From Flavobacterium cheongpyeongense (lineage in GTDB: Bacteria > Bacteroidota > Bacteroidia > Flavobacteriales > Flavobacteriaceae): DNA of 64,000 nt. A model generated the notes under the pieces. The model had not been told where the DNA came from. It did no database searches and was given only the letters and a program-made list of their open reading frames with translations. The DNA is taken from contig NZ_QJHK01000005.1 of assembly GCF_003202435.1 (NCBI RefSeq), positions 238,409 through 302,408 of the forward strand, written 5' to 3'. Shown here piece after piece: positions 1 to 64,000 of this stretch; positions within the stretch are counted from its first letter, which is position 1; each line of letters starts with the position of its first letter. Position numbers and translations under genes: made by a program.

Positions 1-1790
1 GACCATAATGACTGACGGAAATAGCCTCTTGGTTTGATAACGCCTGCAAAATCAACCAATCCGGAGTAAAAACCTCTTGAAGGCCATCTTCCTGACTCTC
101 CTAAATAATCGATTCCTGTCCATAAAAACTGTCCGAAAATGTGTTTGTTGTTTTTTACGGCTAACCAGGGTTCCATATCGTGCACATTTTCACTTCCGAA
201 AATCACTCTGTTTGGATATTTTTCGTGATCCGACTGGTATTTGCTTTCGGTGTAATTGTATCCTGTAATGTCTAAAGCACCCGGATATTCTGTTTCATTA
301 GACATCGCAACTCCTGCTAAACCTGCCGTTGTTGGGCGTGATTTATCGTATTTTTTAACGGCAGCAACCAGACGTTTTGCAATCGCTCCCAGGCGCATCG
401 CATCCGGAGCATCTTTTTTGTAGCCCCCATAATTGGCCTGCCCAAAACCATCTTTTCCTTTATCCAGAACAGGATGCGAATACGGATCGTTTGGATAATC
501 TACTTCGTTACCAATACTCCAGCCAAATACTGAAAGATGGTTTCTGTCACGACGAACGAAATCTTCCATATCTTTTTCTGCCCAGTTGGCAAAAATATCA
601 AACGTACCTTCGAATCCCGGAGTTCCGTAATTCCAGCCTTCCAGCCATTTACGCTTTGGGAATTCCCATTCGTCATACGCTTCGTTCAATACCAATAAAC
701 CTAATTCATCGCAAAGCTCATAAAAATCAGGAGCTTGTGGATTATGACTGGTACGAATTGCATTTACACCAATTTCTTTTAATGTCTCTAATCTGGTTTT
801 CCAAACTTCACGAGGAACTGCTGAACCCAAAACTCCTGCATCGTGATGCAAACAAACTCCTTTCATTTTCATCCATTTATCATTCAGTGCAAAACCATTA
901 TTGGGATCGAAAGTGAATTTTCTGAAACCTGTTTTTGTAACCGTTTGATCGATTTGCTTTCCATCTTTTAAAACCGTGGTTTTTAGCTGATATAAATTTG
1001 GATGCTCTAAATCCCATAATTGTGGATTTTTTACATTTATCTTAGCTGACACTTTACCGCTTTGATTCGCTGCAACGGCTACTTTTCCAGAAGCTTTGGC
1101 AACTAATTTTCCGTCTTTTGAAATCAATTCGTTTACAACCGTAAGAGTTGATTTTGTTTTAGTATCGTTTTCAACCTCAACTTCAACATTCAAAGTACCA
1201 TTTCCTTTATTCATTTCCGCATAGGCGTAAACTCCCCATTGTGCAATGTGTACGGGATTTGAATAGACCAGCCAGACGTTTCTGTAAATTCCGGAACCGC
1301 TGTACCATCTTGAATCGGCACTCTGGCTATGGTCAACGCGTACTGAGATCGTATTTTCTTCTCCGTATTTTATGTACGGAGTCGCATCATAAGCAAAAGA
1401 AATATAACCGTTTGGTCGTTTTCCTAAAGAATGACCGTTGATAAAAACTTCACTTCTGTTGTAAACCCCTTCAAAATATAAAAATACTTTTTCTCCCGAT
1501 TTGCTTTGCGGAATATTGATTGATTTTCTGTACCAGGCTATTCCTCCGGGCAAATATCCGGTGCAGCTTGCCAGTGTTGGACTTAGTTGTCCTTTTACGC
1601 TCCAGTCATGAGGCACATTTATCTTTTGCCACTTACTGTCGTCAAAAGCTGCGTTTTTTGCATCCGGAGTTTCCTGTAGACTGAACTTCCAGTTGTCATT
1701 AATTTTTTTAGAATCTCCAAACGAAATCTGGCTGCTTGCCGACAGACACGAAAAGAGTAATACGGGTAATAAGATCTTTTTTGTGAACAT
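1..1790 (-). CDS. Glycoside hydrolase family 2 (beta-galactosidase-like), partial at window edge
   Basis: Exported GH2 enzyme, probably cleaving terminal beta-galactosides or similar sugars released by the GH30 enzymes encoded before it. The protein starts with a signal peptide (MFTKKILLPVLLFSCLSASS), followed by a GH2 sugar-binding domain (GIAWYRKSI, VFINGHSLGKRPNGY) and the TIM barrel. The acid/base Glu lies in WSIGNEV and the nucleophile Glu in VIFGSENVHD. About 597 residues are visible; the C-terminus lies outside the window. It is the last visible gene of PUL 1, 74 bp after the second GH30 gene. Family assignment is firm, and substrate is inferred from neighbours; beta-glucuronidase or beta-mannosidase activity cannot be excluded. 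Confidence 0.9.
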   Translation of the reverse strand, partial: MFTKKILLPVLLFSCLSASSQISFGDSKKINDNWKFSLQETPDAKNAAFDDSKWQKINVPHDWSVKGQLSPTLASCTGYLPGGIAWYRKSINIPQSKSGEKVFLYFEGVYNRSEVFINGHSLGKRPNGYISFAYDATPYIKYGEENTISVRVDHSQSADSRWYSGSGIYRNVWLVYSNPVHIAQWGVYAYAEMNKGNGTLNVEVEVENDTKTKSTLTVVNELISKDGKLVAKASGKVAVAANQSGKVSAKINVKNPQLWDLEHPNLYQLKTTVLKDGKQIDQTVTKTGFRKFTFDPNNGFALNDKWMKMKGVCLHHDAGVLGSAVPREVWKTRLETLKEIGVNAIRTSHNPQAPDFYELCDELGLLVLNEAYDEWEFPKRKWLEGWNYGTPGFEGTFDIFANWAEKDMEDFVRRDRNHLSVFGWSIGNEVDYPNDPYSHPVLDKGKDGFGQANYGGYKKDAPDAMRLGAIAKRLVAAVKKYDKSRPTTAGLAGVAMSNETEYPGALDITGYNYTESKYQSDHEKYPNRVIFGSENVHDMEPWLAVKNNKHIFGQFLWTGIDYLGESGRWPSRGFYSGLVDFAGVIKPRGYFRQSLW

Positions 1791-1864
1791 GCTTTAATTA
1801 ATTTTTGTTTCAGGTTTTAAGCTTCAGGTTTCGGTCTCAAACGTGAAACCTGACATTATTTTTA

Positions 1865-3448
1865 TTATTGTAACTCTCCCACAAACGTCACGACAGACCT
1901 TGCCGGAATTTCGAGGTTATCTGTTTTCTGAATTGTTCCTCTTTTTAAATTAGAACTTTCAGAAGTGGTATACGGTGTGACTTCATTGTTTTTTACGGTT
2001 CCTTTAGACAAATCAACTTTGTATTGCTGTGCTTCTTTTCCACAGTTTACAGCAACTATTATCAGTTTTTTGTTCTGAGCATCTTTGTAAGCGGTTATCA
2101 TTACATCATTCGCAGCGGCGGCTTCATCCTGATTTGGCACCTCTATTCTCAACATGCCCGGACGAACAAACAAAGAATAATTTCCTAAAGCCCAAAGCAG
2201 TTTTGAATCGTGAAATTCGCCGTCATTTCTCACATAGTCAGGAGCAGTTGAACCCGTGCTTTTTCCATCGTCCAGATAAATCAGACCGTCTTTGTAATCT
2301 GCACGTGTCATAGACGTCCACCATTGCCATGATGCGGCGTTGGCAACCGCAATGTCATTATGAATTAATCTTGCTACAAATAAAGCGGTCTGCATTCCTA
2401 AATCCCTTCCTCCGCCTGAACCACCCGGAATTTCTGCTTCTCCAGGGTTTTCCAGAATACAATATTCAGACTGCCAGTATTTTAACCCTGGTTGCTGCTT
2501 CACTTTGGCTGCGATTAATTTTCGGCTTAACACCTGTTTGTCAATTGGCCAGGTCGTGAAATACGAATGGCCTAAAATAACATTTTTAACATTTGAAAAT
2601 TTAGAAATATTCGTTTTTGTTTTCCCGAAAAAATAATCGATTTGATTATCGCGATTTTCATCATTTACATTTTCATACAAATAATTGATTTGTGCAGCTT
2701 CGACAATTACTATTTCTGTATTTATTTTTTTTATTTTGAGTTTTTCAGAAAGTGCTTTCGTTACCTCGTATATCTCCTGATTTGTAGCTGGAGTACCTTC
2801 CTGACTGTTGGTGTCACCGCTTTTTGGCATCCACTCCCACTGCGGTTCATTTAATGGGCTGACATAATCGAATTTAATTCCTTCTTTTTTTTCCAGTCCC
2901 TGAATACTTTGAACTAAAAAATCGGCAAATTGTGGAATTGCACCATCTTTTAGATTCAGTTTATTTTTTCGGGAAGAAAAAGATAATCCGTTATGCGTCA
3001 TGTAAACCGGTGGGCTGTTTGTAAAAATAAGAAATTTCTCAACGCCTCGTTTTTTGGCTGCCTGCAAAAACCATCTTTGCCCTTCCTGCTTCGAGAAATC
3101 ATAAGTGCCATCAGCATTCAGAAAACATTCGCTTCTTCTCCATTCGTCATAAATTTTGCTGGTTTTACCTTGTTCCGTACTTCCGGCTCCGAGATTAAAA
3201 CGCCAGATCGATAGTCCGATTCCTTTTGGATTGCCCTGCGAATCAATTTCTTTGCTAAATAATAAATCGGCAATGGCGTTCTTTTTTTCTTCTGGCCAGT
3301 TTTTACCCACGAACTGTGTTCTCCAGGCATCTGAACCGCCAAAACCATCCATGGTCTGAACTACATTATCTGTACTAATAGTAATGGTTCGCTGCCCATA
3401 AGACAGCGAACTCATTAGTACTAAAAGTGAGAGATATACTTTTCTCAT
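1865..3448 (-). CDS. GH30 family glycanase, secreted (paralogue 2)
   Basis: Secreted retaining glycoside hydrolase of clan A. It has a signal peptide ending near residue 18, a TIM barrel with acid/base Glu201 in SPLNEPQWEW and nucleophile Glu328 in YWQSEYCILE, and a C-terminal beta domain ending in IPARSVVTFVGE. The FGGSDAW start of the barrel fits the Bacteroidota branch often labelled endo-beta-1,6-galactanase-like; a beta-1,6-glucan or xylan substrate remains possible. It is close kin to the GH30 encoded just upstream in the operon (3602-5239) but carries an ordinary signal peptide instead of a lipobox, so the two may act at different locations. Length (527 aa) is normal. Confidence 0.9.
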   Translation of the reverse strand: MRKVYLSLLVLMSSLSYGQRTITISTDNVVQTMDGFGGSDAWRTQFVGKNWPEEKKNAIADLLFSKEIDSQGNPKGIGLSIWRFNLGAGSTEQGKTSKIYDEWRRSECFLNADGTYDFSKQEGQRWFLQAAKKRGVEKFLIFTNSPPVYMTHNGLSFSSRKNKLNLKDGAIPQFADFLVQSIQGLEKKEGIKFDYVSPLNEPQWEWMPKSGDTNSQEGTPATNQEIYEVTKALSEKLKIKKINTEIVIVEAAQINYLYENVNDENRDNQIDYFFGKTKTNISKFSNVKNVILGHSYFTTWPIDKQVLSRKLIAAKVKQQPGLKYWQSEYCILENPGEAEIPGGSGGGRDLGMQTALFVARLIHNDIAVANAASWQWWTSMTRADYKDGLIYLDDGKSTGSTAPDYVRNDGEFHDSKLLWALGNYSLFVRPGMLRIEVPNQDEAAAANDVMITAYKDAQNKKLIIVAVNCGKEAQQYKVDLSKGTVKNNEVTPYTTSESSNLKRGTIQKTDNLEIPARSVVTFVGELQ

Positions 3449-3485
3449 TTTTTAAATTCTTTCTACATTTATCAATACTGTTTTT

Positions 3486-3580
3486 GTCATTCCGACGCAG
3501 AAGGAATCTCCGCAAGCCTGAATCAAAAGCAAAAATAGTTGTCGATCTTGCACCGGAGATTCTTCGTTCCTCAGGATGAC
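3486..3580. repeat. Palindromic REP/MITE-like intergenic element
   Basis: A 95-bp imperfect inverted repeat. One arm begins GTCATTCCGACGCAGAAGGA; the other ends TCTTCGTTCCTCAGGATGAC. It lies between the two GH30 genes inside the PUL 1 operon, so in mRNA it can form a stem-loop. A related palindrome with GTCATCCTGAGC / GCTCAGCCTGAC arms is at 51628-51692. No coding content is seen. Confidence 0.65.
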
Positions 3581-3601
3581 AAACATTACGGATAAAACCT
3601 G

Positions 3602-5239
3602 TTATTTATACGTTCCCACATACGTCACAACTGACCTTGCCGGAATTTCTAAATTCGTAGCATCGACAGCTGTTCCTTTTTTAAGACTCAACGTTTCAGA
3701 AGTTGTGTAAGGTGTTAATTTATTATCTGTTAACGCGCCTCCTGAAAGGTTAAATTTGTATGTTTTTGCTGCTTTACTGATGTTTACTGCAACAATTACC
3801 AATTTTTTCGCAGCAACATCCTTATAAGCGGTTACCATAACATCGTTTACTGCTTTTGCACTATCAACACTCGGAATCTGAACTCTTATCATTCCCGGTT
3901 TTACGAAGAAAGAAAAGTTTCCTAATGCCCAAAGTGTTTTAGAATCCCTGATAAATCCGTCATTTTTACAATAATTGGCATCTCCGGCACCATTGCTTGA
4001 GCCGTTGTCGACGTGAATTAATCCGTCTTTGTAATCACCACGGCTAATGGCTGTCCACCATTGCCATGAAGTGACACCTCCAACCGCAATATCTGTACTG
4101 ATGATACGGGCTGTCCAAAGCGCCAAAGAAATTCCTAAATCCCTTCCAGGACCTGCACCACCTGGCAATTCAGCCGTTCCTGGGCTTTCTAAAACACAAT
4201 ATTCTGTAGACCAAAGACTCAATCCTCCAATAGATTGTGCTCGAGTAGCAGCTAATTCCCTTGAATTTACTAACTCTCTTAAAGGCCATGCCTGCCAGTA
4301 ACTGTGTGCTGAAATGGTTTTCTTTACATTGCTTAAACCTGCAATATTTTTAGCTGAATTTGCAGCAAAGAAATAATCGATCTGGTTGGATCTGTTTTCT
4401 TTACCTGAAATCGTTTTGTACAAAGGCTCATAAGATCCGCCTTCTCCTACTACAATCTGCGAACTCAGTCCTTTTGACTGCAATTTTGGCGAAAGCACAT
4501 TCACAAAACTGTAAATATTGGCGTTTGTAGCCGGAGACCCTTCCTGACCGGAACCGTCCCATTCGTATTGCGGTTCGTTAAACGGACTCACATAATCGAT
4601 TGTTAATCCGTGTTCTGTTTTTAATTTGTCTAAAGATGTGGCCCAAAAATCAGCCAGTTCTGACATTTTGCCTTCTTTCAGGTTGTAATATTCTTTGATA
4701 CTCGCATGCGCTTTTCCGTTTTGTGTTAAATAAACCGGTGCACTGTTCGCAAAAGCCAATAATTTGTTTACACCACGCTCTTTGGCCGCTTTCATAAACC
4801 AAACCTGACCTGCTTGTTTGGTCATATCGTAATCGACACCGTTGGTAGTGAAGCATTCTGTACGTCTCCATTCGTCACCAATATCGCTTGCCTCGCCTTG
4901 TTCTGTACTTCCTGACCCCAGATTAAAACGCCATAACGACAAACCAATTCCTTTTGGGTTTCCTTCTGCATCCAGATCATTACTGAAAAGCAAATCGGCC
5001 ATTTTATTTTTTTTATCCGAAGGCCAGTTTTTTCCAATAAAATTACACTGCCACGCATCAGAAGCTCCAAAACTTTCCATGGTCTGAAGATTCGCATCCA
5101 GGTTAATTTTGAGTTCTGCAACAGCATTATCAGAATCAGAATTTTCGTTTTTATCAGAATCACAGCTCACAAAAAGAGAGCTTGCTAAAAGCAAGCCTGC
5201 ACACAGCAGACTTACTTTATTATTTTTATATAATTTCAT
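3602..5239 (-). CDS. GH30 family glycanase, surface lipoprotein (paralogue 1)
   Basis: Retaining endo-acting GH30 enzyme. The N-terminus has a lipobox (LLLASSLFVSC), then acidic and Asn/Ser-rich residues (DSDKNENSDSD) typical of surface-exposed Bacteroidota lipoproteins. The barrel begins MESFGASDAW; acid/base Glu222 lies in SPFNEPQYEW and nucleophile Glu346 in LWSTEYCVLE. The C-terminal beta domain ends IPARSVVTYVG. It starts one base after the SusD stop, so it is translationally linked to the SusCD pair and probably makes the first cut on the polymer at the cell surface. Substrate inferred as a beta-1,6-galactan-type glycan with moderate confidence. Confidence 0.9.
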   Translation of the reverse strand: MKLYKNNKVSLLCAGLLLASSLFVSCDSDKNENSDSDNAVAELKINLDANLQTMESFGASDAWQCNFIGKNWPSDKKNKMADLLFSNDLDAEGNPKGIGLSLWRFNLGSGSTEQGEASDIGDEWRRTECFTTNGVDYDMTKQAGQVWFMKAAKERGVNKLLAFANSAPVYLTQNGKAHASIKEYYNLKEGKMSELADFWATSLDKLKTEHGLTIDYVSPFNEPQYEWDGSGQEGSPATNANIYSFVNVLSPKLQSKGLSSQIVVGEGGSYEPLYKTISGKENRSNQIDYFFAANSAKNIAGLSNVKKTISAHSYWQAWPLRELVNSRELAATRAQSIGGLSLWSTEYCVLESPGTAELPGGAGPGRDLGISLALWTARIISTDIAVGGVTSWQWWTAISRGDYKDGLIHVDNGSSNGAGDANYCKNDGFIRDSKTLWALGNFSFFVKPGMIRVQIPSVDSAKAVNDVMVTAYKDVAAKKLVIVAVNISKAAKTYKFNLSGGALTDNKLTPYTTSETLSLKKGTAVDATNLEIPARSVVTYVGTYK

Positions 5240-5240
5240 C

Positions 5241-6842
5241 TTAATAATTAGGGTTTTGAGTAATTACACCTCCACTTAAATCTCTCTCAATTTGTGGTAT
5301 TGGCCAAAGTAAATGTTTAGCTGGATCAAAATTAATTCCCTTATCCTGGGCTTCTTTTGTATTTGTTGTTTCGTAGGGATCCGTAGAACTTAAATTGTAT
5401 TTCACAAAAGTACCATTTGGCCCCATCAAAGTTTCAATTACTCTTTTTCCTGTTGTTGGATCTTTTTCACGACGGATATCAAACAGACGCAATCCTTCAA
5501 AAGCCAATTCTAAGCGGCGCTCTTTGTAGATTTGTTTTAAAAGCGTTGGCCCTGAAATTCCTGTTTTAGGTTCTAAATCTACACGATCACGAATAATATT
5601 GATATCAGCCAAAGCGTCTCCGCTGGTGTGATAACTTGCTTCTGCTCTTGTCAGGTACATTTCAGCCAGACGAATCAACGGAACATTTAATGGTAAATGA
5701 CCATCTTTTTTATCTAATGTACGACGTGTAGCGATTGGAATGTAATATTTACGGCAGATACGTCCTGATTTATTATCATTTAAACTGAATTTATGAGTTG
5801 GGTTTAAAACCTCATCTCCATAAGCAGCTTCTCCCCATTTGGTAATGGTGCTTCTGCGTCGAATCACATCATTTTCTGAAAGATAAGCATTCTCCAGGTC
5901 ACTGGTTGGCATACACCATCCCCAACCGTCAATAACATCCTTAGCATCATTACTCGGGAAGTTTTTCTTGTCTTCTCCCCTTGCTCCCGATAAAGTTGGC
6001 AGCATAGATCCTAAAGCTTCATTTTGTACAGAAGATGACTGAGCCTCCAGAATAGATTCTTTACCATTATGATTGTTTACATTCCAGATATCCAGGAAAT
6101 TTTCTTCCAATGAATATGGTCCTTCTGTAATTACTTTATTCGAATACAATTTTGCATCTGCCCATTTTTCCTGAAATAAGGTCACACGGGCCAATAAAGC
6201 ATAAGCAGCCCATTTGTTTATTCTTCCGTTTCTGGCTACCGGAATTCCTTCCAGCTTCGCAGCAGACTCTTTTAAGTCGGCTTCAATTTGCGCATATACC
6301 TCTGTAGCAGGGCTTCTCTGTAATTTTAGATCACCTGTTCCCAAAGATTTTGTATATAATGGGACTGCTCCAAAAAGATTAACCAATTCATAGTAGCAAT
6401 AGGCACGAACAAATAAGGATTCACCCATATATTGATTTTTCTGAGCATCGGTAATTGGTGAATTTACCATTTTTTCCAAACCGATATTTGCTGATTGAAT
6501 CGTGTAATAATGTGCCGTGTAAATACTATTCATATCCCCCATATTATCCGGAGTAACGATGTATTGCGAACAAGGTCTGTGGGCTGAATTATCCTGACCT
6601 GTATTACCCATCCAGGCATCATCTGTTGCCATTTCGTTTGTAATTCTTGGAGCAAGCAATGTGTACCAGTCTTTAGAAAGCAATAACCTTTGTGTTAATT
6701 CATTGGTGTATTTTTCGCATTCCTGCGCTGTCTGAAAGTAGTTGTCCAGCGTCTGTGTTCCTCTTTCTTCTTTTTCAATAAAATCCTCACAGGAAACTGC
6801 AAACATTGAAAAAGCTAGTATTGATAAAATTATTTTTTTCAT
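5241..6842 (-). CDS. SusD-like outer-membrane glycan-binding lipoprotein (PUL 1)
   Basis: Lid and glycan-capture partner of the SusC porin. Signal peptide and lipobox (SILAFSMFAVSC) give a lipoprotein; the body has the RagB/SusD helical TPR-like fold, with the conserved blocks YCYYELVNLFGAVPLY, KWAAYALLARVTLFQ, RLAEMYLTRAEASYH and ERRLELAFEGLRLFDIRR. Length of 533 aa is typical. It sits 12 bp after susC and 1 bp before the GH30 lipoprotein gene, a tight operon. Sequence alone does not reveal the glycan bound; the GH30/GH2 neighbours suggest a beta-galactan-like polymer. Confidence 0.96.
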   Translation of the reverse strand: MKKIILSILAFSMFAVSCEDFIEKEERGTQTLDNYFQTAQECEKYTNELTQRLLLSKDWYTLLAPRITNEMATDDAWMGNTGQDNSAHRPCSQYIVTPDNMGDMNSIYTAHYYTIQSANIGLEKMVNSPITDAQKNQYMGESLFVRAYCYYELVNLFGAVPLYTKSLGTGDLKLQRSPATEVYAQIEADLKESAAKLEGIPVARNGRINKWAAYALLARVTLFQEKWADAKLYSNKVITEGPYSLEENFLDIWNVNNHNGKESILEAQSSSVQNEALGSMLPTLSGARGEDKKNFPSNDAKDVIDGWGWCMPTSDLENAYLSENDVIRRRSTITKWGEAAYGDEVLNPTHKFSLNDNKSGRICRKYYIPIATRRTLDKKDGHLPLNVPLIRLAEMYLTRAEASYHTSGDALADINIIRDRVDLEPKTGISGPTLLKQIYKERRLELAFEGLRLFDIRREKDPTTGKRVIETLMGPNGTFVKYNLSSTDPYETTNTKEAQDKGINFDPAKHLLWPIPQIERDLSGGVITQNPNY

Positions 6843-6854
6843 GTCTTTCTATTA

Positions 6855-9800
6855 TTAAAATGCTACATTAAGCCCCATCAAAATGGTTGGCTGAACCGGA
6901 TAATTCCATCCTCCAAAACCTGATCCTTTAACTCTGTCATCCTTATCAGGATCTCCTCCTGCAACTTCAGGATCTACACCTGAATAGTTTGTCCATGTCC
7001 ATAAATTCTGTCCTGACAACGATATTCTCAATTTGTCTAAGCCAAACTTATTCTGGAACGTATATCCTAACTGAATGTTCTTCATACGGACAAATGACCC
7101 ATCCTCTACATAAAAAGAAGAGAACTTAGTAAAGTTTTCATTGTTGTCATCTTTAGACAAACGAGGAACATAATTTGAAGTTCCTTCTCCATGCCATGCC
7201 ATTTGATCTAATCCGTCTACTTTGTTTGTTAAGCTTGCACCATTATATAAATCTGAGATGTTCTGGTTTACGATATCATTTCCGATACTTGAATAAAAAT
7301 TAGCCACCAAATCAAATTGTTTATAACCGAAATTAAAATTCAGACCTACATTGTAATCTGCCCATGGAGAACCAATTTTAGTTCTGTCTTTATCATCTAA
7401 TTTTCCGTCACCATTGATATCCTTAAAACGAATATCACCCTCTTTTGCGTACGGCTGTAATTTAGTTCCGTGTTCATCTGTATGTGCATTCAGTTCTGTC
7501 TGATTTTGGAATAAGCCATCTGCTACATACCCGTAAAAATAACCAGGTTCATCGCCTTTAACCGTCAAAGTTCTGTTTCCTGCCCCATAAAGTCTTTCTC
7601 CTTCAGATGATAATGACAACATTTCAACATTAACTGTTGTAAAAGTCAGGTCTACACCATATGAGAAATCGCCTTTTTTATCTTTATAAGAAAGTAATAA
7701 ATCTATACCGCTGGACTGCATGGAACCAACGTTTGTCCAGATAGTTGAATAACCAGGAAAACCGCTGTATGTTGGAAATTGTTTCTTGAACAACATATCA
7801 TTTGTTTTCTTTTGATAGTATTCTAATGATCCTGAAAGTTTATTTTTCCATAATGCGAAATCAACTCCAAAATTGATATCCTCAACCGTTTCCCATTTGA
7901 TATCTTTGTTAGCCATGGATGAAGGATAAGAAGTATCTACCATTTCACCTCCAATTACGTAGTAACCTTGACCAATATTAGACTGATAAACAGAAGTCGG
8001 AAGCCCCTGATTACCAACTTTACCCCAGCCAGCTCTTAATCTAAGGTCATTTATAACTTCTTTTGTATTCTCCATAAAACCTTCATTCGAAATTCTCCAT
8101 GATGCAGAAGCAGATGGGAAATTGGCCCATTTGTTGTTTGCCATAAACTTAGAAGAACCATCGCGTCTGAAAGTACCTGTAAAATAATATTTACTGTCGT
8201 AGTTGTATGAAAAACGTGAAATATAAGACATCACAGAACTGGACCAGCTGTTCCCTCCGCTGTCCCGGTTTTTAGTAGCTGCATTTACCTCTCTCATTGA
8301 TTCTGAATTGTTAGGTACACCTTCACCATACGCCCAGGTATCATTGCCATTATATTCTTCCATAGTGCTACCAATCATCAGGGAAGCATTGTGTTTTTCT
8401 GCAAATGTTCTGGAATACGTTGCGGTACTTTGCCATGTCCAGTCATGATTTGTAGTTGCTTTTCTTTCCACACTGTTAATTTCAGCTTTTTCGTGCGCCG
8501 CATCGATTACAAAGTCAGGTCTGAAAATACTTTGTACTTTATTCCCTACCTCAATAGAAGCCTGAGTACGAATTACCAAACCTTTAACAGGCTTATATTG
8601 TAAATAACCATTGGTGTTTAAGTTATACTGATCTGTATAGTCATCATACCTTTTTACAGCCGCAACCGGATTCCATACATACGAAGGAGAACGTGCATAA
8701 ATGCTGTATTCATTTTCTAACCCTGTCAATTGATCTGCGGGTTTGTAAATTGGCGTGATTGGATCAATTTTAACAAAATCAGCCCAGTTTCCTGGTCCTC
8801 CCCAACTTTCATAACGTGGGTTTAAAGTAACTCCTGCTGAAAATTTATCCGAGAATTTAAAATCATTATTGATTCTCATTGTGATTCTCTCCCATCCTCC
8901 TATTTCATAAAAAGATTCTGAGTCGTAATAGTTTAAGCTAACCGCATACGTGTGTTTGTCTGAACCTCCCGAAGCTCCTAGAGAAGCATTTGTTACCGGA
9001 GCACTTTTTCTGATTCCCGCACCCCACCAGTCTGTAGTTTTTCCTCTGTACTGAGAAGCATCTGGTAAATAATCTGAATAGCCCGAATTATTATAAGCCG
9101 TATTCATAATGTTAGCATAGCCTTCAGCATTTGCCATATCGTATGGATTCTCCATCATCTGCATACCTGAACTCAGATCAAAAGTAAATCTTGTTTTTCC
9201 TGATTTACCCTTTTTTGTTGTAATAAGAATAACCCCATTAGAAGCACGAGAACCGTAAATAGCACTCGCAGAAGCATCTTTTAAAACTTCCATCGACTCA
9301 ATTTCGTTATTACTCAAAAAGTTGATACTGGTTCCCATCGGAATACCATCTACCACATAAAGCGGATCAGTACTAAGGTTGATCGTAGAAATACCTCGAA
9401 TCAATACCCTTGGCTGCGCACCCGGACCTCCCTGTCCAGTTACCTGAACCCCGGCAACTTTTCCCTGTAAGGATTCTGTAACGTTACCCACTGTCATGGT
9501 TTGCAGTTCTTTTCCTTTTACTGAAGAAATAGAACTCGTTACATCGCTCTTTTTTACAGAAGCATATCCTACTACTACAATTTCATCCAAAACCTGGCTG
9601 GATTCTTCTAAAGTTACATCAAGAGTAGTTTTATCTCCGGCAGCAACGACTTTCGTTGTAAAACCAATGAAAGAAAATTCGATCTGAGTATTTTTATTAG
9701 GGACAGAAATCGAAAACTTTCCATCAAAATCTGTTGCTGTTGAGTTAGAAGTTCCTTTAACAATTACATTGACCCCCGGAATTGGCACATTGGCCTTATC

Positions 9801-9887
9801 CTTAACAGTTCCTTTGATTGTTATTTGCCCAAATGATGCAGCACTGCACAATACGGCAATAAAAAACCATATATATTTAAATTTCAT
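6855..9887 (-). CDS. SusC-like TonB-dependent transporter (PUL 1)
   Basis: Outer-membrane TonB-dependent importer for oligosaccharides. Order: signal peptide (to about residue 20), carboxypeptidase-regulatory-like domain (ITIKGTVKDKANVPIPGVNV), a DEIVVVGYASVKKSD linker that includes the TonB-box region, plug domain (QPRVLIRGISTIN, LYVVDGIPMGT, ASAIYGSRASNGVILITTKK), then a 22-strand barrel ending in a C-terminal Phe (MGLNVAF). The 1010-aa length is standard. It lies 46 bp after the SusE/F-like gene and 12 bp before susD, forming one transcription unit likely controlled by the hybrid sensor at 11962-16005. Confidence 0.97.
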   Translation of the reverse strand: MKFKYIWFFIAVLCSAASFGQITIKGTVKDKANVPIPGVNVIVKGTSNSTATDFDGKFSISVPNKNTQIEFSFIGFTTKVVAAGDKTTLDVTLEESSQVLDEIVVVGYASVKKSDVTSSISSVKGKELQTMTVGNVTESLQGKVAGVQVTGQGGPGAQPRVLIRGISTINLSTDPLYVVDGIPMGTSINFLSNNEIESMEVLKDASASAIYGSRASNGVILITTKKGKSGKTRFTFDLSSGMQMMENPYDMANAEGYANIMNTAYNNSGYSDYLPDASQYRGKTTDWWGAGIRKSAPVTNASLGASGGSDKHTYAVSLNYYDSESFYEIGGWERITMRINNDFKFSDKFSAGVTLNPRYESWGGPGNWADFVKIDPITPIYKPADQLTGLENEYSIYARSPSYVWNPVAAVKRYDDYTDQYNLNTNGYLQYKPVKGLVIRTQASIEVGNKVQSIFRPDFVIDAAHEKAEINSVERKATTNHDWTWQSTATYSRTFAEKHNASLMIGSTMEEYNGNDTWAYGEGVPNNSESMREVNAATKNRDSGGNSWSSSVMSYISRFSYNYDSKYYFTGTFRRDGSSKFMANNKWANFPSASASWRISNEGFMENTKEVINDLRLRAGWGKVGNQGLPTSVYQSNIGQGYYVIGGEMVDTSYPSSMANKDIKWETVEDINFGVDFALWKNKLSGSLEYYQKKTNDMLFKKQFPTYSGFPGYSTIWTNVGSMQSSGIDLLLSYKDKKGDFSYGVDLTFTTVNVEMLSLSSEGERLYGAGNRTLTVKGDEPGYFYGYVADGLFQNQTELNAHTDEHGTKLQPYAKEGDIRFKDINGDGKLDDKDRTKIGSPWADYNVGLNFNFGYKQFDLVANFYSSIGNDIVNQNISDLYNGASLTNKVDGLDQMAWHGEGTSNYVPRLSKDDNNENFTKFSSFYVEDGSFVRMKNIQLGYTFQNKFGLDKLRISLSGQNLWTWTNYSGVDPEVAGGDPDKDDRVKGSGFGGWNYPVQPTILMGLNVAF

Positions 9888-9933
9888 ATTTCGCTATTTT
9901 ATTTATTAATGTTATAACAAAGACTATAACAAC

Positions 9934-11334
9934 CTATTTTTTTGTTATAAAGGCTCTTTCCAACTCGGTATCAACAATAACTTTGTAAACACCCGCAGCT
10001 GCTGTGTATGCACCATTACCATTTTCTCCTGGAGACATAGTGGCAATACCATTATTAATCAATCTCCATTGTGGATTCCACCACTGCCCTGTGAAAGTAA
10101 TTTTCATAGTTGATCCTGTAAGTGTAATCTCTCCAACTAATTGGTACGGATTATCTGGATTATTAGCCAGGTGTAAACTTCCCATAACCCATGCATTCCA
10201 TGTGTCCCAGTTAGCGTCTTTGACTCCTTCACCACAAACACTCACAAAAGTTTTTCTTAGTGCTTCATCATCATTCCATGATCCGTTAGCAACATCTGCC
10301 CAAACTTTGCTTGATGGCGTATATTTAGTAACCGTGTAAGTCATTGTGTTTGGGTTCATTTTAATGTTGTAATACCCTTTTGTCGGCAAAATAATTGGTG
10401 ATGAAGAAGCAGCATCAATAATATTTCCTGAGGCATCCAATCCAAAACAATGTGGGGCAAAGTCAGATTCCTGTCCTAAGAAATAAATTTCTTTATTATC
10501 CTTATCAGCATAATATTTAAATTCAAAATTCTGCCCGTTTTTCTCATGGAAATACATCGGAACACCTGCTGCATCCGTTTTGAGGTTAGTCCCTTTTGGC
10601 TGGTCACATAAATAAATGGCAGGATACTCATTTGTAGCCACCACATTGATATTTAAAGATCCTGTATTCGGAATTTTAAATTTATCTTTAGCCGTAATTG
10701 TCAATACATAATTTGCTGCAGTAACTGGTAAAACATATTCTTTACTGAATGTATACGTTTGCGGTGAGCCTTCTAACTGAACAGTTTCATTAATACCAAG
10801 AGCAGCACATTGAACCTGAACGTAATCGATACCTGAATCATCATTCACAACAAAATTTACCGGCATTATGTTACTTGTCGATAATAAAATAACAGCTCCA
10901 TCATTTGGGGAAAGCATACTTATTGCAGGGGCAGCAAATTCTCCGTCTAAGCGCAAGTCTATTTCCTTATCAACAGTATTACCAGAAACGTCTGTAATGG
11001 TTAATTTAATTTTGAAAGTTTCAGAAGTTCCTCTGTCTGCAGGAACTTCAAAAAAATAACTTAGGTTGTAGGTTTCAAGCAACGGATCTGTTGCAAACGT
11101 AATGACTTTATCAAGTGACAATTCAGGTATTTGAATTTGTACACTTTTTAATCCTAAGTCATCTGCCAAAGCGGCCTTTATTTCAAATTTTCTGGTTGGA
11201 GCACCATAAATTTCAGTTGTCGCAACCACAATCGTAGGGTCGTCAGAACTTGGAAAATCAGCTTCATTATTTTGACATCCTGTAAACAGGAGGGCAAAAA
11301 AAGCAAGAAAAAATAAAAATACATTTTTTTTCAT
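9934..11334 (-). CDS. SusE/SusF-like surface glycan-binding lipoprotein
   Basis: Predicted surface lipoprotein that would hold glycan near SusCD. Lipobox LFFLAFFALLFTGC is followed by an acidic stretch (NNEADFPSSDD), two Ig-like beta domains (about residues 35-230) and C-terminal modules containing WADVANGSWNDDEALRK and FTGQWWNPQWRLINNG. That last block resembles the starch-binding-type modules of SusE/F proteins. Unusually, the gene precedes susC, whereas susE normally follows susD, so it is the first gene of the PUL 1 transcript. A long leader of roughly 600 bp lies upstream. The exact domain family was not checked. Confidence 0.75.
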   Translation of the reverse strand: MKKNVFLFFLAFFALLFTGCQNNEADFPSSDDPTIVVATTEIYGAPTRKFEIKAALADDLGLKSVQIQIPELSLDKVITFATDPLLETYNLSYFFEVPADRGTSETFKIKLTITDVSGNTVDKEIDLRLDGEFAAPAISMLSPNDGAVILLSTSNIMPVNFVVNDDSGIDYVQVQCAALGINETVQLEGSPQTYTFSKEYVLPVTAANYVLTITAKDKFKIPNTGSLNINVVATNEYPAIYLCDQPKGTNLKTDAAGVPMYFHEKNGQNFEFKYYADKDNKEIYFLGQESDFAPHCFGLDASGNIIDAASSSPIILPTKGYYNIKMNPNTMTYTVTKYTPSSKVWADVANGSWNDDEALRKTFVSVCGEGVKDANWDTWNAWVMGSLHLANNPDNPYQLVGEITLTGSTMKITFTGQWWNPQWRLINNGIATMSPGENGNGAYTAAAGVYKVIVDTELERAFITKK

Positions 11335-11521
11335 TTCTTTAATTTTAAGGTTAGGTTAGTTTGTTTGTTTTTAGAATTCTAAAAGTGATTGCAATCTTGT
11401 AGGTTTTATAATTTTTGGGGTAAAACAGAATGGATTATAAGATTCTTTTCATTTTTTATTTGATTATTCTTTTAGGTTTATTTCTTTTTATATTCTTTCG
11501 TTATGAACTTGTTTTGTTTAA

Positions 11522-11547
11522 AACCCGCAATTTTTCAACTGCGGGTT
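11522..11547 (-). terminator. Terminator-like hairpin inside the PUL 1 leader
   Basis: On the minus strand AACCCGCA and TGCGGGTT form an 8-bp GC-rich stem with a short loop, followed by TTTTAAAC. It lies about 190 bp upstream of the first PUL 1 gene and downstream of where transcription should start, so it could be an attenuator or the end of a short leader RNA. The T-run is short, so termination is uncertain. Confidence 0.45.
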
Positions 11548-11854
11548 AGATAAGTAATTGTGTAAAAACTAACTCTCACTATCTTCATTTAAAGAAGGCT
11601 CAATTCTTTAAGCAGATAAAAACTTATCTCAAAAACTAACACTTATAACATACAGCCACATAACTCACATGCAACCTGTAGATGCAAAGTAATGTCTAGT
11701 TTGAAATTTCGATAAGGGGTAAAATGGAAAAAAAAGGAGGTCAAATTCGCAATCAGGAGTTATTTTATATCAAAAATTAAGGAGTACAAAAAAATAACAG
11801 CTTTTTTTTACACAAACCATAATTCAGTATGCGGTTATATCTCAAAGTCTTAAC

Positions 11855-11883
11855 AAAGCCTGTTTTTAGTTAAAACAGGCTTT
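11855..11883 (-). terminator. Rho-independent terminator of the hybrid sensor gene
   Basis: AAAGCCTGTTTT and AAAACAGGCTTT form a near-perfect 12-bp stem about 80 bp after the stop of the hybrid two-component gene. It separates the regulator transcript from the PUL 1 operon. Confidence 0.75.
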
Positions 11884-11961
11884 ATATTATAAAATAAACC
11901 CTTCGAAGTTAAACCTTATATACCCCGTTTAACGCTTTGGGCTTGATTAATCTTGATGAGG

Positions 11962-14900
11962 TTATTTAATAATATTCAAATCAGAATTAAAAGAACTCTT
12001 ATACTTTTTGATGTATTCTGAAGGTGTCATTCCAAATAATTTCACAAACTGCTGTCTAAAATATTTAGGATCTTCAAAACCAACCTCTGCACTGGCCTGG
12101 GCTATATTCATTTCTTCAGTTAACATAAGCATGGCTGCCCTCCTGATCCTTACTGAACGGATAAAAGCATTTAAGGTCTGACCGGAAATGATTTTGATTT
12201 TGGTGTAAAGTGTTCTGTGACTCATTCCCATTTCTATGGCAAAATTTTTAATGGTAAAATCTCTTTTATGAATATTGGCTTCTACAATATCAATACATTT
12301 TTTCAAGATTTCCTGATATTCTACAGGAACCTTTTGCGTATTTTCCCTGAGGGTGATACTGTTTAAAAAATACGTTCGGAGATTGCTTCGGTTTTTCAGT
12401 AATGATTCTACCCTCGCCACCAGAATATCATCATCAAAAGGTTTTGTTATATAATCATCGGCTCCGTCACTGATTCCCTGAAGATGTGTTTCAGGATTTT
12501 TTGACGCTGTAAGCAGGATTACCGGAATATGGGATAAAGTATCACTTTCCTTAATTTTTCGGCATAATTCCAGTCCGTCCATTTCTTCCATCGTAATATC
12601 ACTTATTACAAGGTCCGGCATGTGTTTTTTGGTGAGTTTTAAACCTTCTTCCCCATTTTCTGCACTGTAAATAATATAATTTTGTGAAAACAATTTTATC
12701 AGATATCCTCTAATTTCTTCATTATCATCAATTATTAAAACCGTGCGTTTTTCAGTAAGCAGGTTATTTTGAAAATCATTTTCTGAAACCGTAGAAACCG
12801 TATTATTTTCTTCGATGTCATTAATAATCAATTCATCAAACAACTGGCTTCTTTGCGGAATTTCATCTGTTATACGTGCGTTTTCAAAATGATTGCTTCC
12901 TTTTAAGAAGGTGAGTTTAAAAATACTTCCTTTTCCTGCTTCGCTGCTACAACTTACCGTTCCTTTATGTTTATCCGTAAAATATTTAACAATGTAAAGT
13001 CCGATACCAAAACCGGTTCCAACTGAAACTTTTGAATTGATTTGTTTGAATTTTTCAAAAATAACATCAATATCTTTTTTCTCAATTCCATCACCGTTAT
13101 CTGATATTTCCATCATGACCTGAGTTTCGTTTTCTGTAAGGATCAGCTTAATTTCTCCTCCGGTCTGTGTATACTTGAAAGCATTTGACATCAGGTTGAA
13201 CAGCGAAATTTCGATTTTTTCATAATCACCAATCATTTCAATTTCATGATCCGGAATGGTAAAATTGTACTGAATATTTTTGTCTTTGGCCTGATTTACA
13301 AAACACTGATAGACTTCATTACACAAATTATTAACGTTAATATTCGATAATCTAAGAGAATCGGCATCATTTTCGGCTTTTCTAAAAAGTAGTAACTGGT
13401 CAACCAGACTCAAGAGTCTTCGTGCATTTCGGTGTGCAATCGCCAAATCACTTCCTGACGATCCGTTTTGAACGTTCTCTTTTTGAACAGCTTTTTTAAG
13501 CGGATTTATAATCAGCGAAAGCGGAGTTCGAAACTCATGGGAAATATAAGTAAACATCGACGATTGTTTTTCGGCAATTTCCTTTTCCTTCTTGCTTTCG
13601 AGTTCGGCAATTTTGACCTTATATTTTAGTTTTTCTTTATTTCTATTATATTCCAGATAGGCAAAAAGAATTCCGACGACACCTAATAGATACAACGAAT
13701 ACGCCCACAAAGTTCTGTACCAAGGAGGTAAAACCTCAATTGTTAAAAGGCTGACTTCTTTATTCCAGCCACCTTTAAAGTTGGTCGTTTTTACTTTAAA
13801 GGTATATTTTCCTTCGGGCAATCGCGAGTAATTTGCTTTTCGGGACTGCCCCACATAATTCCATTGCTCATCCCAGCCATCCAAGAAATAGGCATAATTT
13901 ATTTTATCGGCATTATTGTAATCTATAGCAACAAATTCCAGTGATAAAGTCGTTTGATCATACTCTAAACTCACTTCTTTTATTTTTCCCTTATTTTCGG
14001 CTGAAGCTAATCCAACCTTACTTACTTCAACAGGCTGATTGTTTACATAAAAATCTGAAAGTAATACATTATTTTCCTGATTGAAACTTTTAACTGCTTC
14101 CGGGAAAAAGATGTTAAAACCATTTATTCCTCCAAAAAGAAATTCTCCGGACGCTAATTTAATCCCGGCATTAAAACTAAACTGATTGCTTTGAAGCCCA
14201 TCATTTACAGAGAAATTCCGAAAAGTTTTTCTTTTTTTGTCAAACCTGCAAATACCGTTGTACGTACTCATCCAGAGATTTCCTTCTTTATCTTCCAGTA
14301 ATCTTAAAATGGTGTTCGAAGGCAGGCCATCATCTGTGGTAAGCCTTTTAAATGTATTTGTTTTTCGGTTAAATAATAACAATCCGCCTTCCTGGGTTCC
14401 CAGCCAGAGATTTTTGTCTTTATCCTCATGAATACAGCGGACAGGCTTGCCAATAGCAACCTTATTTATTTTGCGGCTTTCCTTATCAATTGAATATAAA
14501 TTGGAATAGTTTCCTCCCCAGAGTTTACCGTCACTGGTTTCTGTAAGGCATTGCAGATTTGTGACCGATTTATCAAAAAGAACAAAACGGTTTGCAGCAC
14601 GGTCAAAAAGATACAGTGCCCCTTCGTTTGTAGCACTTGCCCAAATATTAGCTTTTGAATCCTTATAAACAAGCCAGATATTTTTCTCATTCTGTCCGGT
14701 AAACGGATTATAACATGAAAACTGGGTTACCGTATTATTGTTTTTATTGATTCTGTTTACGCCTCCAGCCCAGGTAGAAATCCAGATATCATTGTTATTG
14801 TCTCGAATGACTCCCGTGATAAAACTGCTGGAAAGTTTGTTGTTGTAATTTACATAAGTATCACTTTTTCTATCCCAGTATTTTAAGCCTGCGCCATCAG

Positions 14901-16005
14901 TACCTACCCATAGATTGTTTTTTTCATCTTCACAGAAAGATAAAATAAAGTTTTCAGCAGGGTCTTTAGCATTGTCCCTGACGTTTTTAAAATATTTTGG
15001 TGTATTGCTCAGCATACTCACACCGCCACGCAAAGAACCAAACCATTTGTTTCCTGATTTATCTTTATACAAACTCCAGACCGAATTACTTTTGGCCAAC
15101 TGATTGTTTTTTATTGCATTATAAGGAATCGCTTTTTTACTTTTCCCGAGAATCTGATAAACACCACAGCCATCTGTTGTCAGCCAGATTTCGCCTTCTT
15201 TTTCCAGATGAATACCACTCACAATGCATTTATTTAAAAAATAGTTCTCAGAAAGAACCCCTGTTTTAGTGTTACACAAAAAAAGCCCTTCATCAGTTCC
15301 TATCCAAAGATCTCCATCACGATTAATCTTCATTGCTTTCACTTCTAAAGAAAATTTAAAAACAACGCTTAGCTTTTTTGAAGTGTAACTGTAATTACAG
15401 AGTCCAACATTACGAACATAGACCCAACAAGAAGCACTTTTTTTATCATCTTCAATCGCTAAAGGATCGTAGTTATTGACAACATTTCTGTTCCCTAACA
15501 TGACAAGGGAAATATGTTTGCCGGTAAATGAACCATTTTCAAAAGCAATCAGTCCCAAATCCTGTGAAGCAACCAAAACGAGATTTTTAGAAACCGTTCG
15601 TATCTGATGAATAATGTCCTTTAAAATTTCAGGCTTTTTATTTAAAAATCTATAGCTGACAGCATGAAACGTTGCTTTGGATTTGTTATAAACACAAACA
15701 CCATTTGAACCTCCAACCCAGATATTTTTCTTTGAATCACCTTCAATATTATAAATTGTATTAAAGAGCAGCGATTTTTTATCGTTGATCCTGTTGCGGA
15801 AAACTTTAAAATTATATCCGTCATAGCGATTAAGTCCGTCATAACTGCCAAACCACATATACCCGTCACTATCCTGAAATATAGTAGTAACCGAATTATT
15901 AGATAACCCATCAGAAATATCAAGAAACTTAACCGGATTTTCCTGCGAAGTAATAAGTACAGGAAATCCCACTAACAACATCAGATTAATAAAAAATTTC
16001 TTCAA
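11962..16005 (-). CDS. Hybrid two-component system regulator (HTCS) of PUL 1
   Basis: Single-protein sensor and transcription factor that would detect glycan fragments in the periplasm and switch on PUL 1. Order: signal peptide (1-20), two-component-regulator propeller repeats (about 25-640; motifs such as GDLWIGTDEGLF), Y_Y_Y domain (about 670-750), membrane helix (about 757-785), HisKA with phospho-acceptor His823 in SHEFRTP, HATPase with DNGDGIEKKD, receiver with phospho-acceptor Asp1136 in VISDITMEEMDG, and a C-terminal AraC-type HTH (about 1240-1335). The start is TTG: it gives a full signal peptide, while the next ATG at residue 9 would cut it short. 1347 aa is normal. Confidence 0.95.
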   Translation of the reverse strand: MKKFFINLMLLVGFPVLITSQENPVKFLDISDGLSNNSVTTIFQDSDGYMWFGSYDGLNRYDGYNFKVFRNRINDKKSLLFNTIYNIEGDSKKNIWVGGSNGVCVYNKSKATFHAVSYRFLNKKPEILKDIIHQIRTVSKNLVLVASQDLGLIAFENGSFTGKHISLVMLGNRNVVNNYDPLAIEDDKKSASCWVYVRNVGLCNYSYTSKKLSVVFKFSLEVKAMKINRDGDLWIGTDEGLFLCNTKTGVLSENYFLNKCIVSGIHLEKEGEIWLTTDGCGVYQILGKSKKAIPYNAIKNNQLAKSNSVWSLYKDKSGNKWFGSLRGGVSMLSNTPKYFKNVRDNAKDPAENFILSFCEDEKNNLWVGTDGAGLKYWDRKSDTYVNYNNKLSSSFITGVIRDNNNDIWISTWAGGVNRINKNNNTVTQFSCYNPFTGQNEKNIWLVYKDSKANIWASATNEGALYLFDRAANRFVLFDKSVTNLQCLTETSDGKLWGGNYSNLYSIDKESRKINKVAIGKPVRCIHEDKDKNLWLGTQEGGLLLFNRKTNTFKRLTTDDGLPSNTILRLLEDKEGNLWMSTYNGICRFDKKRKTFRNFSVNDGLQSNQFSFNAGIKLASGEFLFGGINGFNIFFPEAVKSFNQENNVLLSDFYVNNQPVEVSKVGLASAENKGKIKEVSLEYDQTTLSLEFVAIDYNNADKINYAYFLDGWDEQWNYVGQSRKANYSRLPEGKYTFKVKTTNFKGGWNKEVSLLTIEVLPPWYRTLWAYSLYLLGVVGILFAYLEYNRNKEKLKYKVKIAELESKKEKEIAEKQSSMFTYISHEFRTPLSLIINPLKKAVQKENVQNGSSGSDLAIAHRNARRLLSLVDQLLLFRKAENDADSLRLSNINVNNLCNEVYQCFVNQAKDKNIQYNFTIPDHEIEMIGDYEKIEISLFNLMSNAFKYTQTGGEIKLILTENETQVMMEISDNGDGIEKKDIDVIFEKFKQINSKVSVGTGFGIGLYIVKYFTDKHKGTVSCSSEAGKGSIFKLTFLKGSNHFENARITDEIPQRSQLFDELIINDIEENNTVSTVSENDFQNNLLTEKRTVLIIDDNEEIRGYLIKLFSQNYIIYSAENGEEGLKLTKKHMPDLVISDITMEEMDGLELCRKIKESDTLSHIPVILLTASKNPETHLQGISDGADDYITKPFDDDILVARVESLLKNRSNLRTYFLNSITLRENTQKVPVEYQEILKKCIDIVEANIHKRDFTIKNFAIEMGMSHRTLYTKIKIISGQTLNAFIRSVRIRRAAMLMLTEEMNIAQASAEVGFEDPKYFRQQFVKLFGMTPSEYIKKYKSSFNSDLNIIK

Positions 16006-16338
16006 ATTTATTTGTTTTTAAAATTAAAAGCCTTTTATTTTGTTAAAACACTACAATTACGCAATAAAATTACGAATAATTTAAAAAAAGACTACTAAAA
16101 AGAAAACTGGGGTTTACTTATTTTTGTTCCGAACATATAATTTGTTGCTTTAGATTAAAAAAACGGACAGACACAAAAAACAGGTACTTATACTTCACGG
16201 AAATAATTCTGAATCGGCTATTTTTGGTTCTGATTAAATAGAAGCTAATTTCAAATTACGTTAACGGTTTTTCCCGACTTAGCTGATGCTATAACAGATA
16301 AATCAAAATTCATAATAAACTAAAAAACGCTGTAAACT
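16006..16338. promoter_or_regulatory. Divergent intergenic region between HTCS and PhyH genes
   Basis: 333 bp, very AT-rich, must contain both divergent promoters. A plus-strand TATTTTTG at 16119-16126 matches the Bacteroidota -7 element TAnnTTTG, but no TTG lies at the expected distance upstream. No ORF, RNA gene or strong dyad is seen. Confidence 0.35.
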
Positions 16339-17259
16339 ATGCCTTGGAACATTCTAAAAAATTTATGGAAACAGACAGTAGATCCTGATACTATTTCCAA
16401 AGAAAATAAAGCCAAAACCTGGAACAACGAAATAAAAACCTTGTATCAATTAGGTATCAGTATGGAAGATACCTTACAGTTTTTATATGCTCAGAAACCC
16501 GATTTTAAAACTTTTAAACGCTGGATCGATGACAAAAAAAAAGAGACTCCTGAAAGAAACGAAACTTATACTGAAGATGTTCTCTCACAAGAGGATCTGG
16601 ATTTTTGGGACCATAATGGTTATATTGTTGTAAAAAATGCTATTTCAAAAAAAGATTGTGAAGACACACAGCAAGCGATTTGGGATTATCTGCAAATGGA
16701 TCCGGACAAAAAAGAAACCTGGTACATCAGACACAAGGATCAAAAAGGGTTAATGCTTAATTTTTCAGACCATGAAACCTTAAACCGAAACCGGTTTTCC
16801 CCACGTATAAAAAAAGCATACGAACAGCTTTACAAAACAACTGAAATCTATAAAACCATAGATAAAGTAAGCTTTAATCCTCCTGAAAATGAAAATTTTA
16901 TTTTTTTAGGAAGCCGGCTCCATTGGGACACCAGTTTAAAACAACCCATTCCGTTTGGACTTCAGGGGCTGCTTTACCTGACGGATTGTGGCCCTGATGA
17001 TGGTGCTTTTCACTGTGTTCCGGGGTTTCATAACCAGATAAACCAATGGTTAAATGATCTTGAAACCAATGAGAATCCCAGGGATAAAGCACTAAAAACA
17101 CTGCAGTCAAAACCAATAACCGGAAATGCGGGTGATTTTATAATCTGGGACAATACTTTACCGCATTGCGCTACACCAAATAAAGGAGAAACACCCAGAA
17201 TGGTTCAGTATCTTACCTATTTACCAAATGATTACAATGCTTTTGGGGAATGGATCTAA
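16339..17259 (+). CDS. Phytanoyl-CoA dioxygenase (PhyH) family protein
   Basis: Predicted Fe(II)/2-oxoglutarate-dependent oxygenase, cytoplasmic (no signal peptide). The double-stranded beta-helix iron site is visible: His195 and Asp197 in LHWDTSL, distal His276 in DNTLPHCATP, and 2-oxoglutarate-binding Arg287 in GETPRMVQY. A helical N-terminal extension of about 90 residues precedes the PhyH core, which begins around DLDFWDHNGYIVVKNA. The family hydroxylates diverse small molecules; the substrate cannot be read from sequence. The gene stands alone between the PUL 1 regulator and small unknown genes. Confidence 0.85.
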   Translation: MPWNILKNLWKQTVDPDTISKENKAKTWNNEIKTLYQLGISMEDTLQFLYAQKPDFKTFKRWIDDKKKETPERNETYTEDVLSQEDLDFWDHNGYIVVKNAISKKDCEDTQQAIWDYLQMDPDKKETWYIRHKDQKGLMLNFSDHETLNRNRFSPRIKKAYEQLYKTTEIYKTIDKVSFNPPENENFIFLGSRLHWDTSLKQPIPFGLQGLLYLTDCGPDDGAFHCVPGFHNQINQWLNDLETNENPRDKALKTLQSKPITGNAGDFIIWDNTLPHCATPNKGETPRMVQYLTYLPNDYNAFGEWI

Positions 17260-17273
17260 ACGGAAGAACGTAA

Positions 17274-17357
17274 ACAGCTCCACCCCAAAAGGAACGGACA
17301 GCATCTCTGAAATATTTATATTCACCAAAACAAAAAAAAGAATAAAACCTGAGTAAA
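17274..17357 (+). pseudogene. Start-less fragment related to the 17548 micro-ORF
   Basis: An open frame directly after an in-frame TAA encodes APPQKERTASLKYLYSPKQK and then ends at a TAA. It lacks a start codon. The core APPQ-x7-LKYLYS matches TPPQ-x7-LKYLYS of the ORF at 17548, with the same spacing. Best read as a decayed duplicate, although a non-standard start cannot be ruled out. Confidence 0.35.
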
Positions 17358-17547
17358 CCAGCTAGCGCAAGGGACATCCATATAAAATCAACCGAAAAAA
17401 AATATTTTTTTCCTATAATTAGTAGATAAAACATCAACAACTTATGGCACAAAGCCAACGATAACAGAATTTATTTATGCCATTTTATGATGGTATGAGT
17501 AGGGTATCTGATATTACCCGAAACCAACGTGCTAAAAAACGAAAGAA

Positions 17548-17670
17548 ATGAATACAAAAGAAAAATCTCAATGGACAACTCCGCCACAAACGAAAAAGAG
17601 TGGGCCTCTCAAATATTTATATTCACGTAGAAAAACAGGCTTTAAACGGCGGTTCGCAAAGAGATGTTGA
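17548..17670 (+). CDS. Possible 40-aa basic micro-protein
   Basis: ATG-initiated 40-codon frame starting MNTKEKSQWTTPPQTKKSGP, then LKYLYSRRKTGFKRRFAKRC. It is strongly basic at the C-terminus, with no signal peptide or membrane segment. Support for translation comes from conservation of the TPPQ-x7-LKYLYS core in the frame at 17274-17357, which keeps amino acids while the surrounding DNA differs. I do not recognise a function. It may itself be a remnant of a longer gene. Confidence 0.35.
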   Translation: MNTKEKSQWTTPPQTKKSGPLKYLYSRRKTGFKRRFAKRC

Positions 17671-17729
17671 GTTGGACATAAACATCGATAAGGGTTCATA
17701 GCCCCGTTGCTTTAAGCATTTCAAGGTAA

Positions 17730-18179
<450 letters not shown>

Positions 18180-18192
18180 TTTCTCTTACATA

Positions 18193-18227
18193 AAAAACCA
18201 CTTATTTTACCTGAATAAATAAGTGGT
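18193..18227. terminator. Bidirectional rho-independent terminator
   Basis: AACCACTTATTT pairs with AAATAAGTGGTT around a short loop, flanked by A-rich and T-rich runs on either side. It lies between the convergent 119-aa gene (plus) and the TolC-like gene (minus) and can serve both. Confidence 0.8.
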
Positions 18228-18242
18228 TAAGTAAAAAAAATA

Positions 18243-19661
18243 TCAATCAGGATTTGCCAGTATTTTGTACAATTCGGCATTCGAAATGTAAAACTGATTT
18301 TCTATACCAATTTGGGAAAGTTTGGCACTGACCAGATTATTCTCCCTTGAATTGATAAGAAATATGGAGCTTTCGCCAAATGAAAACAGTTTCTCTTCAG
18401 AATTCAGCATTGTCAGATAATCTTTTACTAAATTATCAATTACCCCTTTTTGTCTTTTTAAAGAAGCTATTTCAGTTTGTTGTGCCTTAATTTTATTTTT
18501 AAGTTCCAGTCGCTGCTGATCAATATCAAACTTTAAATCCTGAATTTTGAGTTTTGCCAGTTTCAGGCTTCCTCGCTCTTTTCTGAGGAATATCGGAATG
18601 CTTAAATCAACATTGAATTTATAATCATCGGTATTGAAAGAATTAAAATATGTTGGCTCAGAAATATAATTGTATCCAACATTTAATTTAGGAAGCAACG
18701 AATTTGCTTTCAACTGCCTTCCTACTTCAAGTATGGACATTTTCGTTTCCAGAGCCTGAATTTTCGGATGGGTATCTAAGGTTTCAGCATTTACCATCAT
18801 GGCAGCTGTTTTGAGTGTTTCTTCGAGCGTTTTAATTAAATTTTCTTCTGGTTTAACGCTATCATGCAATTCAACCGGAACATTTTCAATCCACAGATAA
18901 TTAGAAAGATATAATTTAGCTTTGGCTAATTTTAAATTTCCGTTTTCTACGTTCAGCTGTCTGTTTCGAACGGTAATACCTGCTTCAACACTATCAATTG
19001 CTGGAGAATCTCCGTGTTTGATCAGTTTTTTTACACCTTCAAAACGTGTACTGGCAAAGCCTAAATAGCTGTTGTACAATTCGGCTTCCTTATAGCTTTT
19101 TCGCCATTCAAAATAAGCCTCGCTGGCTTTGTACAAAACTTCTATTGCTTTCAGTTTTCGCTGTGCATCGCTCAGTTTTAATTGTAATTTACCTTCACGG
19201 ACATCTGCCATACGCTGATTGATAAACATGCCCTGTCCTAAGGCAACATTGATACCTAAAGAAGTCAAACCTGCTTCCGGAGTACGGTTTTGAGGGTTGT
19301 AATACTGTCCGTTTGTATCGTCGAAGCCTGCCTTAATTTCGATTCCGTACCAGGTAGGAATTTTAAAACTGCTGTTTAGAAGGGAATAATATTCAGTCCC
19401 TTTAAATTCTTTTTTACTGTAATCCACTTCAATTTTAGGATCAAACCCACCACGGGCAACCATGAGTGCTGCCTGGGCATTGCTTATTTCAAGATTGGCC
19501 TGTTTTACAAGTGGATGGTATTTTTTTACATATCCTAAAAACTCGCTGTAACTTAATTCTTCTTTATTAAAATCCTGACTGTACAAATTAGAGAATCCGA
19601 ATAAAAACAAGAAAGAAAACAGCATTACAACATATCTCCATTTATTTTTTGTCTTTGCCAT
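18243..19661 (-). CDS. TolC family outer-membrane efflux/secretion channel
   Basis: Outer-membrane duct for the adjacent HlyD and ABC proteins. Signal peptide (MLFSFLFLFGFSNLYSQ region) and two long helical repeats with typical TolC spacing (AQAALMVARGGFDPKIEVDY, then LPKLNVGYNYISEPTYF). The ATG at 19661 is chosen because it gives a clean signal peptide; an upstream in-frame codon at 19709 would extend further into hlyD. Even so, the start overlaps the end of the HlyD gene by 20 bases, implying coupled translation. 472 aa is typical of the family. Confidence 0.88.
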   Translation of the reverse strand: MAKTKNKWRYVVMLFSFLFLFGFSNLYSQDFNKEELSYSEFLGYVKKYHPLVKQANLEISNAQAALMVARGGFDPKIEVDYSKKEFKGTEYYSLLNSSFKIPTWYGIEIKAGFDDTNGQYYNPQNRTPEAGLTSLGINVALGQGMFINQRMADVREGKLQLKLSDAQRKLKAIEVLYKASEAYFEWRKSYKEAELYNSYLGFASTRFEGVKKLIKHGDSPAIDSVEAGITVRNRQLNVENGNLKLAKAKLYLSNYLWIENVPVELHDSVKPEENLIKTLEETLKTAAMMVNAETLDTHPKIQALETKMSILEVGRQLKANSLLPKLNVGYNYISEPTYFNSFNTDDYKFNVDLSIPIFLRKERGSLKLAKLKIQDLKFDIDQQRLELKNKIKAQQTEIASLKRQKGVIDNLVKDYLTMLNSEEKLFSFGESSIFLINSRENNLVSAKLSQIGIENQFYISNAELYKILANPD

Positions 19662-20997
19662 TCTTCGATTCTTTTTCGTCTGCTTTATAATAATTTGGAG
19701 GAAAACCATTCAGGTTTCGCCATATTTCATACCCTACTGAAACGGTTTCGAGCAAGGCTATACTCTGTGCTCCTGCTCCGATACTTAGTTGCTTTGGCCA
19801 TTTATTATCCGGCCCGTCTGGCGAAATAAGCACTCTGTATTTTCCGTTATCACTGATAAAATTTTCAATTGCTACTACTCTTCCACCGTACGTACCGTAT
19901 GATAAACCCGGCCATCCGGAAAATACAATCCTTGGCCATCCGTCAAACCAGACACGAACTTTTGCACCACGATGCACCAGAGGCAAATCGATTGGGTCTA
20001 CATACGTTTCTACTGCAATATCATAAGTTGCCGGCATAATGCTTACAATTGGGGTTCCCTCCTTAATTGTCTCTCCCAAACCGGTCAGTAAAGCACGGTT
20101 TACATAACCACTCTGTGGCGCTGTAATATAGTACAAACCGTTTCTGATACTATAATTCACATACTGATTCTGTAATTTATTCACCTGGGCTTCTGTATCA
20201 TATTGTGTACTCAAAGCCGTAAATTTATCACTTTTTGATTTCGAAATTTTCTCTGAATACTCAGCTGTAATTCGGTTAATTTCTACTCTGGCATTTATTA
20301 ATTCATTTTTACTGCTCAGTAATTTGTTTTCCTGCGTAATTACATAAGCTTCTGATTCCTGAAGCTTTAATCTTTTCTGCTCGACATCAGTAAGCGGCTT
20401 AAGACCTTCTTTATTTAAGGCTGTCGAACGGTCAAATTGTGTTTTAGCAATTCGAAGCTGGGTCTTTACTGCCACAAGATCCATACTGTCACTCTTGATT
20501 TTCAGCTGGGCCTGTCTGATTTTGTTTTGCGCCTGCTGAAGTTTCAGTTCCCTTTCTGTATTAAGGGATTTTGCCTGTACTTCAAGAGAATTCACCTTAT
20601 CTCCGTATGATTCAACGGCCATTTTTTTAGCATCTACCTGTTGCTTTGTATTGCCAACAAGATTTGGATCCAGATAATCTTCTTTTACTTCAGAAATAAA
20701 AACAATCGTATCGCCTTTTTTTACATAATCCCCTTCCTTTACATACCATTTTTCGATTCTTCCGGCGATGGCATTATGAACAGTCTGCGGTCTTTGATCC
20801 GGTTTTAAAGTAGTAACAGAACCGCTACCCGAAATATTTTGTGTCCATGGCAGAAAAAGACAGCCCAGGCAAAAAATTAAAAATCCAATTATAACCCTGT
20901 TTAAAATTTTATAATGAGGCCTGCGGGCAACGCTGGTAATAGATTTGTATTTTCCCGGAGTAATAAGTACATTATTTTCTTTTGATATATTGAGCAT
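19642..20997 (-). CDS. HlyD family membrane-fusion (periplasmic adaptor) protein
   Basis: Links the inner-membrane ABC protein to TolC. There is a cytoplasmic N-terminus of about 32 residues, one membrane helix (VIIGFLIFCLGCLFLPW), a split lipoyl/barrel-sandwich domain (GRIEKWYVKEGDYVKKGDTI and GLYYITAPQSGYVNRAL), and a long central coiled coil (about 115-280) rich in Lys, Gln and Glu. The C-terminal beta-barrel region includes KVRVWFDGWP. It is two bases from the ABC gene. 451 aa fits HlyD-type adaptors of type I secretion rather than shorter RND adaptors. Confidence 0.9.
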   Translation of the reverse strand: MLNISKENNVLITPGKYKSITSVARRPHYKILNRVIIGFLIFCLGCLFLPWTQNISGSGSVTTLKPDQRPQTVHNAIAGRIEKWYVKEGDYVKKGDTIVFISEVKEDYLDPNLVGNTKQQVDAKKMAVESYGDKVNSLEVQAKSLNTERELKLQQAQNKIRQAQLKIKSDSMDLVAVKTQLRIAKTQFDRSTALNKEGLKPLTDVEQKRLKLQESEAYVITQENKLLSSKNELINARVEINRITAEYSEKISKSKSDKFTALSTQYDTEAQVNKLQNQYVNYSIRNGLYYITAPQSGYVNRALLTGLGETIKEGTPIVSIMPATYDIAVETYVDPIDLPLVHRGAKVRVWFDGWPRIVFSGWPGLSYGTYGGRVVAIENFISDNGKYRVLISPDGPDNKWPKQLSIGAGAQSIALLETVSVGYEIWRNLNGFPPNYYKADEKESKNGKDKK

Positions 20998-20999
20998 GA

Positions 21000-22655
21000 T
21001 TATAGCTTTATGTCATTAATAATTTTTCCGTCGTCAATTGTAATCATACGGCCGCATTTATTCTTCCAGAGATCACTTTTAGAAGTTACAATAACCGTCC
21101 ATTGATTTTCTTCAGAAAGCAGAAAATTGATAATCCTGCCCGCAGTCAGTTCGTCCATTTTGTCAACAGGGTCTTCCAGGAATAATATATTAGGTTTGTG
21201 GACAATACTTCGTGCCAAAAGAATTTTCTGAATATCAGATGCAGAGAGTTCATTACCACCAGGATGTACCTGATGTTCCAGCCCGTTCGGGAACGTTTTT
21301 ATATCTGGAGTCAGACCCACGTTATCAAGAGCCCATTTGAGATCATCATTATTTAGTGTATCGTTTCCAAAAAGAATATTTTCTCTAATGGTTCCTGCAA
21401 AAAGTGTATCTCCCTGTAAAAAAGTGCCGGCCTGAGCCCTGTAGGCATCTTCGTTAAGACGGTTCATATAATTATCGGTAACATACATAGCACCACTTTC
21501 AGGCTCCAGTAAGCCTGACAACAAACGCAGCAGTGTACTTTTGCCTGCTCCGTTTGTTCCTCTCAAAATGATCTTTTCACCCTGATTGATTTTAAGGTTG
21601 ATATTTTTCAGGGATTTTTTATTATGAGCAGGATAATTGTAGGTTACACTTTCCGTTTCAATATTGATTCCGGTTTCAGAAATCACTGATGTTTCCGGGA
21701 TACAGGAAGTTTCCATATCGGTAACCTGCCCTATTTTCTCCAGAGAAGTCAGGACATCATAAAAAGATTCTAGTCCGAAAATGATTTTCTCTACCGAATT
21801 GATCAGCAAAACAATCACAATTTCAGCTGCCACAAACTGCCCGATGTTCATTTGATGGTGTATTACCAAAAAACCACCAATAGACAATAAAGCAGCTGTA
21901 ACGATTACTTTAAAAACGGTAAGCTGAATGTATTGTTTTTTCATTACCTGAAAATGTTTTTCGCGGTAATTGACATATTGACTTACATAGCCATCATTTC
22001 TTTGCAGGGCGTATTCAAAACCTCCTTTTTTGCGAAAACTGTCACGATTACGGGCAATTTCCTGCAACCATGCTGCAACTTTGTATTTGAATTTTGATTC
22101 GTTAAGACTCGTTTCGAGTCCGTTTTTATATGAAAATTTAAAAATAATATATAAAATGGCGATAAATAAAAGACCAATTACTGTAAAGAAAGAATGATAT
22201 AAAACCAAGAGTATGATTCCTAGACCAACCTGTAAAAAAGCTGCACAAAAGTCGAGTAAAAGTTTTGCAGTTCCTTTTTGTACCAGCAGAGTATCAAAAA
22301 ACCGGTTAGCCTTTTCGGGAGCATATTCAGAATACATTTCCTTGAATTTGATTAAAGGTAATCTATAAGCAAATTCAAATGAGGAACGCACAAAAATGCG
22401 TTGCTGCAAATTTTCGACTATTCGCAATTGCAAAATAATAAGAATTCCGCCAAAACCTACTCCAATTGTAACCAGAATTACCAGTACAACCCACGAGACA
22501 CTCAACTGTCCGCTCTGAATAAAATTAATAATGGCCTGAATTCCCAGAGGCAACGAAAGATTTACCAACCCGGCAAAAGCAGCATAAAAGATAATTTGAT
22601 ATACATCGCGTTTATCCAGCTGAAGTAAATTATAAAAACGTTTTAATGGTGTCAT
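21000..22655 (-). CDS. ABC exporter subunit (HlyB-like, no peptidase domain) with atypical ATPase motifs
   Basis: Membrane-spanning ABC half-transporter. A six-helix domain (about 1-300) precedes the ATPase domain. Walker A is canonical (RGTNGAGKS, Lys372) and the Q-loop Gln is present (TFLQGDTLF). The rest is unusual: the signature reads ELSASDIQK instead of LSGGQ, Walker B ends FLEDPVDKMDE so Asp-Glu is replaced by Glu-Asp, and the switch His is missing (IVTSKSDLW). No C39 peptidase domain is present. The start MTPLKRFYNLL at 22655 is preferred to a 19-residue-longer form beginning in a hydrophobic stretch. It forms a T1SS-like operon with the HlyD and TolC genes; the cargo is unknown. Confidence 0.85.
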   Translation of the reverse strand: MTPLKRFYNLLQLDKRDVYQIIFYAAFAGLVNLSLPLGIQAIINFIQSGQLSVSWVVLVILVTIGVGFGGILIILQLRIVENLQQRIFVRSSFEFAYRLPLIKFKEMYSEYAPEKANRFFDTLLVQKGTAKLLLDFCAAFLQVGLGIILLVLYHSFFTVIGLLFIAILYIIFKFSYKNGLETSLNESKFKYKVAAWLQEIARNRDSFRKKGGFEYALQRNDGYVSQYVNYREKHFQVMKKQYIQLTVFKVIVTAALLSIGGFLVIHHQMNIGQFVAAEIVIVLLINSVEKIIFGLESFYDVLTSLEKIGQVTDMETSCIPETSVISETGINIETESVTYNYPAHNKKSLKNINLKINQGEKIILRGTNGAGKSTLLRLLSGLLEPESGAMYVTDNYMNRLNEDAYRAQAGTFLQGDTLFAGTIRENILFGNDTLNNDDLKWALDNVGLTPDIKTFPNGLEHQVHPGGNELSASDIQKILLARSIVHKPNILFLEDPVDKMDELTAGRIINFLLSEENQWTVIVTSKSDLWKNKCGRMITIDDGKIINDIKL

Positions 22656-22751
22656 GAATTTAAAGATAAATACAATATTAATAGATATAGCATAAGGCAA
22701 AAGCCATAGCAAGTATGTCAGATTTATTCCAACAGTAACAAAATTAAGTAT

Positions 22752-23156
22752 TTATACAGTAAATCGCGGAGGAGGTAAATGAATTTTACCATGAAACCCA
22801 AATAAGAACATTGCGTTGTCTGTATCACTTTGTTTATTTGCACCGGTTTGAAAGTACAGAACTGCTAATGAAGAATCTGATGGTATCAGATAATCTAATG
22901 GAAGGCTGGCTTTTACAAGTTTTGTTGTTTTGGCTTCCTTTTTTTCGTAATCATCCACTTCTTCCGGAATCCCATCACAATTAAAGATTTTCTTTAGAAA
23001 ATTACAGGTAAGTCCCGTAATTGTATCTGTTTGGGCATTATCTGTTATAATGCGACCAAAACTATTGGATAAGTTAATACTGTTGATTAGAAAGTAACCA
23101 ATTAGCAACGCCTGAAGGCATTTACTGATGATACTATTTTTAATTCTGTTCAACAT
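22752..23156 (-). CDS. Small exported/membrane-anchored hypothetical protein
   Basis: 134-residue protein with one N-terminal hydrophobic segment (CLQALLIGYFLINSINLSNS), two Cys (LTCNFLKKIFNC) and a soluble Lys/Glu-rich region, ending IHLPPPRFTV. The ATG at 23156 is preferred over 23207 because it places the hydrophobic segment near the N-terminus. It is first in line before the ABC, HlyD and TolC genes, about 100 bp upstream, and may be part of the same unit. Short proteins with a proline-rich C-terminus next to efflux genes are common in Bacteroidota; I know no function. Confidence 0.6.
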   Translation of the reverse strand: MLNRIKNSIISKCLQALLIGYFLINSINLSNSFGRIITDNAQTDTITGLTCNFLKKIFNCDGIPEEVDDYEKKEAKTTKLVKASLPLDYLIPSDSSLAVLYFQTGANKQSDTDNAMFLFGFHGKIHLPPPRFTV

Positions 23157-23265
23157 TTTCCTGTTCTTAGAGTGGTGCAAGTTAGAACGAAATTTTATGA
23201 CCAACATTAAAATAACATTAGAATTGAGCTCTGTTCTGTTATTTTTTTCTTAATATGGTTCAAAA

Positions 23266-23296
23266 AAATAGCCCGAAGAAAATCTTCCGGCTATTT
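23266..23296 (-). terminator. Rho-independent terminator of the sugar dehydrogenase gene
   Basis: On the minus strand AAATAGCC-G-GAAGA pairs with TCTTC-G-GGCTATTT around TTTT, followed by seven T. It lies 25 bp after the dehydrogenase stop. Confidence 0.8.
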
Positions 23297-23320
23297 ATAA
23301 TGCAACTAGTATTAAATTCG

Positions 23321-24547
23321 TTACTTTTTATCAATTTTATAGAGTCTTCCCTCATCTGTAACCGCATATAAAGCTCCATCATTTCCCTGTGTTATATCCC
23401 TGAATCTTTGATTTTCTCCGGTTAAGATTCTCTCTTCTCCAATAACACGATTATTTTCAATAGCAAGACGTGCAATATGTTTTCCGCTTAAAGCTCCGAT
23501 AAAAAGGTTATTTTTCCATTCTGGGATACGATTACCCTTGTAAAAAGTCATACCGCTTGGCGATATTACCGGATCCCAGTAATAAACCGGCTGTTCCATA
23601 CCATCTTTTTTCTGAATCGCATCACCAATTGGCTGACCGTTATATTCGATTCCGTAGGTTACAACAGGCCAGCCATAATTTTTACCTGACTGAAGACGAT
23701 TGATTTCGTCCCCTCCACGTGGTCCATGTTCGCTGAGCCAGATTTCACCTGTTTCGGGATGCATAGCTAAACCTTGTGGATTTCTATGTCCGTATGTAAA
23801 TAGTTCCGGCAAAGCATCTGACTGGTTAAAAACAGGATGGCCAGGTGCAGCCATTCCGTCTTTGTTTATCTTAATCACTTTTCCGAGACTTCCTGCAAGT
23901 GACTGCGCCAGTAGCCTGGTTTCGATAACAGAACGCTCTCCGGTACTTAATACAAGATTTCCCTGCTTATCGAAAAGAATACGTCCTCCATAATGAAGTG
24001 TACTTGAGTGAGCCGGATTTGCCCTATAAATTACTACTGCTCCTTCTACTTTTGTCTCATCTGCTGATAACTTGCCTTTAGCGACTGCAGTAACATTCCC
24101 ACCTGCTACTGCATCTGAGAAAACCCAATAAATCATTCGGTTAGATGTAAAATCAGGATCCAGACACAAGCCCAACAAACCTCCCTGACCAGCAGAATTT
24201 ACAGCCGGTAAACCTGTAATCTTACCTCCTGCTTCTCCCGTAACTTTAACGATACGCATATTGCCCGCTTTTTCCGTAACTAAAAACCTGCCATCGGGAA
24301 GGCTCTTTATTCCCCATGGACTGGTGAGTGTTGTGGTAATAACTTTGGCTTCAAAAGCTGTATTCGTCTGTAAACCTCCAACGCGGGTCTGACCTTCAAA
24401 CGCAGGCACATAAGTTGTATTTGCATCATTATTTTCAACCGGATCAGTTGGCGTTCCCGGACCGTTCGTATTTTTATCATCGTTCGAACAGCTTAATAAT
24501 AGCACTGAAGCACTCAAAAGCCATACGAGGTAGTTTGTATTTTTCAT
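23321..24547 (-). CDS. PQQ-dependent sugar dehydrogenase family lipoprotein
   Basis: Predicted exported soluble aldose/glucose dehydrogenase-type beta-propeller. Lipobox (LLSASVLLLSC) then an Asn/Asp-rich linker. The core shows family landmarks: LTSPWGIKSLPDGRFLVTEK, GQGGLLGLCLDPDF, HYGGRILFD, FTYGHRNPQGLAMHP with the catalytic His region, and LSEHGPRGGDEINRL. Length 408 aa fits. PQQ binding residues were not individually confirmed. The gene is monocistronic, bounded by a terminator. It may oxidise sugars in the periplasm or outside the cell; the real substrate is unknown. Confidence 0.85.
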   Translation of the reverse strand: MKNTNYLVWLLSASVLLLSCSNDDKNTNGPGTPTDPVENNDANTTYVPAFEGQTRVGGLQTNTAFEAKVITTTLTSPWGIKSLPDGRFLVTEKAGNMRIVKVTGEAGGKITGLPAVNSAGQGGLLGLCLDPDFTSNRMIYWVFSDAVAGGNVTAVAKGKLSADETKVEGAVVIYRANPAHSSTLHYGGRILFDKQGNLVLSTGERSVIETRLLAQSLAGSLGKVIKINKDGMAAPGHPVFNQSDALPELFTYGHRNPQGLAMHPETGEIWLSEHGPRGGDEINRLQSGKNYGWPVVTYGIEYNGQPIGDAIQKKDGMEQPVYYWDPVISPSGMTFYKGNRIPEWKNNLFIGALSGKHIARLAIENNRVIGEERILTGENQRFRDITQGNDGALYAVTDEGRLYKIDKK

Positions 24548-24907
24548 TGTATTGGAGTTTAAAATTAAAAAAATCGTTTTACTGAAACAAATTGTATTTT
24601 TTTTACTTAACTATGTAGCTCAAAAATCGACAATTATCATTAGAAAGGATTATATAATTTACCTCACGAGTTATATAATTTCTTTAACTGTCATATCCAC
24701 TTTAAATTGGATCATATTATAAAAATAATCACAAAATACAAACTTATTTAAGGAATCATTAATTGGCATTCTAACATTTATTTTTATCTTTGTATTATTT
24801 TTATTTATTCTAAATAACTAAACAAAAGTTCAGCAAATTTAAACCTTTTGGGTCCTATGGCATCTAATCAGCATGATGCTTCCACCAAAAATATTTTATG
24901 TCCTATT
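24548..24907 (+). promoter_or_regulatory. Divergent regulatory region upstream of the ankyrin/DUF2271/PepSY/ApbE genes
   Basis: 360 bp without a gene. It contains an excellent promoter at 24763-24792 (annotated separately) and an 11-bp direct repeat TTATATAATTT at 24650-24660 and 24671-24681, exactly 21 bp apart (two helical turns), about 80-110 bp upstream of the promoter. This layout suits binding of a dimeric or cooperative regulator; no consensus is recognised. Confidence 0.5.
24763..24792 (+). promoter_or_regulatory. Bacteroidota sigma-A promoter, TTG-N19-TATCTTTG
   Basis: TTG at 24763-24765, a 19-bp spacer, then TATCTTTG at 24785-24792, a full match to TAnnTTTG. It is 115 bp upstream of the chosen start of the ankyrin gene and points at it. 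Confidence 0.75.
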
Positions 24908-26416
24908 ATGAAAAATAATTTACTTGTTTGTCTTGCTATAATGGCTTCGTCATTTACAAATGCCCAGCAAAAAAACACTTTGTTAGACCAGTCTTTCTGG
25001 AAAACCAACCCAGATGTAATTACCGTAAAAGCAGCAATAGAAAAAGGCAACAGTCCTTCAGCAGTAACTTCAAATGCATTTGATGCTGTTGTTATGGCCA
25101 TTAATAATGATGCTCCGGCAGAAACCATAAAATTCTTATTGGAACAGCCTGGGAACGAGGTAACCAAGCTCACACACGATAGCCGTATTTACCTTCACTG
25201 GGCTTCAGGAAAAGGAAATACAGAAATCGTTAAATACCTGATCGCAAAAGGTTCTGATATTAATTTAGAAGACAGCCACGGGATTTTTCCTATTACTGCT
25301 GCAGCCAGCAGCGGACAAAGCAATACCGAAGTTTATGACGCTTTTTTTAAAGCCGGAATAAATCCCCAAAAAAAATACAAAGATGGTGCAAACCTGCTGC
25401 TCATGGCAATTCCGTATGACAAAAATCTTTCGGTATCCAATTACTTTATTACAAAAGGATTGTCACTTAAAGATGTTGACAATGATGGAAATACAGCCTT
25501 TAATTATGCTGCCAGAACCGGAAATATTACGCTTTTAAAAACACTATTGGAAAAAGGTGTAAAATATACAGACAATGCCTTATTAATTGCGGCGCAAGGC
25601 TCACGCAGGGAAACAAACACAATCGATACTTATAAATATCTTATTGAAGATTTAAAAATAAAACCAACTGCTGTTAACAAAGAAGGCCAAAACGTGCTTC
25701 ATTTCCTGGCAAATAAAGCTAATCAGACGGAAATCATCAATTATTTCACAGCTAAGGGACTAAACGCAAACAAAGCCGACAATGAAGGAAATACTCCACT
25801 AATGGTTGCAGCTTCGGCGCGGGAAACAGCAGTTTTAGAACAATTAGTTCCTCTTACTAAAAACATCAATATGCAAAACCTAAAAGGTGAATCTGCACTA
25901 ACATTTGCTGTAAGATCCGGAACCCCAACTGCGGTTGATATCCTTTTAAACAAAGGAGCAGATGTAAAAGTGCTGGACAAAGATGGCAACAACCTTGGTT
26001 TTTATATAATACAATCTTATCGCCCTCAAATGATGGGTCGTGGCAGCGATAATGGTAATACAAAAGAAGACCCGCTTACTGCCAAAATGAAATTATTACA
26101 GGATAAAGGACTTCATTTAGCCACTCCTCAAAAAGACGGAAATACACTATATCATTTGGCCGTTATAAAAAATGATCTGTCTTTACTGAAAAAAATTGCA
26201 GATTTAAACATTGATATCAACGCCAAAAACAAAGATGGTTTAACAGCTTTGCATAAAGCAGCTATGGTTGCAAAAGATGATGCAGTCTTAAAATACCTTA
26301 TCTCTGTTGGTGCCAAAAAAGACGTAACAACGGAATTTGACGAAAGTGCTTACGCTTTGGCAAAAGAAAACGAATCGCTCACTAAAAACAATGTATCTGT
26401 TGAATTTTTAAAATAA
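24908..26416 (+). CDS. Exported ankyrin-repeat protein
   Basis: 502-residue protein with a signal peptide (MKNNLLVCLAIMASSFTNAQ) and about ten to twelve ankyrin repeats with the usual TPLMVAA / GxTALHKAA pattern (GNTPLMVAASARETAVLEQL, DGLTALHKAAMVAKDDAVLK). Ankyrin stacks bind proteins; here the location is the periplasm. The ATG at 24908 is chosen because it opens directly on the signal peptide. It is followed at 50 bp by the DUF2271 gene and then the flavin reductase and ApbE genes, so a role as scaffold or chaperone in that system is plausible, but inferred only. Confidence 0.85.
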   Translation: MKNNLLVCLAIMASSFTNAQQKNTLLDQSFWKTNPDVITVKAAIEKGNSPSAVTSNAFDAVVMAINNDAPAETIKFLLEQPGNEVTKLTHDSRIYLHWASGKGNTEIVKYLIAKGSDINLEDSHGIFPITAAASSGQSNTEVYDAFFKAGINPQKKYKDGANLLLMAIPYDKNLSVSNYFITKGLSLKDVDNDGNTAFNYAARTGNITLLKTLLEKGVKYTDNALLIAAQGSRRETNTIDTYKYLIEDLKIKPTAVNKEGQNVLHFLANKANQTEIINYFTAKGLNANKADNEGNTPLMVAASARETAVLEQLVPLTKNINMQNLKGESALTFAVRSGTPTAVDILLNKGADVKVLDKDGNNLGFYIIQSYRPQMMGRGSDNGNTKEDPLTAKMKLLQDKGLHLATPQKDGNTLYHLAVIKNDLSLLKKIADLNIDINAKNKDGLTALHKAAMVAKDDAVLKYLISVGAKKDVTTEFDESAYALAKENESLTKNNVSVEFLK

Positions 26417-26466
26417 CTTCGCTTAAATTTAAATCTCAAATTCCAAATTCCAATAAATCAATCCAA

Positions 26467-26949
26467 ATGAAATCTGTACTTAAAATTGCTCTTACGGGCG
26501 TCCTTGTTTGTCTTGTTTCTTTTCAGATCAACGCACAATCATCCAAATACAAATGCATGTTGCAAATGTCCAATTATATGGGAGAAGGTGCTTACATCGT
26601 AGTTTCTCTTATTAATCCAGGTGGCGAATACGAAAAAACACTTTATGTAATGGGAGATGATAAAAAATGGTACAAATCATTAAAAGAATGGCATAAATTT
26701 TATGCTAAAAAGACAGAAGATATCAGTGCCAGAACTGGAGCATCGGTTACTGGCGGAGACCGCAGCATCACTACAATTGAAATTGAAAATTCTAAAATAA
26801 ACAAAGGGTACAAACTACGTTTTGAATCGGTTGTTGAAGATCAGAAATATTATGTGAGCGATCTTGAAATTCCGCTTACTACTGAAGGACTTGCTGACAA
26901 AACAGAAGGTAAAGGCTACATCAGATACGTACGCCTGAACAAAATATAA
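26467..26949 (+). CDS. DUF2271 family periplasmic protein
   Basis: 160-residue exported protein: signal peptide ends near FQINAQ, then a beta-sandwich-like domain with YKCMLQMSNYMGEGAYIVVS, MGDDKKWYKSLKEWHKFY and ASVTGGDRSITTIE. I read it as DUF2271. Such proteins are usually encoded beside a PepSY-type flavoprotein and ApbE, as here, and may be FMN-carrying or partner electron-transfer proteins; their chemistry is not established. The gene lies 27 bp before the PepSY fusion. Confidence 0.75.
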   Translation: MKSVLKIALTGVLVCLVSFQINAQSSKYKCMLQMSNYMGEGAYIVVSLINPGGEYEKTLYVMGDDKKWYKSLKEWHKFYAKKTEDISARTGASVTGGDRSITTIEIENSKINKGYKLRFESVVEDQKYYVSDLEIPLTTEGLADKTEGKGYIRYVRLNKI

Positions 26950-26976
26950 TACCGTTACATTTCTAGAATATCATCA

Positions 26977-29160
26977 ATGACTCTTTCTTTCTGGCGTTAT
27001 GCACATGTGGCTTTGGCCTTATTTTCTTCAGCCTTTTTAATTTTGGCTTCGGTAACCGGAATAATTCTGGCAGTCGATACAGTCCAGGAAAAAACATTGC
27101 CCTATAAAGCAGCCAGTTTTGACCGGATAACTTTAGGCGAAACACTGCCAATATTAAAAAAGAAGTATCCGGAAATTACAGAATTGAGTATTGATTACAA
27201 TAAGTTTGTAACAGTACAGGCAATTGATGAAGACGGAAATGACATCAATGCCTATATTGATCCTAAAACCGGCAAAACTTTAGGGATTCCTGCAAAAAAA
27301 AGCGAATTCATTCAATGGATTACAAGCTTGCACCGTTCTTTGTTTCTTCATGAAACAGGACGATTTTTTGTGGGTGTAATCTCTTTTTGTTTAATACTAA
27401 TAGCAATTTCGGGTTTTGTACTTGTTCTAAAAAGACAACGCGGCATCCGAAATTTCTTTTCTAAAGTCATTAAGGAATATTTCGCCCAATATTACCATGT
27501 CGTTTTAGGTCGATTGGCTTTAATTCCGATTTTGATTATAGCTCTTTCCGGAACATATTTGTCTCTGGAAAGATTCCACTTTTTTATGGGTGATGAAAAA
27601 ATTAAGCCCCTAAAAACAGTACTTTCGGCAGAAGCTAAAAAAACTTCTATATTCAAAAACACATTGCTGTCTGATGTAAAAAAAGTCGAATTTCCTTTTA
27701 CAGATGACCCCGAAGAATATTATATAATCGAATTAAAAGACCGTGAAGTTGAAGTGAATCAGGTCAATGGTACCGTTGTTTCAGAAAAACGTTCTCCCGT
27801 AACCCTTCAGTTGTCTGCGTTGAGCCTTGATCTTCATACCGGAAGAATCCATGCACTCTGGGCTACCATTTTGGCCTTGGCGTGTATCAATATTCTTTTC
27901 TTTATTTATTCCGGTTTTGCGATTACTTTAAAAAGACGATCCAGTCGCATAAAAAATAAGTTTAAAGCCAATGAAAGCAGTATCATTCTTTTGGTAGGTT
28001 CCGAAAACGGAAGCACTTTCAGGTTTGCGAATGCGATTCTGCAGCAATTAATCGATCAGGGACACAAAGCTTTTATAACCGAACTAAACCGCTTTTCTGT
28101 TTATCCAAAGGCAGAACATATTATTGTGTTTTCTTCAACGCACGGACTTGGAGATGCTCCTTCAAACGGAACTCAATTTAAATCTCTGCTCCATAAGCAA
28201 CCCCAACAACAGAAAATCAATTTTTCAGTAGTGGGTTTTGGTTCAGAATCCTATCCTGATTTTTGTGGATTTGCTGTTGAAACCGATCAGCTTTTAGAGA
28301 CCCGGAACTGGGCAGAACGTTTTTTGGAATTGCAGACTGTGAATGACAAATCGGCTGTTGAGTTTGTAAACTGGGTGAAATTGTGGAGTGAAAAAACCGG
28401 AATTCCGCTGGCTACTACACCATCTTTATACAATCATGTTCCGAAAGGGCTGCAAAAATTAATGGTTTTAGACAAAACAGCGATTTCTGAAACCGAACAT
28501 ACTTTTATCCTGACGTTGCGGGCCAATATACGTGCGAAATTCAGTTCGGGTGATTTGCTGGCTGTTTATCCTGCAAACGATTCCCGCGAACGCCTCTACT
28601 CTATTGGAAATCATTTCGGTAACATTCAATTAGTCGTAAAATTACATTCACACGGATTAGGTTCGGGGTTCTTACATAACCTTGAAACAGGAAATACCTT
28701 TAAAGCCCGGATCATCAACAACAAGGCTTTTCATTTTCCGTCAAAAGCCCCAGGAGTAGCTTTAATTTCAAACGGAACCGGGATTGCACCTTTTCTTGGA
28801 ATGATTGAACAAAACAAGAAAAAAACAGAGACTCATTTATATTGTGGTTTTAGAATGGAAACGGAAACCGTCTCCGGCTATAAAAAGTTTTCTGATGACA
28901 TGATTCAAAAACAAAAACTTACGAGTTTTCATCTGGCCCTTTCGCGTGAAGCGGAACACATCTATGTGATGGATTTGATAAAAAGAGACGCAGCGTTTTT
29001 TGTAGATTTATTACAACAGGGTGGTGTTATCATGATTTGTGGTTCACTTGCTATGCAAAAAGATGTAGAAGCAATGCTGAACGAATTATGTCTGGTCAAC
29101 AGCATCAAAAATCTGTATGATTATAAGAAAAACGGACAGCTGTTAACTGATTGCTATTAA
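26977..29160 (+). CDS. PepSY membrane protein fused to flavodoxin and FAD/NAD(P) reductase
   Basis: 727-residue inner-membrane oxidoreductase. Residues 1-330: PepSY-associated TM region with four or five helices (ALALFSSAFLILASVTGIIL, VGVISFCLILIAISGFVLVL, LALIPILIIALSGTYLSL, LALACINILFFIYSGFAITL) and periplasmic PepSY parts. Conserved His in ITSLHRSLFLHETGR suggests haem or metal contacts. About 340-480: flavodoxin-like domain (LLVGSENGSTFRFANAILQQ, FSSTHGLGDAPSNG). About 490-727: FNR-like FAD and NAD(P) lobes (SNGTGIAPFLGMI, VIMICGSLAMQKDVEAML). It can carry electrons from NAD(P)H across the membrane to periplasmic acceptors, possibly Fe(III) chelates. Overlaps the following ApbE frame region. 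Confidence 0.88.
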   Translation: MTLSFWRYAHVALALFSSAFLILASVTGIILAVDTVQEKTLPYKAASFDRITLGETLPILKKKYPEITELSIDYNKFVTVQAIDEDGNDINAYIDPKTGKTLGIPAKKSEFIQWITSLHRSLFLHETGRFFVGVISFCLILIAISGFVLVLKRQRGIRNFFSKVIKEYFAQYYHVVLGRLALIPILIIALSGTYLSLERFHFFMGDEKIKPLKTVLSAEAKKTSIFKNTLLSDVKKVEFPFTDDPEEYYIIELKDREVEVNQVNGTVVSEKRSPVTLQLSALSLDLHTGRIHALWATILALACINILFFIYSGFAITLKRRSSRIKNKFKANESSIILLVGSENGSTFRFANAILQQLIDQGHKAFITELNRFSVYPKAEHIIVFSSTHGLGDAPSNGTQFKSLLHKQPQQQKINFSVVGFGSESYPDFCGFAVETDQLLETRNWAERFLELQTVNDKSAVEFVNWVKLWSEKTGIPLATTPSLYNHVPKGLQKLMVLDKTAISETEHTFILTLRANIRAKFSSGDLLAVYPANDSRERLYSIGNHFGNIQLVVKLHSHGLGSGFLHNLETGNTFKARIINNKAFHFPSKAPGVALISNGTGIAPFLGMIEQNKKKTETHLYCGFRMETETVSGYKKFSDDMIQKQKLTSFHLALSREAEHIYVMDLIKRDAAFFVDLLQQGGVIMICGSLAMQKDVEAMLNELCLVNSIKNLYDYKKNGQLLTDCY

Positions 29161-29174
29161 TATTTTTATACCAA

Positions 29175-30179
29175 ATGAAAGGTTCTTATTGTACTATTTT
29201 ATTTCTTTTCATGCTTCTCTGGAGCTTTTCCGGAGATTCACAGGTATTGCGTAAAAGGACTACTTTGCTTATGGGAGGCCGTTTTGACATTAGCATTGTA
29301 GCTTCGGATTCCCTAACGGCTGAACAAAATATTAACGAGGTAATTGCAGAAATCAGCCGGATTGAAAACCTGATTTCGGACTGGAAACCGGATTCGCAGG
29401 TTTCTGAAGTCAATCAGAATGCTGGAATAAAACCCGTAAAAGTAGATCGTGAGGTTTTTGACTTGACACAAAGAGCTATACGGTTCTCTGAAATTACCCA
29501 TGGCGGTTTTGACATTAGTTTTGCTGCTTTAGACCGTGTTTGGAAATTTGACGGATCAATGACCGAAATGCCTTCGGCGGAAGCCATCAAAAAATCAGTA
29601 GAAAAAGTCGGTTATAAAAATATTGTTTTAGACAGCGTTCAGTCGACTATTTTCTTAAAGTTAAAAGGAATGAAAATTGGTTTTGGCGCTCTGGGCGAAG
29701 GGTACGCAACGGATAAATGCAGAACCATGATGCTCGTAAAAGACATAAAAGCCGGAATCATAAACGGATCCGGAGATATGAGTACCTGGGGAAAACAACC
29801 CAACGGAGAAGACTGGAAAATCGGCATTACGAATCCGTTTAAACCTGAAAAATTGCTGGCAGTTGTTCCGTTGAAAGATGGCGCTGTGACAACTTCGGGG
29901 AATTATGAAAAATATGTGGTTTTTAACGGGAAACGATATTCACACATTATCAATCCGGCAACGGGATATCCGGCAACAGGTTTATGCAGTGTTACGGTTT
30001 TTGGCCCCAATGCCGAGACCGCAAACGGATTAAGTACTTCGATAATGGTTCTAGGAAAAGATGATGGTTTGCTTTTACTTCAAAAATTTCCGGATTATAG
30101 TGCTGTGATGATTACTGATAGCGGAAAGGTAATTAAGTCTAAGAATTTTAAGATTTCTAAACTCAAAGCTAAATTATAG
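29175..30179 (+). CDS. apbE: FAD:protein FMN transferase (ApbE)
   Basis: Exported enzyme that attaches FMN to Thr/Ser of periplasmic flavoproteins, using FAD and Mg2+. Signal peptide (MKGSYCTILFLFMLLWSFSG), then the ApbE core: MGGRFDISIVASDS, SEVNQNAG, FGALGEGYATDKC, AGIINGSGDMSTWGKQP with the conserved Gly-Asp region, and RYSHIINPATGYPATG-x-CSVTV. The start at 29175 is preferred over one at 29151 because the latter would overlap the upstream stop. The natural target would be a flavinylated partner in the same operon such as the PepSY or DUF2271 protein. 334 aa is typical. Confidence 0.92.
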   Translation: MKGSYCTILFLFMLLWSFSGDSQVLRKRTTLLMGGRFDISIVASDSLTAEQNINEVIAEISRIENLISDWKPDSQVSEVNQNAGIKPVKVDREVFDLTQRAIRFSEITHGGFDISFAALDRVWKFDGSMTEMPSAEAIKKSVEKVGYKNIVLDSVQSTIFLKLKGMKIGFGALGEGYATDKCRTMMLVKDIKAGIINGSGDMSTWGKQPNGEDWKIGITNPFKPEKLLAVVPLKDGAVTTSGNYEKYVVFNGKRYSHIINPATGYPATGLCSVTVFGPNAETANGLSTSIMVLGKDDGLLLLQKFPDYSAVMITDSGKVIKSKNFKISKLKAKL

Positions 30180-30215
30180 ATACTGTTTTTGGTCAGTTAG
30201 AAGCTTATTTTAGGA

Positions 30216-30626
30216 TTATATTGAAAGTGACCTGAATTCTCCTTTATCATTTAATAAGACATACAATAATCCTATTCCAATAAAATTTGCAATGAAAAAA
30301 AACAAAAGATTGGCTGTAAAAACATTTAAATACATTTCATAATCAGCACCGTAAATTAATTCAAGTAATTCCCCTGTAAGAATAAAAGATAAAATTATCG
30401 CTATTGATGAAGACAAAAAACTATAAAAAAATTTTTCAAACAGAAGTAATGTTCTCGAAAAAATAACATAGAAAAGGGGACAACCAAATACCAGAGAAAA
30501 AATTAATCCTTTCTCAAAAGTATCGGTTCCGCCTTTTTGAAATTGCGAGGAAATATGCAGAGAAAAAACAGTTAAGATTATTACAATTAATAAAAGTCTG
30601 TTCCAGTAATTAAATAAAGTTTTCAT
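30216..30626 (-). CDS. Small integral membrane protein, unknown
   Basis: 136 residues with four predicted membrane helices (LLLIVIILTVFSLHIS, LIFSLVFGCPLFYVIFS, FLSSSIAIILSFILTG, VFTANLLFFFIANFIGIGLL). No soluble domain, signature or conserved polar motif is seen. It is convergent with apbE and lies 23 bp after the LacI-type regulator gene, so it may be co-transcribed with it. I do not recognise the family. Confidence 0.6.
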   Translation of the reverse strand: MKTLFNYWNRLLLIVIILTVFSLHISSQFQKGGTDTFEKGLIFSLVFGCPLFYVIFSRTLLLFEKFFYSFLSSSIAIILSFILTGELLELIYGADYEMYLNVFTANLLFFFIANFIGIGLLYVLLNDKGEFRSLSI

Positions 30627-30649
30627 TATTTACTCAATTTATCGTTACC

Positions 30650-31681
30650 TTACTTCCTATTCGAAGACTCACGTGCCAGAACCTCAGTATTCAAAAAAGT
30701 AATTTCTTTAACCTCATCACTTTTAGAAGATTTCAGGTTTTTAATAATAATTTCGGCAGCTGCCTTTCCCATTTTTTCTGCAGGATGTGTTATAGTTGAT
30801 AAATTGGGATCAATAATTTGAGATATGGGGTCATTATTAAAGCCAATAACCGCAACATCTTCAGGTACTTTAATTCCTCTTTTCTTGGCGGTCTGAATGG
30901 CACTCACCGCAATAATATCTCCAGCTGCAAAAATACCATCCGGAATTGGCTTCAAATCAAACAATTTATTGCTTGCCTTTACGCCGTCTTCGTATGTAAC
31001 TGATTTTAAATTCACAATCAGTTCTTCGTCTACAGGCAAATTATGATCTTTTAAAGCTTCAATATAACCTCTTCTTCTTTCATTATATAAATTACCAAAT
31101 TCTGAACCCGCCGTTAAATGCGCGATTCGGATACAGCCCTGCTCTATAAGGTGCTTGGTCGCTTTGTATCCTGCGGAATAATTATCAATGATTACCCTGA
31201 ACGTATTGAAATCCTTTGGAACCCTGTCGACAAAAACAAGGGGAATATTATTGTTTGAAAATTGTAAAAAATGTGATGTATCCCTGGTTTCCATAGCCAA
31301 TGAACAAATAACACCGCTTACACGATTGCTATATAAAGACTTGGCCATGTTTGCTTCCTCTTCAGAAGAGTCATGCGACTGCATGATAATAACCGTATAA
31401 CCTGATTTTTGAGCAGCAATCTCAATACCGCTAATTAATGACGATAAAAAGGGCTGAGTCACAGTCGGAATCAAAACACCAATCGTTTTAGTTTTATTTC
31501 CTCTTAAACCTGCTGCCAAAGTATTCGGTACAAACCCCATTTCCTCGGCAGTTTTCTTTACTTTTTTTATGGTTTTATCGCTAATAGTGTGATGATCCTG
31601 TAAAGCCCTTGAAATGGTTGAAGTTGCTAAATTCAGTTTTTCAGCAATATCGTATATCGTTACATATTTTTTTTCTTCCAT
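30650..31681 (-). CDS. LacI/GalR family transcriptional regulator
   Basis: N-terminal helix-turn-helix with hinge (VTIYDIAEKLNLATSTISRA) and a periplasmic-binding-protein-like effector domain (KTIGVLIPTVTQPFLSSLIS, GVICSLAMETRD, PDGIFAAGDIIAVSAIQTAK, VIGFNNDPISQIIDPNLSTI). 343 aa is standard. Such proteins repress catabolic genes until a sugar ligand binds. It is divergent from a polysaccharide deacetylase gene (31895), the nearest candidate target besides its own promoter; no clean LacI-type operator could be picked out in the 213-bp gap. Confidence 0.92.
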   Translation of the reverse strand: MEEKKYVTIYDIAEKLNLATSTISRALQDHHTISDKTIKKVKKTAEEMGFVPNTLAAGLRGNKTKTIGVLIPTVTQPFLSSLISGIEIAAQKSGYTVIIMQSHDSSEEEANMAKSLYSNRVSGVICSLAMETRDTSHFLQFSNNNIPLVFVDRVPKDFNTFRVIIDNYSAGYKATKHLIEQGCIRIAHLTAGSEFGNLYNERRRGYIEALKDHNLPVDEELIVNLKSVTYEDGVKASNKLFDLKPIPDGIFAAGDIIAVSAIQTAKKRGIKVPEDVAVIGFNNDPISQIIDPNLSTITHPAEKMGKAAAEIIIKNLKSSKSDEVKEITFLNTEVLARESSNRK

Positions 31682-31894
31682 GAAATAAACAATAAAAATA
31701 GGTGTAAATATAGCTATTTTCTATCTAAAGCAATCTCTCGGACATCTTTCTGATTTATAACGTTACAATTTCACCCGAAATTTTTCATATATTGCCAAGT
31801 GATCCGATGATCAAAAATACACAGAAAATAAAAATGAACTGACATCAGCCAGCCCAATAAACAAAACAAACTTTATAACCAAAGCATTACAAAC

Positions 31895-32725
31895 ATGACC
31901 TATTCTATGTATCCAGTAATAAACAAAAATCTCAAAAAAACAATTACAGCAGGCATAATTCTCTTCTCAGCTGTTTCAATTTTTGCGCAAACAGAAAACA
32001 GAAATTGGAATGGTAAAAAATGTGCTGTTGTGCTGACTTACGATGATGCTTTAAACATTCATCTTGACAAAGTTATTCCGATGCTCGATTCTTATCAATT
32101 AAAAGGTACATTCTACCTGATAGGCTCTTCTCCTGTTGTTTCTCAAAGAATTTCAGAATGGAGAACGGCTGCAAAAAAAGGACACGAACTTGGAAATCAT
32201 ACCTTAAACCATCCTTGCGACGGTAGTTTGTCCGGAAGAGATTTTGTAACCTCAGAAACTGATTTGTCCAAATATACCGTCGTAAGGGCTGTCAATGAGA
32301 TCAGAATAACCAATACTTTGCTAAAAGCCATTGACGGAAAAGATGAACGTACTTTTGCTTATCCTTGTGGAGATTTAACTATTAGGGATACGCTGTATTA
32401 TAATTTTATAAAAAATGATTTTTTGGCCGCACGAGGAGTATCCTCAGGATATTCGGCTCTAAAAAAAGTCGATTTTTCGAATGTAAATTCGTTTTTTCAG
32501 AATGGAAGTACTGCCGAACAAATGATCGCTCAGGTTGAAGAAGCAGAAAAAAAAGGTTCTTTTATTGTTTTTCTGTTTCACGGTGTGGGTGGCGAACATG
32601 CTTTGAATATTGATTTGGAAGAACACCGAAAATTACTGGAATATCTAAAGAAGCGAAAAAAAGACATCTGGACAGCTCCAATGGTAGATGTTGCAAAATT
32701 TATCAGGGAAAATAAAAACAAATAA
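31895..32725 (+). CDS. Polysaccharide deacetylase (NodB-type, CE4) family protein
   Basis: Exported carbohydrate esterase-like enzyme: signal peptide (TITAGIILFSAVSIFAQ), then NodB-fold motifs CAVVLTYDDALNIHLD (motif 1 with the metal-binding and base Asp pair), GHELGNHTLNHPC (motif 2, His-x3-His) and TFAYPCGD (motif 3). C-terminal IVFLFHGVGGEH carries the final His. 276 aa. Start could be the first ATG or the one four codons later; both give a workable signal. Related enzymes remove N- or O-acetyl groups from chitin, xylan or peptidoglycan; the substrate here is unknown. Confidence 0.85.
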   Translation: MTYSMYPVINKNLKKTITAGIILFSAVSIFAQTENRNWNGKKCAVVLTYDDALNIHLDKVIPMLDSYQLKGTFYLIGSSPVVSQRISEWRTAAKKGHELGNHTLNHPCDGSLSGRDFVTSETDLSKYTVVRAVNEIRITNTLLKAIDGKDERTFAYPCGDLTIRDTLYYNFIKNDFLAARGVSSGYSALKKVDFSNVNSFFQNGSTAEQMIAQVEEAEKKGSFIVFLFHGVGGEHALNIDLEEHRKLLEYLKKRKKDIWTAPMVDVAKFIRENKNK

Positions 32726-32788
32726 ATTGTTAGTGATACAAAATTACCGAAACACTTCATTTTTATGAAAAAATTTAAATCGTGTTAT

Positions 32789-32796
32789 TATATTTG
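32789..32796 (+). promoter_or_regulatory. -7 promoter element TATATTTG upstream of the thioredoxin-like gene
   Basis: TATATTTG fully matches TAnnTTTG and lies 27 bp before the ATG. No exact TTG is found 17-23 bp further upstream, so only the -7 half is supported. Confidence 0.45.
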
Positions 32797-32823
32797 CAAC
32801 GTTAATTCCCCAAATTACTGAAT

Positions 32824-33312
32824 ATGAAAAAAGTATTATTTATTGCCTTATTGACATTTTGCATCAATACGGTCACAGCACAGGTTGTAGGCCTGGAAAT
32901 TGGTGATATTGCGCCGGAAATTGATCTTCCGGATACAAAAGGAGAAAAAATTGCGCTTTCCTCTTTAAGAGGAACCATAGTATTGATTGACTTTTGGGCT
33001 TCCTGGTGTGGTCCGTGCATCAAAGAACAGCCGGAATTATTAAAATTATACAATACTTATTCTGAAAAGCTTTCTATTTACGGAGTTTCTCTTGATACCA
33101 AAAAGCCAGTCTGGACAGGAACAATAGCAAAACTAAAACTGCCATGGACCCAGGTTAGCGATTTGAAATACTGGAGTTCGCCTACTGTTGCAGACTATAT
33201 GGTTCAGGCTTTACCTCATAATTTAGTGCTTGACAAAAACGGAATTATACTTGCAAAAAACATTCATGGAGCCAAACTAAATGAATTAATAAAACAAGTT
33301 ACAGGCAATTAA
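32824..33312 (+). CDS. TlpA/ResA-like thioredoxin-fold protein
   Basis: Exported thiol-disulfide oxidoreductase. Signal peptide (LIALLTFCINTVTAQ), then the AhpC/TSA-TlpA core DIAPEIDLPDTKGEKIALSS and the active site FWASWCGPCIKEQPELL with Cys62 and Cys65. The cis-Pro loop is in VQALPHNLVLDKNG. 162 aa is the usual size of a single-domain TlpA protein without a long N-terminal extension. It probably reduces or maintains periplasmic protein thiols. Monocistronic: own promoter and strong terminator at 33391-33428. Confidence 0.9.
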   Translation: MKKVLFIALLTFCINTVTAQVVGLEIGDIAPEIDLPDTKGEKIALSSLRGTIVLIDFWASWCGPCIKEQPELLKLYNTYSEKLSIYGVSLDTKKPVWTGTIAKLKLPWTQVSDLKYWSSPTVADYMVQALPHNLVLDKNGIILAKNIHGAKLNELIKQVTGN

Positions 33313-33390
33313 TATCATACCCTTTTCTTTTCTCAAATACCTCATCTGAGAAAGAAAATAAGTCTTAAAAGCACTTTTATTATATTTTCA

Positions 33391-33428
33391 AAAATAGCTG
33401 CCTTTTTATTTGGTAGCTATTTTTTTTA
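33391..33428 (+). terminator. Rho-independent terminator of the thioredoxin-like gene
   Basis: AAAATAGCTGCC pairs with GGTAGCTATTTT (one wobble) followed by eight T, 80 bp after the stop. Confidence 0.85.
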
Positions 33429-33434
33429 TTATTT

Positions 33435-33451
33435 ACTTTGTTTCTCAAAGT
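33435..33451. promoter_or_regulatory. Candidate operator, copy 1 (ACTTTG-n5-CAAAGT)
   Basis: ACTTTGTTTCTCAAAGT is a 17-bp interrupted palindrome followed by ACTTTTAAA. A second copy, ACTTTGAAACTCAAAGA plus ACTTTTAAA, lies 88 bp downstream at 33523-33539. Both are upstream of the Coq4-like gene and probably bind its regulator. Confidence 0.5.
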
Positions 33452-33522
33452 ACTTTTAAATAAATTAGAAGAGCACATTAAAATACTAACACATTAAAAT
33501 TGTCTCTTTTTTTTGCTGAAAT

Positions 33523-33539
33523 ACTTTGAAACTCAAAGA
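33523..33539. promoter_or_regulatory. Candidate operator, copy 2 (ACTTTG-n5-CAAAGA)
   Basis: Second copy of the palindrome described at 33435. It ends 22 bp upstream of the ATG of the Coq4-like gene, a position where binding would block transcription or translation initiation. Confidence 0.5.
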
Positions 33540-33561
33540 ACTTTTAAAAAACAAATTAACC

Positions 33562-34014
33562 ATGAGAGATTATATTATTGAAAAATTATACGAATGCACC
33601 AAAAAGCCTTATCAAAAATTCTTTAAACAAAACAAACCATGGGAAGTTGACAAGGAAACGCTCCTGAACTATCCGAAAGGCAGTTTAGGAAACAGCTTAG
33701 GCAACTTTCTGAATGAAAATCATTTTGATATGCAGCCCAAATTAGAAGATCATGATGTCATTCATGTTTTGACCAATACGGGTATTTCTGTTACGGATGA
33801 AATCGGGATGCAGTATTATCTTTTGGGAAACGGAAAGAGAAGTATGTATTTGTTTTTGGTAATTTTTTCAGGAACTCCGTTCTACCCTAAGCAAATTCGG
33901 TATTTTATTGAACAATACAAAAGAGGCAAAAAAGCACATCCTTTTTATTACCTGAATTTTTCAAATATGCTTTTAGTACCCGTTAAAACTATTCAACACA
34001 TTTTTAATATTTAA
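33562..34014 (+). CDS. Coq4 family protein
   Basis: 150-residue cytoplasmic protein with the Coq4 zinc motif: His64-Asp65-x2-His68, then 11 residues and Glu80 (HDVIHVLTNTG...TDE), a complete match to HDxxH-x11-E. Coq4 organises ubiquinone synthesis and, in recent work, acts in ring decarboxylation/hydroxylation. Flavobacteria normally make menaquinone, so the job here is probably different. The ATG at 33562 is used; an in-frame TTG at 33526 would run through the second operator palindrome. It is followed 5 bp later by a small membrane protein. Confidence 0.8.
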   Translation: MRDYIIEKLYECTKKPYQKFFKQNKPWEVDKETLLNYPKGSLGNSLGNFLNENHFDMQPKLEDHDVIHVLTNTGISVTDEIGMQYYLLGNGKRSMYLFLVIFSGTPFYPKQIRYFIEQYKRGKKAHPFYYLNFSNMLLVPVKTIQHIFNI

Positions 34015-34018
34015 AATT

Positions 34019-34324
34019 ATGACAACTCTAAATAAAAATCTTTCAAAGGAAACTCAAACTATTGAATTAGTAATTGGAACTTTTATAATCATTACTCTGT
34101 TATTTGCATTTTATATGTTCACTAACAAAAACGCTAATGTTTTGGTATTTGCTTTTCCTTTTGTTGTTTCAGCTTTGTTTCTAAACGGAATTATACTGTT
34201 GCTCCTTACAGGCCGTTTTGTAAAACTATATCATGAAAGGAAAGATATAGCGGTTAAAATTCTGTTGCTGCTCAGTAATATTCCTATTGCGTTTTTGTAT
34301 TATTCAGTGGCTATGAAAGCCTGA
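34019..34324 (+). CDS. Small three-helix membrane protein, unknown
   Basis: 101 residues with three hydrophobic helices (LVIGTFIIITLLFAFYMF, VLVFAFPFVVSALFLNGIIL, ILLLLSNIPIAFLYYSV). No recognised domain. Only 5 bp separate it from the Coq4-like gene, so the two are almost certainly co-transcribed and may work together at the membrane. A terminator follows at 34341. Confidence 0.65.
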   Translation: MTTLNKNLSKETQTIELVIGTFIIITLLFAFYMFTNKNANVLVFAFPFVVSALFLNGIILLLLTGRFVKLYHERKDIAVKILLLLSNIPIAFLYYSVAMKA

Positions 34325-34340
34325 TCTAAAAAAATCATAA

Positions 34341-34372
34341 AAAAAGCTATAAGTTCAAAACTCATAGCTTTT
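34341..34372. terminator. Bidirectional terminator
   Basis: AAAAGCTATAAGTT pairs with AACTCATAGCTTTT around a short loop, with A- and T-runs outside. It lies between the convergent three-helix protein gene and the M28 peptidase gene. Confidence 0.8.
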
Positions 34373-34394
34373 AGATATTAGTTTAAAACAAAAC

Positions 34395-35783
34395 TTAATT
34401 AGTAGCCGGAAGCACAATCCCACTCTGATCTATCAAATAAAGCAACGTAGTCATAGTCGCTGCACCCAATTCTAATTCTCTTTTGTTTATGGCATCAAAT
34501 TTATCGTTTGCTGCATGATGGTAATCAAAATAACGTTGTGAATCCGGTTTTAAACCTGCTTTAACGATAGCTTTTGATGTTAAATGCTCAATATCTGAAC
34601 CGGCATGTCCAATGGTGAAACTATGTACTAAATAAGGTTCGAAATAATCTTTAAAGCCTTGGATTTTCTTCAAATTGGCATCGTCAGCTTCGATTGAAAA
34701 TCCTCTTGGTGTAAATCCGCCTGAATCACTTTCTAAAGCAAAAATGTGGTTCTCGTTCTTTTGTTTGGAGACTTCTTCGTATTTCGCTCCGCCTTTTCCG
34801 CCGTTTTCTTCGTTCATAAATAAAACGACACGAATGGTGTTTTTTGGCTTGTAATTGAAACTTTTAAGGATACGAATGGCTTCCATACTCTGCACCACTC
34901 CTGCCCCGTCATCGTGAGAACCGTCTGCCAAATCCCAGGAGTCCAAATGACCTCCTACTACCATAATATTTTCAGGAGTTACGGTTCCTGTTACCTCTCC
35001 AATTACATTATAAGATAATTCATCCGGAAGTGTCTGGCAGGATTGTTTAAAATAAAATTTTAAAGCAGGATTGTTTTTTAAAGTGGCACTGAGCAGTTCG
35101 GCTCCATTTGTACTGATAGCAGCTGTCGGAATGTATTGTTCTTTTGGTAAGTCGCCATAACTCTGAGCGCCAGTGTGTGGAAAATCGTCTAAACGCAAAT
35201 TCATGGAGCGCACAATTGTACCAACAGCACCAAATTTTGCCGCTTCTTTTGCACCTGCAAATCGCTGGTCTACACAGGCACCGTATGATTTGAAGGTTTC
35301 AATATTTTCAGGGTTCATGGGTCTGTTAAAAAACACGATTTTACCCTTTACCTTATCGCCTAACGTTTTTAATTCTTCGATACCCTGAACTTCTATTACC
35401 TCAGCGGTTAATCCTGTTTTTGCGGTGGCAACAGAGCCTCCTAAAGCACAAATAGGCACTGTTGTTTTTACTTTTCCATCCAGAATATAAGCGGTCTCTT
35501 TTTCTCCGCGTACCCAATGCGGCACCATTACTTCCTGTAGATATACTTTGTCTAATCCTAAACTTTCTAATTGTGTTTTTGTATAATTAACAGCCAGCTG
35601 TGCATTTTGTGATCCTGATAAACGTGCTCCGATGTCATTGGATAAATACTCCAGCCAGGTATAACATTTGGAATCGGTTAACGCTTTTTTATAAAACAGT
35701 TTGATGTTTTTTTCTTCATTTGATTGTGCAAAAGACAACAATCCGCTTAAAATTGAAACGGTCAACAGAATTGTTTTTTTCAT
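34395..35783 (-). CDS. M28 family zinc aminopeptidase, exported
   Basis: Secreted metallopeptidase with signal peptide (MKKTILLTVSILSGLLSFAQ), a PA-type insert (about 120-230, GKIVFFNRPMNPENIETF) and the M28 catalytic domain. Zinc ligands are visible in VGGHLDSWDLADGSHDDGAG (first His and Asp), FMNEENGGKGG (catalytic Glu pair), ALESDSGGFTP (Asp) and YHHAANDKFD (final His). 462 aa is usual for the M28 group that includes plasma glutamate carboxypeptidase. It probably trims peptides outside the cytoplasm. It appears to be transcribed alone, after the GH43 terminator. Confidence 0.9.
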   Translation of the reverse strand: MKKTILLTVSILSGLLSFAQSNEEKNIKLFYKKALTDSKCYTWLEYLSNDIGARLSGSQNAQLAVNYTKTQLESLGLDKVYLQEVMVPHWVRGEKETAYILDGKVKTTVPICALGGSVATAKTGLTAEVIEVQGIEELKTLGDKVKGKIVFFNRPMNPENIETFKSYGACVDQRFAGAKEAAKFGAVGTIVRSMNLRLDDFPHTGAQSYGDLPKEQYIPTAAISTNGAELLSATLKNNPALKFYFKQSCQTLPDELSYNVIGEVTGTVTPENIMVVGGHLDSWDLADGSHDDGAGVVQSMEAIRILKSFNYKPKNTIRVVLFMNEENGGKGGAKYEEVSKQKNENHIFALESDSGGFTPRGFSIEADDANLKKIQGFKDYFEPYLVHSFTIGHAGSDIEHLTSKAIVKAGLKPDSQRYFDYHHAANDKFDAINKRELELGAATMTTLLYLIDQSGIVLPATN

Positions 35784-35885
35784 GGTTGTTATAGATTTTG
35801 GGGTTGTGTTTACATTCTGACTTCTTTAGCAAAGAAACAAAAAATCTTCAAACCCGTCAGATTTTTTCCTCAGCCATTTTCACAA

Positions 35886-35932
35886 AAAAAACCTGATTAC
35901 AAATTCTTTACTTTGCAATCAGGGTTTTTAAA
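35886..35932 (-). terminator. Rho-independent terminator of the GH43 gene
   Basis: On the minus strand AAACCCTGATT pairs with AATCAGGTTT around an 18-nt loop and is followed by a run of T. It lies just after the GH43 stop. Confidence 0.75.
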
Positions 35933-35949
35933 AAATTCTCAATTAAAAG

Positions 35950-37854
35950 TTATTTTACCTCGATAATCTTATTTTTTGGAGCAATTCCGTTTTCGTTAAA
36001 GGCTTCAATGGTAAAATAATATTTTATGTCTTTGTCCAGACCTCTAAAATCATAGGAATCATCATCGTAAACCATAATACTGTTGTACAATTTATCAGGA
36101 GCAATTCCGTAATAAATATTGTAACCAACTGCATCATTTTGTTTTTTCCACGAAATTAAGGCATTGCGGGAATCTGTTTTGTTTCTGTTTACTTTAAAAG
36201 ATGCAACTGCTTTTGGTTTTACGGCTAATCCGTTTCCGAAAACCCTGAAATCTGAAATAGCAAACAAACCGGAAGCATTGTGAATATTCTCCATTTTGAT
36301 GTAACGTGCTTTAATTGATTTTGAAAGTTCTACATAATCATGCGGCGCATCTTTATCGTTTTTGGATTTATCTACAACCCGTTTCCAGTTGACGGCATCA
36401 TCAGACATGAATATTTTATACTGGTAATAAATGTCCATTGCCTTATTGAACTGCGTTGCTTTATGATCTGCGTAATTGATCTGAAGAGCGTTGATTTCCA
36501 TTGGTCTTCCCAAATCCATTTGAAGCCATTCTCCGGGATTGCCTGTTTTGGCAGACCAATAGGTCTGAATATCTTCGTCGGTTAAATTTTCCGGTCTGTA
36601 ACAGAATTTCTCATAAACTTTTTTACCACCATTGTCCACTCGGTGTGTTTCTACTTCCATACATTCTTCTGATGAGGAAACGGTTACCGTTTTTTTATAC
36701 GAAAGCAGCATCCAGCCTGATGAAGCCCCTCTTGTCTGGTCACGCTCACCAGTTGGCAATACAATTGGAAAATCTCCGTAAGCTGTTATCGAGTACATCA
36801 CCTCATCGTTATCAAATCCGGCCGGAAACATATCGATACGGCGTTCAAAACGGTCTTTAATGGAAATTTTACAGGTTCCGGTGTTCCAGTAATTTCCATA
36901 ATGATCTGCAAAAGTATTTCCGTGTCCGGCACCAATTACAAATCCACCCGGTTTGTACGACATCGGATTGTGTTTTTGATAAGCAAAAGGCCCTAACGGA
37001 TTATCGCCGACATGAACTCCGTTTGCATAGCCTTTAAATTCGGTTGCCGGAGCGCCATATTGCATGTAATATTTTCCGTTGTGTTTGGTCATCCACGCCC
37101 CTTCAATAAAATTTCCCCAAGGTGCTGGTTCCATATCGTTGTTTGGTCCAAAACGTTCCCAACCATGTTTTGCAGGATTGAGGACAGCTACTTCTTTGAT
37201 TTGTCCGTACGGTTTCTGAATATCTTCTACTTCGGTTGCTTTGTACAATGTTTCATAATCGGTCTGATTTCCTTTTGGAAGCCAGGTGTTGTAATCTACC
37301 TCAACGCCAACAAGAGGCAATTTTCCGCTGGAACCGTAGTACATATATACTTTTTTATCATCATCCTGAAAAATCGCAGGATCCCAGGTGGGCAGCATGG
37401 CTTTGTTTACGTGACGGGTCCATCTGCCTGATTTCGGGTCGGCTGTTTTCCAGATGGGATGATCTCTTTTCCAGGTCGAGCCTACGTAAAATAAAGTATC
37501 ATTTAGCACCCAGGCTGCCGGAGCACACTGATCGTCATCGGCAGGCTGTCTTTGAAAACTTCCGTAAACAAAATTCCAGTTTGACATATCCTTACTCCAA
37601 AAAAAACCTGCCTGATTGGTGGCAAACAAGTAATAATCTCCTTTGTAGTTAATAATCACCGGATCTGCACTGGAACGGCGGGACTCCTGAATTCCGTTGT
37701 GATTGAAAGTTGTGTAATTGTACCCAATATTTATCGGATTACAGTAAGTAGAGGCGGGTTTATTGGGATCAAACCACTCTGTTTTTTGTGCTGATACCTT
37801 TAAATTAAATCCAATCAAAAGGATCCATAGCGGAATTACATATAGCTTATACAT
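35950..37854 (-). CDS. GH43-like glycosidase with discoidin and fibronectin-III domains
   Basis: Secreted 634-residue enzyme. Signal peptide to about residue 22; five-bladed propeller (about 40-370) with the GH43 triad positions in SSADPVIINYKGDYYLFA (base Asp), PTWDPAIFQDDD (pKa-modulating Asp) and IEGAWMTKHNGKYYMQY (acid Glu). About 395-540: F5/8 type C (CBM32-like) module with YWSAKTGNPGEWLQMDLGRP and ARYIKMENIH. C-terminal FN3 (about 550-634). Family members attack arabinan, xylan or galactan; the subfamily was not determined. It is transcribed separately from the GH3 operon, which ends at a perfect terminator just upstream. Confidence 0.82.
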   Translation of the reverse strand: MYKLYVIPLWILLIGFNLKVSAQKTEWFDPNKPASTYCNPINIGYNYTTFNHNGIQESRRSSADPVIINYKGDYYLFATNQAGFFWSKDMSNWNFVYGSFQRQPADDDQCAPAAWVLNDTLFYVGSTWKRDHPIWKTADPKSGRWTRHVNKAMLPTWDPAIFQDDDKKVYMYYGSSGKLPLVGVEVDYNTWLPKGNQTDYETLYKATEVEDIQKPYGQIKEVAVLNPAKHGWERFGPNNDMEPAPWGNFIEGAWMTKHNGKYYMQYGAPATEFKGYANGVHVGDNPLGPFAYQKHNPMSYKPGGFVIGAGHGNTFADHYGNYWNTGTCKISIKDRFERRIDMFPAGFDNDEVMYSITAYGDFPIVLPTGERDQTRGASSGWMLLSYKKTVTVSSSEECMEVETHRVDNGGKKVYEKFCYRPENLTDEDIQTYWSAKTGNPGEWLQMDLGRPMEINALQINYADHKATQFNKAMDIYYQYKIFMSDDAVNWKRVVDKSKNDKDAPHDYVELSKSIKARYIKMENIHNASGLFAISDFRVFGNGLAVKPKAVASFKVNRNKTDSRNALISWKKQNDAVGYNIYYGIAPDKLYNSIMVYDDDSYDFRGLDKDIKYYFTIEAFNENGIAPKNKIIEVK

Positions 37855-37890
37855 CTGTTTTATTTATATTTTTTTTGTTTTTGTCTAAAT

Positions 37891-37924
37891 TAAAAAAGCC
37901 CTTCGTATAACCAGTACGAAGGGC
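37891..37924 (-). terminator. Rho-independent terminator of PUL 2
   Basis: A perfect 10-bp stem, GCCCTTCGTA with TACGAAGGGC, around a 7-nt loop, followed on the minus strand by TTTTTT. It marks the 3' end of the PUL 2 operon after the GH3 gene. Confidence 0.9.
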
Positions 37925-37945
37925 AATTACTAATTAACAAACCAA

Positions 37946-40246
37946 TCATTTAGTTAACTCAAAACTAACTTTCTTGTCGGCAGTTGAATTTCCTCCAACG
38001 AAAACATCAAACTGTCCGGGCTCTGCTGTGAATTGTAAATCAGCGTTATAAAATTTTAAATCCTCAACCGTGATATCGAAACTTACGGTTTGTTTTTCTC
38101 CTTTTTTAAGGGCGATTTTTTGAAAGTTTTTCAGTTCTCTGACTGGTCTTGTTACGGAACCAACTAAATCCCTGATATATAACTGAACGGTTTCTTTTCC
38201 GTCAAAATTTCCTGTGTTTGAAACATCAACCGTAACTTTTAAGTTTCCGCTATAGTTCATTTTGTCAGAAGAAATTTTAAGGTTTGAATAATCAAAAGTT
38301 GTATAACTTAAACCAAATCCAAAAGGAAATAAGGGCTCGTTTCTTTCATCGATGTAATTAGATCTAAACTTTTCGAATTTTCCTTCTGAATTAGAAAGTG
38401 GTCTTCCTGTGTTTTTGTGTGCATAATAAATAGGTAGCTGCCCCACGCTTCTTGGGAAAGTAGTTGTTAGTTTTCCGGAAGGATTTACATCTCCAAATAA
38501 AACATCAGCAATGGCGTGACCTGCTTCACTTCCGGCAAACCATACGTTTAAAATGGCCGGAACTGTTGTATTTTCATTATTTAACACCAAAGGACGCCCG
38601 TCAAATAAAACCAAAACGACTGGTTTACCTGTTTTCAGCAAAGCATTCAGTAAATCTTTTTGAGCCTGCGGAATTTCCAGATTAGTACGGCTGCTGGATT
38701 CTCCGCTCATTTCGGCAGATTCTCCAAGCGCTGCTACAATAACATCCGATTGTTCCGCTACTTTTAAAGCCTCTGCAATTAATTCTTCTTTTGGACGGCT
38801 GTCACGATTTAACGTTTTACCAAACATGGTGGCATTGGTCTCAAAAGTTTCATCATAATCTAAATTGCTTCCTTTTGCGTAAAGCACTTTTACAGCTTTT
38901 CCGCCTACTTCCTGAATTCCCTGTAACAGCGAAATACATTTCTCACCAACTGTTGCTACACTCCAGGTTCCTGACATATTGTTTCTGGCATCTGCCAATG
39001 GCCCTATTAAACCGATTGTTCCTGACTTTTTAAGCGGCAATAATTGGTTTTGATTTTTCAGTAAAACCAATGATTGGGCGGAAATTTCACGTGCTTCTTT
39101 TCGGCTTTCTGCTGTAAAAATTTCAGACTTAGCTCTTTTATCATCGCAATATTTATACGGATCGTGGAATAATCCTAAATCGTATTTTGCTTCTAAAATC
39201 AGTTTTACGGCATTATCAATGGTTTCGATAGTGACTTTTTTCTCGTCTAAAGATTTTTTTAAGGTTCCTAGAAATCCTTCGCCCACCATATCCATTTCGA
39301 CACCGGCATTTAATGACATAGCCGAAACTGTCTGAAGATCTCCCATTCCGTGTTCGATCATTTCAGGAATTCCTGTAAAATCGGTTACGACAAAACCTTT
39401 AAACCCCCATTGTTTTCTAAGGACGTCCGTCATCAACCATTTATTTCCCGTAGCAGGAATTCCGTCCACTTCGTTGAAAGACGCCATAACCGAACCTACT
39501 CCGGCATCAACGGCTGCTTTGTACGGAGGAAAATAATCATTGAACATTCTGATATGGCTCATATCAACCGTGTTGTAATCACGTCCTGCTTCGGGCGCAC
39601 CATACAAAGCAAAATGTTTTACACAGGCCATAATCGAATTGTTTTTAGAAAGATCATGCTGCTGATAGCCATTTACCATTGCTTTTGCGATCTGGCTACC
39701 TAAGTACGGATCTTCACCTGAGCCTTCAGAAATCCTTCCCCAGCGTGGATCCCGGGAAATATCTACCATTGGCGAAAATGTCCAGTTGATACCGTCAGCA
39801 CTTGCTTCCTGAGCCGCAATCTGCGCACTTCTTTCAATTAGCTTCATATCCCAGGTACAGGATAATCCCAACGGAATCGGGAATGTGGTTTCGTAACCGT
39901 GAATCACGTCCATCCCAAAAATCAACGGAATTTTTAAACGGCTTTTTTCAACAGCAATTTTCTGTACTTCCTTGATTTTCTGAACCGATTTGATATTAAA
40001 CAAACCACCTACTTTACCCTCTGCAATTTTTTTTGCCACATCAGAACTGTTCGCCTGACCGGTTGTAATGTCACCCGAAGTTGGCAAATTAAGCTGACCC
40101 AGTTTTTCATCCAAAGTCATTCTCGATAATAATTCGGCAATAAATTCAGCTTTTGGTTTGATTTTTACAGCATTTTTAGGATCTTTCTTTTGGGCATTCC
40201 CCAAAATTGTACATCCTAAAAACAGTATGATTAAATTTTTCTTCAT
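37946..40246 (-). CDS. GH3 beta-glucosidase (PUL 2)
   Basis: Exported exo-acting beta-glucosidase. Signal peptide (KKNLIILFLGCTILGNAQ), GH3 TIM barrel with nucleophile Asp289 (numbered from 40246) in GFVVTDFTGIPEMIEHG, upstream motifs PLIFGMDVIHGYETTFPIPL and GRISEGSGEDPYLGS, second alpha/beta domain with DVIVAALGESAEMSGESSSR, and C-terminal FN3-like domain. The start at 40246 opens the signal peptide; an upstream in-frame start would add 11 residues. Last gene of PUL 2, next to GH144; together they fit breakdown of beta-1,2-glucan, in which GH3 enzymes hydrolyse sophoro-oligosaccharides. The linkage preference is inferred. Confidence 0.93.
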   Translation of the reverse strand: MKKNLIILFLGCTILGNAQKKDPKNAVKIKPKAEFIAELLSRMTLDEKLGQLNLPTSGDITTGQANSSDVAKKIAEGKVGGLFNIKSVQKIKEVQKIAVEKSRLKIPLIFGMDVIHGYETTFPIPLGLSCTWDMKLIERSAQIAAQEASADGINWTFSPMVDISRDPRWGRISEGSGEDPYLGSQIAKAMVNGYQQHDLSKNNSIMACVKHFALYGAPEAGRDYNTVDMSHIRMFNDYFPPYKAAVDAGVGSVMASFNEVDGIPATGNKWLMTDVLRKQWGFKGFVVTDFTGIPEMIEHGMGDLQTVSAMSLNAGVEMDMVGEGFLGTLKKSLDEKKVTIETIDNAVKLILEAKYDLGLFHDPYKYCDDKRAKSEIFTAESRKEAREISAQSLVLLKNQNQLLPLKKSGTIGLIGPLADARNNMSGTWSVATVGEKCISLLQGIQEVGGKAVKVLYAKGSNLDYDETFETNATMFGKTLNRDSRPKEELIAEALKVAEQSDVIVAALGESAEMSGESSSRTNLEIPQAQKDLLNALLKTGKPVVLVLFDGRPLVLNNENTTVPAILNVWFAGSEAGHAIADVLFGDVNPSGKLTTTFPRSVGQLPIYYAHKNTGRPLSNSEGKFEKFRSNYIDERNEPLFPFGFGLSYTTFDYSNLKISSDKMNYSGNLKVTVDVSNTGNFDGKETVQLYIRDLVGSVTRPVRELKNFQKIALKKGEKQTVSFDITVEDLKFYNADLQFTAEPGQFDVFVGGNSTADKKVSFELTK

Positions 40247-40332
40247 TTTAAATAATTTAGTTTTTAAGTAGATCGTCATTCTTTGATTCCTAGTTGAGTT
40301 CGGAACAATGGCGATTTAATAAAATGTGGTAT

Positions 40333-41046
40333 TTATTCGTTTTTATTTGTCTTAATCTGTTTAAACATCCAGTCATAAATTTCGGGATTGTCATAGACTC
40401 TTGTCCAGCTATCGTGGCCCGCATCATCAAAAATGGTCAATTGAAGATCTTTTGGATTGCATTTTTTTAATTCTTTGTAAATAGTTATTGCATAATCTAC
40501 CTTTACGACATCATCTAATAGTCCGTGATAAATTCTGGTTGGAATAGCCACAATTTTACAAGCGCTTTCTAACTGAATCAAATCAACAAAACCTGAAATA
40601 GGCACTATTGCTGCAAACTTATCAGGATAAGAAAGTGCTAAATTCCATGCCGCCCATCCCCCGGAACTTAAACCTGTAAGATATATTCTGTTGGAATCTA
40701 TATTGTTCTCCTTTTGAATTTTTAAAATCAACTCATAAATGGATTCAATATCCCAATTTTCATCTTCTTTACATTGAGGTGCCAAAACATAAGTATCTAA
40801 TTCGTGTGTTTTCAAATATTTTAAAGGACCATGAATTTTTACTTTTTCAATATCAGTCCCTTTTTCCCCATCACCGGAAATAAAAATTATTAATGGCTTT
40901 TTATCTTTTGTATTGGCAGGTTTATGTAATGCATAGCCTAATTCATGCTGAACTACAATAACCGTTTTTATTTTTCCGGTTGTTTCTCTTTGAGCTAAAC
41001 ACAGTACAGAAAATAATAGCATTAATAATGTTATTTTATGTTTCAT
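40333..41046 (-). CDS. Alpha/beta-hydrolase (esterase / PHB-depolymerase-like), exported
   Basis: 237-residue secreted serine hydrolase. Signal peptide (MKHKITLLMLLFSVLCLAQR), oxyanion region PLIIFISGDGEKG, nucleophile elbow GLSSGGWAAWNLAL (Gly-x-Ser-x-Gly), Asp in IYHGLLDDVVKVD and His in FDDAGHDSWTRVYD. The start at 41046 lies 10 bp after the GH144 stop and is preferred over one inside that gene. In a beta-1,2-glucan locus it could remove ester substituents such as succinyl groups from bacterial cyclic glucans; that is a guess from context. Confidence 0.82.
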   Translation of the reverse strand: MKHKITLLMLLFSVLCLAQRETTGKIKTVIVVQHELGYALHKPANTKDKKPLIIFISGDGEKGTDIEKVKIHGPLKYLKTHELDTYVLAPQCKEDENWDIESIYELILKIQKENNIDSNRIYLTGLSSGGWAAWNLALSYPDKFAAIVPISGFVDLIQLESACKIVAIPTRIYHGLLDDVVKVDYAITIYKELKKCNPKDLQLTIFDDAGHDSWTRVYDNPEIYDWMFKQIKTNKNE

Positions 41047-41056
41047 TAAATAGATA

Positions 41057-42424
41057 TTAGAATCCGTATTTACCTGAACTAAATCCAAGTTTTATTAAAC
41101 CTTGTTTTACTTCTGGAGCATTCATAAACAATTTCCATAATAAACCTGTACGATAATTTTCGATCATAACGACTTCCGGTCCCTGATCGATTGCCAGATA
41201 ACGTTTTGCTGTCCAGTTATTTTGTAAACTAACCGCGTCATAAAATCCGGCATCTCCCCAAGTTTCTTCTTCGTGATTTTCGTATAAATTTCGAATAACA
41301 GCCATAGCTTCTTTTGGAGAATAAACAATAGAACTAATTGCAGCTGTTGGCGAAATAACTCCTTTATCATTGCCCGGCATATGTGCATCGTACCCTATAG
41401 AACCGTCAGAATTTCTGGAATATGAAGCTGTTAAGCCCCAATAGTCGGCACCATAACCTTTAAAATTTTTAGGATTTTCGAGACAATATTCATAATCAAT
41501 TTTAACATGGTTTACATTGAGATCCCAATAGTTAGCATATTGATCACTTAATTGGTTTGGGTCAAGTCCTAGATAAGAATAATGCGCCCAGAATAATGGC
41601 CCTCCAAATTCTTCAGCTCCATTATGTTTTAAAATCAACGGAATATTATATTTTGTATTTGATGAAATAATTCCGCTACTTCTCGCCCAGCCTTCATGAT
41701 ATACTTTGGGATCAATTGTATGTGTTGGAGAAGATGCCGCCATCACATAAGTAATCAAACATTCGTTATATCCTTGTAATGGAAAATTCATTTGCCAGTC
41801 GTAAGTTGGTGACCAATGCCAGTATAGAACGTTTTTGTTGTTTGTATACCAGTTCCATTCTACCCCTTTCCAAAGCGCGTCATATTTTTGAGCAACTGCC
41901 TTTTCTTTTTCAGAACCGTTTTTTAGATATTCTCGAACCGTAATCATTCCTGCAACCAAAAATGAGGTTTCGACTAAATCTCCTCCATTATCCTTGGTTC
42001 CAAAAGGTTTTACTTTTCCTGTATTTCCGTCTATCCAATGCGGCCATGCACCATGAAAACGATCTGCTTTAGCTAAAAAATCAGCAATTTTGTTCAGTCT
42101 TTCAACTCCTTCTTCTTTGGTAATATAACCTTGAGACATTCCTGAAACAATGGCCATTAAGCCAAAACCAGAACCTCCTGTTGTAACAATGTTAACATCG
42201 TTTTCAGGATAATTCCCGTCAGGATGATAACGTTCTCTGGCTAATCCCGAATTTGGTTCGGCATAATCCCAGAAATATTTGAAAGTTTGTTTTTGAACAG
42301 TCGATAAAAGCTCCTCATCTGAAAGTTTTTCTTCAGACGATGTTGTACTTTCTTTTTGTTTATCTAAATACGAACTACAGCTAAAAAAAGTAAATGAAAA
42401 AAGTATGAGTGCTATTCTAATCAT
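41057..42424 (-). CDS. GH144-type glycoamylase-like lipoprotein (endo-beta-1,2-glucanase candidate)
   Basis: Lipoprotein (LILFSFTFFSC) with an (alpha/alpha)6-barrel domain of the glycoamylase-like type. Typical blocks: TFKYFWDYAEPNSGLARERY, GSGFGLMAIVSGMSQGYIT, HGAWPHWIDGNTGKV, ETSFLVAGMITVREYL, GYNECLITYVMAASSPTH, and YCLENPKNFKGYGADYWGLT. Characterised members of this group (GH144) are endo- or exo-acting on beta-1,2-glucan. 455 aa is normal. Position between SusD and the esterase/GH3 genes supports first-step cleavage of beta-1,2-glucan at the outer membrane. Catalytic residues were not assigned. Confidence 0.85.
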   Translation of the reverse strand: MIRIALILFSFTFFSCSSYLDKQKESTTSSEEKLSDEELLSTVQKQTFKYFWDYAEPNSGLARERYHPDGNYPENDVNIVTTGGSGFGLMAIVSGMSQGYITKEEGVERLNKIADFLAKADRFHGAWPHWIDGNTGKVKPFGTKDNGGDLVETSFLVAGMITVREYLKNGSEKEKAVAQKYDALWKGVEWNWYTNNKNVLYWHWSPTYDWQMNFPLQGYNECLITYVMAASSPTHTIDPKVYHEGWARSSGIISSNTKYNIPLILKHNGAEEFGGPLFWAHYSYLGLDPNQLSDQYANYWDLNVNHVKIDYEYCLENPKNFKGYGADYWGLTASYSRNSDGSIGYDAHMPGNDKGVISPTAAISSIVYSPKEAMAVIRNLYENHEEETWGDAGFYDAVSLQNNWTAKRYLAIDQGPEVVMIENYRTGLLWKLFMNAPEVKQGLIKLGFSSGKYGF

Positions 42425-42492
42425 TGTGAAATTTGTGCAATTATTAAAATAATCACTCCTTTCAAATGAAGAAAAGAGTGATTTTTAAAGTA

Positions 42493-43953
42493 TTAATTTG
42501 AATATCCCGGATTTTGTTGAGATAAGCCATTGGCTTGTGATAAGAATGAAGCCGGTATTGGAAACAATTCATTTTTATTTTCTGTAAATATTTTTCCATC
42601 AGCAGCAAAAGCTTCTTTAGCTTGTCCGGTTCTGACTAAATCAAAGAATCTGTCAAACTCAAAGGCTAGCTCAACTCTTCTTTCTTTCCAGATTGCAGTT
42701 CTAACCGCATCTTGAGAAGTAGCCGGAGTATTTCCTAATCCTGCTCTGTTTCTGATTTGGTTTAATAACGGAATAGCCTCTGAAGTTTGACCAAGTTCAT
42801 TCAAAGCTTCGGCTTTCATTAATATAACTTCTCCGTATCGTAGATATACAATGTTGGCATCTGTTTCCCATGCATCTGTATATTGAGAAGAATAAGCTTT
42901 CATGTTATACATTGCATTTTCTACTGTTGCAGGAACTACTCTTCCATCATATAAAGTTGTGCCTCTAAAAATAATAGTTGCTTCTTTTCTAACATCGCCG
43001 GCTTCATAAGCATTTAACAAACTTTGTGATGGTGTATTGAATCCCCATCCCCATCCGCCGGTACCACGCGCACCTTGCGTATTAGAATATCCTGAAATTC
43101 CTTTAATTGGAACAGAACCTGCTCCGTTAATTTCAAAAATAGACTCAACTCCATTCTCTCCTTCTACCCTAAACATTTTAGCATAATCCGGAGCAATTGA
43201 ATATCCTGTAACCAAATTACAGTTGTCAACTACTTTTTGCCAATTTTTTTGATACAGGTTAACTTTTGCTAATAATGCGTAAGCTGCTCCTTTTGAAGCT
43301 CTTGCTTTTTCATCTGCTGAATAAGCTGACTTTAGAGGCAGTACAGCAATTGCATCATTTAAATCCTGCTCAATAAAAGCATAAACTTCTGCTGCTGTTT
43401 TACGGGTAAGCAACATATTTTTATCATCAACAGATGACGGATTGGCTAAATGATCTACAATTGGAACGCCACCATAACATTTTACCAAGGTAAAATACAT
43501 GAAAGCTCTCAAAAATTTAGCTTCACCTATTAATCTTTGTCTTAAACCAGCATCTGCTTTATCTAATTTTGGAAGAATGTTTAATGCCTGATTACATCTA
43601 TTGATTCCGTCATATTGCGCTAAAAAAGTACTTTCGGCTGAAGGATTTGATGAATTATAAGTCAAGGCATCCAAAATATCTTTATCAGTACCAGTATCTC
43701 CAAGTGCAGAGCCTTTGTCTGCATCATCAGAAGTGATACTGGCTAATCCAATCCATCCAAATGAGCTCATGTCCCAATCAAGAAATTTACTGTAAATAGA
43801 AGTTACAAATGTTGCTGCTCCAGCATCATTATTAAACAATTCTATATCGCTTGTAGAGATAGACTCCGTTTGATCAACATCTAAAAAGTCGTTTGAACAT
43901 CCTGCAAAAAAGAATACAGATAGTACAAAGATTGATATATATATCTTTTTCAT
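42493..43953 (-). CDS. SusD-like glycan-binding lipoprotein (PUL 2)
   Basis: Outer-membrane lipoprotein partner of the neighbouring SusC. Lipobox FVLSVFFFAGC, then the SusD fold with GEAKFLRAFMYFTLVKCYGG, GAAYALLAKVNLYQ, YLRYGEVILMKAEALNELGQ and KERRVELAFEFDRFFDLVRT. 486 aa. It begins 4 bp after the susC stop and is followed 68 bp later by the GH144 gene. Ligand inferred as a beta-1,2-glucan fragment from the enzymes of the operon. Confidence 0.96.
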   Translation of the reverse strand: MKKIYISIFVLSVFFFAGCSNDFLDVDQTESISTSDIELFNNDAGAATFVTSIYSKFLDWDMSSFGWIGLASITSDDADKGSALGDTGTDKDILDALTYNSSNPSAESTFLAQYDGINRCNQALNILPKLDKADAGLRQRLIGEAKFLRAFMYFTLVKCYGGVPIVDHLANPSSVDDKNMLLTRKTAAEVYAFIEQDLNDAIAVLPLKSAYSADEKARASKGAAYALLAKVNLYQKNWQKVVDNCNLVTGYSIAPDYAKMFRVEGENGVESIFEINGAGSVPIKGISGYSNTQGARGTGGWGWGFNTPSQSLLNAYEAGDVRKEATIIFRGTTLYDGRVVPATVENAMYNMKAYSSQYTDAWETDANIVYLRYGEVILMKAEALNELGQTSEAIPLLNQIRNRAGLGNTPATSQDAVRTAIWKERRVELAFEFDRFFDLVRTGQAKEAFAADGKIFTENKNELFPIPASFLSQANGLSQQNPGYSN

Positions 43954-43957
43954 AATA

Positions 43958-46900
43958 TTAAAATTTTAAATTAGCACCAACAACAAAAGATCTTAAAGTA
44001 GGATAAGCATCCAGCTCAATTCCCTGAGTTCCGTAAGGATAACCATCACCATTTAACTCTGGAGAATAGCCAGAGAATTTTTGAGTGATAAATGGATTAA
44101 TTGCATTTACATAAATTCTGCAATAGTTAATAAAACCAGTTTCGTTTAAAGGTAGTTTATACCCTAAAGTGATATTGTTAACTCTAAAGAAATCTCCAGA
44201 TTCTAAGTAATAAGTTGAAGCAAAAGGAACCTTATTAAATGGTGCAGGATTAGATGTGTTGGTATTTGATGGAGTCCAGAAATCAGTTGCCAATGAAGCC
44301 TCTATATTTTCACCAGAAAAACGCTGTGCTTTTTTACCATTGTACACTTTTGCTCCACCAGTACCATAACCGTCAACAGAAAAATCAATATTTTTATAGT
44401 TTATACCTAATGTAACACCGTAGTTTGATTTAGGTAAAATTGAACCTGCATACTTTCTGTCTTTATTTAAATCTAATGCATCTTGAGTAACTTTAGCACC
44501 TGAAGCATCATAATACAACATATTACCATTGGAAGGGTCTATACCTGCATATTTATATAAATAGAAACTCCCTAATGGTTGCCCTATTGATGTTTCATCT
44601 AGTATTTTAGTCGTTTGACCATTTCCTAAGCTTCCTCCAGTAAGTGGTGAAAGTTCTAAATCTTTCAATCCTGCAAGTTCATTTTTGTTATGAGAGAAGT
44701 TACCTCCTACCCAATAGCTTAAATTGTCGGTAATTTTATCATCCCAGCGTAAAGCAATTTCATAACCCTTGTTAGAAACCTCTCCTACGTGTGCCGGAGT
44801 TACAAGAGTAATTCCAGAAGTTCCGTATGGTTTTGTATTTAAAATTACATTGCTTGTGTTTTTATCATAAACATCAACAGAACCTTTTAATCTGCTGTTT
44901 AAGAATTCAAAATCAATACCTGCAGAACTTTCTTCTGTAACCTCCCATGATAAACTTGGATCAATTTGAGATGAAATTGTAGTTCCTTCATTAAGGATTG
45001 AACCTCCTAAATAACTATTTAATCCAGAGTTATACGATTGATTATTTAATGGAACATTTTGATTTCCTAATTTACCCCAGCTTCCTCTTAATTTAATTAA
45101 ATCAACACCTTTAATATCTGACAGGAAACTTTCTTTGGTCATAATCCAGCCAATACCAAAAGATGGAAAGGTTCCCCAACGATAATCTTTAGCAAAATTT
45201 GAAGATCCGTCACGTCTAACTGTACCAGTTAAAAGGTATTTATCCATTAATTTATATTGGAAACGTCCAAAATAAGAAGCTAGTCTGCTTTCATTATATT
45301 TTATGTCGTATAGATTTACAACATTACCTGCATAATCTACACCTTCACCGTCAGTAGTATTATATAATGACCAGTAATTAGAATCTGGATTTACATTTTT
45401 TCTGACTATACTTAATTTTTCTCTGGGACCTTTTACAGAAACCTCCATACCTGCAGTTACTTCTATATCATGTACAGTAGCAAAAACTTTGTTGTAGGTG
45501 AAATAGTTTGATAAATTCCAGTTAAAATATTCTTCTCTACCCCTTGTCAATAAATTGGTGTTTGAAGTTGCAGAATAATTAGCAGCGATGCGAGTTGGAT
45601 CAGCAGCTAGCCAAATATTTTTAGTATCTTCAAAATTATATTGTTTCCAATTATAATATTCTCCATTAAATTGTGAGGTAAATTTTAAACCAGTAATTAT
45701 TTCATAATCTAATTTTAAACCACCTTGAAGTGTTACACTACGTTGTTGCTCATTGTAGAAGTTTAATTGAGAAACTGGATTTCCAACATTATTAAAGGCT
45801 CCTTTTTCACCTGTTGGGCCAGCAATATCATCTGAATTTCTAAAAGAAACACCATATTGTCCTGTTGAGAAATAAACCGGTACATTTGGAGCTTGTTTAT
45901 AAGCATTTGTGAATGCACTTAACGGTTTTGGAGCAGAATTAGCTGAAGTAAAGCTAAAGTTCTGATTTAAAGTAACTTTTTTAGAAATTTTATATTCATT
46001 ATTATTTCTAAAATTGGTACGACTGTAACTCAAACCATTTAAAATAGCCTTTTCCTGGTAATTTCCGGCACTAAAAAAATATTTAATATTTTCTGAAGCT
46101 CCAGAAACAGAAATGTTATTTTGAATATAAGAACCAGTTCTGGTTATTTCGTCAAACCAATTTGTGTTATAAGGTTGCTCTTCAGCAAAATAATCAATAG
46201 TACCAGGTGCACGATTAGTATAGGCAACATATTGATCACTATTTGCCATTTTTACTGTTTTAAGGGGATTTCTAATACCTGCAAAACTTTCTACCTCTAT
46301 AGAAACTTTATCCCCTTTTCCTTTTTTAGTTGTAATAATGATAACACCATTTGCAGCTCTTGTACCATAAATAGCTAAAGAGGAAGCATCTTTAAGAATT
46401 TCGTACGATGTAATGTCATTTGTATTGATATTATTAATGTTCTCAGTTGGCATTCCATCAACAATATATAAAGGACTTCTTCCTCCCAATGCAGTCCCCA
46501 AACCTCTAATAACGACAGAGGGTGTACTACCCGGCAAATCAGAAGAAATAACTTGTACACCTGCCGCTTTACCCTGAATAGCCTGAGAAGCATTCAATAC
46601 TTTTGTTTTGGTAATATCTTCGGCTTTTAACGAAGTAATTGCAGAAGTATTATCAATTTTCTTTCTGGTACCATATCCAATTACAACTACTTCTTTTAAG
46701 GCTGTATCACCTGCTTCTTTTAAAGTAATCGTCATTAAACCAGAAGTTGCCGCTACAGAAATTGCATCAAAACCCAACATGGAAACCTTTAATATGTCTC
46801 CAGGTTTTGCATTAATAGTAAAGTTTCCGTCGAAATCTGCATCAGCAGTTGCTCTGGCATCAGATGAAGCAATTATTGCTCCGGGAATTCCCATTCCGCT

Positions 46901-46996
46901 GCTGTCAACTACTTTTCCTTTAATTGCTTGTACTTGTCCAGACATAGATGCCGGAAGTAGCAAAAGTGCTAAAAAGCTAAAAATAAAATTTTTCAT
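43958..46996 (-). CDS. SusC-like TonB-dependent transporter (PUL 2)
   Basis: Outer-membrane importer. Signal peptide (KNFIFSFLALLLLPASMSG), carboxypeptidase-like regulatory domain (AIKGKVVDSSGMGIPGAIIA), linker with EVVVIGYGTRKKID, plug (PSVVIRGLGTALGGRSPLYI, SLAIYGTRAANGVIIITTKK) and a C-terminal barrel ending VVGANLKF. The ATG at 46996 sits directly before the signal peptide; the frame can begin five codons earlier with a hydrophobic run that fits less well. First gene of PUL 2, 229-243 bp downstream of the propeller-HTH regulator. Confidence 0.96.
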   Translation of the reverse strand: MKNFIFSFLALLLLPASMSGQVQAIKGKVVDSSGMGIPGAIIASSDARATADADFDGNFTINAKPGDILKVSMLGFDAISVAATSGLMTITLKEAGDTALKEVVVIGYGTRKKIDNTSAITSLKAEDITKTKVLNASQAIQGKAAGVQVISSDLPGSTPSVVIRGLGTALGGRSPLYIVDGMPTENINNINTNDITSYEILKDASSLAIYGTRAANGVIIITTKKGKGDKVSIEVESFAGIRNPLKTVKMANSDQYVAYTNRAPGTIDYFAEEQPYNTNWFDEITRTGSYIQNNISVSGASENIKYFFSAGNYQEKAILNGLSYSRTNFRNNNEYKISKKVTLNQNFSFTSANSAPKPLSAFTNAYKQAPNVPVYFSTGQYGVSFRNSDDIAGPTGEKGAFNNVGNPVSQLNFYNEQQRSVTLQGGLKLDYEIITGLKFTSQFNGEYYNWKQYNFEDTKNIWLAADPTRIAANYSATSNTNLLTRGREEYFNWNLSNYFTYNKVFATVHDIEVTAGMEVSVKGPREKLSIVRKNVNPDSNYWSLYNTTDGEGVDYAGNVVNLYDIKYNESRLASYFGRFQYKLMDKYLLTGTVRRDGSSNFAKDYRWGTFPSFGIGWIMTKESFLSDIKGVDLIKLRGSWGKLGNQNVPLNNQSYNSGLNSYLGGSILNEGTTISSQIDPSLSWEVTEESSAGIDFEFLNSRLKGSVDVYDKNTSNVILNTKPYGTSGITLVTPAHVGEVSNKGYEIALRWDDKITDNLSYWVGGNFSHNKNELAGLKDLELSPLTGGSLGNGQTTKILDETSIGQPLGSFYLYKYAGIDPSNGNMLYYDASGAKVTQDALDLNKDRKYAGSILPKSNYGVTLGINYKNIDFSVDGYGTGGAKVYNGKKAQRFSGENIEASLATDFWTPSNTNTSNPAPFNKVPFASTYYLESGDFFRVNNITLGYKLPLNETGFINYCRIYVNAINPFITQKFSGYSPELNGDGYPYGTQGIELDAYPTLRSFVVGANLKF

Positions 46997-47160
46997 AAAG
47001 ATAATAATCATTTAAGTTAGTGAAGCCAAATTAAACAATTACAACGTTGGAGTACATCATATAGTACTACTACATAGCCACATCACACGATCTAAAAACA
47101 CAGATAAAACCTTGTTTAAAAACAAGTTAACCCCTAAACCAACTCAATTTACAAAAGGTT

Positions 47161-47182
47161 ATGATGTAGTAATGATGTATTG
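47161..47182. promoter_or_regulatory. Tandem 11-bp repeat, candidate regulator site upstream of PUL 2
   Basis: ATGATGTAGTA is followed at once by ATGATGTATTG, two near-identical units one helical turn apart, in the gap between the LuxR-HTH sensor and susC. It could be where the sensor binds. No promoter consensus is clear nearby. Confidence 0.35.
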
Positions 47183-47239
47183 TAATAATGCAAAAAAGAA
47201 AGCTAAAAAATATAATATGTATAAAAAACAAACCAAATA

Positions 47240-49984
47240 TTATATACTCAATAAAAATTTAGGCAAATTTTCTTCTTGTGAGAGGTTTAGCTTCTTTCTT
47301 AGTCGATATCGATGCAATTCTACACCTCTAAAAGAAATGTTCATAAGAGGTGCAATTTCCTTTGAAGCAAGGTTCATTTTAAGGTAAACACACAGTTTGA
47401 TGTCCTTTGGTGTAAGGTTGGGAAATTTCTTGGAGAGGTTAATTATAAATTCATTATGAATCTGGTTCAGATTGGTTTCAAAAGTCTCCCATTCGTGTTT
47501 ATTGACTTCATTGATCTTAATCGCTTTTTTAATTTCACTTTTAAGTTTATTAAAATCTTTTTCAGAATCCAGAATGTTCTGAATATTATCTATCATCTCA
47601 CTTTGTTTGGCTATCGACAAGGATTTTCCGGCAACTTCAGATGATTTAGTTTGGAGTTCTAATTCAAGAATATGTTTTTCATATTCCTGAACATTCAATT
47701 CGTTTTCGGCTTTTAATTCCATTTCCAGAATTTCACGCTGATGTTTTAATTCTTCAGCCTGTAATTTTAATTTTTGAATGTAACGGAGCTTATTCCATTT
47801 ATAATATACAAAAAGGACAACTCCAATTAGCAATAAATAAAGTAAAATCATCCAGACTGAAAAATACCAGGGCTGGGCAACTTTAAAATCAAAATTACAA
47901 ACCTTGTCATAATTAGCACCACTGTGTTTATAAATAACAACAGAATGATCACCACTGCTTAGGTTATTCAGCAAAATCAATCCATCAGAAATGGGTATGA
48001 AACCCTTGCTATCATTGATTTTGTAAAACAAATTAGGTTTACTGGCTCCATAAACTCCAGATATCACATTAATTTTTAGTTCGGTATTATATTTAATTTT
48101 AGCCTCTCTTGACAGCAGCATTTCTTCGCTAAATGCTTCAATTTTTACCTCAGTACTTTTTTTATTATGATATTTGAGAGGAAGAGAAATAAATCCGTCA
48201 TCCAGATTCAGTAAATAATGAGTGTTTGTCCGATAGATCCTCAAATTGTCATTAATGAGCTTTCCTTTGTAATATTTTTCCTGAATGATATTCCATGTAA
48301 ATTTACTCCCTGAAACATAAATATGATATAAAATCCCTTCCTGAAGCACCATAAAATGATTTTCATCTATTGCGACAACATCTGTTATATTTTTAAAATT
48401 GGTATTAAACAATTCATTTTCCTCAAGCTGATTGGTAATTGAATTATAGGTATACCATGAACTATTGATTAGAAACAAAATCTCATTTCTAAATTCAAAA
48501 ATCTTAACCCCAAAATCATTTTCTATGTTACTCTGCTGGGTAATGTTTTCAACCTTTTTAGTCTTAAAACCATTATCATATAAAACACGGTAAAGTCCAC
48601 GATAATTATCGGCAGCAAAAATTTCATTTTTTTTATTTTGGGCTACATACTTTATCGGTTTCGAAATATCGGCGATTTTTTTATATTCTGATAATTTTGA
48701 AATGTCATCATATACTAAAATCCCACTGTACGTTGACTGAAAACAGGTAGTATTGATACTGCTTTTTGATAAATTCCAGCCACCGCTTACATTATTTGTT
48801 TTCATTAAAGAACCATTTTCATAGCAAAAGGTTCCGTCATTATGACCAATGATATATTTATTGTCTGTTTTAGTAATATTCCACGCCTGTCCCTGTGTAT
48901 TAGGCAGCATTTTAAATTGCCCCGAAATAAACTCAAAAACCCCATGATTCGAAGCAATTAAATATCCTTTATTGGTTGTTGCAACAGAATAAACAGAACC
49001 TAAAATCCCGGAATTGTCATAAAAGATAGATATGGGCGAGTTCACTTCTACGTGGGCAATACCGTTATCCAGCCCAAGCCACAAATCATTTTCTTTATCT
49101 ACCCCAATGCTTAAAACTGAGTTGTTCATCAATACATTGTCCCGGCCAATATTTTTATGGGTACCGGTTTTAAAATCATAAATAAAAACACCTCTGTTCC
49201 CTGTACCCAATACCAGTTTTCTGTTTTTTATAAACTTTGCCACGTTAATTGTTGCTGACTTTAGGGTTTCATTTAATGAATTATTCCAGGGTTTTAAATT
49301 GCCGTTTTCAACAATAAAAATTCCTTTTTTCTGAGTAAAGACATAAGTTTTATTCTGATACGTTTCCATGGCATGAACCACGCAGTTTTTAAGGATATCC
49401 CAACCTTTTGGATTAACAATTCGTGAACCGTTCATTTTAAAAACCCCTTTTTTTACCGAAGCAACATAAAGATTCTTGTCGACTACGAAACAGTACGATA
49501 TTAAAAATGGAAATCTGACTTTTTGAATGTGTTTTCCGTTATAAATAAAAACATCATTAAACGACTGAAAATAGATAGATCCGTTAAACCTGAAAATTTT
49601 CCAGATTTCTTCATTGTCTTTTTCGTCAAATAAGCGAAGGTTTTTGGTAAGCGAGACATAGTGCATCTTTCCCTCTTTTCTATACCAATAACCAAACTCT
49701 TTATAAGAACCGGAATAAATTTTATCACCCTCAATACTAATAGAGCGAATGATTGTTTTGTTGGGCAATGTATATTTTTCCCATATTACTCCATCATATC
49801 GCAATAAATAATGATTGTTGGCAAAATACATAGCGTTATCTTTTCCCTGAACAACATTCCAGATCTGATTATCACCCTGATAATTTGATTTGCTGTAATT
49901 TTCTACGAAGGGAAGTAATTCTTGCGATTGAATTTGAGAGGTGATGAAAAAGAAGAAAAGTAATTTTAAATGTATCGATTTCAA
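47240..49984 (-). CDS. Propeller/Y_Y_Y sensor with C-terminal LuxR-type HTH (PUL 2 regulator)
   Basis: Membrane sensor that carries its own DNA-binding domain, with no histidine kinase. Signal peptide (KSIHLKLLFFFFITSQIQSQ), periplasmic beta-propeller (about 25-600), Y_Y_Y-like domain, membrane helix (WMILLYLLLIGVVLFVYY), a coiled coil of about 80 residues rich in Glu/Lys (LKLQAEELKHQREILEMELK), then an HTH with FPNLTPKDIKLCVYLKMNLA and IAPLMNISFRGVELHRYRLR. Start choice: a TTG at 49984 gives a compact signal peptide; another TTG at 50053 would add 23 residues; there is no ATG near. It precedes and probably controls susCD of PUL 2. Confidence 0.85.
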   Translation of the reverse strand: MKSIHLKLLFFFFITSQIQSQELLPFVENYSKSNYQGDNQIWNVVQGKDNAMYFANNHYLLRYDGVIWEKYTLPNKTIIRSISIEGDKIYSGSYKEFGYWYRKEGKMHYVSLTKNLRLFDEKDNEEIWKIFRFNGSIYFQSFNDVFIYNGKHIQKVRFPFLISYCFVVDKNLYVASVKKGVFKMNGSRIVNPKGWDILKNCVVHAMETYQNKTYVFTQKKGIFIVENGNLKPWNNSLNETLKSATINVAKFIKNRKLVLGTGNRGVFIYDFKTGTHKNIGRDNVLMNNSVLSIGVDKENDLWLGLDNGIAHVEVNSPISIFYDNSGILGSVYSVATTNKGYLIASNHGVFEFISGQFKMLPNTQGQAWNITKTDNKYIIGHNDGTFCYENGSLMKTNNVSGGWNLSKSSINTTCFQSTYSGILVYDDISKLSEYKKIADISKPIKYVAQNKKNEIFAADNYRGLYRVLYDNGFKTKKVENITQQSNIENDFGVKIFEFRNEILFLINSSWYTYNSITNQLEENELFNTNFKNITDVVAIDENHFMVLQEGILYHIYVSGSKFTWNIIQEKYYKGKLINDNLRIYRTNTHYLLNLDDGFISLPLKYHNKKSTEVKIEAFSEEMLLSREAKIKYNTELKINVISGVYGASKPNLFYKINDSKGFIPISDGLILLNNLSSGDHSVVIYKHSGANYDKVCNFDFKVAQPWYFSVWMILLYLLLIGVVLFVYYKWNKLRYIQKLKLQAEELKHQREILEMELKAENELNVQEYEKHILELELQTKSSEVAGKSLSIAKQSEMIDNIQNILDSEKDFNKLKSEIKKAIKINEVNKHEWETFETNLNQIHNEFIINLSKKFPNLTPKDIKLCVYLKMNLASKEIAPLMNISFRGVELHRYRLRKKLNLSQEENLPKFLLSI

Positions 49985-50118
49985 AATATTCGGATTTAAA
50001 CTCAAATATACTGACAAATATTTAAATTTTGAGTATAAAAAAACTCCTGTCAACTGTTGAAAGTTGAAGAAGTTAAATCGTGTTCTTGTTTGATAAAAAA
50101 ACGAAATTACGGAAAGAA

Positions 50119-50388
50119 TTATTTGTCAGATTCCATAATAAAGCTAAACGCTTCAATAACATTGTTCGCATATGGGTTTACGGTATTAACAATCAAGGAA
50201 ACATATTCTGATTCTGGAGAATTAGGATATACTAATTTTCCATCATGTTTCTCAACCATCTCCCAAGAATAATTTTTATACCATTTATCGAAAAGCTTGC
50301 TTCTTGCAGCTTGTTTTCCATCACTTTTATCACAAATATATAGTATTGCATTTTTCCGCAAACTTTCCGATTGAGAAATTACTCGTAT
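50119..50388 (-). pseudogene. C-terminal fragment of a small unknown protein
   Basis: An open frame without ATG encodes SESLRKNAILYICDKSDGKQ, AARSKLFDKWYKNYS, EKHDGKLVYPNSPESEYVS and ends ...ESDK. Initiation is possible only at a TTG (50361) in the middle of what looks like a continuous domain. The pattern (KNAILYICDxxDGKQAxRxxLF, short C-terminal helix) resembles a Bacteroidota family of about 150-residue proteins that I cannot name with confidence. The upstream half is absent, so it is most likely a decayed remnant. Confidence 0.45.
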
Positions 50389-50423
50389 TCAACATTTCTA
50401 TTTCTGATCTTCTGAAATAGTGA

Positions 50424-51608
50424 TTAACTCACCAATAACTGATAAACCTGATTGGCAATTTCAAATTCCTCATCAGTTGGAACAACCAGTACCTTTGTTT
50501 TTGAATCCGGTTTACTGATTTCTCTTATTTCTTTAGAACGAATTTGATTTTTTTCATCCTCTATTTCAATTCCAAAATAATCTAAATCTGTACAAACCAG
50601 CTTACGCATATACGAAGAGTTTTCTCCAATCCCTGCCGTAAAAACAATCGCATCCAGGCCATTTAAAGCAGCTGCGTAAGAACCAATAAACTTTTTAATA
50701 CGGTAGGCATTCATCAGCAAAGCCAATTGACAGTCCTTGTTTCCTTTTTCAGCTTCTGATTCAATATCACGCAAATCACTATAACCTGTCAGGCCAAGCA
50801 TTCCGCTTTGTTTAAGCAAAATAGCATTTACCTCATCAGCCGTGTAACCCAGATTTTTTATCAGATAAAAGATGACCGACTGATCGATATCACCTGCTCT
50901 CGTACCCATTATCAGGCCATTGGCAGGTGAAAATCCCATTGTGGTATCGATGCTCTTTCCATCTTTTACTGCAGCCATACTACAGCCATTTCCTAAATGA
51001 ATGGTAATTATTCTGGAGTTGTTTTCTAAATAATTAATCGCTTGTTCAGAAACATATTTATGACTTGTTCCGTGAAAACCGTAAACACGAACTTTATTTT
51101 CTGTCAAAAGATAATTAGGGATTGCATATTTATAAGCCTCAACCGGAATAGTCTGGTGGAAAGCAGTGTCAAAAACGGCTACCTGACGGGCTTCTGAAAA
51201 TATTTCCTCTGCAACATTTATTCCAACCAAATGTGCCGGATTATGTAAAGGAGCCAGTTCTGATAATTCTTTTATTTTAGCTTTGACCTCATCACTGATA
51301 ATGGTCGTATCAGAAAAATAACTTCCTCCATGAACCACACGATGTCCGACTGCTGTAATTTCTGAAGTTGATTTTATAACTCCTTTTTCAGTGTCCAGAA
51401 GCATTTCAGCAACTTTTTGTAACCCCTCTTTATGTGTTGCAACCGGTACAATCGCTTCAATTGAATTTTCGGTAGTTTTAAATGTTACATTTGAAGTTTC
51501 AAGTCCAATCCTGTCAATCATACCTGAACAAATTACTTCGTTTTCCGGCATAACCATGAGCTGGTATTTTATTGATGAGCTTCCTGAGTTTATTATTAGT
51601 ATTTTCAT
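50424..51608 (-). CDS. ackA: Acetate kinase
   Basis: Converts acetyl phosphate and ADP to acetate and ATP (reversible), cytoplasmic. Landmarks: NSGSSSIKYQLM (phosphate-binding N-terminus), GHRVVHGG, AVFDTAFHQTIP, VYGFHGTSHKYVS, IITIHLGNGCSMAAV, DTTMGFSPANGLIMGTRAGD and DAIVFTAGIGENSSYMR. 394 aa is standard. It lies after pta on the same strand; the 114-bp gap holds a palindromic repeat. Overflow acetate production fits fast use of the glycans handled by the nearby PULs. Confidence 0.97.
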   Translation of the reverse strand: MKILIINSGSSSIKYQLMVMPENEVICSGMIDRIGLETSNVTFKTTENSIEAIVPVATHKEGLQKVAEMLLDTEKGVIKSTSEITAVGHRVVHGGSYFSDTTIISDEVKAKIKELSELAPLHNPAHLVGINVAEEIFSEARQVAVFDTAFHQTIPVEAYKYAIPNYLLTENKVRVYGFHGTSHKYVSEQAINYLENNSRIITIHLGNGCSMAAVKDGKSIDTTMGFSPANGLIMGTRAGDIDQSVIFYLIKNLGYTADEVNAILLKQSGMLGLTGYSDLRDIESEAEKGNKDCQLALLMNAYRIKKFIGSYAAALNGLDAIVFTAGIGENSSYMRKLVCTDLDYFGIEIEDEKNQIRSKEIREISKPDSKTKVLVVPTDEEFEIANQVYQLLVS

Positions 51609-51627
51609 TTTTGCTATTTATGATTTT

Positions 51628-51694
51628 GTCATCCTGAGCAGATCCGAAGGCTTATGAACTATCAAATGGCTTAGGCTCCGCTCAGCCTGACATC
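51628..51694. repeat. Palindromic REP-like element between pta and ackA
   Basis: GTCATCCTGAGC at the left pairs with GCTCAGCCTGAC at the right around AGATCCGAAGGC...GGCTTAGGCTCC, itself partly self-complementary. Arms resemble those of the element at 3486-3580. In the pta-ackA transcript it would form a long stem-loop. Confidence 0.65.
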
Positions 51695-51722
51695 GTATTA
51701 AATTTTTAATTTCTCTAATTGA

Positions 51723-53816
51723 TTAAAGTCCCTGAGCCTGAATGGCTGTAATGACCACAGTATTGATAATATCATCTACAGTACAGCCACGGCTTAAATC
51801 GTTTACGGGTTTGTTTAATCCCTGCAGCATTGGCCCTATTGCCAAAGCACCTGTTTCTCTCTGAACGGCTTTATAGGTATTATTTCCGGTATTTAAATCC
51901 GGAAAAATCAGTACACTCGCCTGCCCTGCTACTTCAGAATCCGGCATTTTACTTTTTCCTACGGCACGATCTACTGCTGCGTCATATTGAATAGGGCCTT
52001 CAATCTTTAAATCCGGGCGTTTTTGTTTTACGATTTCGGTTGCGGTACGAACTTTTTCTACTTCATCACCTTTTCCGGATGAACCGGAAGAATACGAAAG
52101 CATGGCGATTTTCGGTTCAATTCCGAAAGCGGAACTTGAGTCTGCTGATGAAATCGCAATTTCCGCCAATTGTTCAGCCGTTGGATTTGGATTAATAGCG
52201 CAATCTCCAAAAACCGAAACCCTGTCTTCTAGGCACATAAAGAACACAGAAGAAACCACAGATGAATTGGGTTTTGTTTTGATGAACTGCAATGCCGGCA
52301 AAATGGTATGTTGCGTTGTATGGGCAGCTCCGGAAACCATTCCGTCAGCGTGGCCTTTATACACCATCATCGTTCCGAAATAAGAAACATCTTCCATTAA
52401 ATCCTTTGCCATTGTGATGCTAACGTTTTTGGCTTTCCGAAGCTCATAATAGGTATTCGCATAATCCTCATAATCCTCAGATTCAATTGGATTAATAATA
52501 TTTACTTTCGAAAAATCAAACGAAATACCGAGTTCTGTAACTTTATTTTCAATTTGTTTTTTTTCTCCAATGATTGAAATATCGACTACATCCATATCCA
52601 ATAATCTTGAAGCCGCAATAATAATTCTGTCATCACCACCTTCCGGAAGTACAATGTGTTTTCGATGCTGCTTAGCTCTTTTAACCATATTGTACTGAAA
52701 CATTTTTGGTGTCATTCCCTCCGGCACAAAAGTAATCAGGCGTTCTGATAAATCATCTATTTGTACATATTTTTCAAAAGTACTTATTGAAGTTTCAATT
52801 TTATGGGTGTTATTAGCGTAAATCTCAGAATTGATAGCACCAATTTTATTGGTAATATGATAGGTTCCGCCATCTACGGCAATAATAGGAACAATGGCTG
52901 AAAGTCCCTCGATAAGTTTTAAAATACTGTTTTCCGGAAGGATATTTCCGGTAAGGATAATTCCTGAAATCGTTGGGTAATTAGCCGATTCGTTGGCCTG
53001 CAAAGCACCAAGAATTATATCAGAACGATCTCCCGGAGTAATCACCAGCGCATTATCATGCAAATGTACCAGATAATTATGCAGTTGCATTGCACCAACA
53101 CTAAAATGTCCAATTTCATTATTAAGATAATTTTCTCCAAACAAAACTTTAGCATCCAGTTCATTGACAATTTCCTGCATCGTCGGATTGTTTAAAGTAG
53201 AAATCAAGGGAATCGTATTAATCAGAACATTGGATGGCAGCGTTTTCTGAAGACTTTTGGTAACCAGCTCAATATTTTCTGGCTGGACTTTATTGGCAAA
53301 AACAGATAAAACCTCTACTTCTTTTACTTTAAAAGAATCGTAAACCAGGTATAAACTATCCAGTAGTTCTTCTAATGTTTTACCAACTCCCGAACCAATA
53401 ATAATGGTTGGAATTCCGAGGTTTTTGGCAATCAAAACATTCAGGTCTAATTCGATGGAAGTCCCTTCACCGGTAAAACTTGTTCCTTCTACCAAAACAA
53501 AGTCAAAACGTTCTTCGAGTTTTTTATATTTTTCAATAATCAGATCCAAAACCTCCCCTATTTTACCCTTATTTTTCTTCTTGATTAACTTGCTTTTCGT
53601 GATCGCATAAGCATCTTCAAACTTAATATCAAGGTTAAAATACGAAAGGACAGTTTCAATGTGATTGTCCTGTTCTCCATCAACAAAATCCTCAATAATA
53701 GGCCGGAAATAACCAACTTTAGCCGTTTTACCAATTAAAATACTCATCAAACCAAGTGTAATAATTGATTTACCACTATTCTGATCACTTGTGGCAATGT
53801 AGATCGCTTTACTCAT
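51723..53816 (-). CDS. pta: Phosphate acetyltransferase
   Basis: Makes acetyl phosphate from acetyl-CoA and phosphate. 697 aa, the long three-part form: N-terminal P-loop/BioD-like domain (IYIATSDQNSGKSIITLGLM), central DRTGG domain (about 210-320) and C-terminal catalytic PTA domain (about 370-697) with HIVLPEGGDDRIIIAASRLL, DGMVSGAAHTTQHTILPALQ, FGIEPKIAMLSYSSGSSGKG and GPIQYDAAVD. Upstream of and co-oriented with ackA. The long form is known to be allosterically regulated in other bacteria. Confidence 0.97.
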   Translation of the reverse strand: MSKAIYIATSDQNSGKSIITLGLMSILIGKTAKVGYFRPIIEDFVDGEQDNHIETVLSYFNLDIKFEDAYAITKSKLIKKKNKGKIGEVLDLIIEKYKKLEERFDFVLVEGTSFTGEGTSIELDLNVLIAKNLGIPTIIIGSGVGKTLEELLDSLYLVYDSFKVKEVEVLSVFANKVQPENIELVTKSLQKTLPSNVLINTIPLISTLNNPTMQEIVNELDAKVLFGENYLNNEIGHFSVGAMQLHNYLVHLHDNALVITPGDRSDIILGALQANESANYPTISGIILTGNILPENSILKLIEGLSAIVPIIAVDGGTYHITNKIGAINSEIYANNTHKIETSISTFEKYVQIDDLSERLITFVPEGMTPKMFQYNMVKRAKQHRKHIVLPEGGDDRIIIAASRLLDMDVVDISIIGEKKQIENKVTELGISFDFSKVNIINPIESEDYEDYANTYYELRKAKNVSITMAKDLMEDVSYFGTMMVYKGHADGMVSGAAHTTQHTILPALQFIKTKPNSSVVSSVFFMCLEDRVSVFGDCAINPNPTAEQLAEIAISSADSSSAFGIEPKIAMLSYSSGSSGKGDEVEKVRTATEIVKQKRPDLKIEGPIQYDAAVDRAVGKSKMPDSEVAGQASVLIFPDLNTGNNTYKAVQRETGALAIGPMLQGLNKPVNDLSRGCTVDDIINTVVITAIQAQGL

Positions 53817-53872
53817 AATTTATATTTTGAAAGTAATAAATGTATTCGATTTGTAATTTTTAATTCTGCCCC

Positions 53873-54943
53873 TTAAAACCAGCGTCTTTTCCTGAAATAG
53901 ATAATTAAGGCTATAACCAATAGAAACATGACTATCATAACAATAAAGTAGCCGTTTCTGGTATGCAATTCGGGCATATTATCAAAGTTCATTCCGTATA
54001 CTCCAACAATAAAAGTAAGCGGAATAAAAACTGCCGAAATAATGGTGAGTGTTTTCATAATCTCGTTCATCTTCCGACTTTGTTCAGAGAAATAAAAGTT
54101 TGAGGCACTTTCCAGTGAACTCATATCCGACTCGATCTGCTCTAAAAGTTCCAGACTTTTTTGGTGCAATCTGATGAAAAAATTAAACGTTTCCTTTTGA
54201 ATCAGATAATTTGTATCATCTTCTTTTATAGTTTTCAAATAATACAACGAATCCCGAAGCGGAATAATCGAACGCTTTAAAAAATTAAAATTATCACGGT
54301 GGTTTTCAATCTTTTCCAGAATAATTGGGTCAGCTCCTTTTTTGGTTAAATCAATTAATTCCTCAATATTCTCTTCTTCGTCTTCAATTGTAATATAAAA
54401 GTTTTCCATTACGGCATCCAATAATAAGTAGAGCAAATAATCGACTTTTTTAGTTCTTACAATTCCTGCATGTGTCCGAATGCGTTCTCGTATATGCGTA
54501 AAGAAATCACTTCGTTTTTCCTGAAAAGAAATCAGAATTCCGTCTTTTAAAATAAAACTAAGCTGTTCAACTTTAAGACCGTCAGAGTATTCTGAAGGCA
54601 AAAGGGATTTAATATTAAAGAATAAAACATCCTGCTGTTCTTCTAGTTTGGTTCTTTTAGTGGTGTTTAAAATATCTGCCAGTAAAAAATCGTCCAGCTT
54701 AAAATGCACCCCAATAGTTTTAATTAAATTGATATCATTTAATCCGTGAATGTTCAGCCAGTTATTTTTGGTATAATCAAAACAGGAATTTAGGGCTAAG
54801 ACCGTAAACTTTTCATATTCAACAATATCGGCATCATTGTAAACAAAAAGCTGCATTTCTGTTTCGTGATCTTTATGGGAGCCTGTATACTCCAGAGTGG
54901 TATGCTGTAGCTTGCGGCCTTCTTTGTATTTTATCTTACGCAT
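53873..54943 (-). CDS. corA: CorA family magnesium/cobalt transporter
   Basis: Inner-membrane divalent cation channel. Long cytoplasmic domain (about 1-290) with mixed alpha/beta N-terminus and long helices, then two C-terminal membrane helices: LTIISAVFIPLTFIVGVYGM followed by the selectivity loop GMNFDNMPEL, and FIVMIVMFLLVIALIIYF, ending in a basic tail (RKRRWF). The ATG at 54943 is preferred over an adjacent upstream TTG. 356 aa is typical. It lies 56 bp upstream of pta on the same strand; functional linkage is not evident. Confidence 0.95.
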   Translation of the reverse strand: MRKIKYKEGRKLQHTTLEYTGSHKDHETEMQLFVYNDADIVEYEKFTVLALNSCFDYTKNNWLNIHGLNDINLIKTIGVHFKLDDFLLADILNTTKRTKLEEQQDVLFFNIKSLLPSEYSDGLKVEQLSFILKDGILISFQEKRSDFFTHIRERIRTHAGIVRTKKVDYLLYLLLDAVMENFYITIEDEEENIEELIDLTKKGADPIILEKIENHRDNFNFLKRSIIPLRDSLYYLKTIKEDDTNYLIQKETFNFFIRLHQKSLELLEQIESDMSSLESASNFYFSEQSRKMNEIMKTLTIISAVFIPLTFIVGVYGMNFDNMPELHTRNGYFIVMIVMFLLVIALIIYFRKRRWF

Positions 54944-55101
54944 CAAAAAAAAATTATTATAGTAATATTACAAAAAAGAATCGGATTGGGAAATGACAAA
55001 TATCATTTTAAAATGAAGATTCTGAATGAGAAATTATAAAAAACCATTACTTTTATAATGACTACTACAGCTAAATTTTGTCATAAAATGAACATTAAAA
55101 A

Positions 55102-55779
55102 ATGAATCACAAAATAAGAATCTCAATTCCAGAGCCTTGTCACGAAAATTGGTTTGAAATGCCCCAAAAAGAAAGAGGCCGTTTTTGTAACAGTTGCCAA
55201 AAAGATGTAATTGATTTTACAGAGTCTACCAATAGGGAAATTGTAATGGCTTTTAATGAAAATGAAAATTTATGCGGAAGATTTAAAACATCACAACTGA
55301 AAAGGGAAATAATTATTCCAAAAGAAAAAAAATCATTTTGGATAATTACTGCTGCATCATTAATTGCATTTTTAGGGGTAGGAACTCAAACTTCAAAAGC
55401 ACAAGGAAAGATACGAATTGAAAAAATAAGTGAAGCAAATCTTTCTGTAGATAATGACGATGAAGAAATAGAAGTTAACGGACAAATTATCATTGATGAT
55501 ATAAATCCAAATTTTGAAGATGTTGAAATTCTCGTTTCTAACAAAAATAAAACATTTCATCCTTCTGCTGACGGTAAATTTTGTTTTATGGCAAACAAAA
55601 AAGATTCACTTATATTTAGTAAAACTGATTTTGGGAATTATAATACTATAGTATATAAATTATCTAAATTTGCTTCTGTAGAATTATATAAAGAAAAAAC
55701 AACTGTATCTTATACTGTTGGTGGTGCTTATGTAGTAAAAAAAAGAAGCCTTTGGCATCGTCTTTTTCATAAAAATTAA
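55102..55779 (+). CDS. Membrane-anchored protein with N-terminal Cys-rich motif, unknown
   Basis: 225 residues. N-terminal cytoplasmic part has ISIPEPCHENWFEM, GRFCNSCQKDVIDFT and NLCGRF, four Cys that could form a zinc ribbon. One membrane helix follows (WIITAASLIAFLGVGTQTS), then a periplasmic region with a carboxypeptidase-regulatory-like beta domain (VNGQIIIDDINPNFEDVEIL, FHPSADGKFCF). The organisation resembles a Bacteroidota-specific protein group of unknown role with a metal-binding cytoplasmic head and a periplasmic beta domain. It stands alone and shares a terminator with dnaK. Confidence 0.7.
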   Translation: MNHKIRISIPEPCHENWFEMPQKERGRFCNSCQKDVIDFTESTNREIVMAFNENENLCGRFKTSQLKREIIIPKEKKSFWIITAASLIAFLGVGTQTSKAQGKIRIEKISEANLSVDNDDEEIEVNGQIIIDDINPNFEDVEILVSNKNKTFHPSADGKFCFMANKKDSLIFSKTDFGNYNTIVYKLSKFASVELYKEKTTVSYTVGGAYVVKKRSLWHRLFHKN

Positions 55780-55788
55780 ATCCTAAAA

Positions 55789-55814
55789 AAACCGAGTCAT
55801 TTCTGACCCGGTTT
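55789..55814. terminator. Bidirectional terminator between the Cys-rich protein gene and dnaK
   Basis: AAACCGAGTCA pairs with TGACCCGGTTT (one mismatch) around TTTC, with an A-run on the left. It lies between convergent genes. Confidence 0.75.
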
Positions 55815-55854
55815 CTATCTTAATACTTACTACTAATTACTTAGTGCAAAAGAA

Positions 55855-57735
55855 TTATTTTACTTCTTCGAATTCAACATCTTCAACATTGTCTCCGGAC
55901 TGCTCTTGTTGTGGAGCAGCTTGTTGCCCTTCACCACCTTGAGCGTACATTGCTTCTGTAGCTGTTTTCCAGGCTGCATTTACATTGTCTAATCCTTTTT
56001 GGATAGCGTCAAGATCCTGAGACTGGTGAGCCATTCTCAATTCAGTTAAAGCATATTCGATAGCTGTTTTTTGATCGTCTGTCAATTTATCACCTAACTC
56101 TTTCAATTGAGATTCAGTTTGGAAAATAGTACTATCAGCTTCGTTTAATTTCTCAGCTCTTTCTTTTGCAATTCTGTCAGCGTCAGCATTAGCTTCAGCA
56201 TCTTTTTTCATTTTTTCGATTTCTTCAGCTGTTAAACCAGAAGAAGCTTCGATACGGATATCGTGAGATTTTCCAGTTCCTTTGTCAGTTGCAGAAACTT
56301 TGATGATACCGTTAGCATCAATATCAAAAGTAACCTCGATTTGAGGAACTCCTCTTGGTGCTGGCGGAATACCGTCTAAGTGGAAACGACCAATCGTTTT
56401 GTTATCAGCAGCCATTGCTCTTTCACCTTGTAATACGTGAATTTCAACAGACGGTTGAGAATCAGCAGCAGTAGAGAATACCTGAGATTTTTTAGTTGGA
56501 ATAGTTGTATTAGACTCGATTAATTTAGTCAATACACCACCCATAGTTTCGATACCCAAAGAAAGAGGTGTTACGTCAAGTAACAATACATCTTTTACAT
56601 CTCCGGATAAAACTCCACCCTGAATAGCAGCTCCAATAGCCACAACCTCATCAGGATTAACACCTTTAGATGCTTTTTTACCAAAGAATTTCTCCACTTC
56701 GTCAGCGATTCTTGGCATACGGGTAGAACCTCCAACAAGAATAACTTCGTCAATATCAGATGTAGATAAACCTGCATCTTTTAATGCTTTAGCAACTGGC
56801 TCCATAGAACGTTTTACTAAAGAATCAGATAATTGCTCAAATTTAGCTCTTGACAATTTTTTCACTAAGTGTTTTGGTCCAGAAGCAGTAGCTGTAACGT
56901 ATGGTAAGTTTACTTCAGTTTCTGCAGAAGAAGACAATTCAATTTTTGCTTTCTCAGCAGCTTCTTTCAAACGTTGTAAAGACATTGGGTCTAAACGTAA
57001 GTCAATACCTTCTTCAGATTTGAATTCGTCAGCCAGCCAGTCAATAATAACCTGGTCAAAATCATCACCACCTAAGTGTGTATCACCATTTGTAGATAAT
57101 ACTTCAAATACACCGTCTCCTAATTCCAGAACAGAGATATCAAAAGTACCTCCACCTAAATCGTAAACAGCAATTTTTTGATCCGTTCCTTTTTTATCCA
57201 ATCCGTAAGCCAATGCAGCAGCAGTTGGCTCGTTGATGATACGCATAACTTTCAAACCAGCAATTTCACCAGCCTCTTTAGTAGCCTGACGCTGAGCATC
57301 GTTAAAGTAAGCAGGAACAGTAATAACCGCTTCAGTTACAGTTTGACCTAAATAGTCTTCAGCAGTTTTTTTCATTTTTTGAAGTGTCATAGCAGACAAC
57401 TCCTGAGCAGTGTATAAACGACCGTCAATATCCACACGTGGTGTATTGTTGTCCCCTTTTACAACACTGTAAGGAACTCTTTTTGCCTCTTCCTGAGTTT
57501 CAGCAAAAGTATGTCCCATAAAACGTTTAATAGAAGCAATCGTTTTTGTAGGATTCGTTACTGCTTGTCTTTTTGCAGGATCACCCACTTTAATTTCTCC
57601 ACCTTCAACAAAAGCGATGATAGATGGTGTAGTTCTTTTTCCCTCTGCGTTAGGAATAACAACTGCTTCGTTACCTTCCATTACAGAAACACAAGAGTTC
57701 GTCGTACCTAAGTCAATTCCGATTATTTTACCCAT
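55855..57735 (-). CDS. dnaK: Chaperone DnaK (Hsp70)
   Basis: ATP-driven chaperone. ATPase domain with [70 protein letters not shown] and [12 protein letters not shown]; substrate-binding domain with [21 protein letters not shown]-terminal lid and EEVK-like end (DVEFEEVK). 626 aa. dnaJ and grpE are not adjacent. A sigma-54-like promoter candidate lies 49 bp upstream. The region just beyond the promoter is where the heptad array and cassette platform begin. Confidence 0.99.
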
Positions 57736-57783
57736 TTTTTATATATTTAATTTTGATTTAATTTCAAACTCATGTGGCATAAG

Positions 57784-57799
57784 TCAATCTTTGTGCCAA
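57784..57799 (-). promoter_or_regulatory. Sigma-54-type promoter candidate for dnaK
   Basis: The minus strand reads TTGGCACAAAGATTGA. GG and the -12 dinucleotide are 10 bp apart as in TGGCAC-N5-TTGC, with GA in place of GC. It ends 49 bp before the dnaK ATG. No full sigma-A promoter was found in the same stretch (closest TTACTTTG). Confidence 0.45.
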
Positions 57800-57914
57800 T
57801 ATAAAAAATCAAAGTAATTTGTCAGTTATACTGTCTGAGCATTAAAAAGCACCTGACAACATGACATTTTCAAAACCTGACATACTGAGTAAATTAACGC
57901 TTTATGTGTCATTA

Positions 57915-58065
57915 TCAGGAGCTTTTTCCTGCTGTCCGTTATTATCTCTGGCTCGGTTGGCTTTTTTGTCTGGGCCGCAAAGGAGCTTCCGTTGGTCGCT
58001 CTTTCCGTCCTGCCAAAAAATAGCCACCCGGGCCAGAGGATGTCACTACCATCAGGGCTAATAAG
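57915..58065 (+). ncRNA. Structured element with a long imperfect hairpin (candidate RNA or recurring repeat)
   Basis: Arms TCTCTGGCTCGG (57945-57956) and CCGGGCCAGAGGA (58028-58040) pair over 12 bp with two GU. Inside, TGGCTTTTTTG pairs with CAAAAAATAGCCA with a 2-nt bulge. Outer conserved-looking ends are CAGGAGCTTTTTCCTGCTGT and CTACCATCAGGGCTAA. It is much GC-richer than its surroundings. I have the impression that flavobacterial genomes contain similar elements with these ends and variable hairpins, but this is memory only. Function and strand are unknown. Confidence 0.45.
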
Positions 58066-58105
58066 GTTAGAAGTTAGGACTCTAATCCGTTATCCATAGC
58101 ACAGA

Positions 58106-58399
58106 CTAATCACTAATTACTAAGGACTAATTACTAAGGACTAATCACTAAAAACTAATCACTAATCACTAATCACTAATTACTAATTACTAATCACTAA
58201 GTACTAATCACTAAAAACTAATCACTAAAAACTAATCACTAATCACTAATCACTAATCACTAATCACTAAGGACTAAGGACTAATCACTAAGGACTAATC
58301 ACTAAAGACTAAGTACTAATCACTAAAAACTAATCACTAATCACTAATTACTAATCACTAATCACTAATCACTAATTACTAAGGACTAATCACTAAGTA
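58106..58399. repeat. 42 tandem heptads CTAANNA
   Basis: 294 bp made of exactly 42 seven-base units in unbroken register. Only positions 5-6 vary: TC in 22 units, TT in 6, GG in 6, AA in 4, GT in 3, AG in 1. The other five positions (CTAA...A) are invariant in all 42. Every reading frame has stops, so it is non-coding. It ends where the recombinase gene's 5' half should be. Confidence 0.95.
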
Positions 58400-58421
58400 C
58401 TATAATCCTGTAAAATTAATT

Positions 58422-58919
58422 TTGAACGCTCCTTCTAATTTGAAACATAAAACGATGTTGTCTTTGATTTACAGTTGTGGCTTAAGACGAAGCGAGCTTT
58501 TGAATTTAAAACCTGCCGATATTGATTCCAAACGAGGTATTATACTAATTCGTCAAGGCAAAGGAAAAAAAGACCGAATCGTACCCTTATCTACGAAAAT
58601 ACTCGAAATGTTACGAAATTATTATAGCACTTTCAAGCCCACTACTTGGCTTTTTGAAGGACAAATTGCCGGAGCAAATTACTCTGAGAAAAGTTTGCAG
58701 AGTATTTTGAAGCAAGCATTGCAAAAAGCGGGGATTAGCAAACCAGCCACCTTGCACTGGTTGCGCCACAGTTATGCCACGCACTTATTAGAAAGCGGCA
58801 CCGATTTGCGGTACATACAGGAGTTATTGGGTCACAACAGTAGTAAAACTACCGAAATTTACACTCATGTTAGTACGAAAAGTTTACAACAAATTAAGAG
58901 TCCTTTTGATGATTTATAA
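58422..58919 (+). pseudogene. Tyrosine recombinase, catalytic half only (Xer/phage-integrase type), of a cassette platform
   Basis: 165 codons from a TTG covering the complete catalytic domain: Arg22 (SCGLRRSELL), Lys in GKGKKDR, His112 and Arg115 (LHWLRHSYATHLLE), His138 (ELLGHNSSKTT) and nucleophile Tyr147 (EIYTHVS). Family members have about 300-370 residues with an N-terminal SAM-like DNA-binding domain, absent here: the reading frame closes at a TAA within the heptads. The span between the Arg box and HxxR is short and lacks the extra helix of IntI integrases, so it is Xer-like. No ATG is near the start. It points toward the cassettes, whereas intI genes point away. Either a decayed integrase or an unusual short form. 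Confidence 0.75.
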
Positions 58920-58937
58920 TAAATATTTTTATATTTG
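58906..58937 (+). promoter_or_regulatory. Cassette-array promoter (Pc-like), TTG-N21-TATATTTG
   Basis: TTG at 58906-58908 lies in the last codons of the recombinase; after 21 bp comes TATATTTG (58930-58937), a full match to TAnnTTTG. It fires into the cassettes, all of whose genes are on the plus strand. Being embedded in the recombinase end, it recalls the Pc promoter of mobile integrons. Confidence 0.7.
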
Positions 58938-58948
58938 AAGAATATAAA

Positions 58949-59027
58949 GTCTGACTCAAGTCAGACCTATCTCTCTACTTTTGGTGTGATAGGTCTGATT
59001 TTATCAGACCTATATGCTAGTTGGCTG
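58949..59027 (+). other. attI-like primary insertion site
   Basis: Between the array promoter and the first cassette. It holds GTCTGAC-TCAA-GTCAGAC (58949-58966, perfect 7-bp stem) and an 11-bp perfect stem, ATAGGTCTGAT with ATCAGACCTAT (58989-59013), loop TTT. The decamer TCAGACCTAT occurs twice directly (58961, 59004) and once inverted. The inferred cut is in GCTAG|TTGGCTG at 59020/59021. The left flank differs from the GAACG of attC sites, as expected of attI. Confidence 0.7.
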
Positions 59028-59064
59028 TAATTATAAAAAACCGTACATAAATAAAAAATTAAAA

Positions 59065-60168
59065 ATGGAAAATTTAGAATTTGATGATAAAATTTCAGAA
59101 GAAACTGAAATTACTGAAATACCTCAAGAAATTCGAAAAATTAATACTCAAGCATACGATAAAAGTGTTTCTGACATAGTTCGTATGATTGACGATGGCG
59201 ATATAAATTTAAACCCTGAATATCAAAGAAATTATATTTGGGACAATAAAAAATCATCACTACTTATTGAATCTATAATACTGAATGTACCAATTCCTGT
59301 AATATATGTTTCACAAGAAGCAGATGATTCTTGGACAGTAATTGATGGATTGCAAAGGTTAAATTCTTTGCATCGTTTTTTCCAAAGAGATTATAAATTA
59401 TCAGGTTTGGAAATACTTACAGAACTTAACAAGAGCGATATTAAGTCTCTTAATCCTAAAGCCGTTCGTGTATTAAGAAATGGACTTTTAAGAATTATAG
59501 TAATTTCTCACGATTCACATCCTGAAATAAAATACGATGTATTTATGAGATTAAATACTGGTGCTGTAAAATTAAATGACCAAGAATTAAGAAATTGTCT
59601 TTATAGAGGTTCAATGAATGACAAGCTAAAAGAAATAGTTTCAAAACCAAATATTCTAAAATTATTTAATTTAGAAATGCCACATAATAGAATGTCTGAT
59701 TGCGAATTGATTTTAAGATTTTTAGCTTTATTAGACAACTATGATGAAAATGAAAACCAAATTAAAAATTATAAAGGAAGAATGAAAACCTTTATAAATG
59801 AATATTTATTAAAAACCAAAAATCTTGATCCATCTCTATTAATGCAATTAGATGAAATGATTGAAGATACAGCTAAAACAATTATTGAAATATATTCAGT
59901 AAACGCTTTTAATAGATTTAATTCTGATGGACAATATGAATCTACTTTAAATAGGTCTCTAATGGATATATTATTCCTAAGTACGACTGTTTTACCAAGT
60001 GAAAAATTAATTGAATATAAGGACCAAATTTTTGCTCGATACAAAGAATTAGTAATTAATGATTCTGAATTTAGAAACAGTATAACTATTGGTACATCTG
60101 ATACAAAAGTTTTAAATTACAGACTTAATAGATGGATTTCAGAGATAAAAAATATAATCAATGGATAA
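59065..60168 (+). CDS. DUF262 (GmrSD/ParB-like N-terminal) domain protein, cassette 1
   Basis: 367 residues, cytoplasmic. The DUF262 core is visible: SVSDIVRMIDDGDINLNPEY, WDNKKSSLLIESIILNVPIP and the nucleotide/catalytic loop VIDGLQRLNSLHRF (Asp94-Gly-Leu-Gln-Arg98, close to the DGQQR consensus), followed by YDVFMRLNTGAVKLNDQELR. The family includes the GmrS half of modification-dependent restriction enzymes. The ATG at 59065 is used; a frame starting at 59014 would cross the attI cut point. It overlaps the next gene by 8 bases. Likely an anti-phage or toxin-type module; no effector domain follows in the same polypeptide. Confidence 0.82.
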   Translation: MENLEFDDKISEETEITEIPQEIRKINTQAYDKSVSDIVRMIDDGDINLNPEYQRNYIWDNKKSSLLIESIILNVPIPVIYVSQEADDSWTVIDGLQRLNSLHRFFQRDYKLSGLEILTELNKSDIKSLNPKAVRVLRNGLLRIIVISHDSHPEIKYDVFMRLNTGAVKLNDQELRNCLYRGSMNDKLKEIVSKPNILKLFNLEMPHNRMSDCELILRFLALLDNYDENENQIKNYKGRMKTFINEYLLKTKNLDPSLLMQLDEMIEDTAKTIIEIYSVNAFNRFNSDGQYESTLNRSLMDILFLSTTVLPSEKLIEYKDQIFARYKELVINDSEFRNSITIGTSDTKVLNYRLNRWISEIKNIING

Positions 60169-60841
60169 TTTTGAATCGGTTAATGATTTTAATGAAGCAA
60201 TCAAGGAAATTCATATTCTTATTGAAAATGCAAATTTGTCAATAAGTGATAATCTTAAATATAGAACATTTAACAAATCATCAATTGTCTTATTATGTGG
60301 GAAATTTGAATCATTTATTGAAGGTTTTTTAGAGGAGTTTGGATTCTATATTTTAAATAATTTTTCAAATAAACAATTAGAGACTTACATTAAAGAACAC
60401 CTAATCGATATATTAATTAAGGATTTGGACAATAAAAAGAATAACCCAATTAAAAGGGGAGAAATATTGATGAAATTTGTAAAAATATTAGGTAACGATG
60501 AAGTATTATGCAACGAGTTTGAAATTAATTCAAAATTTAGTTATGGTAAACACGGACAAAGTGAAGTAACCAAACTATTGAAAAAATTTGGTTTTAATGA
60601 GTTTGCAGACTCGGAAGAAAACAAAATTTTTTATGAAAAATTTAATTCTTTAAATAACATAAGAAATAACATCCTTCATCAGGATTCAACACCTTCACTA
60701 ACACATCAAGACGTTGAAAACTATTTGGCAATTTTAGAGATGTTTATTGAAAATATACATAAAGAAGCTATTAAAATCATTAGTGAGATGAAAAATAACT
60801 ACAGCCAACAGCCGTTTGGCGAGATTGGGGTTTTAGGCTAA
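60161..60841 (+). CDS. HEPN-fold protein (MAE_28990/MAE_18760-like), cassette 1
   Basis: 226 residues, all-alpha. The HEPN RNase motif Arg-x4-His is present as Arg168-NNIL-His173 in NNIRNNILHQDS. Earlier parts KSSIVLLCGKFESFIEGFLE and FADSEENKIFYEKF fit the HEPN partner proteins commonly encoded beside DUF262 genes. The 8-bp overlap with that gene points to one functional pair, probably a defence or toxin-antitoxin module. The last 11 codons run into the attC site (QPFGEIGVLG) because its R''-like box, CAGCCAAC, lacks the TAA that other cassettes have there. Confidence 0.78.
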   Translation: MDNFESVNDFNEAIKEIHILIENANLSISDNLKYRTFNKSSIVLLCGKFESFIEGFLEEFGFYILNNFSNKQLETYIKEHLIDILIKDLDNKKNNPIKRGEILMKFVKILGNDEVLCNEFEINSKFSYGKHGQSEVTKLLKKFGFNEFADSEENKIFYEKFNSLNNIRNNILHQDSTPSLTHQDVENYLAILEMFIENIHKEAIKIISEMKNNYSQQPFGEIGVLG

Positions 60842-60938
60842 ATTTAAAGATGGTTTTGTATTTGGAAAATTTGTCTTTAACCGAAAGATCTCGCATCTTT
60901 AATCCCCAACCTCGCCAAGCGCCAGAACGTTATGGTGT
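60800..60938 (+). other. attC-like site 1 (end of cassette 1)
   Basis: R''-like TACAGCCAAC at 60800-60809; cut at 60929/60930 in GAACG|TTATGG. Inner arms TTGGCGAGATTGGGG and CCCCAACCTCGCCAA pair strongly; the middle is AT-rich. Confidence 0.8.
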
Positions 60939-61375
60939 ATAGCTCCGCCGACGAGAATCAGCTGATTTTAATCGGGTGTTGTAGTTCGGAAAACAAAATG
61001 AAGCAAAAACCAAGCTGACCGAAACCGAAACTGAAATTGATACCGAATTGTTGCGGACTAACAAAGGTGAACCGCTTATCGGACAAACGAAAGCAGATTT
61101 TTTTTGTCGCATTTTTTTGAGATTTAACTAAAGTTTGGAATTCAAAGACGGGAACTATTTGGAACGGAAAATCGGAAGGCGGAAAAACTTGCCGAAATTG
61201 AAATCGATAATTGGAATGGAAAATAGTGCGTGCTTAACAGACGTGTCGCTACACACCATAACACACGCCTCTAGCTATTTGCAAATTTAGTGGAATTATC
61301 GTTTTTAATTCCTATTTTCGTTTAACCGAAAATACTCAGTTTCATAAGTTGCAAACAGCTAGAGGCGCGAGAACG
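60930..61375 (+). mobile_element. Cassette 2, no convincing gene
   Basis: 446 bp. Plus-strand frames are short: one of 28 codons from an ATG at 60932 and a start-less one with KTKLTETETEIDTELLRTNK. A 60-codon minus-strand frame runs back across the cassette boundary into the R' box, so is unlikely to be real. Repeated GAAACCGAAACTGAAAT-type sequence suggests slippage or decay. It may be a decayed or promoter/RNA cassette. Confidence 0.6.
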
Positions 61376-61384
61376 TTAGCAGTA
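61253..61384 (+). other. attC-like site 2 (end of cassette 2)
   Basis: R''-like ACACCATAAC at 61253-61262; cut at 61375/61376 in GAACG|TTAGCA. Inner arms GCCTCTAGCTATTTGCAA and TTGCAAACAGCTAGAGGC pair with a one-base difference in length. Confidence 0.82.
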
Positions 61385-61409
61385 ATGCGCCCAAAAAAAA
61401 AGAATATTT

Positions 61410-61919
61410 ATGAGAAAAATAAACTATCTACAAATCATTTTTCACTTTATAGCAACGTGTTTTTTTATATATTCATTTTACTCCTATTCCGCAATTTATA
61501 ATATTAAAATTTTGACTGCAATCTCAGAAAACGGAAGTGAGAATGTATTACGAAATTCTGAAAAATTTGGAATAACTATAATGGATATTTGGAACTTTTC
61601 TTTCGTAACTCAACTTTCTGCTGTTTTAGGAATATTAACTTCATTTATTATTTCTATGGTAATTTCTATAAAAAATAAATGGTCTGTTTGGAATAGTTTC
61701 ATTGTTCTTGTACTATGTTACACACTAAATCGATTTGATCTTTTAGGTTGGAGCTATTTAAAAACCTATATATCTCCAGGAAGATTAGTAAATAATCTGC
61801 TTTTTAGTTTTTTAATTACGGGGAGTTTCCTGCTTCTAATTGGATTGATAATTTTCTTTTCTAATTTTTTAAAAAACCGAATTGAAAATCAGAAACTGAA
61901 ACAAATGCACTACTGCTAA
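61410..61919 (+). CDS. Four-helix membrane protein, cassette 3
   Basis: 169 residues with four membrane segments (IIFHFIATCFFIYSFYSY, LSAVLGILTSFIISMVISI, WNSFIVLVLCYTLNRF, LLFSFLITGSFLLLIGLIIF). No known domain is recognised. Its stop codon TAA is supplied by the R''-like box of the attC site (TGC-TAA-C), so the gene fills its cassette from about 35 bp after the cut point to the boundary. Membrane proteins of unknown role are common cassette cargo. Confidence 0.75.
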   Translation: MRKINYLQIIFHFIATCFFIYSFYSYSAIYNIKILTAISENGSENVLRNSEKFGITIMDIWNFSFVTQLSAVLGILTSFIISMVISIKNKWSVWNSFIVLVLCYTLNRFDLLGWSYLKTYISPGRLVNNLLFSFLITGSFLLLIGLIIFFSNFLKNRIENQKLKQMHYC

Positions 61920-62047
61920 CACACGCTACAAGCAATTTGGGTATTAGGCTTAATGGAAAGTTGATTTTGTATTTGAAAGATTTCGCAAATCCGAATAATG
62001 GGCTTAATTTAGTCCCAAACTGCGTGTAGCGCGGGAACGTTAGCCGT
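61911..62047 (+). other. attC-like site 3 (end of cassette 3)
   Basis: R''-like TACTGCTAAC at 61911-61920; cut at 62039/62040 in GAACG|TTAGCC. Inner arms ACACGCTACAAGCAATTTGG and CCCAAACTGCGTGTAGCG pair imperfectly. Confidence 0.82.
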
Positions 62048-62089
62048 CATTGTAAGAACGACCGTAATCAATAGAAAGACAAAGAATTA

Positions 62090-63106
62090 ATGACAGAAAA
62101 ATTTCCGACAATAAATAGCACACTTTCACCAAATGAACTTGGAAAACTTATTCAACAAAAATTTGGACTGAGCGACAAAACCGAATGTAGCATATTTCGA
62201 CTTGCAATGAACCATTTATACATTGTTCAAGACGGTGAAAATAAATTCGTTTTTAGAGTTTACACACATAATTGGCGGACAAAATTAGAAATTGAAGAAG
62301 AATTAAGACTTTTAACTCACTTAAAGGAAAACGACCGACAGGTTGCATTTCCAATTGCAGACAAATCGAACAAATTAATTCAAGAAATTGAAGCACCAGA
62401 AGGAAAAAGATTTGGGGTTTTATTTTCGTATGCCAAAGGTACAAAGACAGCAAAATTTTCATACCAAACAAGCTTTCATATCGGACAAGCATTGGCAAAA
62501 GTTCATCAATCGACAGAAAAATTTGAGTTAAAAAGAATGTCTTACAATGCTGAAAATTTGCTTAAAAATTCAGTTTTAAAAACAAAGGAGTTCTACAGTA
62601 AAAACATTGACGAAATTAATTTTTTAGAAAAACTGTCTGTTTACTTAACAGACAAAATGGAAAATATTGACAAACGTAAAATGAGGTACGGAAGTGTTCA
62701 TCTTGATGTTTGGTTTGACAATCTTCACATTGATGATGAAACAGGAATAACTTTTTTTGACTTCGATTTTTGTGGAAATGGTTATTTATGTTTCGACATT
62801 TCTTATTTTCTGTTTCAGTTGCTTGCAACAAATTTAAACGAAGAAGAATATCAAATAAAAGCAGACAGCTTCATAAAAGGTTACGAAACAGTAACAGAAA
62901 TAAGTAACGAAGAAAAAGAGTTCATAAATTATGGCTGTTTAGCAATTATGACGTACTACATTAGTGTTCAGTGCGACAGATTTAACTATTGGACAAATAT
63001 TTTCCTAAATGAAGACCATTTAAAAAGAATGGTTGGAAATTTGAAAAGGTGGATTAAATATAACAAAATTGAAATAAACACGACTGAAAAAACAACGAAC
63101 GGCTAA
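62090..63106 (+). CDS. APH-fold phosphotransferase, cassette 4
   Basis: 338-residue kinase of the aminoglycoside phosphotransferase/homoserine-kinase-II type. N-lobe FRLAMNHLYIVQDGENKFVF; catalytic loop GSVHLDVWFDNLHI (His204, Asp206, Asn211, i.e. HxDxxxxN); metal-binding FFDFDFCG (Asp224). The substrate may be an antibiotic or a small hydroxylated metabolite; it is not close to any resistance gene I can name. Stop TAA lies inside the R''-like box, giving a protein ending -TNG. A resistance-related gene in a cassette would be typical of integrons, but activity is unproven. Confidence 0.82.
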   Translation: MTEKFPTINSTLSPNELGKLIQQKFGLSDKTECSIFRLAMNHLYIVQDGENKFVFRVYTHNWRTKLEIEEELRLLTHLKENDRQVAFPIADKSNKLIQEIEAPEGKRFGVLFSYAKGTKTAKFSYQTSFHIGQALAKVHQSTEKFELKRMSYNAENLLKNSVLKTKEFYSKNIDEINFLEKLSVYLTDKMENIDKRKMRYGSVHLDVWFDNLHIDDETGITFFDFDFCGNGYLCFDISYFLFQLLATNLNEEEYQIKADSFIKGYETVTEISNEEKEFINYGCLAIMTYYISVQCDRFNYWTNIFLNEDHLKRMVGNLKRWIKYNKIEINTTEKTTNG

Positions 63107-63234
63107 CAGCAGTTTGGCAAAATGGCGGGTTCGGTGCTAAATTGAATATTTGGTTTTCAAATGGACATTAGTGCTAAATTGAAAATAAGTGCTTCTAAAT
63201 CCGCCACTTCGCCAAGCTGCGAACCGTTAGCCGT
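63099..63234 (+). other. attC-like site 4 (end of cassette 4)
   Basis: R''-like ACGGCTAAC at 63099-63107; cut at 63226/63227 in GAACCG|TTAGCC. Inner arms CAGTTTGGCAAAATGGCGG and CCGCCACTTCGCCAAGCTG pair. The middle carries the repeated GTGCTAAATTGAA. Confidence 0.82.
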
Positions 63235-63280
63235 CAGTTTAAACGAACATCATAAAAAGAAAACTTTCAAAAAAATACTT

Positions 63281-63757
63281 ATGGACAATTCAAAAATTGA
63301 TACTTTATTACTTGAAGTAAGTAACGAGAAAAATTATCAAATGAAAATGGAAGATGAGTTCGATAATTATAAAGATTACATAGATTATAAAAACAATTTA
63401 ATTTTAATGCTTGACGATATTAAAGTACTTAAAAAACCACATTCAAACAGTCTGGAAATAGTCTTAACTAGTTTTGGACTTGAAGTTATTGAAAAAGGTG
63501 GATGGCTAAAATATCAGGAAGATCGAAAGGAAAAAGAAAAATTAAATGCTGAAAAGGAGAACTATGATTTTCTTTCTAAGCGGTGGATTTATAAAAATCG
63601 ACTTCTGCCCTATTTTTTGTCTGTAGCGGCTTTAACAGTTTCAATACTAACTCTTTACTTTAATGCGCAAAAACAAGAAAAAATTGAAACATTGAAAAAA
63701 GAAATAGAAAAAATAAAAACCGAAATACATACTAAAAAAACAAAACCGAACGGCTAA
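63281..63757 (+). CDS. Coiled-coil protein with one membrane helix, cassette 5
   Basis: 158 residues: an N-terminal soluble alpha-helical region (KIDTLLLEVSNEKNYQMKME), one membrane helix (LLPYFLSVAALTVSILTLYF) near the C-terminus and a short Lys/Glu coiled coil (KQEKIETLKKEIEKIKTEIH). The ATG at 63281 is used because a frame starting at 63161 would begin inside the attC site. The stop TAA is in the R''-like box, ending -PNG. No domain is recognised. Confidence 0.75.
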   Translation: MDNSKIDTLLLEVSNEKNYQMKMEDEFDNYKDYIDYKNNLILMLDDIKVLKKPHSNSLEIVLTSFGLEVIEKGGWLKYQEDRKEKEKLNAEKENYDFLSKRWIYKNRLLPYFLSVAALTVSILTLYFNAQKQEKIETLKKEIEKIKTEIHTKKTKPNG

Positions 63758-63885
63758 CAGGCGTTTGGCAAGATTGCGAATTTTGTAGTAAATTCACGTT
63801 TATTTTTCGAAAGAAATTTTATCTTTGATAGAAAATAATCAGTTCCGAAGTTCGCAACCTCGCCAAGCGCCGGAACGTTATAGGC
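63750..63885 (+). other. attC-like site 5 (end of cassette 5)
   Basis: R''-like ACGGCTAAC at 63750-63758; cut at 63877/63878 in GAACG|TTATAG. Inner arms GGCGTTTGGCAAGATTGCGAA and TTCGCAACCTCGCCAAGCGCC pair almost fully. Confidence 0.82.
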
Positions 63886-63911
63886 AACCAAACCAGAAAC
63901 CGTAATCAGAC

Positions 63912-64000
63912 ATGAAAACTTTAACGACAGTATTTATCTCAATTATTTTGTTTACATACATTGCTTGTGATAGACCGAATTGCAAAAACACAAATCCAAT
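63912..64000 (+). CDS. Lipoprotein, cassette 6, N-terminus only
   Basis: The frame starts MKTLTTVFISIILFTYIACD, a signal peptide with lipobox (YIAC), then RPNCKNTNP up to the window end. It begins 35 bp after the cut point of attC site 5, as the other cassette genes do. No family can be named from 29 residues. Confidence 0.6.
   Translation, partial: MKTLTTVFISIILFTYIACDRPNCKNTNP

What the first reader, a model, noticed from the sequence alone, without database searches (positions are those of the whole stretch)
58906..64000. An integron-like cassette array in a Bacteroidota genome
Five evenly sized dyad sites (about 132-139 bp) separate co-oriented single-gene or two-gene units. The first 9-10 bases of every complete cassette are the exact reverse complement of the box at its own 3' end (GTTGGCTGTA/TACAGCCAAC; GTTATGGTGT/ACACCATAAC; GTTAGCAGTA/TACTGCTAAC; GTTAGCCGT/ACGGCTAAC twice), not of the neighbour's. 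Only recombination of circular units at G|TT explains this. All sites share GAAC(C)G|TTA at the cut. I know of no well-described platform of this type, with a non-IntI recombinase, in this phylum.
Basis: partly seen in the sequence, partly recalled or inferred. Interest (0 to 1): 0.96.

Follow-up and report, generated by a model that had tools for sequence, protein, structure and literature searches.

The report
Second integron lineage in Bacteroidota
The end of this window holds five complete gene cassettes bounded by hairpin sites, part of a gene-capture array of a kind whose sites occur in 206 of 295 sampled genomes of its class, and which is likely worked by a recombinase that lacks the piece held to be essential in known integrons.

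Summary
Five cassettes start and end exactly at G|TT, and each one's first 9-10 bases are the reverse complement of its own 3' box. The genome holds at least 56 such sites. Copies of one cassette sit between different neighbours with breaks exactly at G|TT. Sites picked by their ends alone (136) pair along the stem far above shuffled arms. A structure model of the site finds it in 206 of 295 genomes of the class. Sites nearly always run away from a tyrosine recombinase gene of one clade, and 141 of 151 genomes with that recombinase have sites. The recombinase lies near IntI and XerA but lacks the IntI-specific insert (34 of 34 sequences; 29 of 29 IntI have it), usually lies upstream of and co-oriented with its array, and carries an extra N-terminal domain. 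Between gene and array lies an attI-like stretch ending TATA...A|GTT. Most sites lack the extra stem base of canonical attC sites. In this genome the array's own recombinase is a 5'-truncated remnant. Best reading: an integron-like capture system, widespread in Bacteroidota, that detectors requiring the IntI-specific domain would not report as complete. I found no description in the papers I could search. Activity, strand choice and circles are inferred, not shown.

The parts
58407..58919 (+). remnant of the array's tyrosine recombinase: catalytic half only, about 170 codons; the N-terminal domain and core-binding domain are missing
   Evidence: profile match to positions 178-346 of 346; PF00589 145 bits; relatives have a full 347-aa gene in the same place
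58930..58937 (+). TATATTTG, a TAnnTTTG box just after the recombinase stop; predicted promoter of the array
   Evidence: position; TAnnTTTG within 60 nt after the stop in 25 of 58 loci against 449 of 11600 control windows; that this is the Bacteroidota promoter box is recalled
58949..58966 (.). outer dyad of the attI-like region
   Evidence: similar dyads by eye in most of 12 aligned rows
58991..59022 (+). attI-like site: 8-bp inverted repeat with 5-nt loop, then TATATGCTA|GTT
   Evidence: dyad kept by covariation in 12 loci (80.2 % of cells paired, 55.7 % in shuffles, 24 double changes against 7.5); TATA....A|GTT in 12 of 12; the 12 were picked by eye from 30 loci
59020..60928 (+). cassette 1: two genes, GmrSD_N/DUF262 protein and HEPN protein, a likely anti-phage pair
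   Evidence: Pfam GmrSD_N 87 bits and HEPN_RiboL-PSP 60 bits; PADLOC NsnA 277 bits; ends match over 10 bases
60807..60931 (+). attC-like site 1 (AAC to GTT)
   Evidence: R1 113.4 bits, but this site is one of the 43 from which R1 was built
60929..61374 (+). cassette 2: 446 bp, no co-oriented ORF of 50 aa or more; 13 copies of over 380 bp in the three contigs searched
61260..61377 (+). attC-like site 2
61375..62038 (+). cassette 3: 169-aa protein, hydrophobic by eye, no Pfam match over cut-off
61918..62041 (+). attC-like site 3
   Evidence: R1 99.9 bits
62039..63225 (+). cassette 4: 338-aa protein of the APH-like phosphotransferase family
   Evidence: PF01636 57 bits
63105..63228 (+). attC-like site 4
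   Evidence: R1 111 bits
63226..63876 (+). cassette 5: 158-aa protein, unknown
63756..63879 (+). attC-like site 5
   Evidence: R1 104.2 bits
63877..64000 (+). start of cassette 6, cut by the end of the contig

Best explanation
The window ends in a cassette array of an integron-like gene-capture system in which a tyrosine recombinase without the IntI-specific domain is predicted to cut folded hairpin sites at G|TT, release and insert circular gene cassettes, and add new ones at a conserved site beside its own gene. Shown by sequence: exact cassette boundaries at G|TT, own-end complementarity, a stem kept through changes on both sides, near-constant geometry relative to one recombinase clade, and an attI-like region. 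Inferred: that the clade's recombinase is the enzyme, that it acts on a folded single strand (probably the bottom strand), that cassettes pass through circles, and that TAnnTTTG after the recombinase gene drives the first cassettes. In this genome the adjacent recombinase is a remnant, so this array is likely static now or served from elsewhere.
For: Own-end complementarity in 63 of 71 cassettes, neighbour 9; 19 of 23 against 0 of 23 in distant genera. Copies of one cassette begin and end exactly at G|TT: 13 heads, and 12 tails, 9 of them followed by nine different cassettes. Stem: 136 sites defined by own-end 9-mers alone have on average 8.86 of 13 stem columns paired, 4.69 with the arms dealt out anew; in 43 sites 19 of 20 stem pairs change on both sides. 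Sites in 206 of 295 genomes of the class. Recombinase and sites together in 141 genomes, recombinase alone 10, sites alone 65, neither 79 (odds ratio 17). Sites run away from the recombinase gene in 46 of 46 hits, 51 of 51 entered by hand and 68 of 69. attI-like region. R204, K229, H294, R297 and Y329, the catalytic residues by established knowledge, are invariant in 30 aligned recombinases. Foldseek's best PDB match of the recombinase model is the integron recombinase 2a3v, E 1.2e-16. Longest gene co-oriented in 32 of 45 cassettes, opposite 5, none 8.
Against: No activity, circles or strain-level rearrangement were observed. The recombinase of this very array is truncated. 65 of 295 genomes have sites without a detected recombinase, and 10 the reverse. 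The odds ratio ignores shared ancestry. The closest curated model is XerA_Arch (222 bits, cut-off 220), not integron integrase (210, cut-off 265). The insert missing here is reported as essential for IntI function (PMC8138268, passages). Bottom-strand preference is weak (60 of 86). Eight of 71 cassettes fail the own-end test, some of them perhaps because a site between was missed.
Confidence: 0.87

Rival explanations
1. A canonical IntI integron, or a cluster of attC sites left behind by one (CALIN), whose IntI acted from elsewhere.
For: Same logic of cassettes and own-end boxes. Canonical IntI is over cut-off in 84 of 296 genomes of the phylum, and in 8 of 18 canonical loci chains of two or more such cassettes lie beside intI.
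Against: No IntI over cut-off in any sampled genome of the own genus, family or order, and one in the rest of the class. The covariance model gives 4 hits at E <= 0.1, at most 36.8 bits, in 18 canonical IntI loci. 32 of 35 canonical sites carry an extra base on the 5' arm of the stem; of 136 sites here defined by their ends alone 114 have none, 11 one on the 3' arm, 4 on the 5' arm, 1 on both, 6 no clear stem. Recombinases of the clade lack the IntI insert, 34 of 34.
Confidence: 0.05
2. Sites are recombined by the housekeeping XerC/XerD, with the array-linked gene a passenger.
For: XerC/D-like genes are present in the genome, and sites exist in genomes without the clade recombinase.
Against: 141 of 151 recombinase-bearing genomes have sites, and the geometry ties sites to that gene. 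Genomes in the sample without sites are taken to have Xer as well (established knowledge, not counted here).
Confidence: 0.04
3. The hairpins are a repeat family (REP- or MITE-like) that spreads between genes without cassette recombination.
For: Many similar hairpins per genome, some apparently single.
Against: An inserted hairpin would not make each gene's start complementary to its own 3' hairpin box, nor put breaks of whole gene units at G|TT.
Confidence: 0.03

Closest known systems
Sedentary chromosomal integron (IntI, attI, attC cassettes; Vibrio-type superintegron)
   Same: Long arrays of mostly single-gene, co-oriented cassettes; boundaries at G|TT; 5' end of each cassette complementary to its own 3' box; hairpin sites kept by structure; attI-like site next to a tyrosine recombinase gene; best fold match 2a3v.
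   Different: Recombinase lacks the IntI-specific insert and has an extra N-terminal domain; the array is usually downstream of and co-oriented with the recombinase; most sites lack the extra stem base, and 43 of 43 aligned have an A in the stem facing C in 41; the attI-like site has a covarying dyad at the cut.
CALIN (attC cluster lacking an integrase)
   Same: This genome's arrays lack an intact recombinase, and many sampled genomes have sites only.
   Different: The sites are of the other type; relatives carry the intact clade recombinase beside the array.
XerA-type recombinases (archaeal) and NCBIfam NF040815
   Same: Best-scoring curated family, 222 bits against cut-off 220 for L069.
   Different: XerA acts on dif (recalled); here the gene is tied to cassette arrays and has an added N-terminal domain.
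SMARCAL1 HARP domain
   Same: First and second Foldseek match of the N-terminal domain model among 350,542 chains; the HARP likeness had been guessed from sequence before.

Membership tests
Integron in the strict sense (IntI integron) | Tyrosine recombinase with the IntI-specific additional domain near patch III (used by IntegronFinder, PMC9668308 passages) | tested here: not met
   absent in 34 of 34 recombinases of the clade, present in 29 of 29 IntI aligned; TIGR02249 200-210 bits in four full-length members, cut-off 265
Integron in the strict sense (IntI integron) | Cassettes end in hairpin sites whose outer boxes are complementary in the cassette's own circular form, joined at G|TT | tested here: met
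Integron in the strict sense (IntI integron) | attC stem with extrahelical bases | tested here: not met
   114 of 136 end-defined sites have no extra base in the first 14 stem columns; 32 of 35 canonical sites have one on the 5' arm
Integron in the strict sense (IntI integron) | attI site next to the integrase gene, at the start of the array | tested here: met
   attI-like region, TATA....A|GTT in 12 of 12 aligned loci; insertion there is not shown
Integron in the strict sense (IntI integron) | Integrase gene divergent from the cassettes | tested here: not met
   co-oriented in this window and 15 of 20 genomes; divergent in a subclade, 5 of 20
Integron in the strict sense (IntI integron) | Cassette promoter at the head of the array | tested here: inconclusive
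   TAnnTTTG enriched after the stop, 25 of 58; no transcription data
Integron in the strict sense (IntI integron) | Recombination of the folded bottom strand of attC | not testable with these tools
   bottom strand more stable in 60 of 86; needs an assay
XerA/XerC/XerD | Curated family score | tested here: inconclusive
   NF040815 XerA_Arch 222, 218, 224 and 211.5 bits against cut-off 220; XerC/XerD far below cut-off
HARP/DRD domain | Fold and sequence profile | tested here: inconclusive

The most novel reading that the evidence does not exclude
Bacteroidota carry a second, ancient integron lineage, split from IntI, that solved recognition of folded single-stranded sites in another way: a HARP-like fork-binding N-terminal domain in place of the IntI insert, a one-sided loop and an invariant A-C mismatch in place of extrahelical bases, and an attI that is itself a hairpin. 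It is a phylum-wide gene-sharing and defence-gene reservoir of a kind that IntI-based integron detectors cannot report as complete.
Probability: 0.35. Interest if true: 0.96.

Novelty: new variant of a known kind. Interest (0 to 1): 0.91.

Why it matters
Integrons are thought rare in this phylum: the survey whose passages I read names one complete integron in Bacteroidetes proper, in Salinibacter ruber (PMC9024848). If these arrays work as inferred, most of the sampled class has had a cassette-capture system that detectors requiring the IntI-specific domain would miss. It would make directly testable which parts of IntI are needed to recombine folded single strands, since the insert called essential is absent here. 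It also opens a large unread pool of cassette genes: 14 of 20 proteins of contig C30 that I scanned have no Pfam match at E 0.001, and one cassette in the window carries a likely anti-phage pair.

Tried and rejected
The Rfam scan of 50000-64000 gave nothing for the sites; its only hit over a gathering score is Flavo-1. HARP by sequence: Pfam and PDB profile searches gave nothing for it. Homologues of cassette 1 (G083) and cassette 4 (G003, G687, G758, G658) were checked for flanking sites as a sign of exchange: none at E <= 0.05, one stray 0.083, so they do not show exchange between genomes. A first canonical-attC finder was too strict and found no chains; a chain search replaced it, but its chains look nearly alike on both strands, so orientation of canonical arrays rests on the extra stem base. 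I first took the unequal inner spacers for a unique feature; canonical sites there also have unequal spacers (most often 2x6 and 7x9), so I dropped that as a distinction. The finder itself demanded AAC, GTT, complementary ungapped arms and a spacer difference of 4, so the pairing, spacer and no-extra-base counts on its 86 sites lean that way. I therefore repeated them on 136 sites defined by own-end 9-mers alone, where the difference of 4 comes out freely in 98 of 136. IntegronFinder's own attC model was not available.

Papers: ten searches listed no description of this system. The library lacks preprints and most subscription journals. I read passages of PMC9024848, PMC2426708, PMC8618304, PMC9668308 and PMC8138268, and no paper whole.
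Full report
What is in the window. The last 5 kb hold five complete cassettes and the start of a sixth (59020-60928, 60929-61374, 61375-62038, 62039-63225, 63226-63876, then from 63877). Every cassette begins with GTT and ends just before the next GTT. Its first 9-10 bases are the reverse complement of the box at its own 3' end (own match 10, 10, 10, 9, 9; neighbour 3, 4, 6, 9, 4). The sites measure 118-125 bp from AAC to GTT.

The array is much larger than the window. The window is the end of a 302-kb contig. The same kind of site recurs through the genome: a 33-kb contig (C30) and a 6.5-kb contig (C36) carry such sites from end to end, and smaller clusters lie elsewhere. The covariance model built later finds 56 sites in this genome, a lower bound because the tool scored at most 58 candidates.

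Boundaries. Cassette 2 of the window has 13 copies of over 380 bp in the three contigs searched (C30, C36 and the window's end). At all 13 heads identity begins exactly at G|TT after differing sites. At the 12 tails that could be read it ends exactly before GTT: nine are followed by nine different cassettes and three by another copy; the last copy is cut by its contig end. Over 71 cassettes of this genome and relatives, the 7 bases after GTT match the own 3' box at 6 or more positions in 63, the neighbour's box in 9. In 23 cassettes under 2.5 kb from distant genera, of 27 consecutive pairs in all, the counts are 19 and 0. Several failures span long stretches where a site may have been missed.

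Site structure. The finder chose sites by AAC, GTT and complementary ungapped arms, so counts on its 86 sites are not independent of pairing. In 43 of them chosen as unlike each other, 19 of 20 inner stem pairs change on both sides: 91.4 % of cells pair against 62.9 % in shuffles, and 253 cells are changed on both sides against 79.5; sliding the partner gives at most 52. The independent test uses 136 sites defined only by own-end 9-mers and a next cassette start, with no condition on the arms: 8.86 of 13 stem columns pair on average, against 4.69 (s.d. 0.18) when arms are dealt out anew; 95 of 136 have 9 or more; and the best stem lies at a spacer difference of 4 in 98 of 136. An unpaired A is invariant in 43 of 43, facing C in 41. 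Canonical sites beside IntI genes in the same phylum carry an extra base on the 5' arm in 32 of 35. Here 114 of 136 end-defined sites have no extra base, 11 have one on the 3' arm, 4 on the 5' arm, 1 on both, and 6 show no clear stem. The bottom strand folds better than the top in 60 of 86, which is weak support for bottom-strand use.

The recombinase. Next to the array lies a 165-aa reading frame with the tyrosine-recombinase catalytic domain. Relatives carry a gene of 347 aa in the same place, so the window's copy has lost its first half; a run of 7-base repeats stands there instead. No other intact copy shows in this draft genome: the remaining matches are XerC/D-like genes and broken or distant ones. 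The full-length protein L069 scores 222 bits with the XerA_Arch model (cut-off 220), 210 with integron integrase (cut-off 265, in two pieces), and 196 and 184 with XerD and XerC. The integron match breaks in two because the insert of about 40 residues that marks IntI is absent: it is present in 29 of 29 IntI sequences and absent in 21 of 21 of the clade, window included, and in 13 of 13 more. Not all of these 34 have a site in the stretch I fetched. In a careful tree the clade is one group (96/91), IntI another (100/99), and both lie apart from four Xer rows. In a quick tree with more rows the clade's support is 83 by SH-aLRT alone. The root is not known, so sister to IntI is a lead, not a result. 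AlphaFold gives pLDDT 83, and the best solved structure is the integron recombinase 2a3v, E 1.2e-16, followed by XerA at 7.2e-16. An extra N-terminal domain of about 60 residues (pLDDT 77) has the SMARCAL1 HARP domain as first Foldseek match, but at E 0.32, without sequence support, and other folds rank first with VIA-align.

Link between recombinase and sites. Of 60 named loci found by the recombinase profile (60 of 80 searched), 41 bear Bacteroidota titles by my count. Nineteen of these 41 have sites at E <= 0.01, and 0 of the other 19 do. All 46 hits run away from the recombinase gene: 44 downstream on the same strand, and 2 upstream on the other. In 295 genomes of the class sites occur in 206 and the recombinase at E <= 1e-60 in 151: both 141, sites only 65, recombinase only 10, neither 79, odds ratio 17, p 1e-20, uncorrected for ancestry. 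Geometry in 20 genomes, entered by hand: 40 sites same strand downstream (15 genomes), 11 opposite strand upstream (5 genomes). The five divergent cases fall in one part of the tree. In 13 fetched loci 68 of 69 sites run away from the gene; the exception is a weak hit of 26.3 bits in L227. In a phylum sample sites occur in 140 of 296 genomes, 85 of them outside the class; some of these are single weak hits. Controls: 0 of 8 genomes from loci with other titles (small), and 4 weak hits in 18 canonical IntI loci. Canonical IntI over cut-off is in 84 of 296 genomes of the phylum, but in none of the own genus, family or order and one of the rest of the class.

The attI-like region. The stretch from the recombinase stop to the first cassette is 100-103 bp in 10 of the 16 loci, of 30 tried, where both ends could be fixed; the others are 78-222 bp. 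It has a TAnnTTTG box just after the stop (25 of 58 loci against 449 of 11600 control windows), and an 8-bp dyad kept by covariation (80.2 % of cells against 55.7 %, 24 double changes against 7.5). The end, TATA....A|GTT, is found in 12 of 12 loci aligned. These 12 were picked by eye for their likeness; several other loci end differently, for example L130 and L141. In the window the parts are 58930-58937, 58991-59011 and the cut at 59020.

Cassette content. Of 45 cassettes in C30, C36 and the window the longest frame of 50 aa or more is co-oriented with the site in 32, opposite in 5 and absent in 8; 11 of the last 13 are copies of the 446-bp cassette. Cassette 1 encodes a GmrSD_N/DUF262 protein and a HEPN protein; the first matches the defence model NsnA at 277 bits. 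Six of 20 scanned C30 proteins have a Pfam match at E 0.001. In 199 genomes of the genus, with two candidates scored per genome, the window's genes turn up singly: cassette 1 in G083 at 79 %, cassette 4 in four genomes at about 70 %, part of cassette 3 in G699 at 68 %, and relatives of cassette 2 in G669, G030, G726, G742 and G684 at 71-77 %. The cassette 2 relatives in these five genomes lie among such sites (L243-L247), so the same unit is a cassette there too; the homologues of cassettes 1 and 4 have no flanking sites and are no proof of exchange.

How it likely works. Shown: units with exact ends at G|TT whose ends fit their own partner, a structural site, a recombinase clade tied to the sites, and an attI-like region. 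Inferred: the recombinase pairs two folded sites, or a folded site with the attI-like region, exchanges strands at G|TT, and so excises circles or inserts them at the head of the array, where the TAnnTTTG box expresses them. In this genome the recombinase is a remnant, so the array is probably a stranded reservoir.

What it is called. It works like an integron. It is not filed as an IntI integron, because the IntI-specific domain, the extrahelical stem bases and (mostly) the divergent gene order were tested and not met. I rate it a new variant of a known kind. The passages read say that integrons are very rare in Bacteroidetes (PMC9024848), though the phylum is listed among those with integrons (PMC8618304), and that the insert is essential for integron function though not fully conserved in the integron-like subgroup (PMC8138268). 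Ten searches of the paper library found no account of this system. The genus Flavobacterium is inferred from named homologues and not told by a tool for this genome.

Noticed in passing
58090-58400: A run of 7-base repeats (ACTAATC and variants) stands where the 5' half of the recombinase gene should be; it may mark how the gene was lost.
   Followed up: partly
57921-58063 (-): Flavo-1 RNA (Rfam RF01705, 49.9 bits) between a DnaK-like gene (by eye) and the array; function unknown.
   Followed up: no
60929-61374 and copies in L011, L012, L013: A 446-bp cassette without a co-oriented gene is repeated 13 times in the contigs searched; possibly a regulatory RNA, a promoter cassette or a selfish unit.
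   Followed up: partly
L086 and L087 (609- and 610-aa recombinases): Recombinases of the clade with what looks by eye like three copies of the N-terminal domain before the catalytic part.
   Followed up: no
L224-L228 (G420, G552, G386, G447, G551): A subclade of the recombinase lies divergent from its array, as IntI does, so gene order switched within the clade.
   Followed up: partly
L010 (contig C84 219-231 kb, before the window) and L014-L018: Further clusters and single sites by DNA similarity in the same genome, with no recombinase of the clade found near them.
   Followed up: no
59065-60838: DUF262/GmrSD_N plus HEPN gene pair in cassette 1, PADLOC NsnA 277 bits; its homologue in G083 has no flanking sites.
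   Followed up: partly
G065, G070, G074 (phylum sample): Genomes with canonical IntI over cut-off and with sites of the new type; both systems seem to live in one cell.
   Followed up: no
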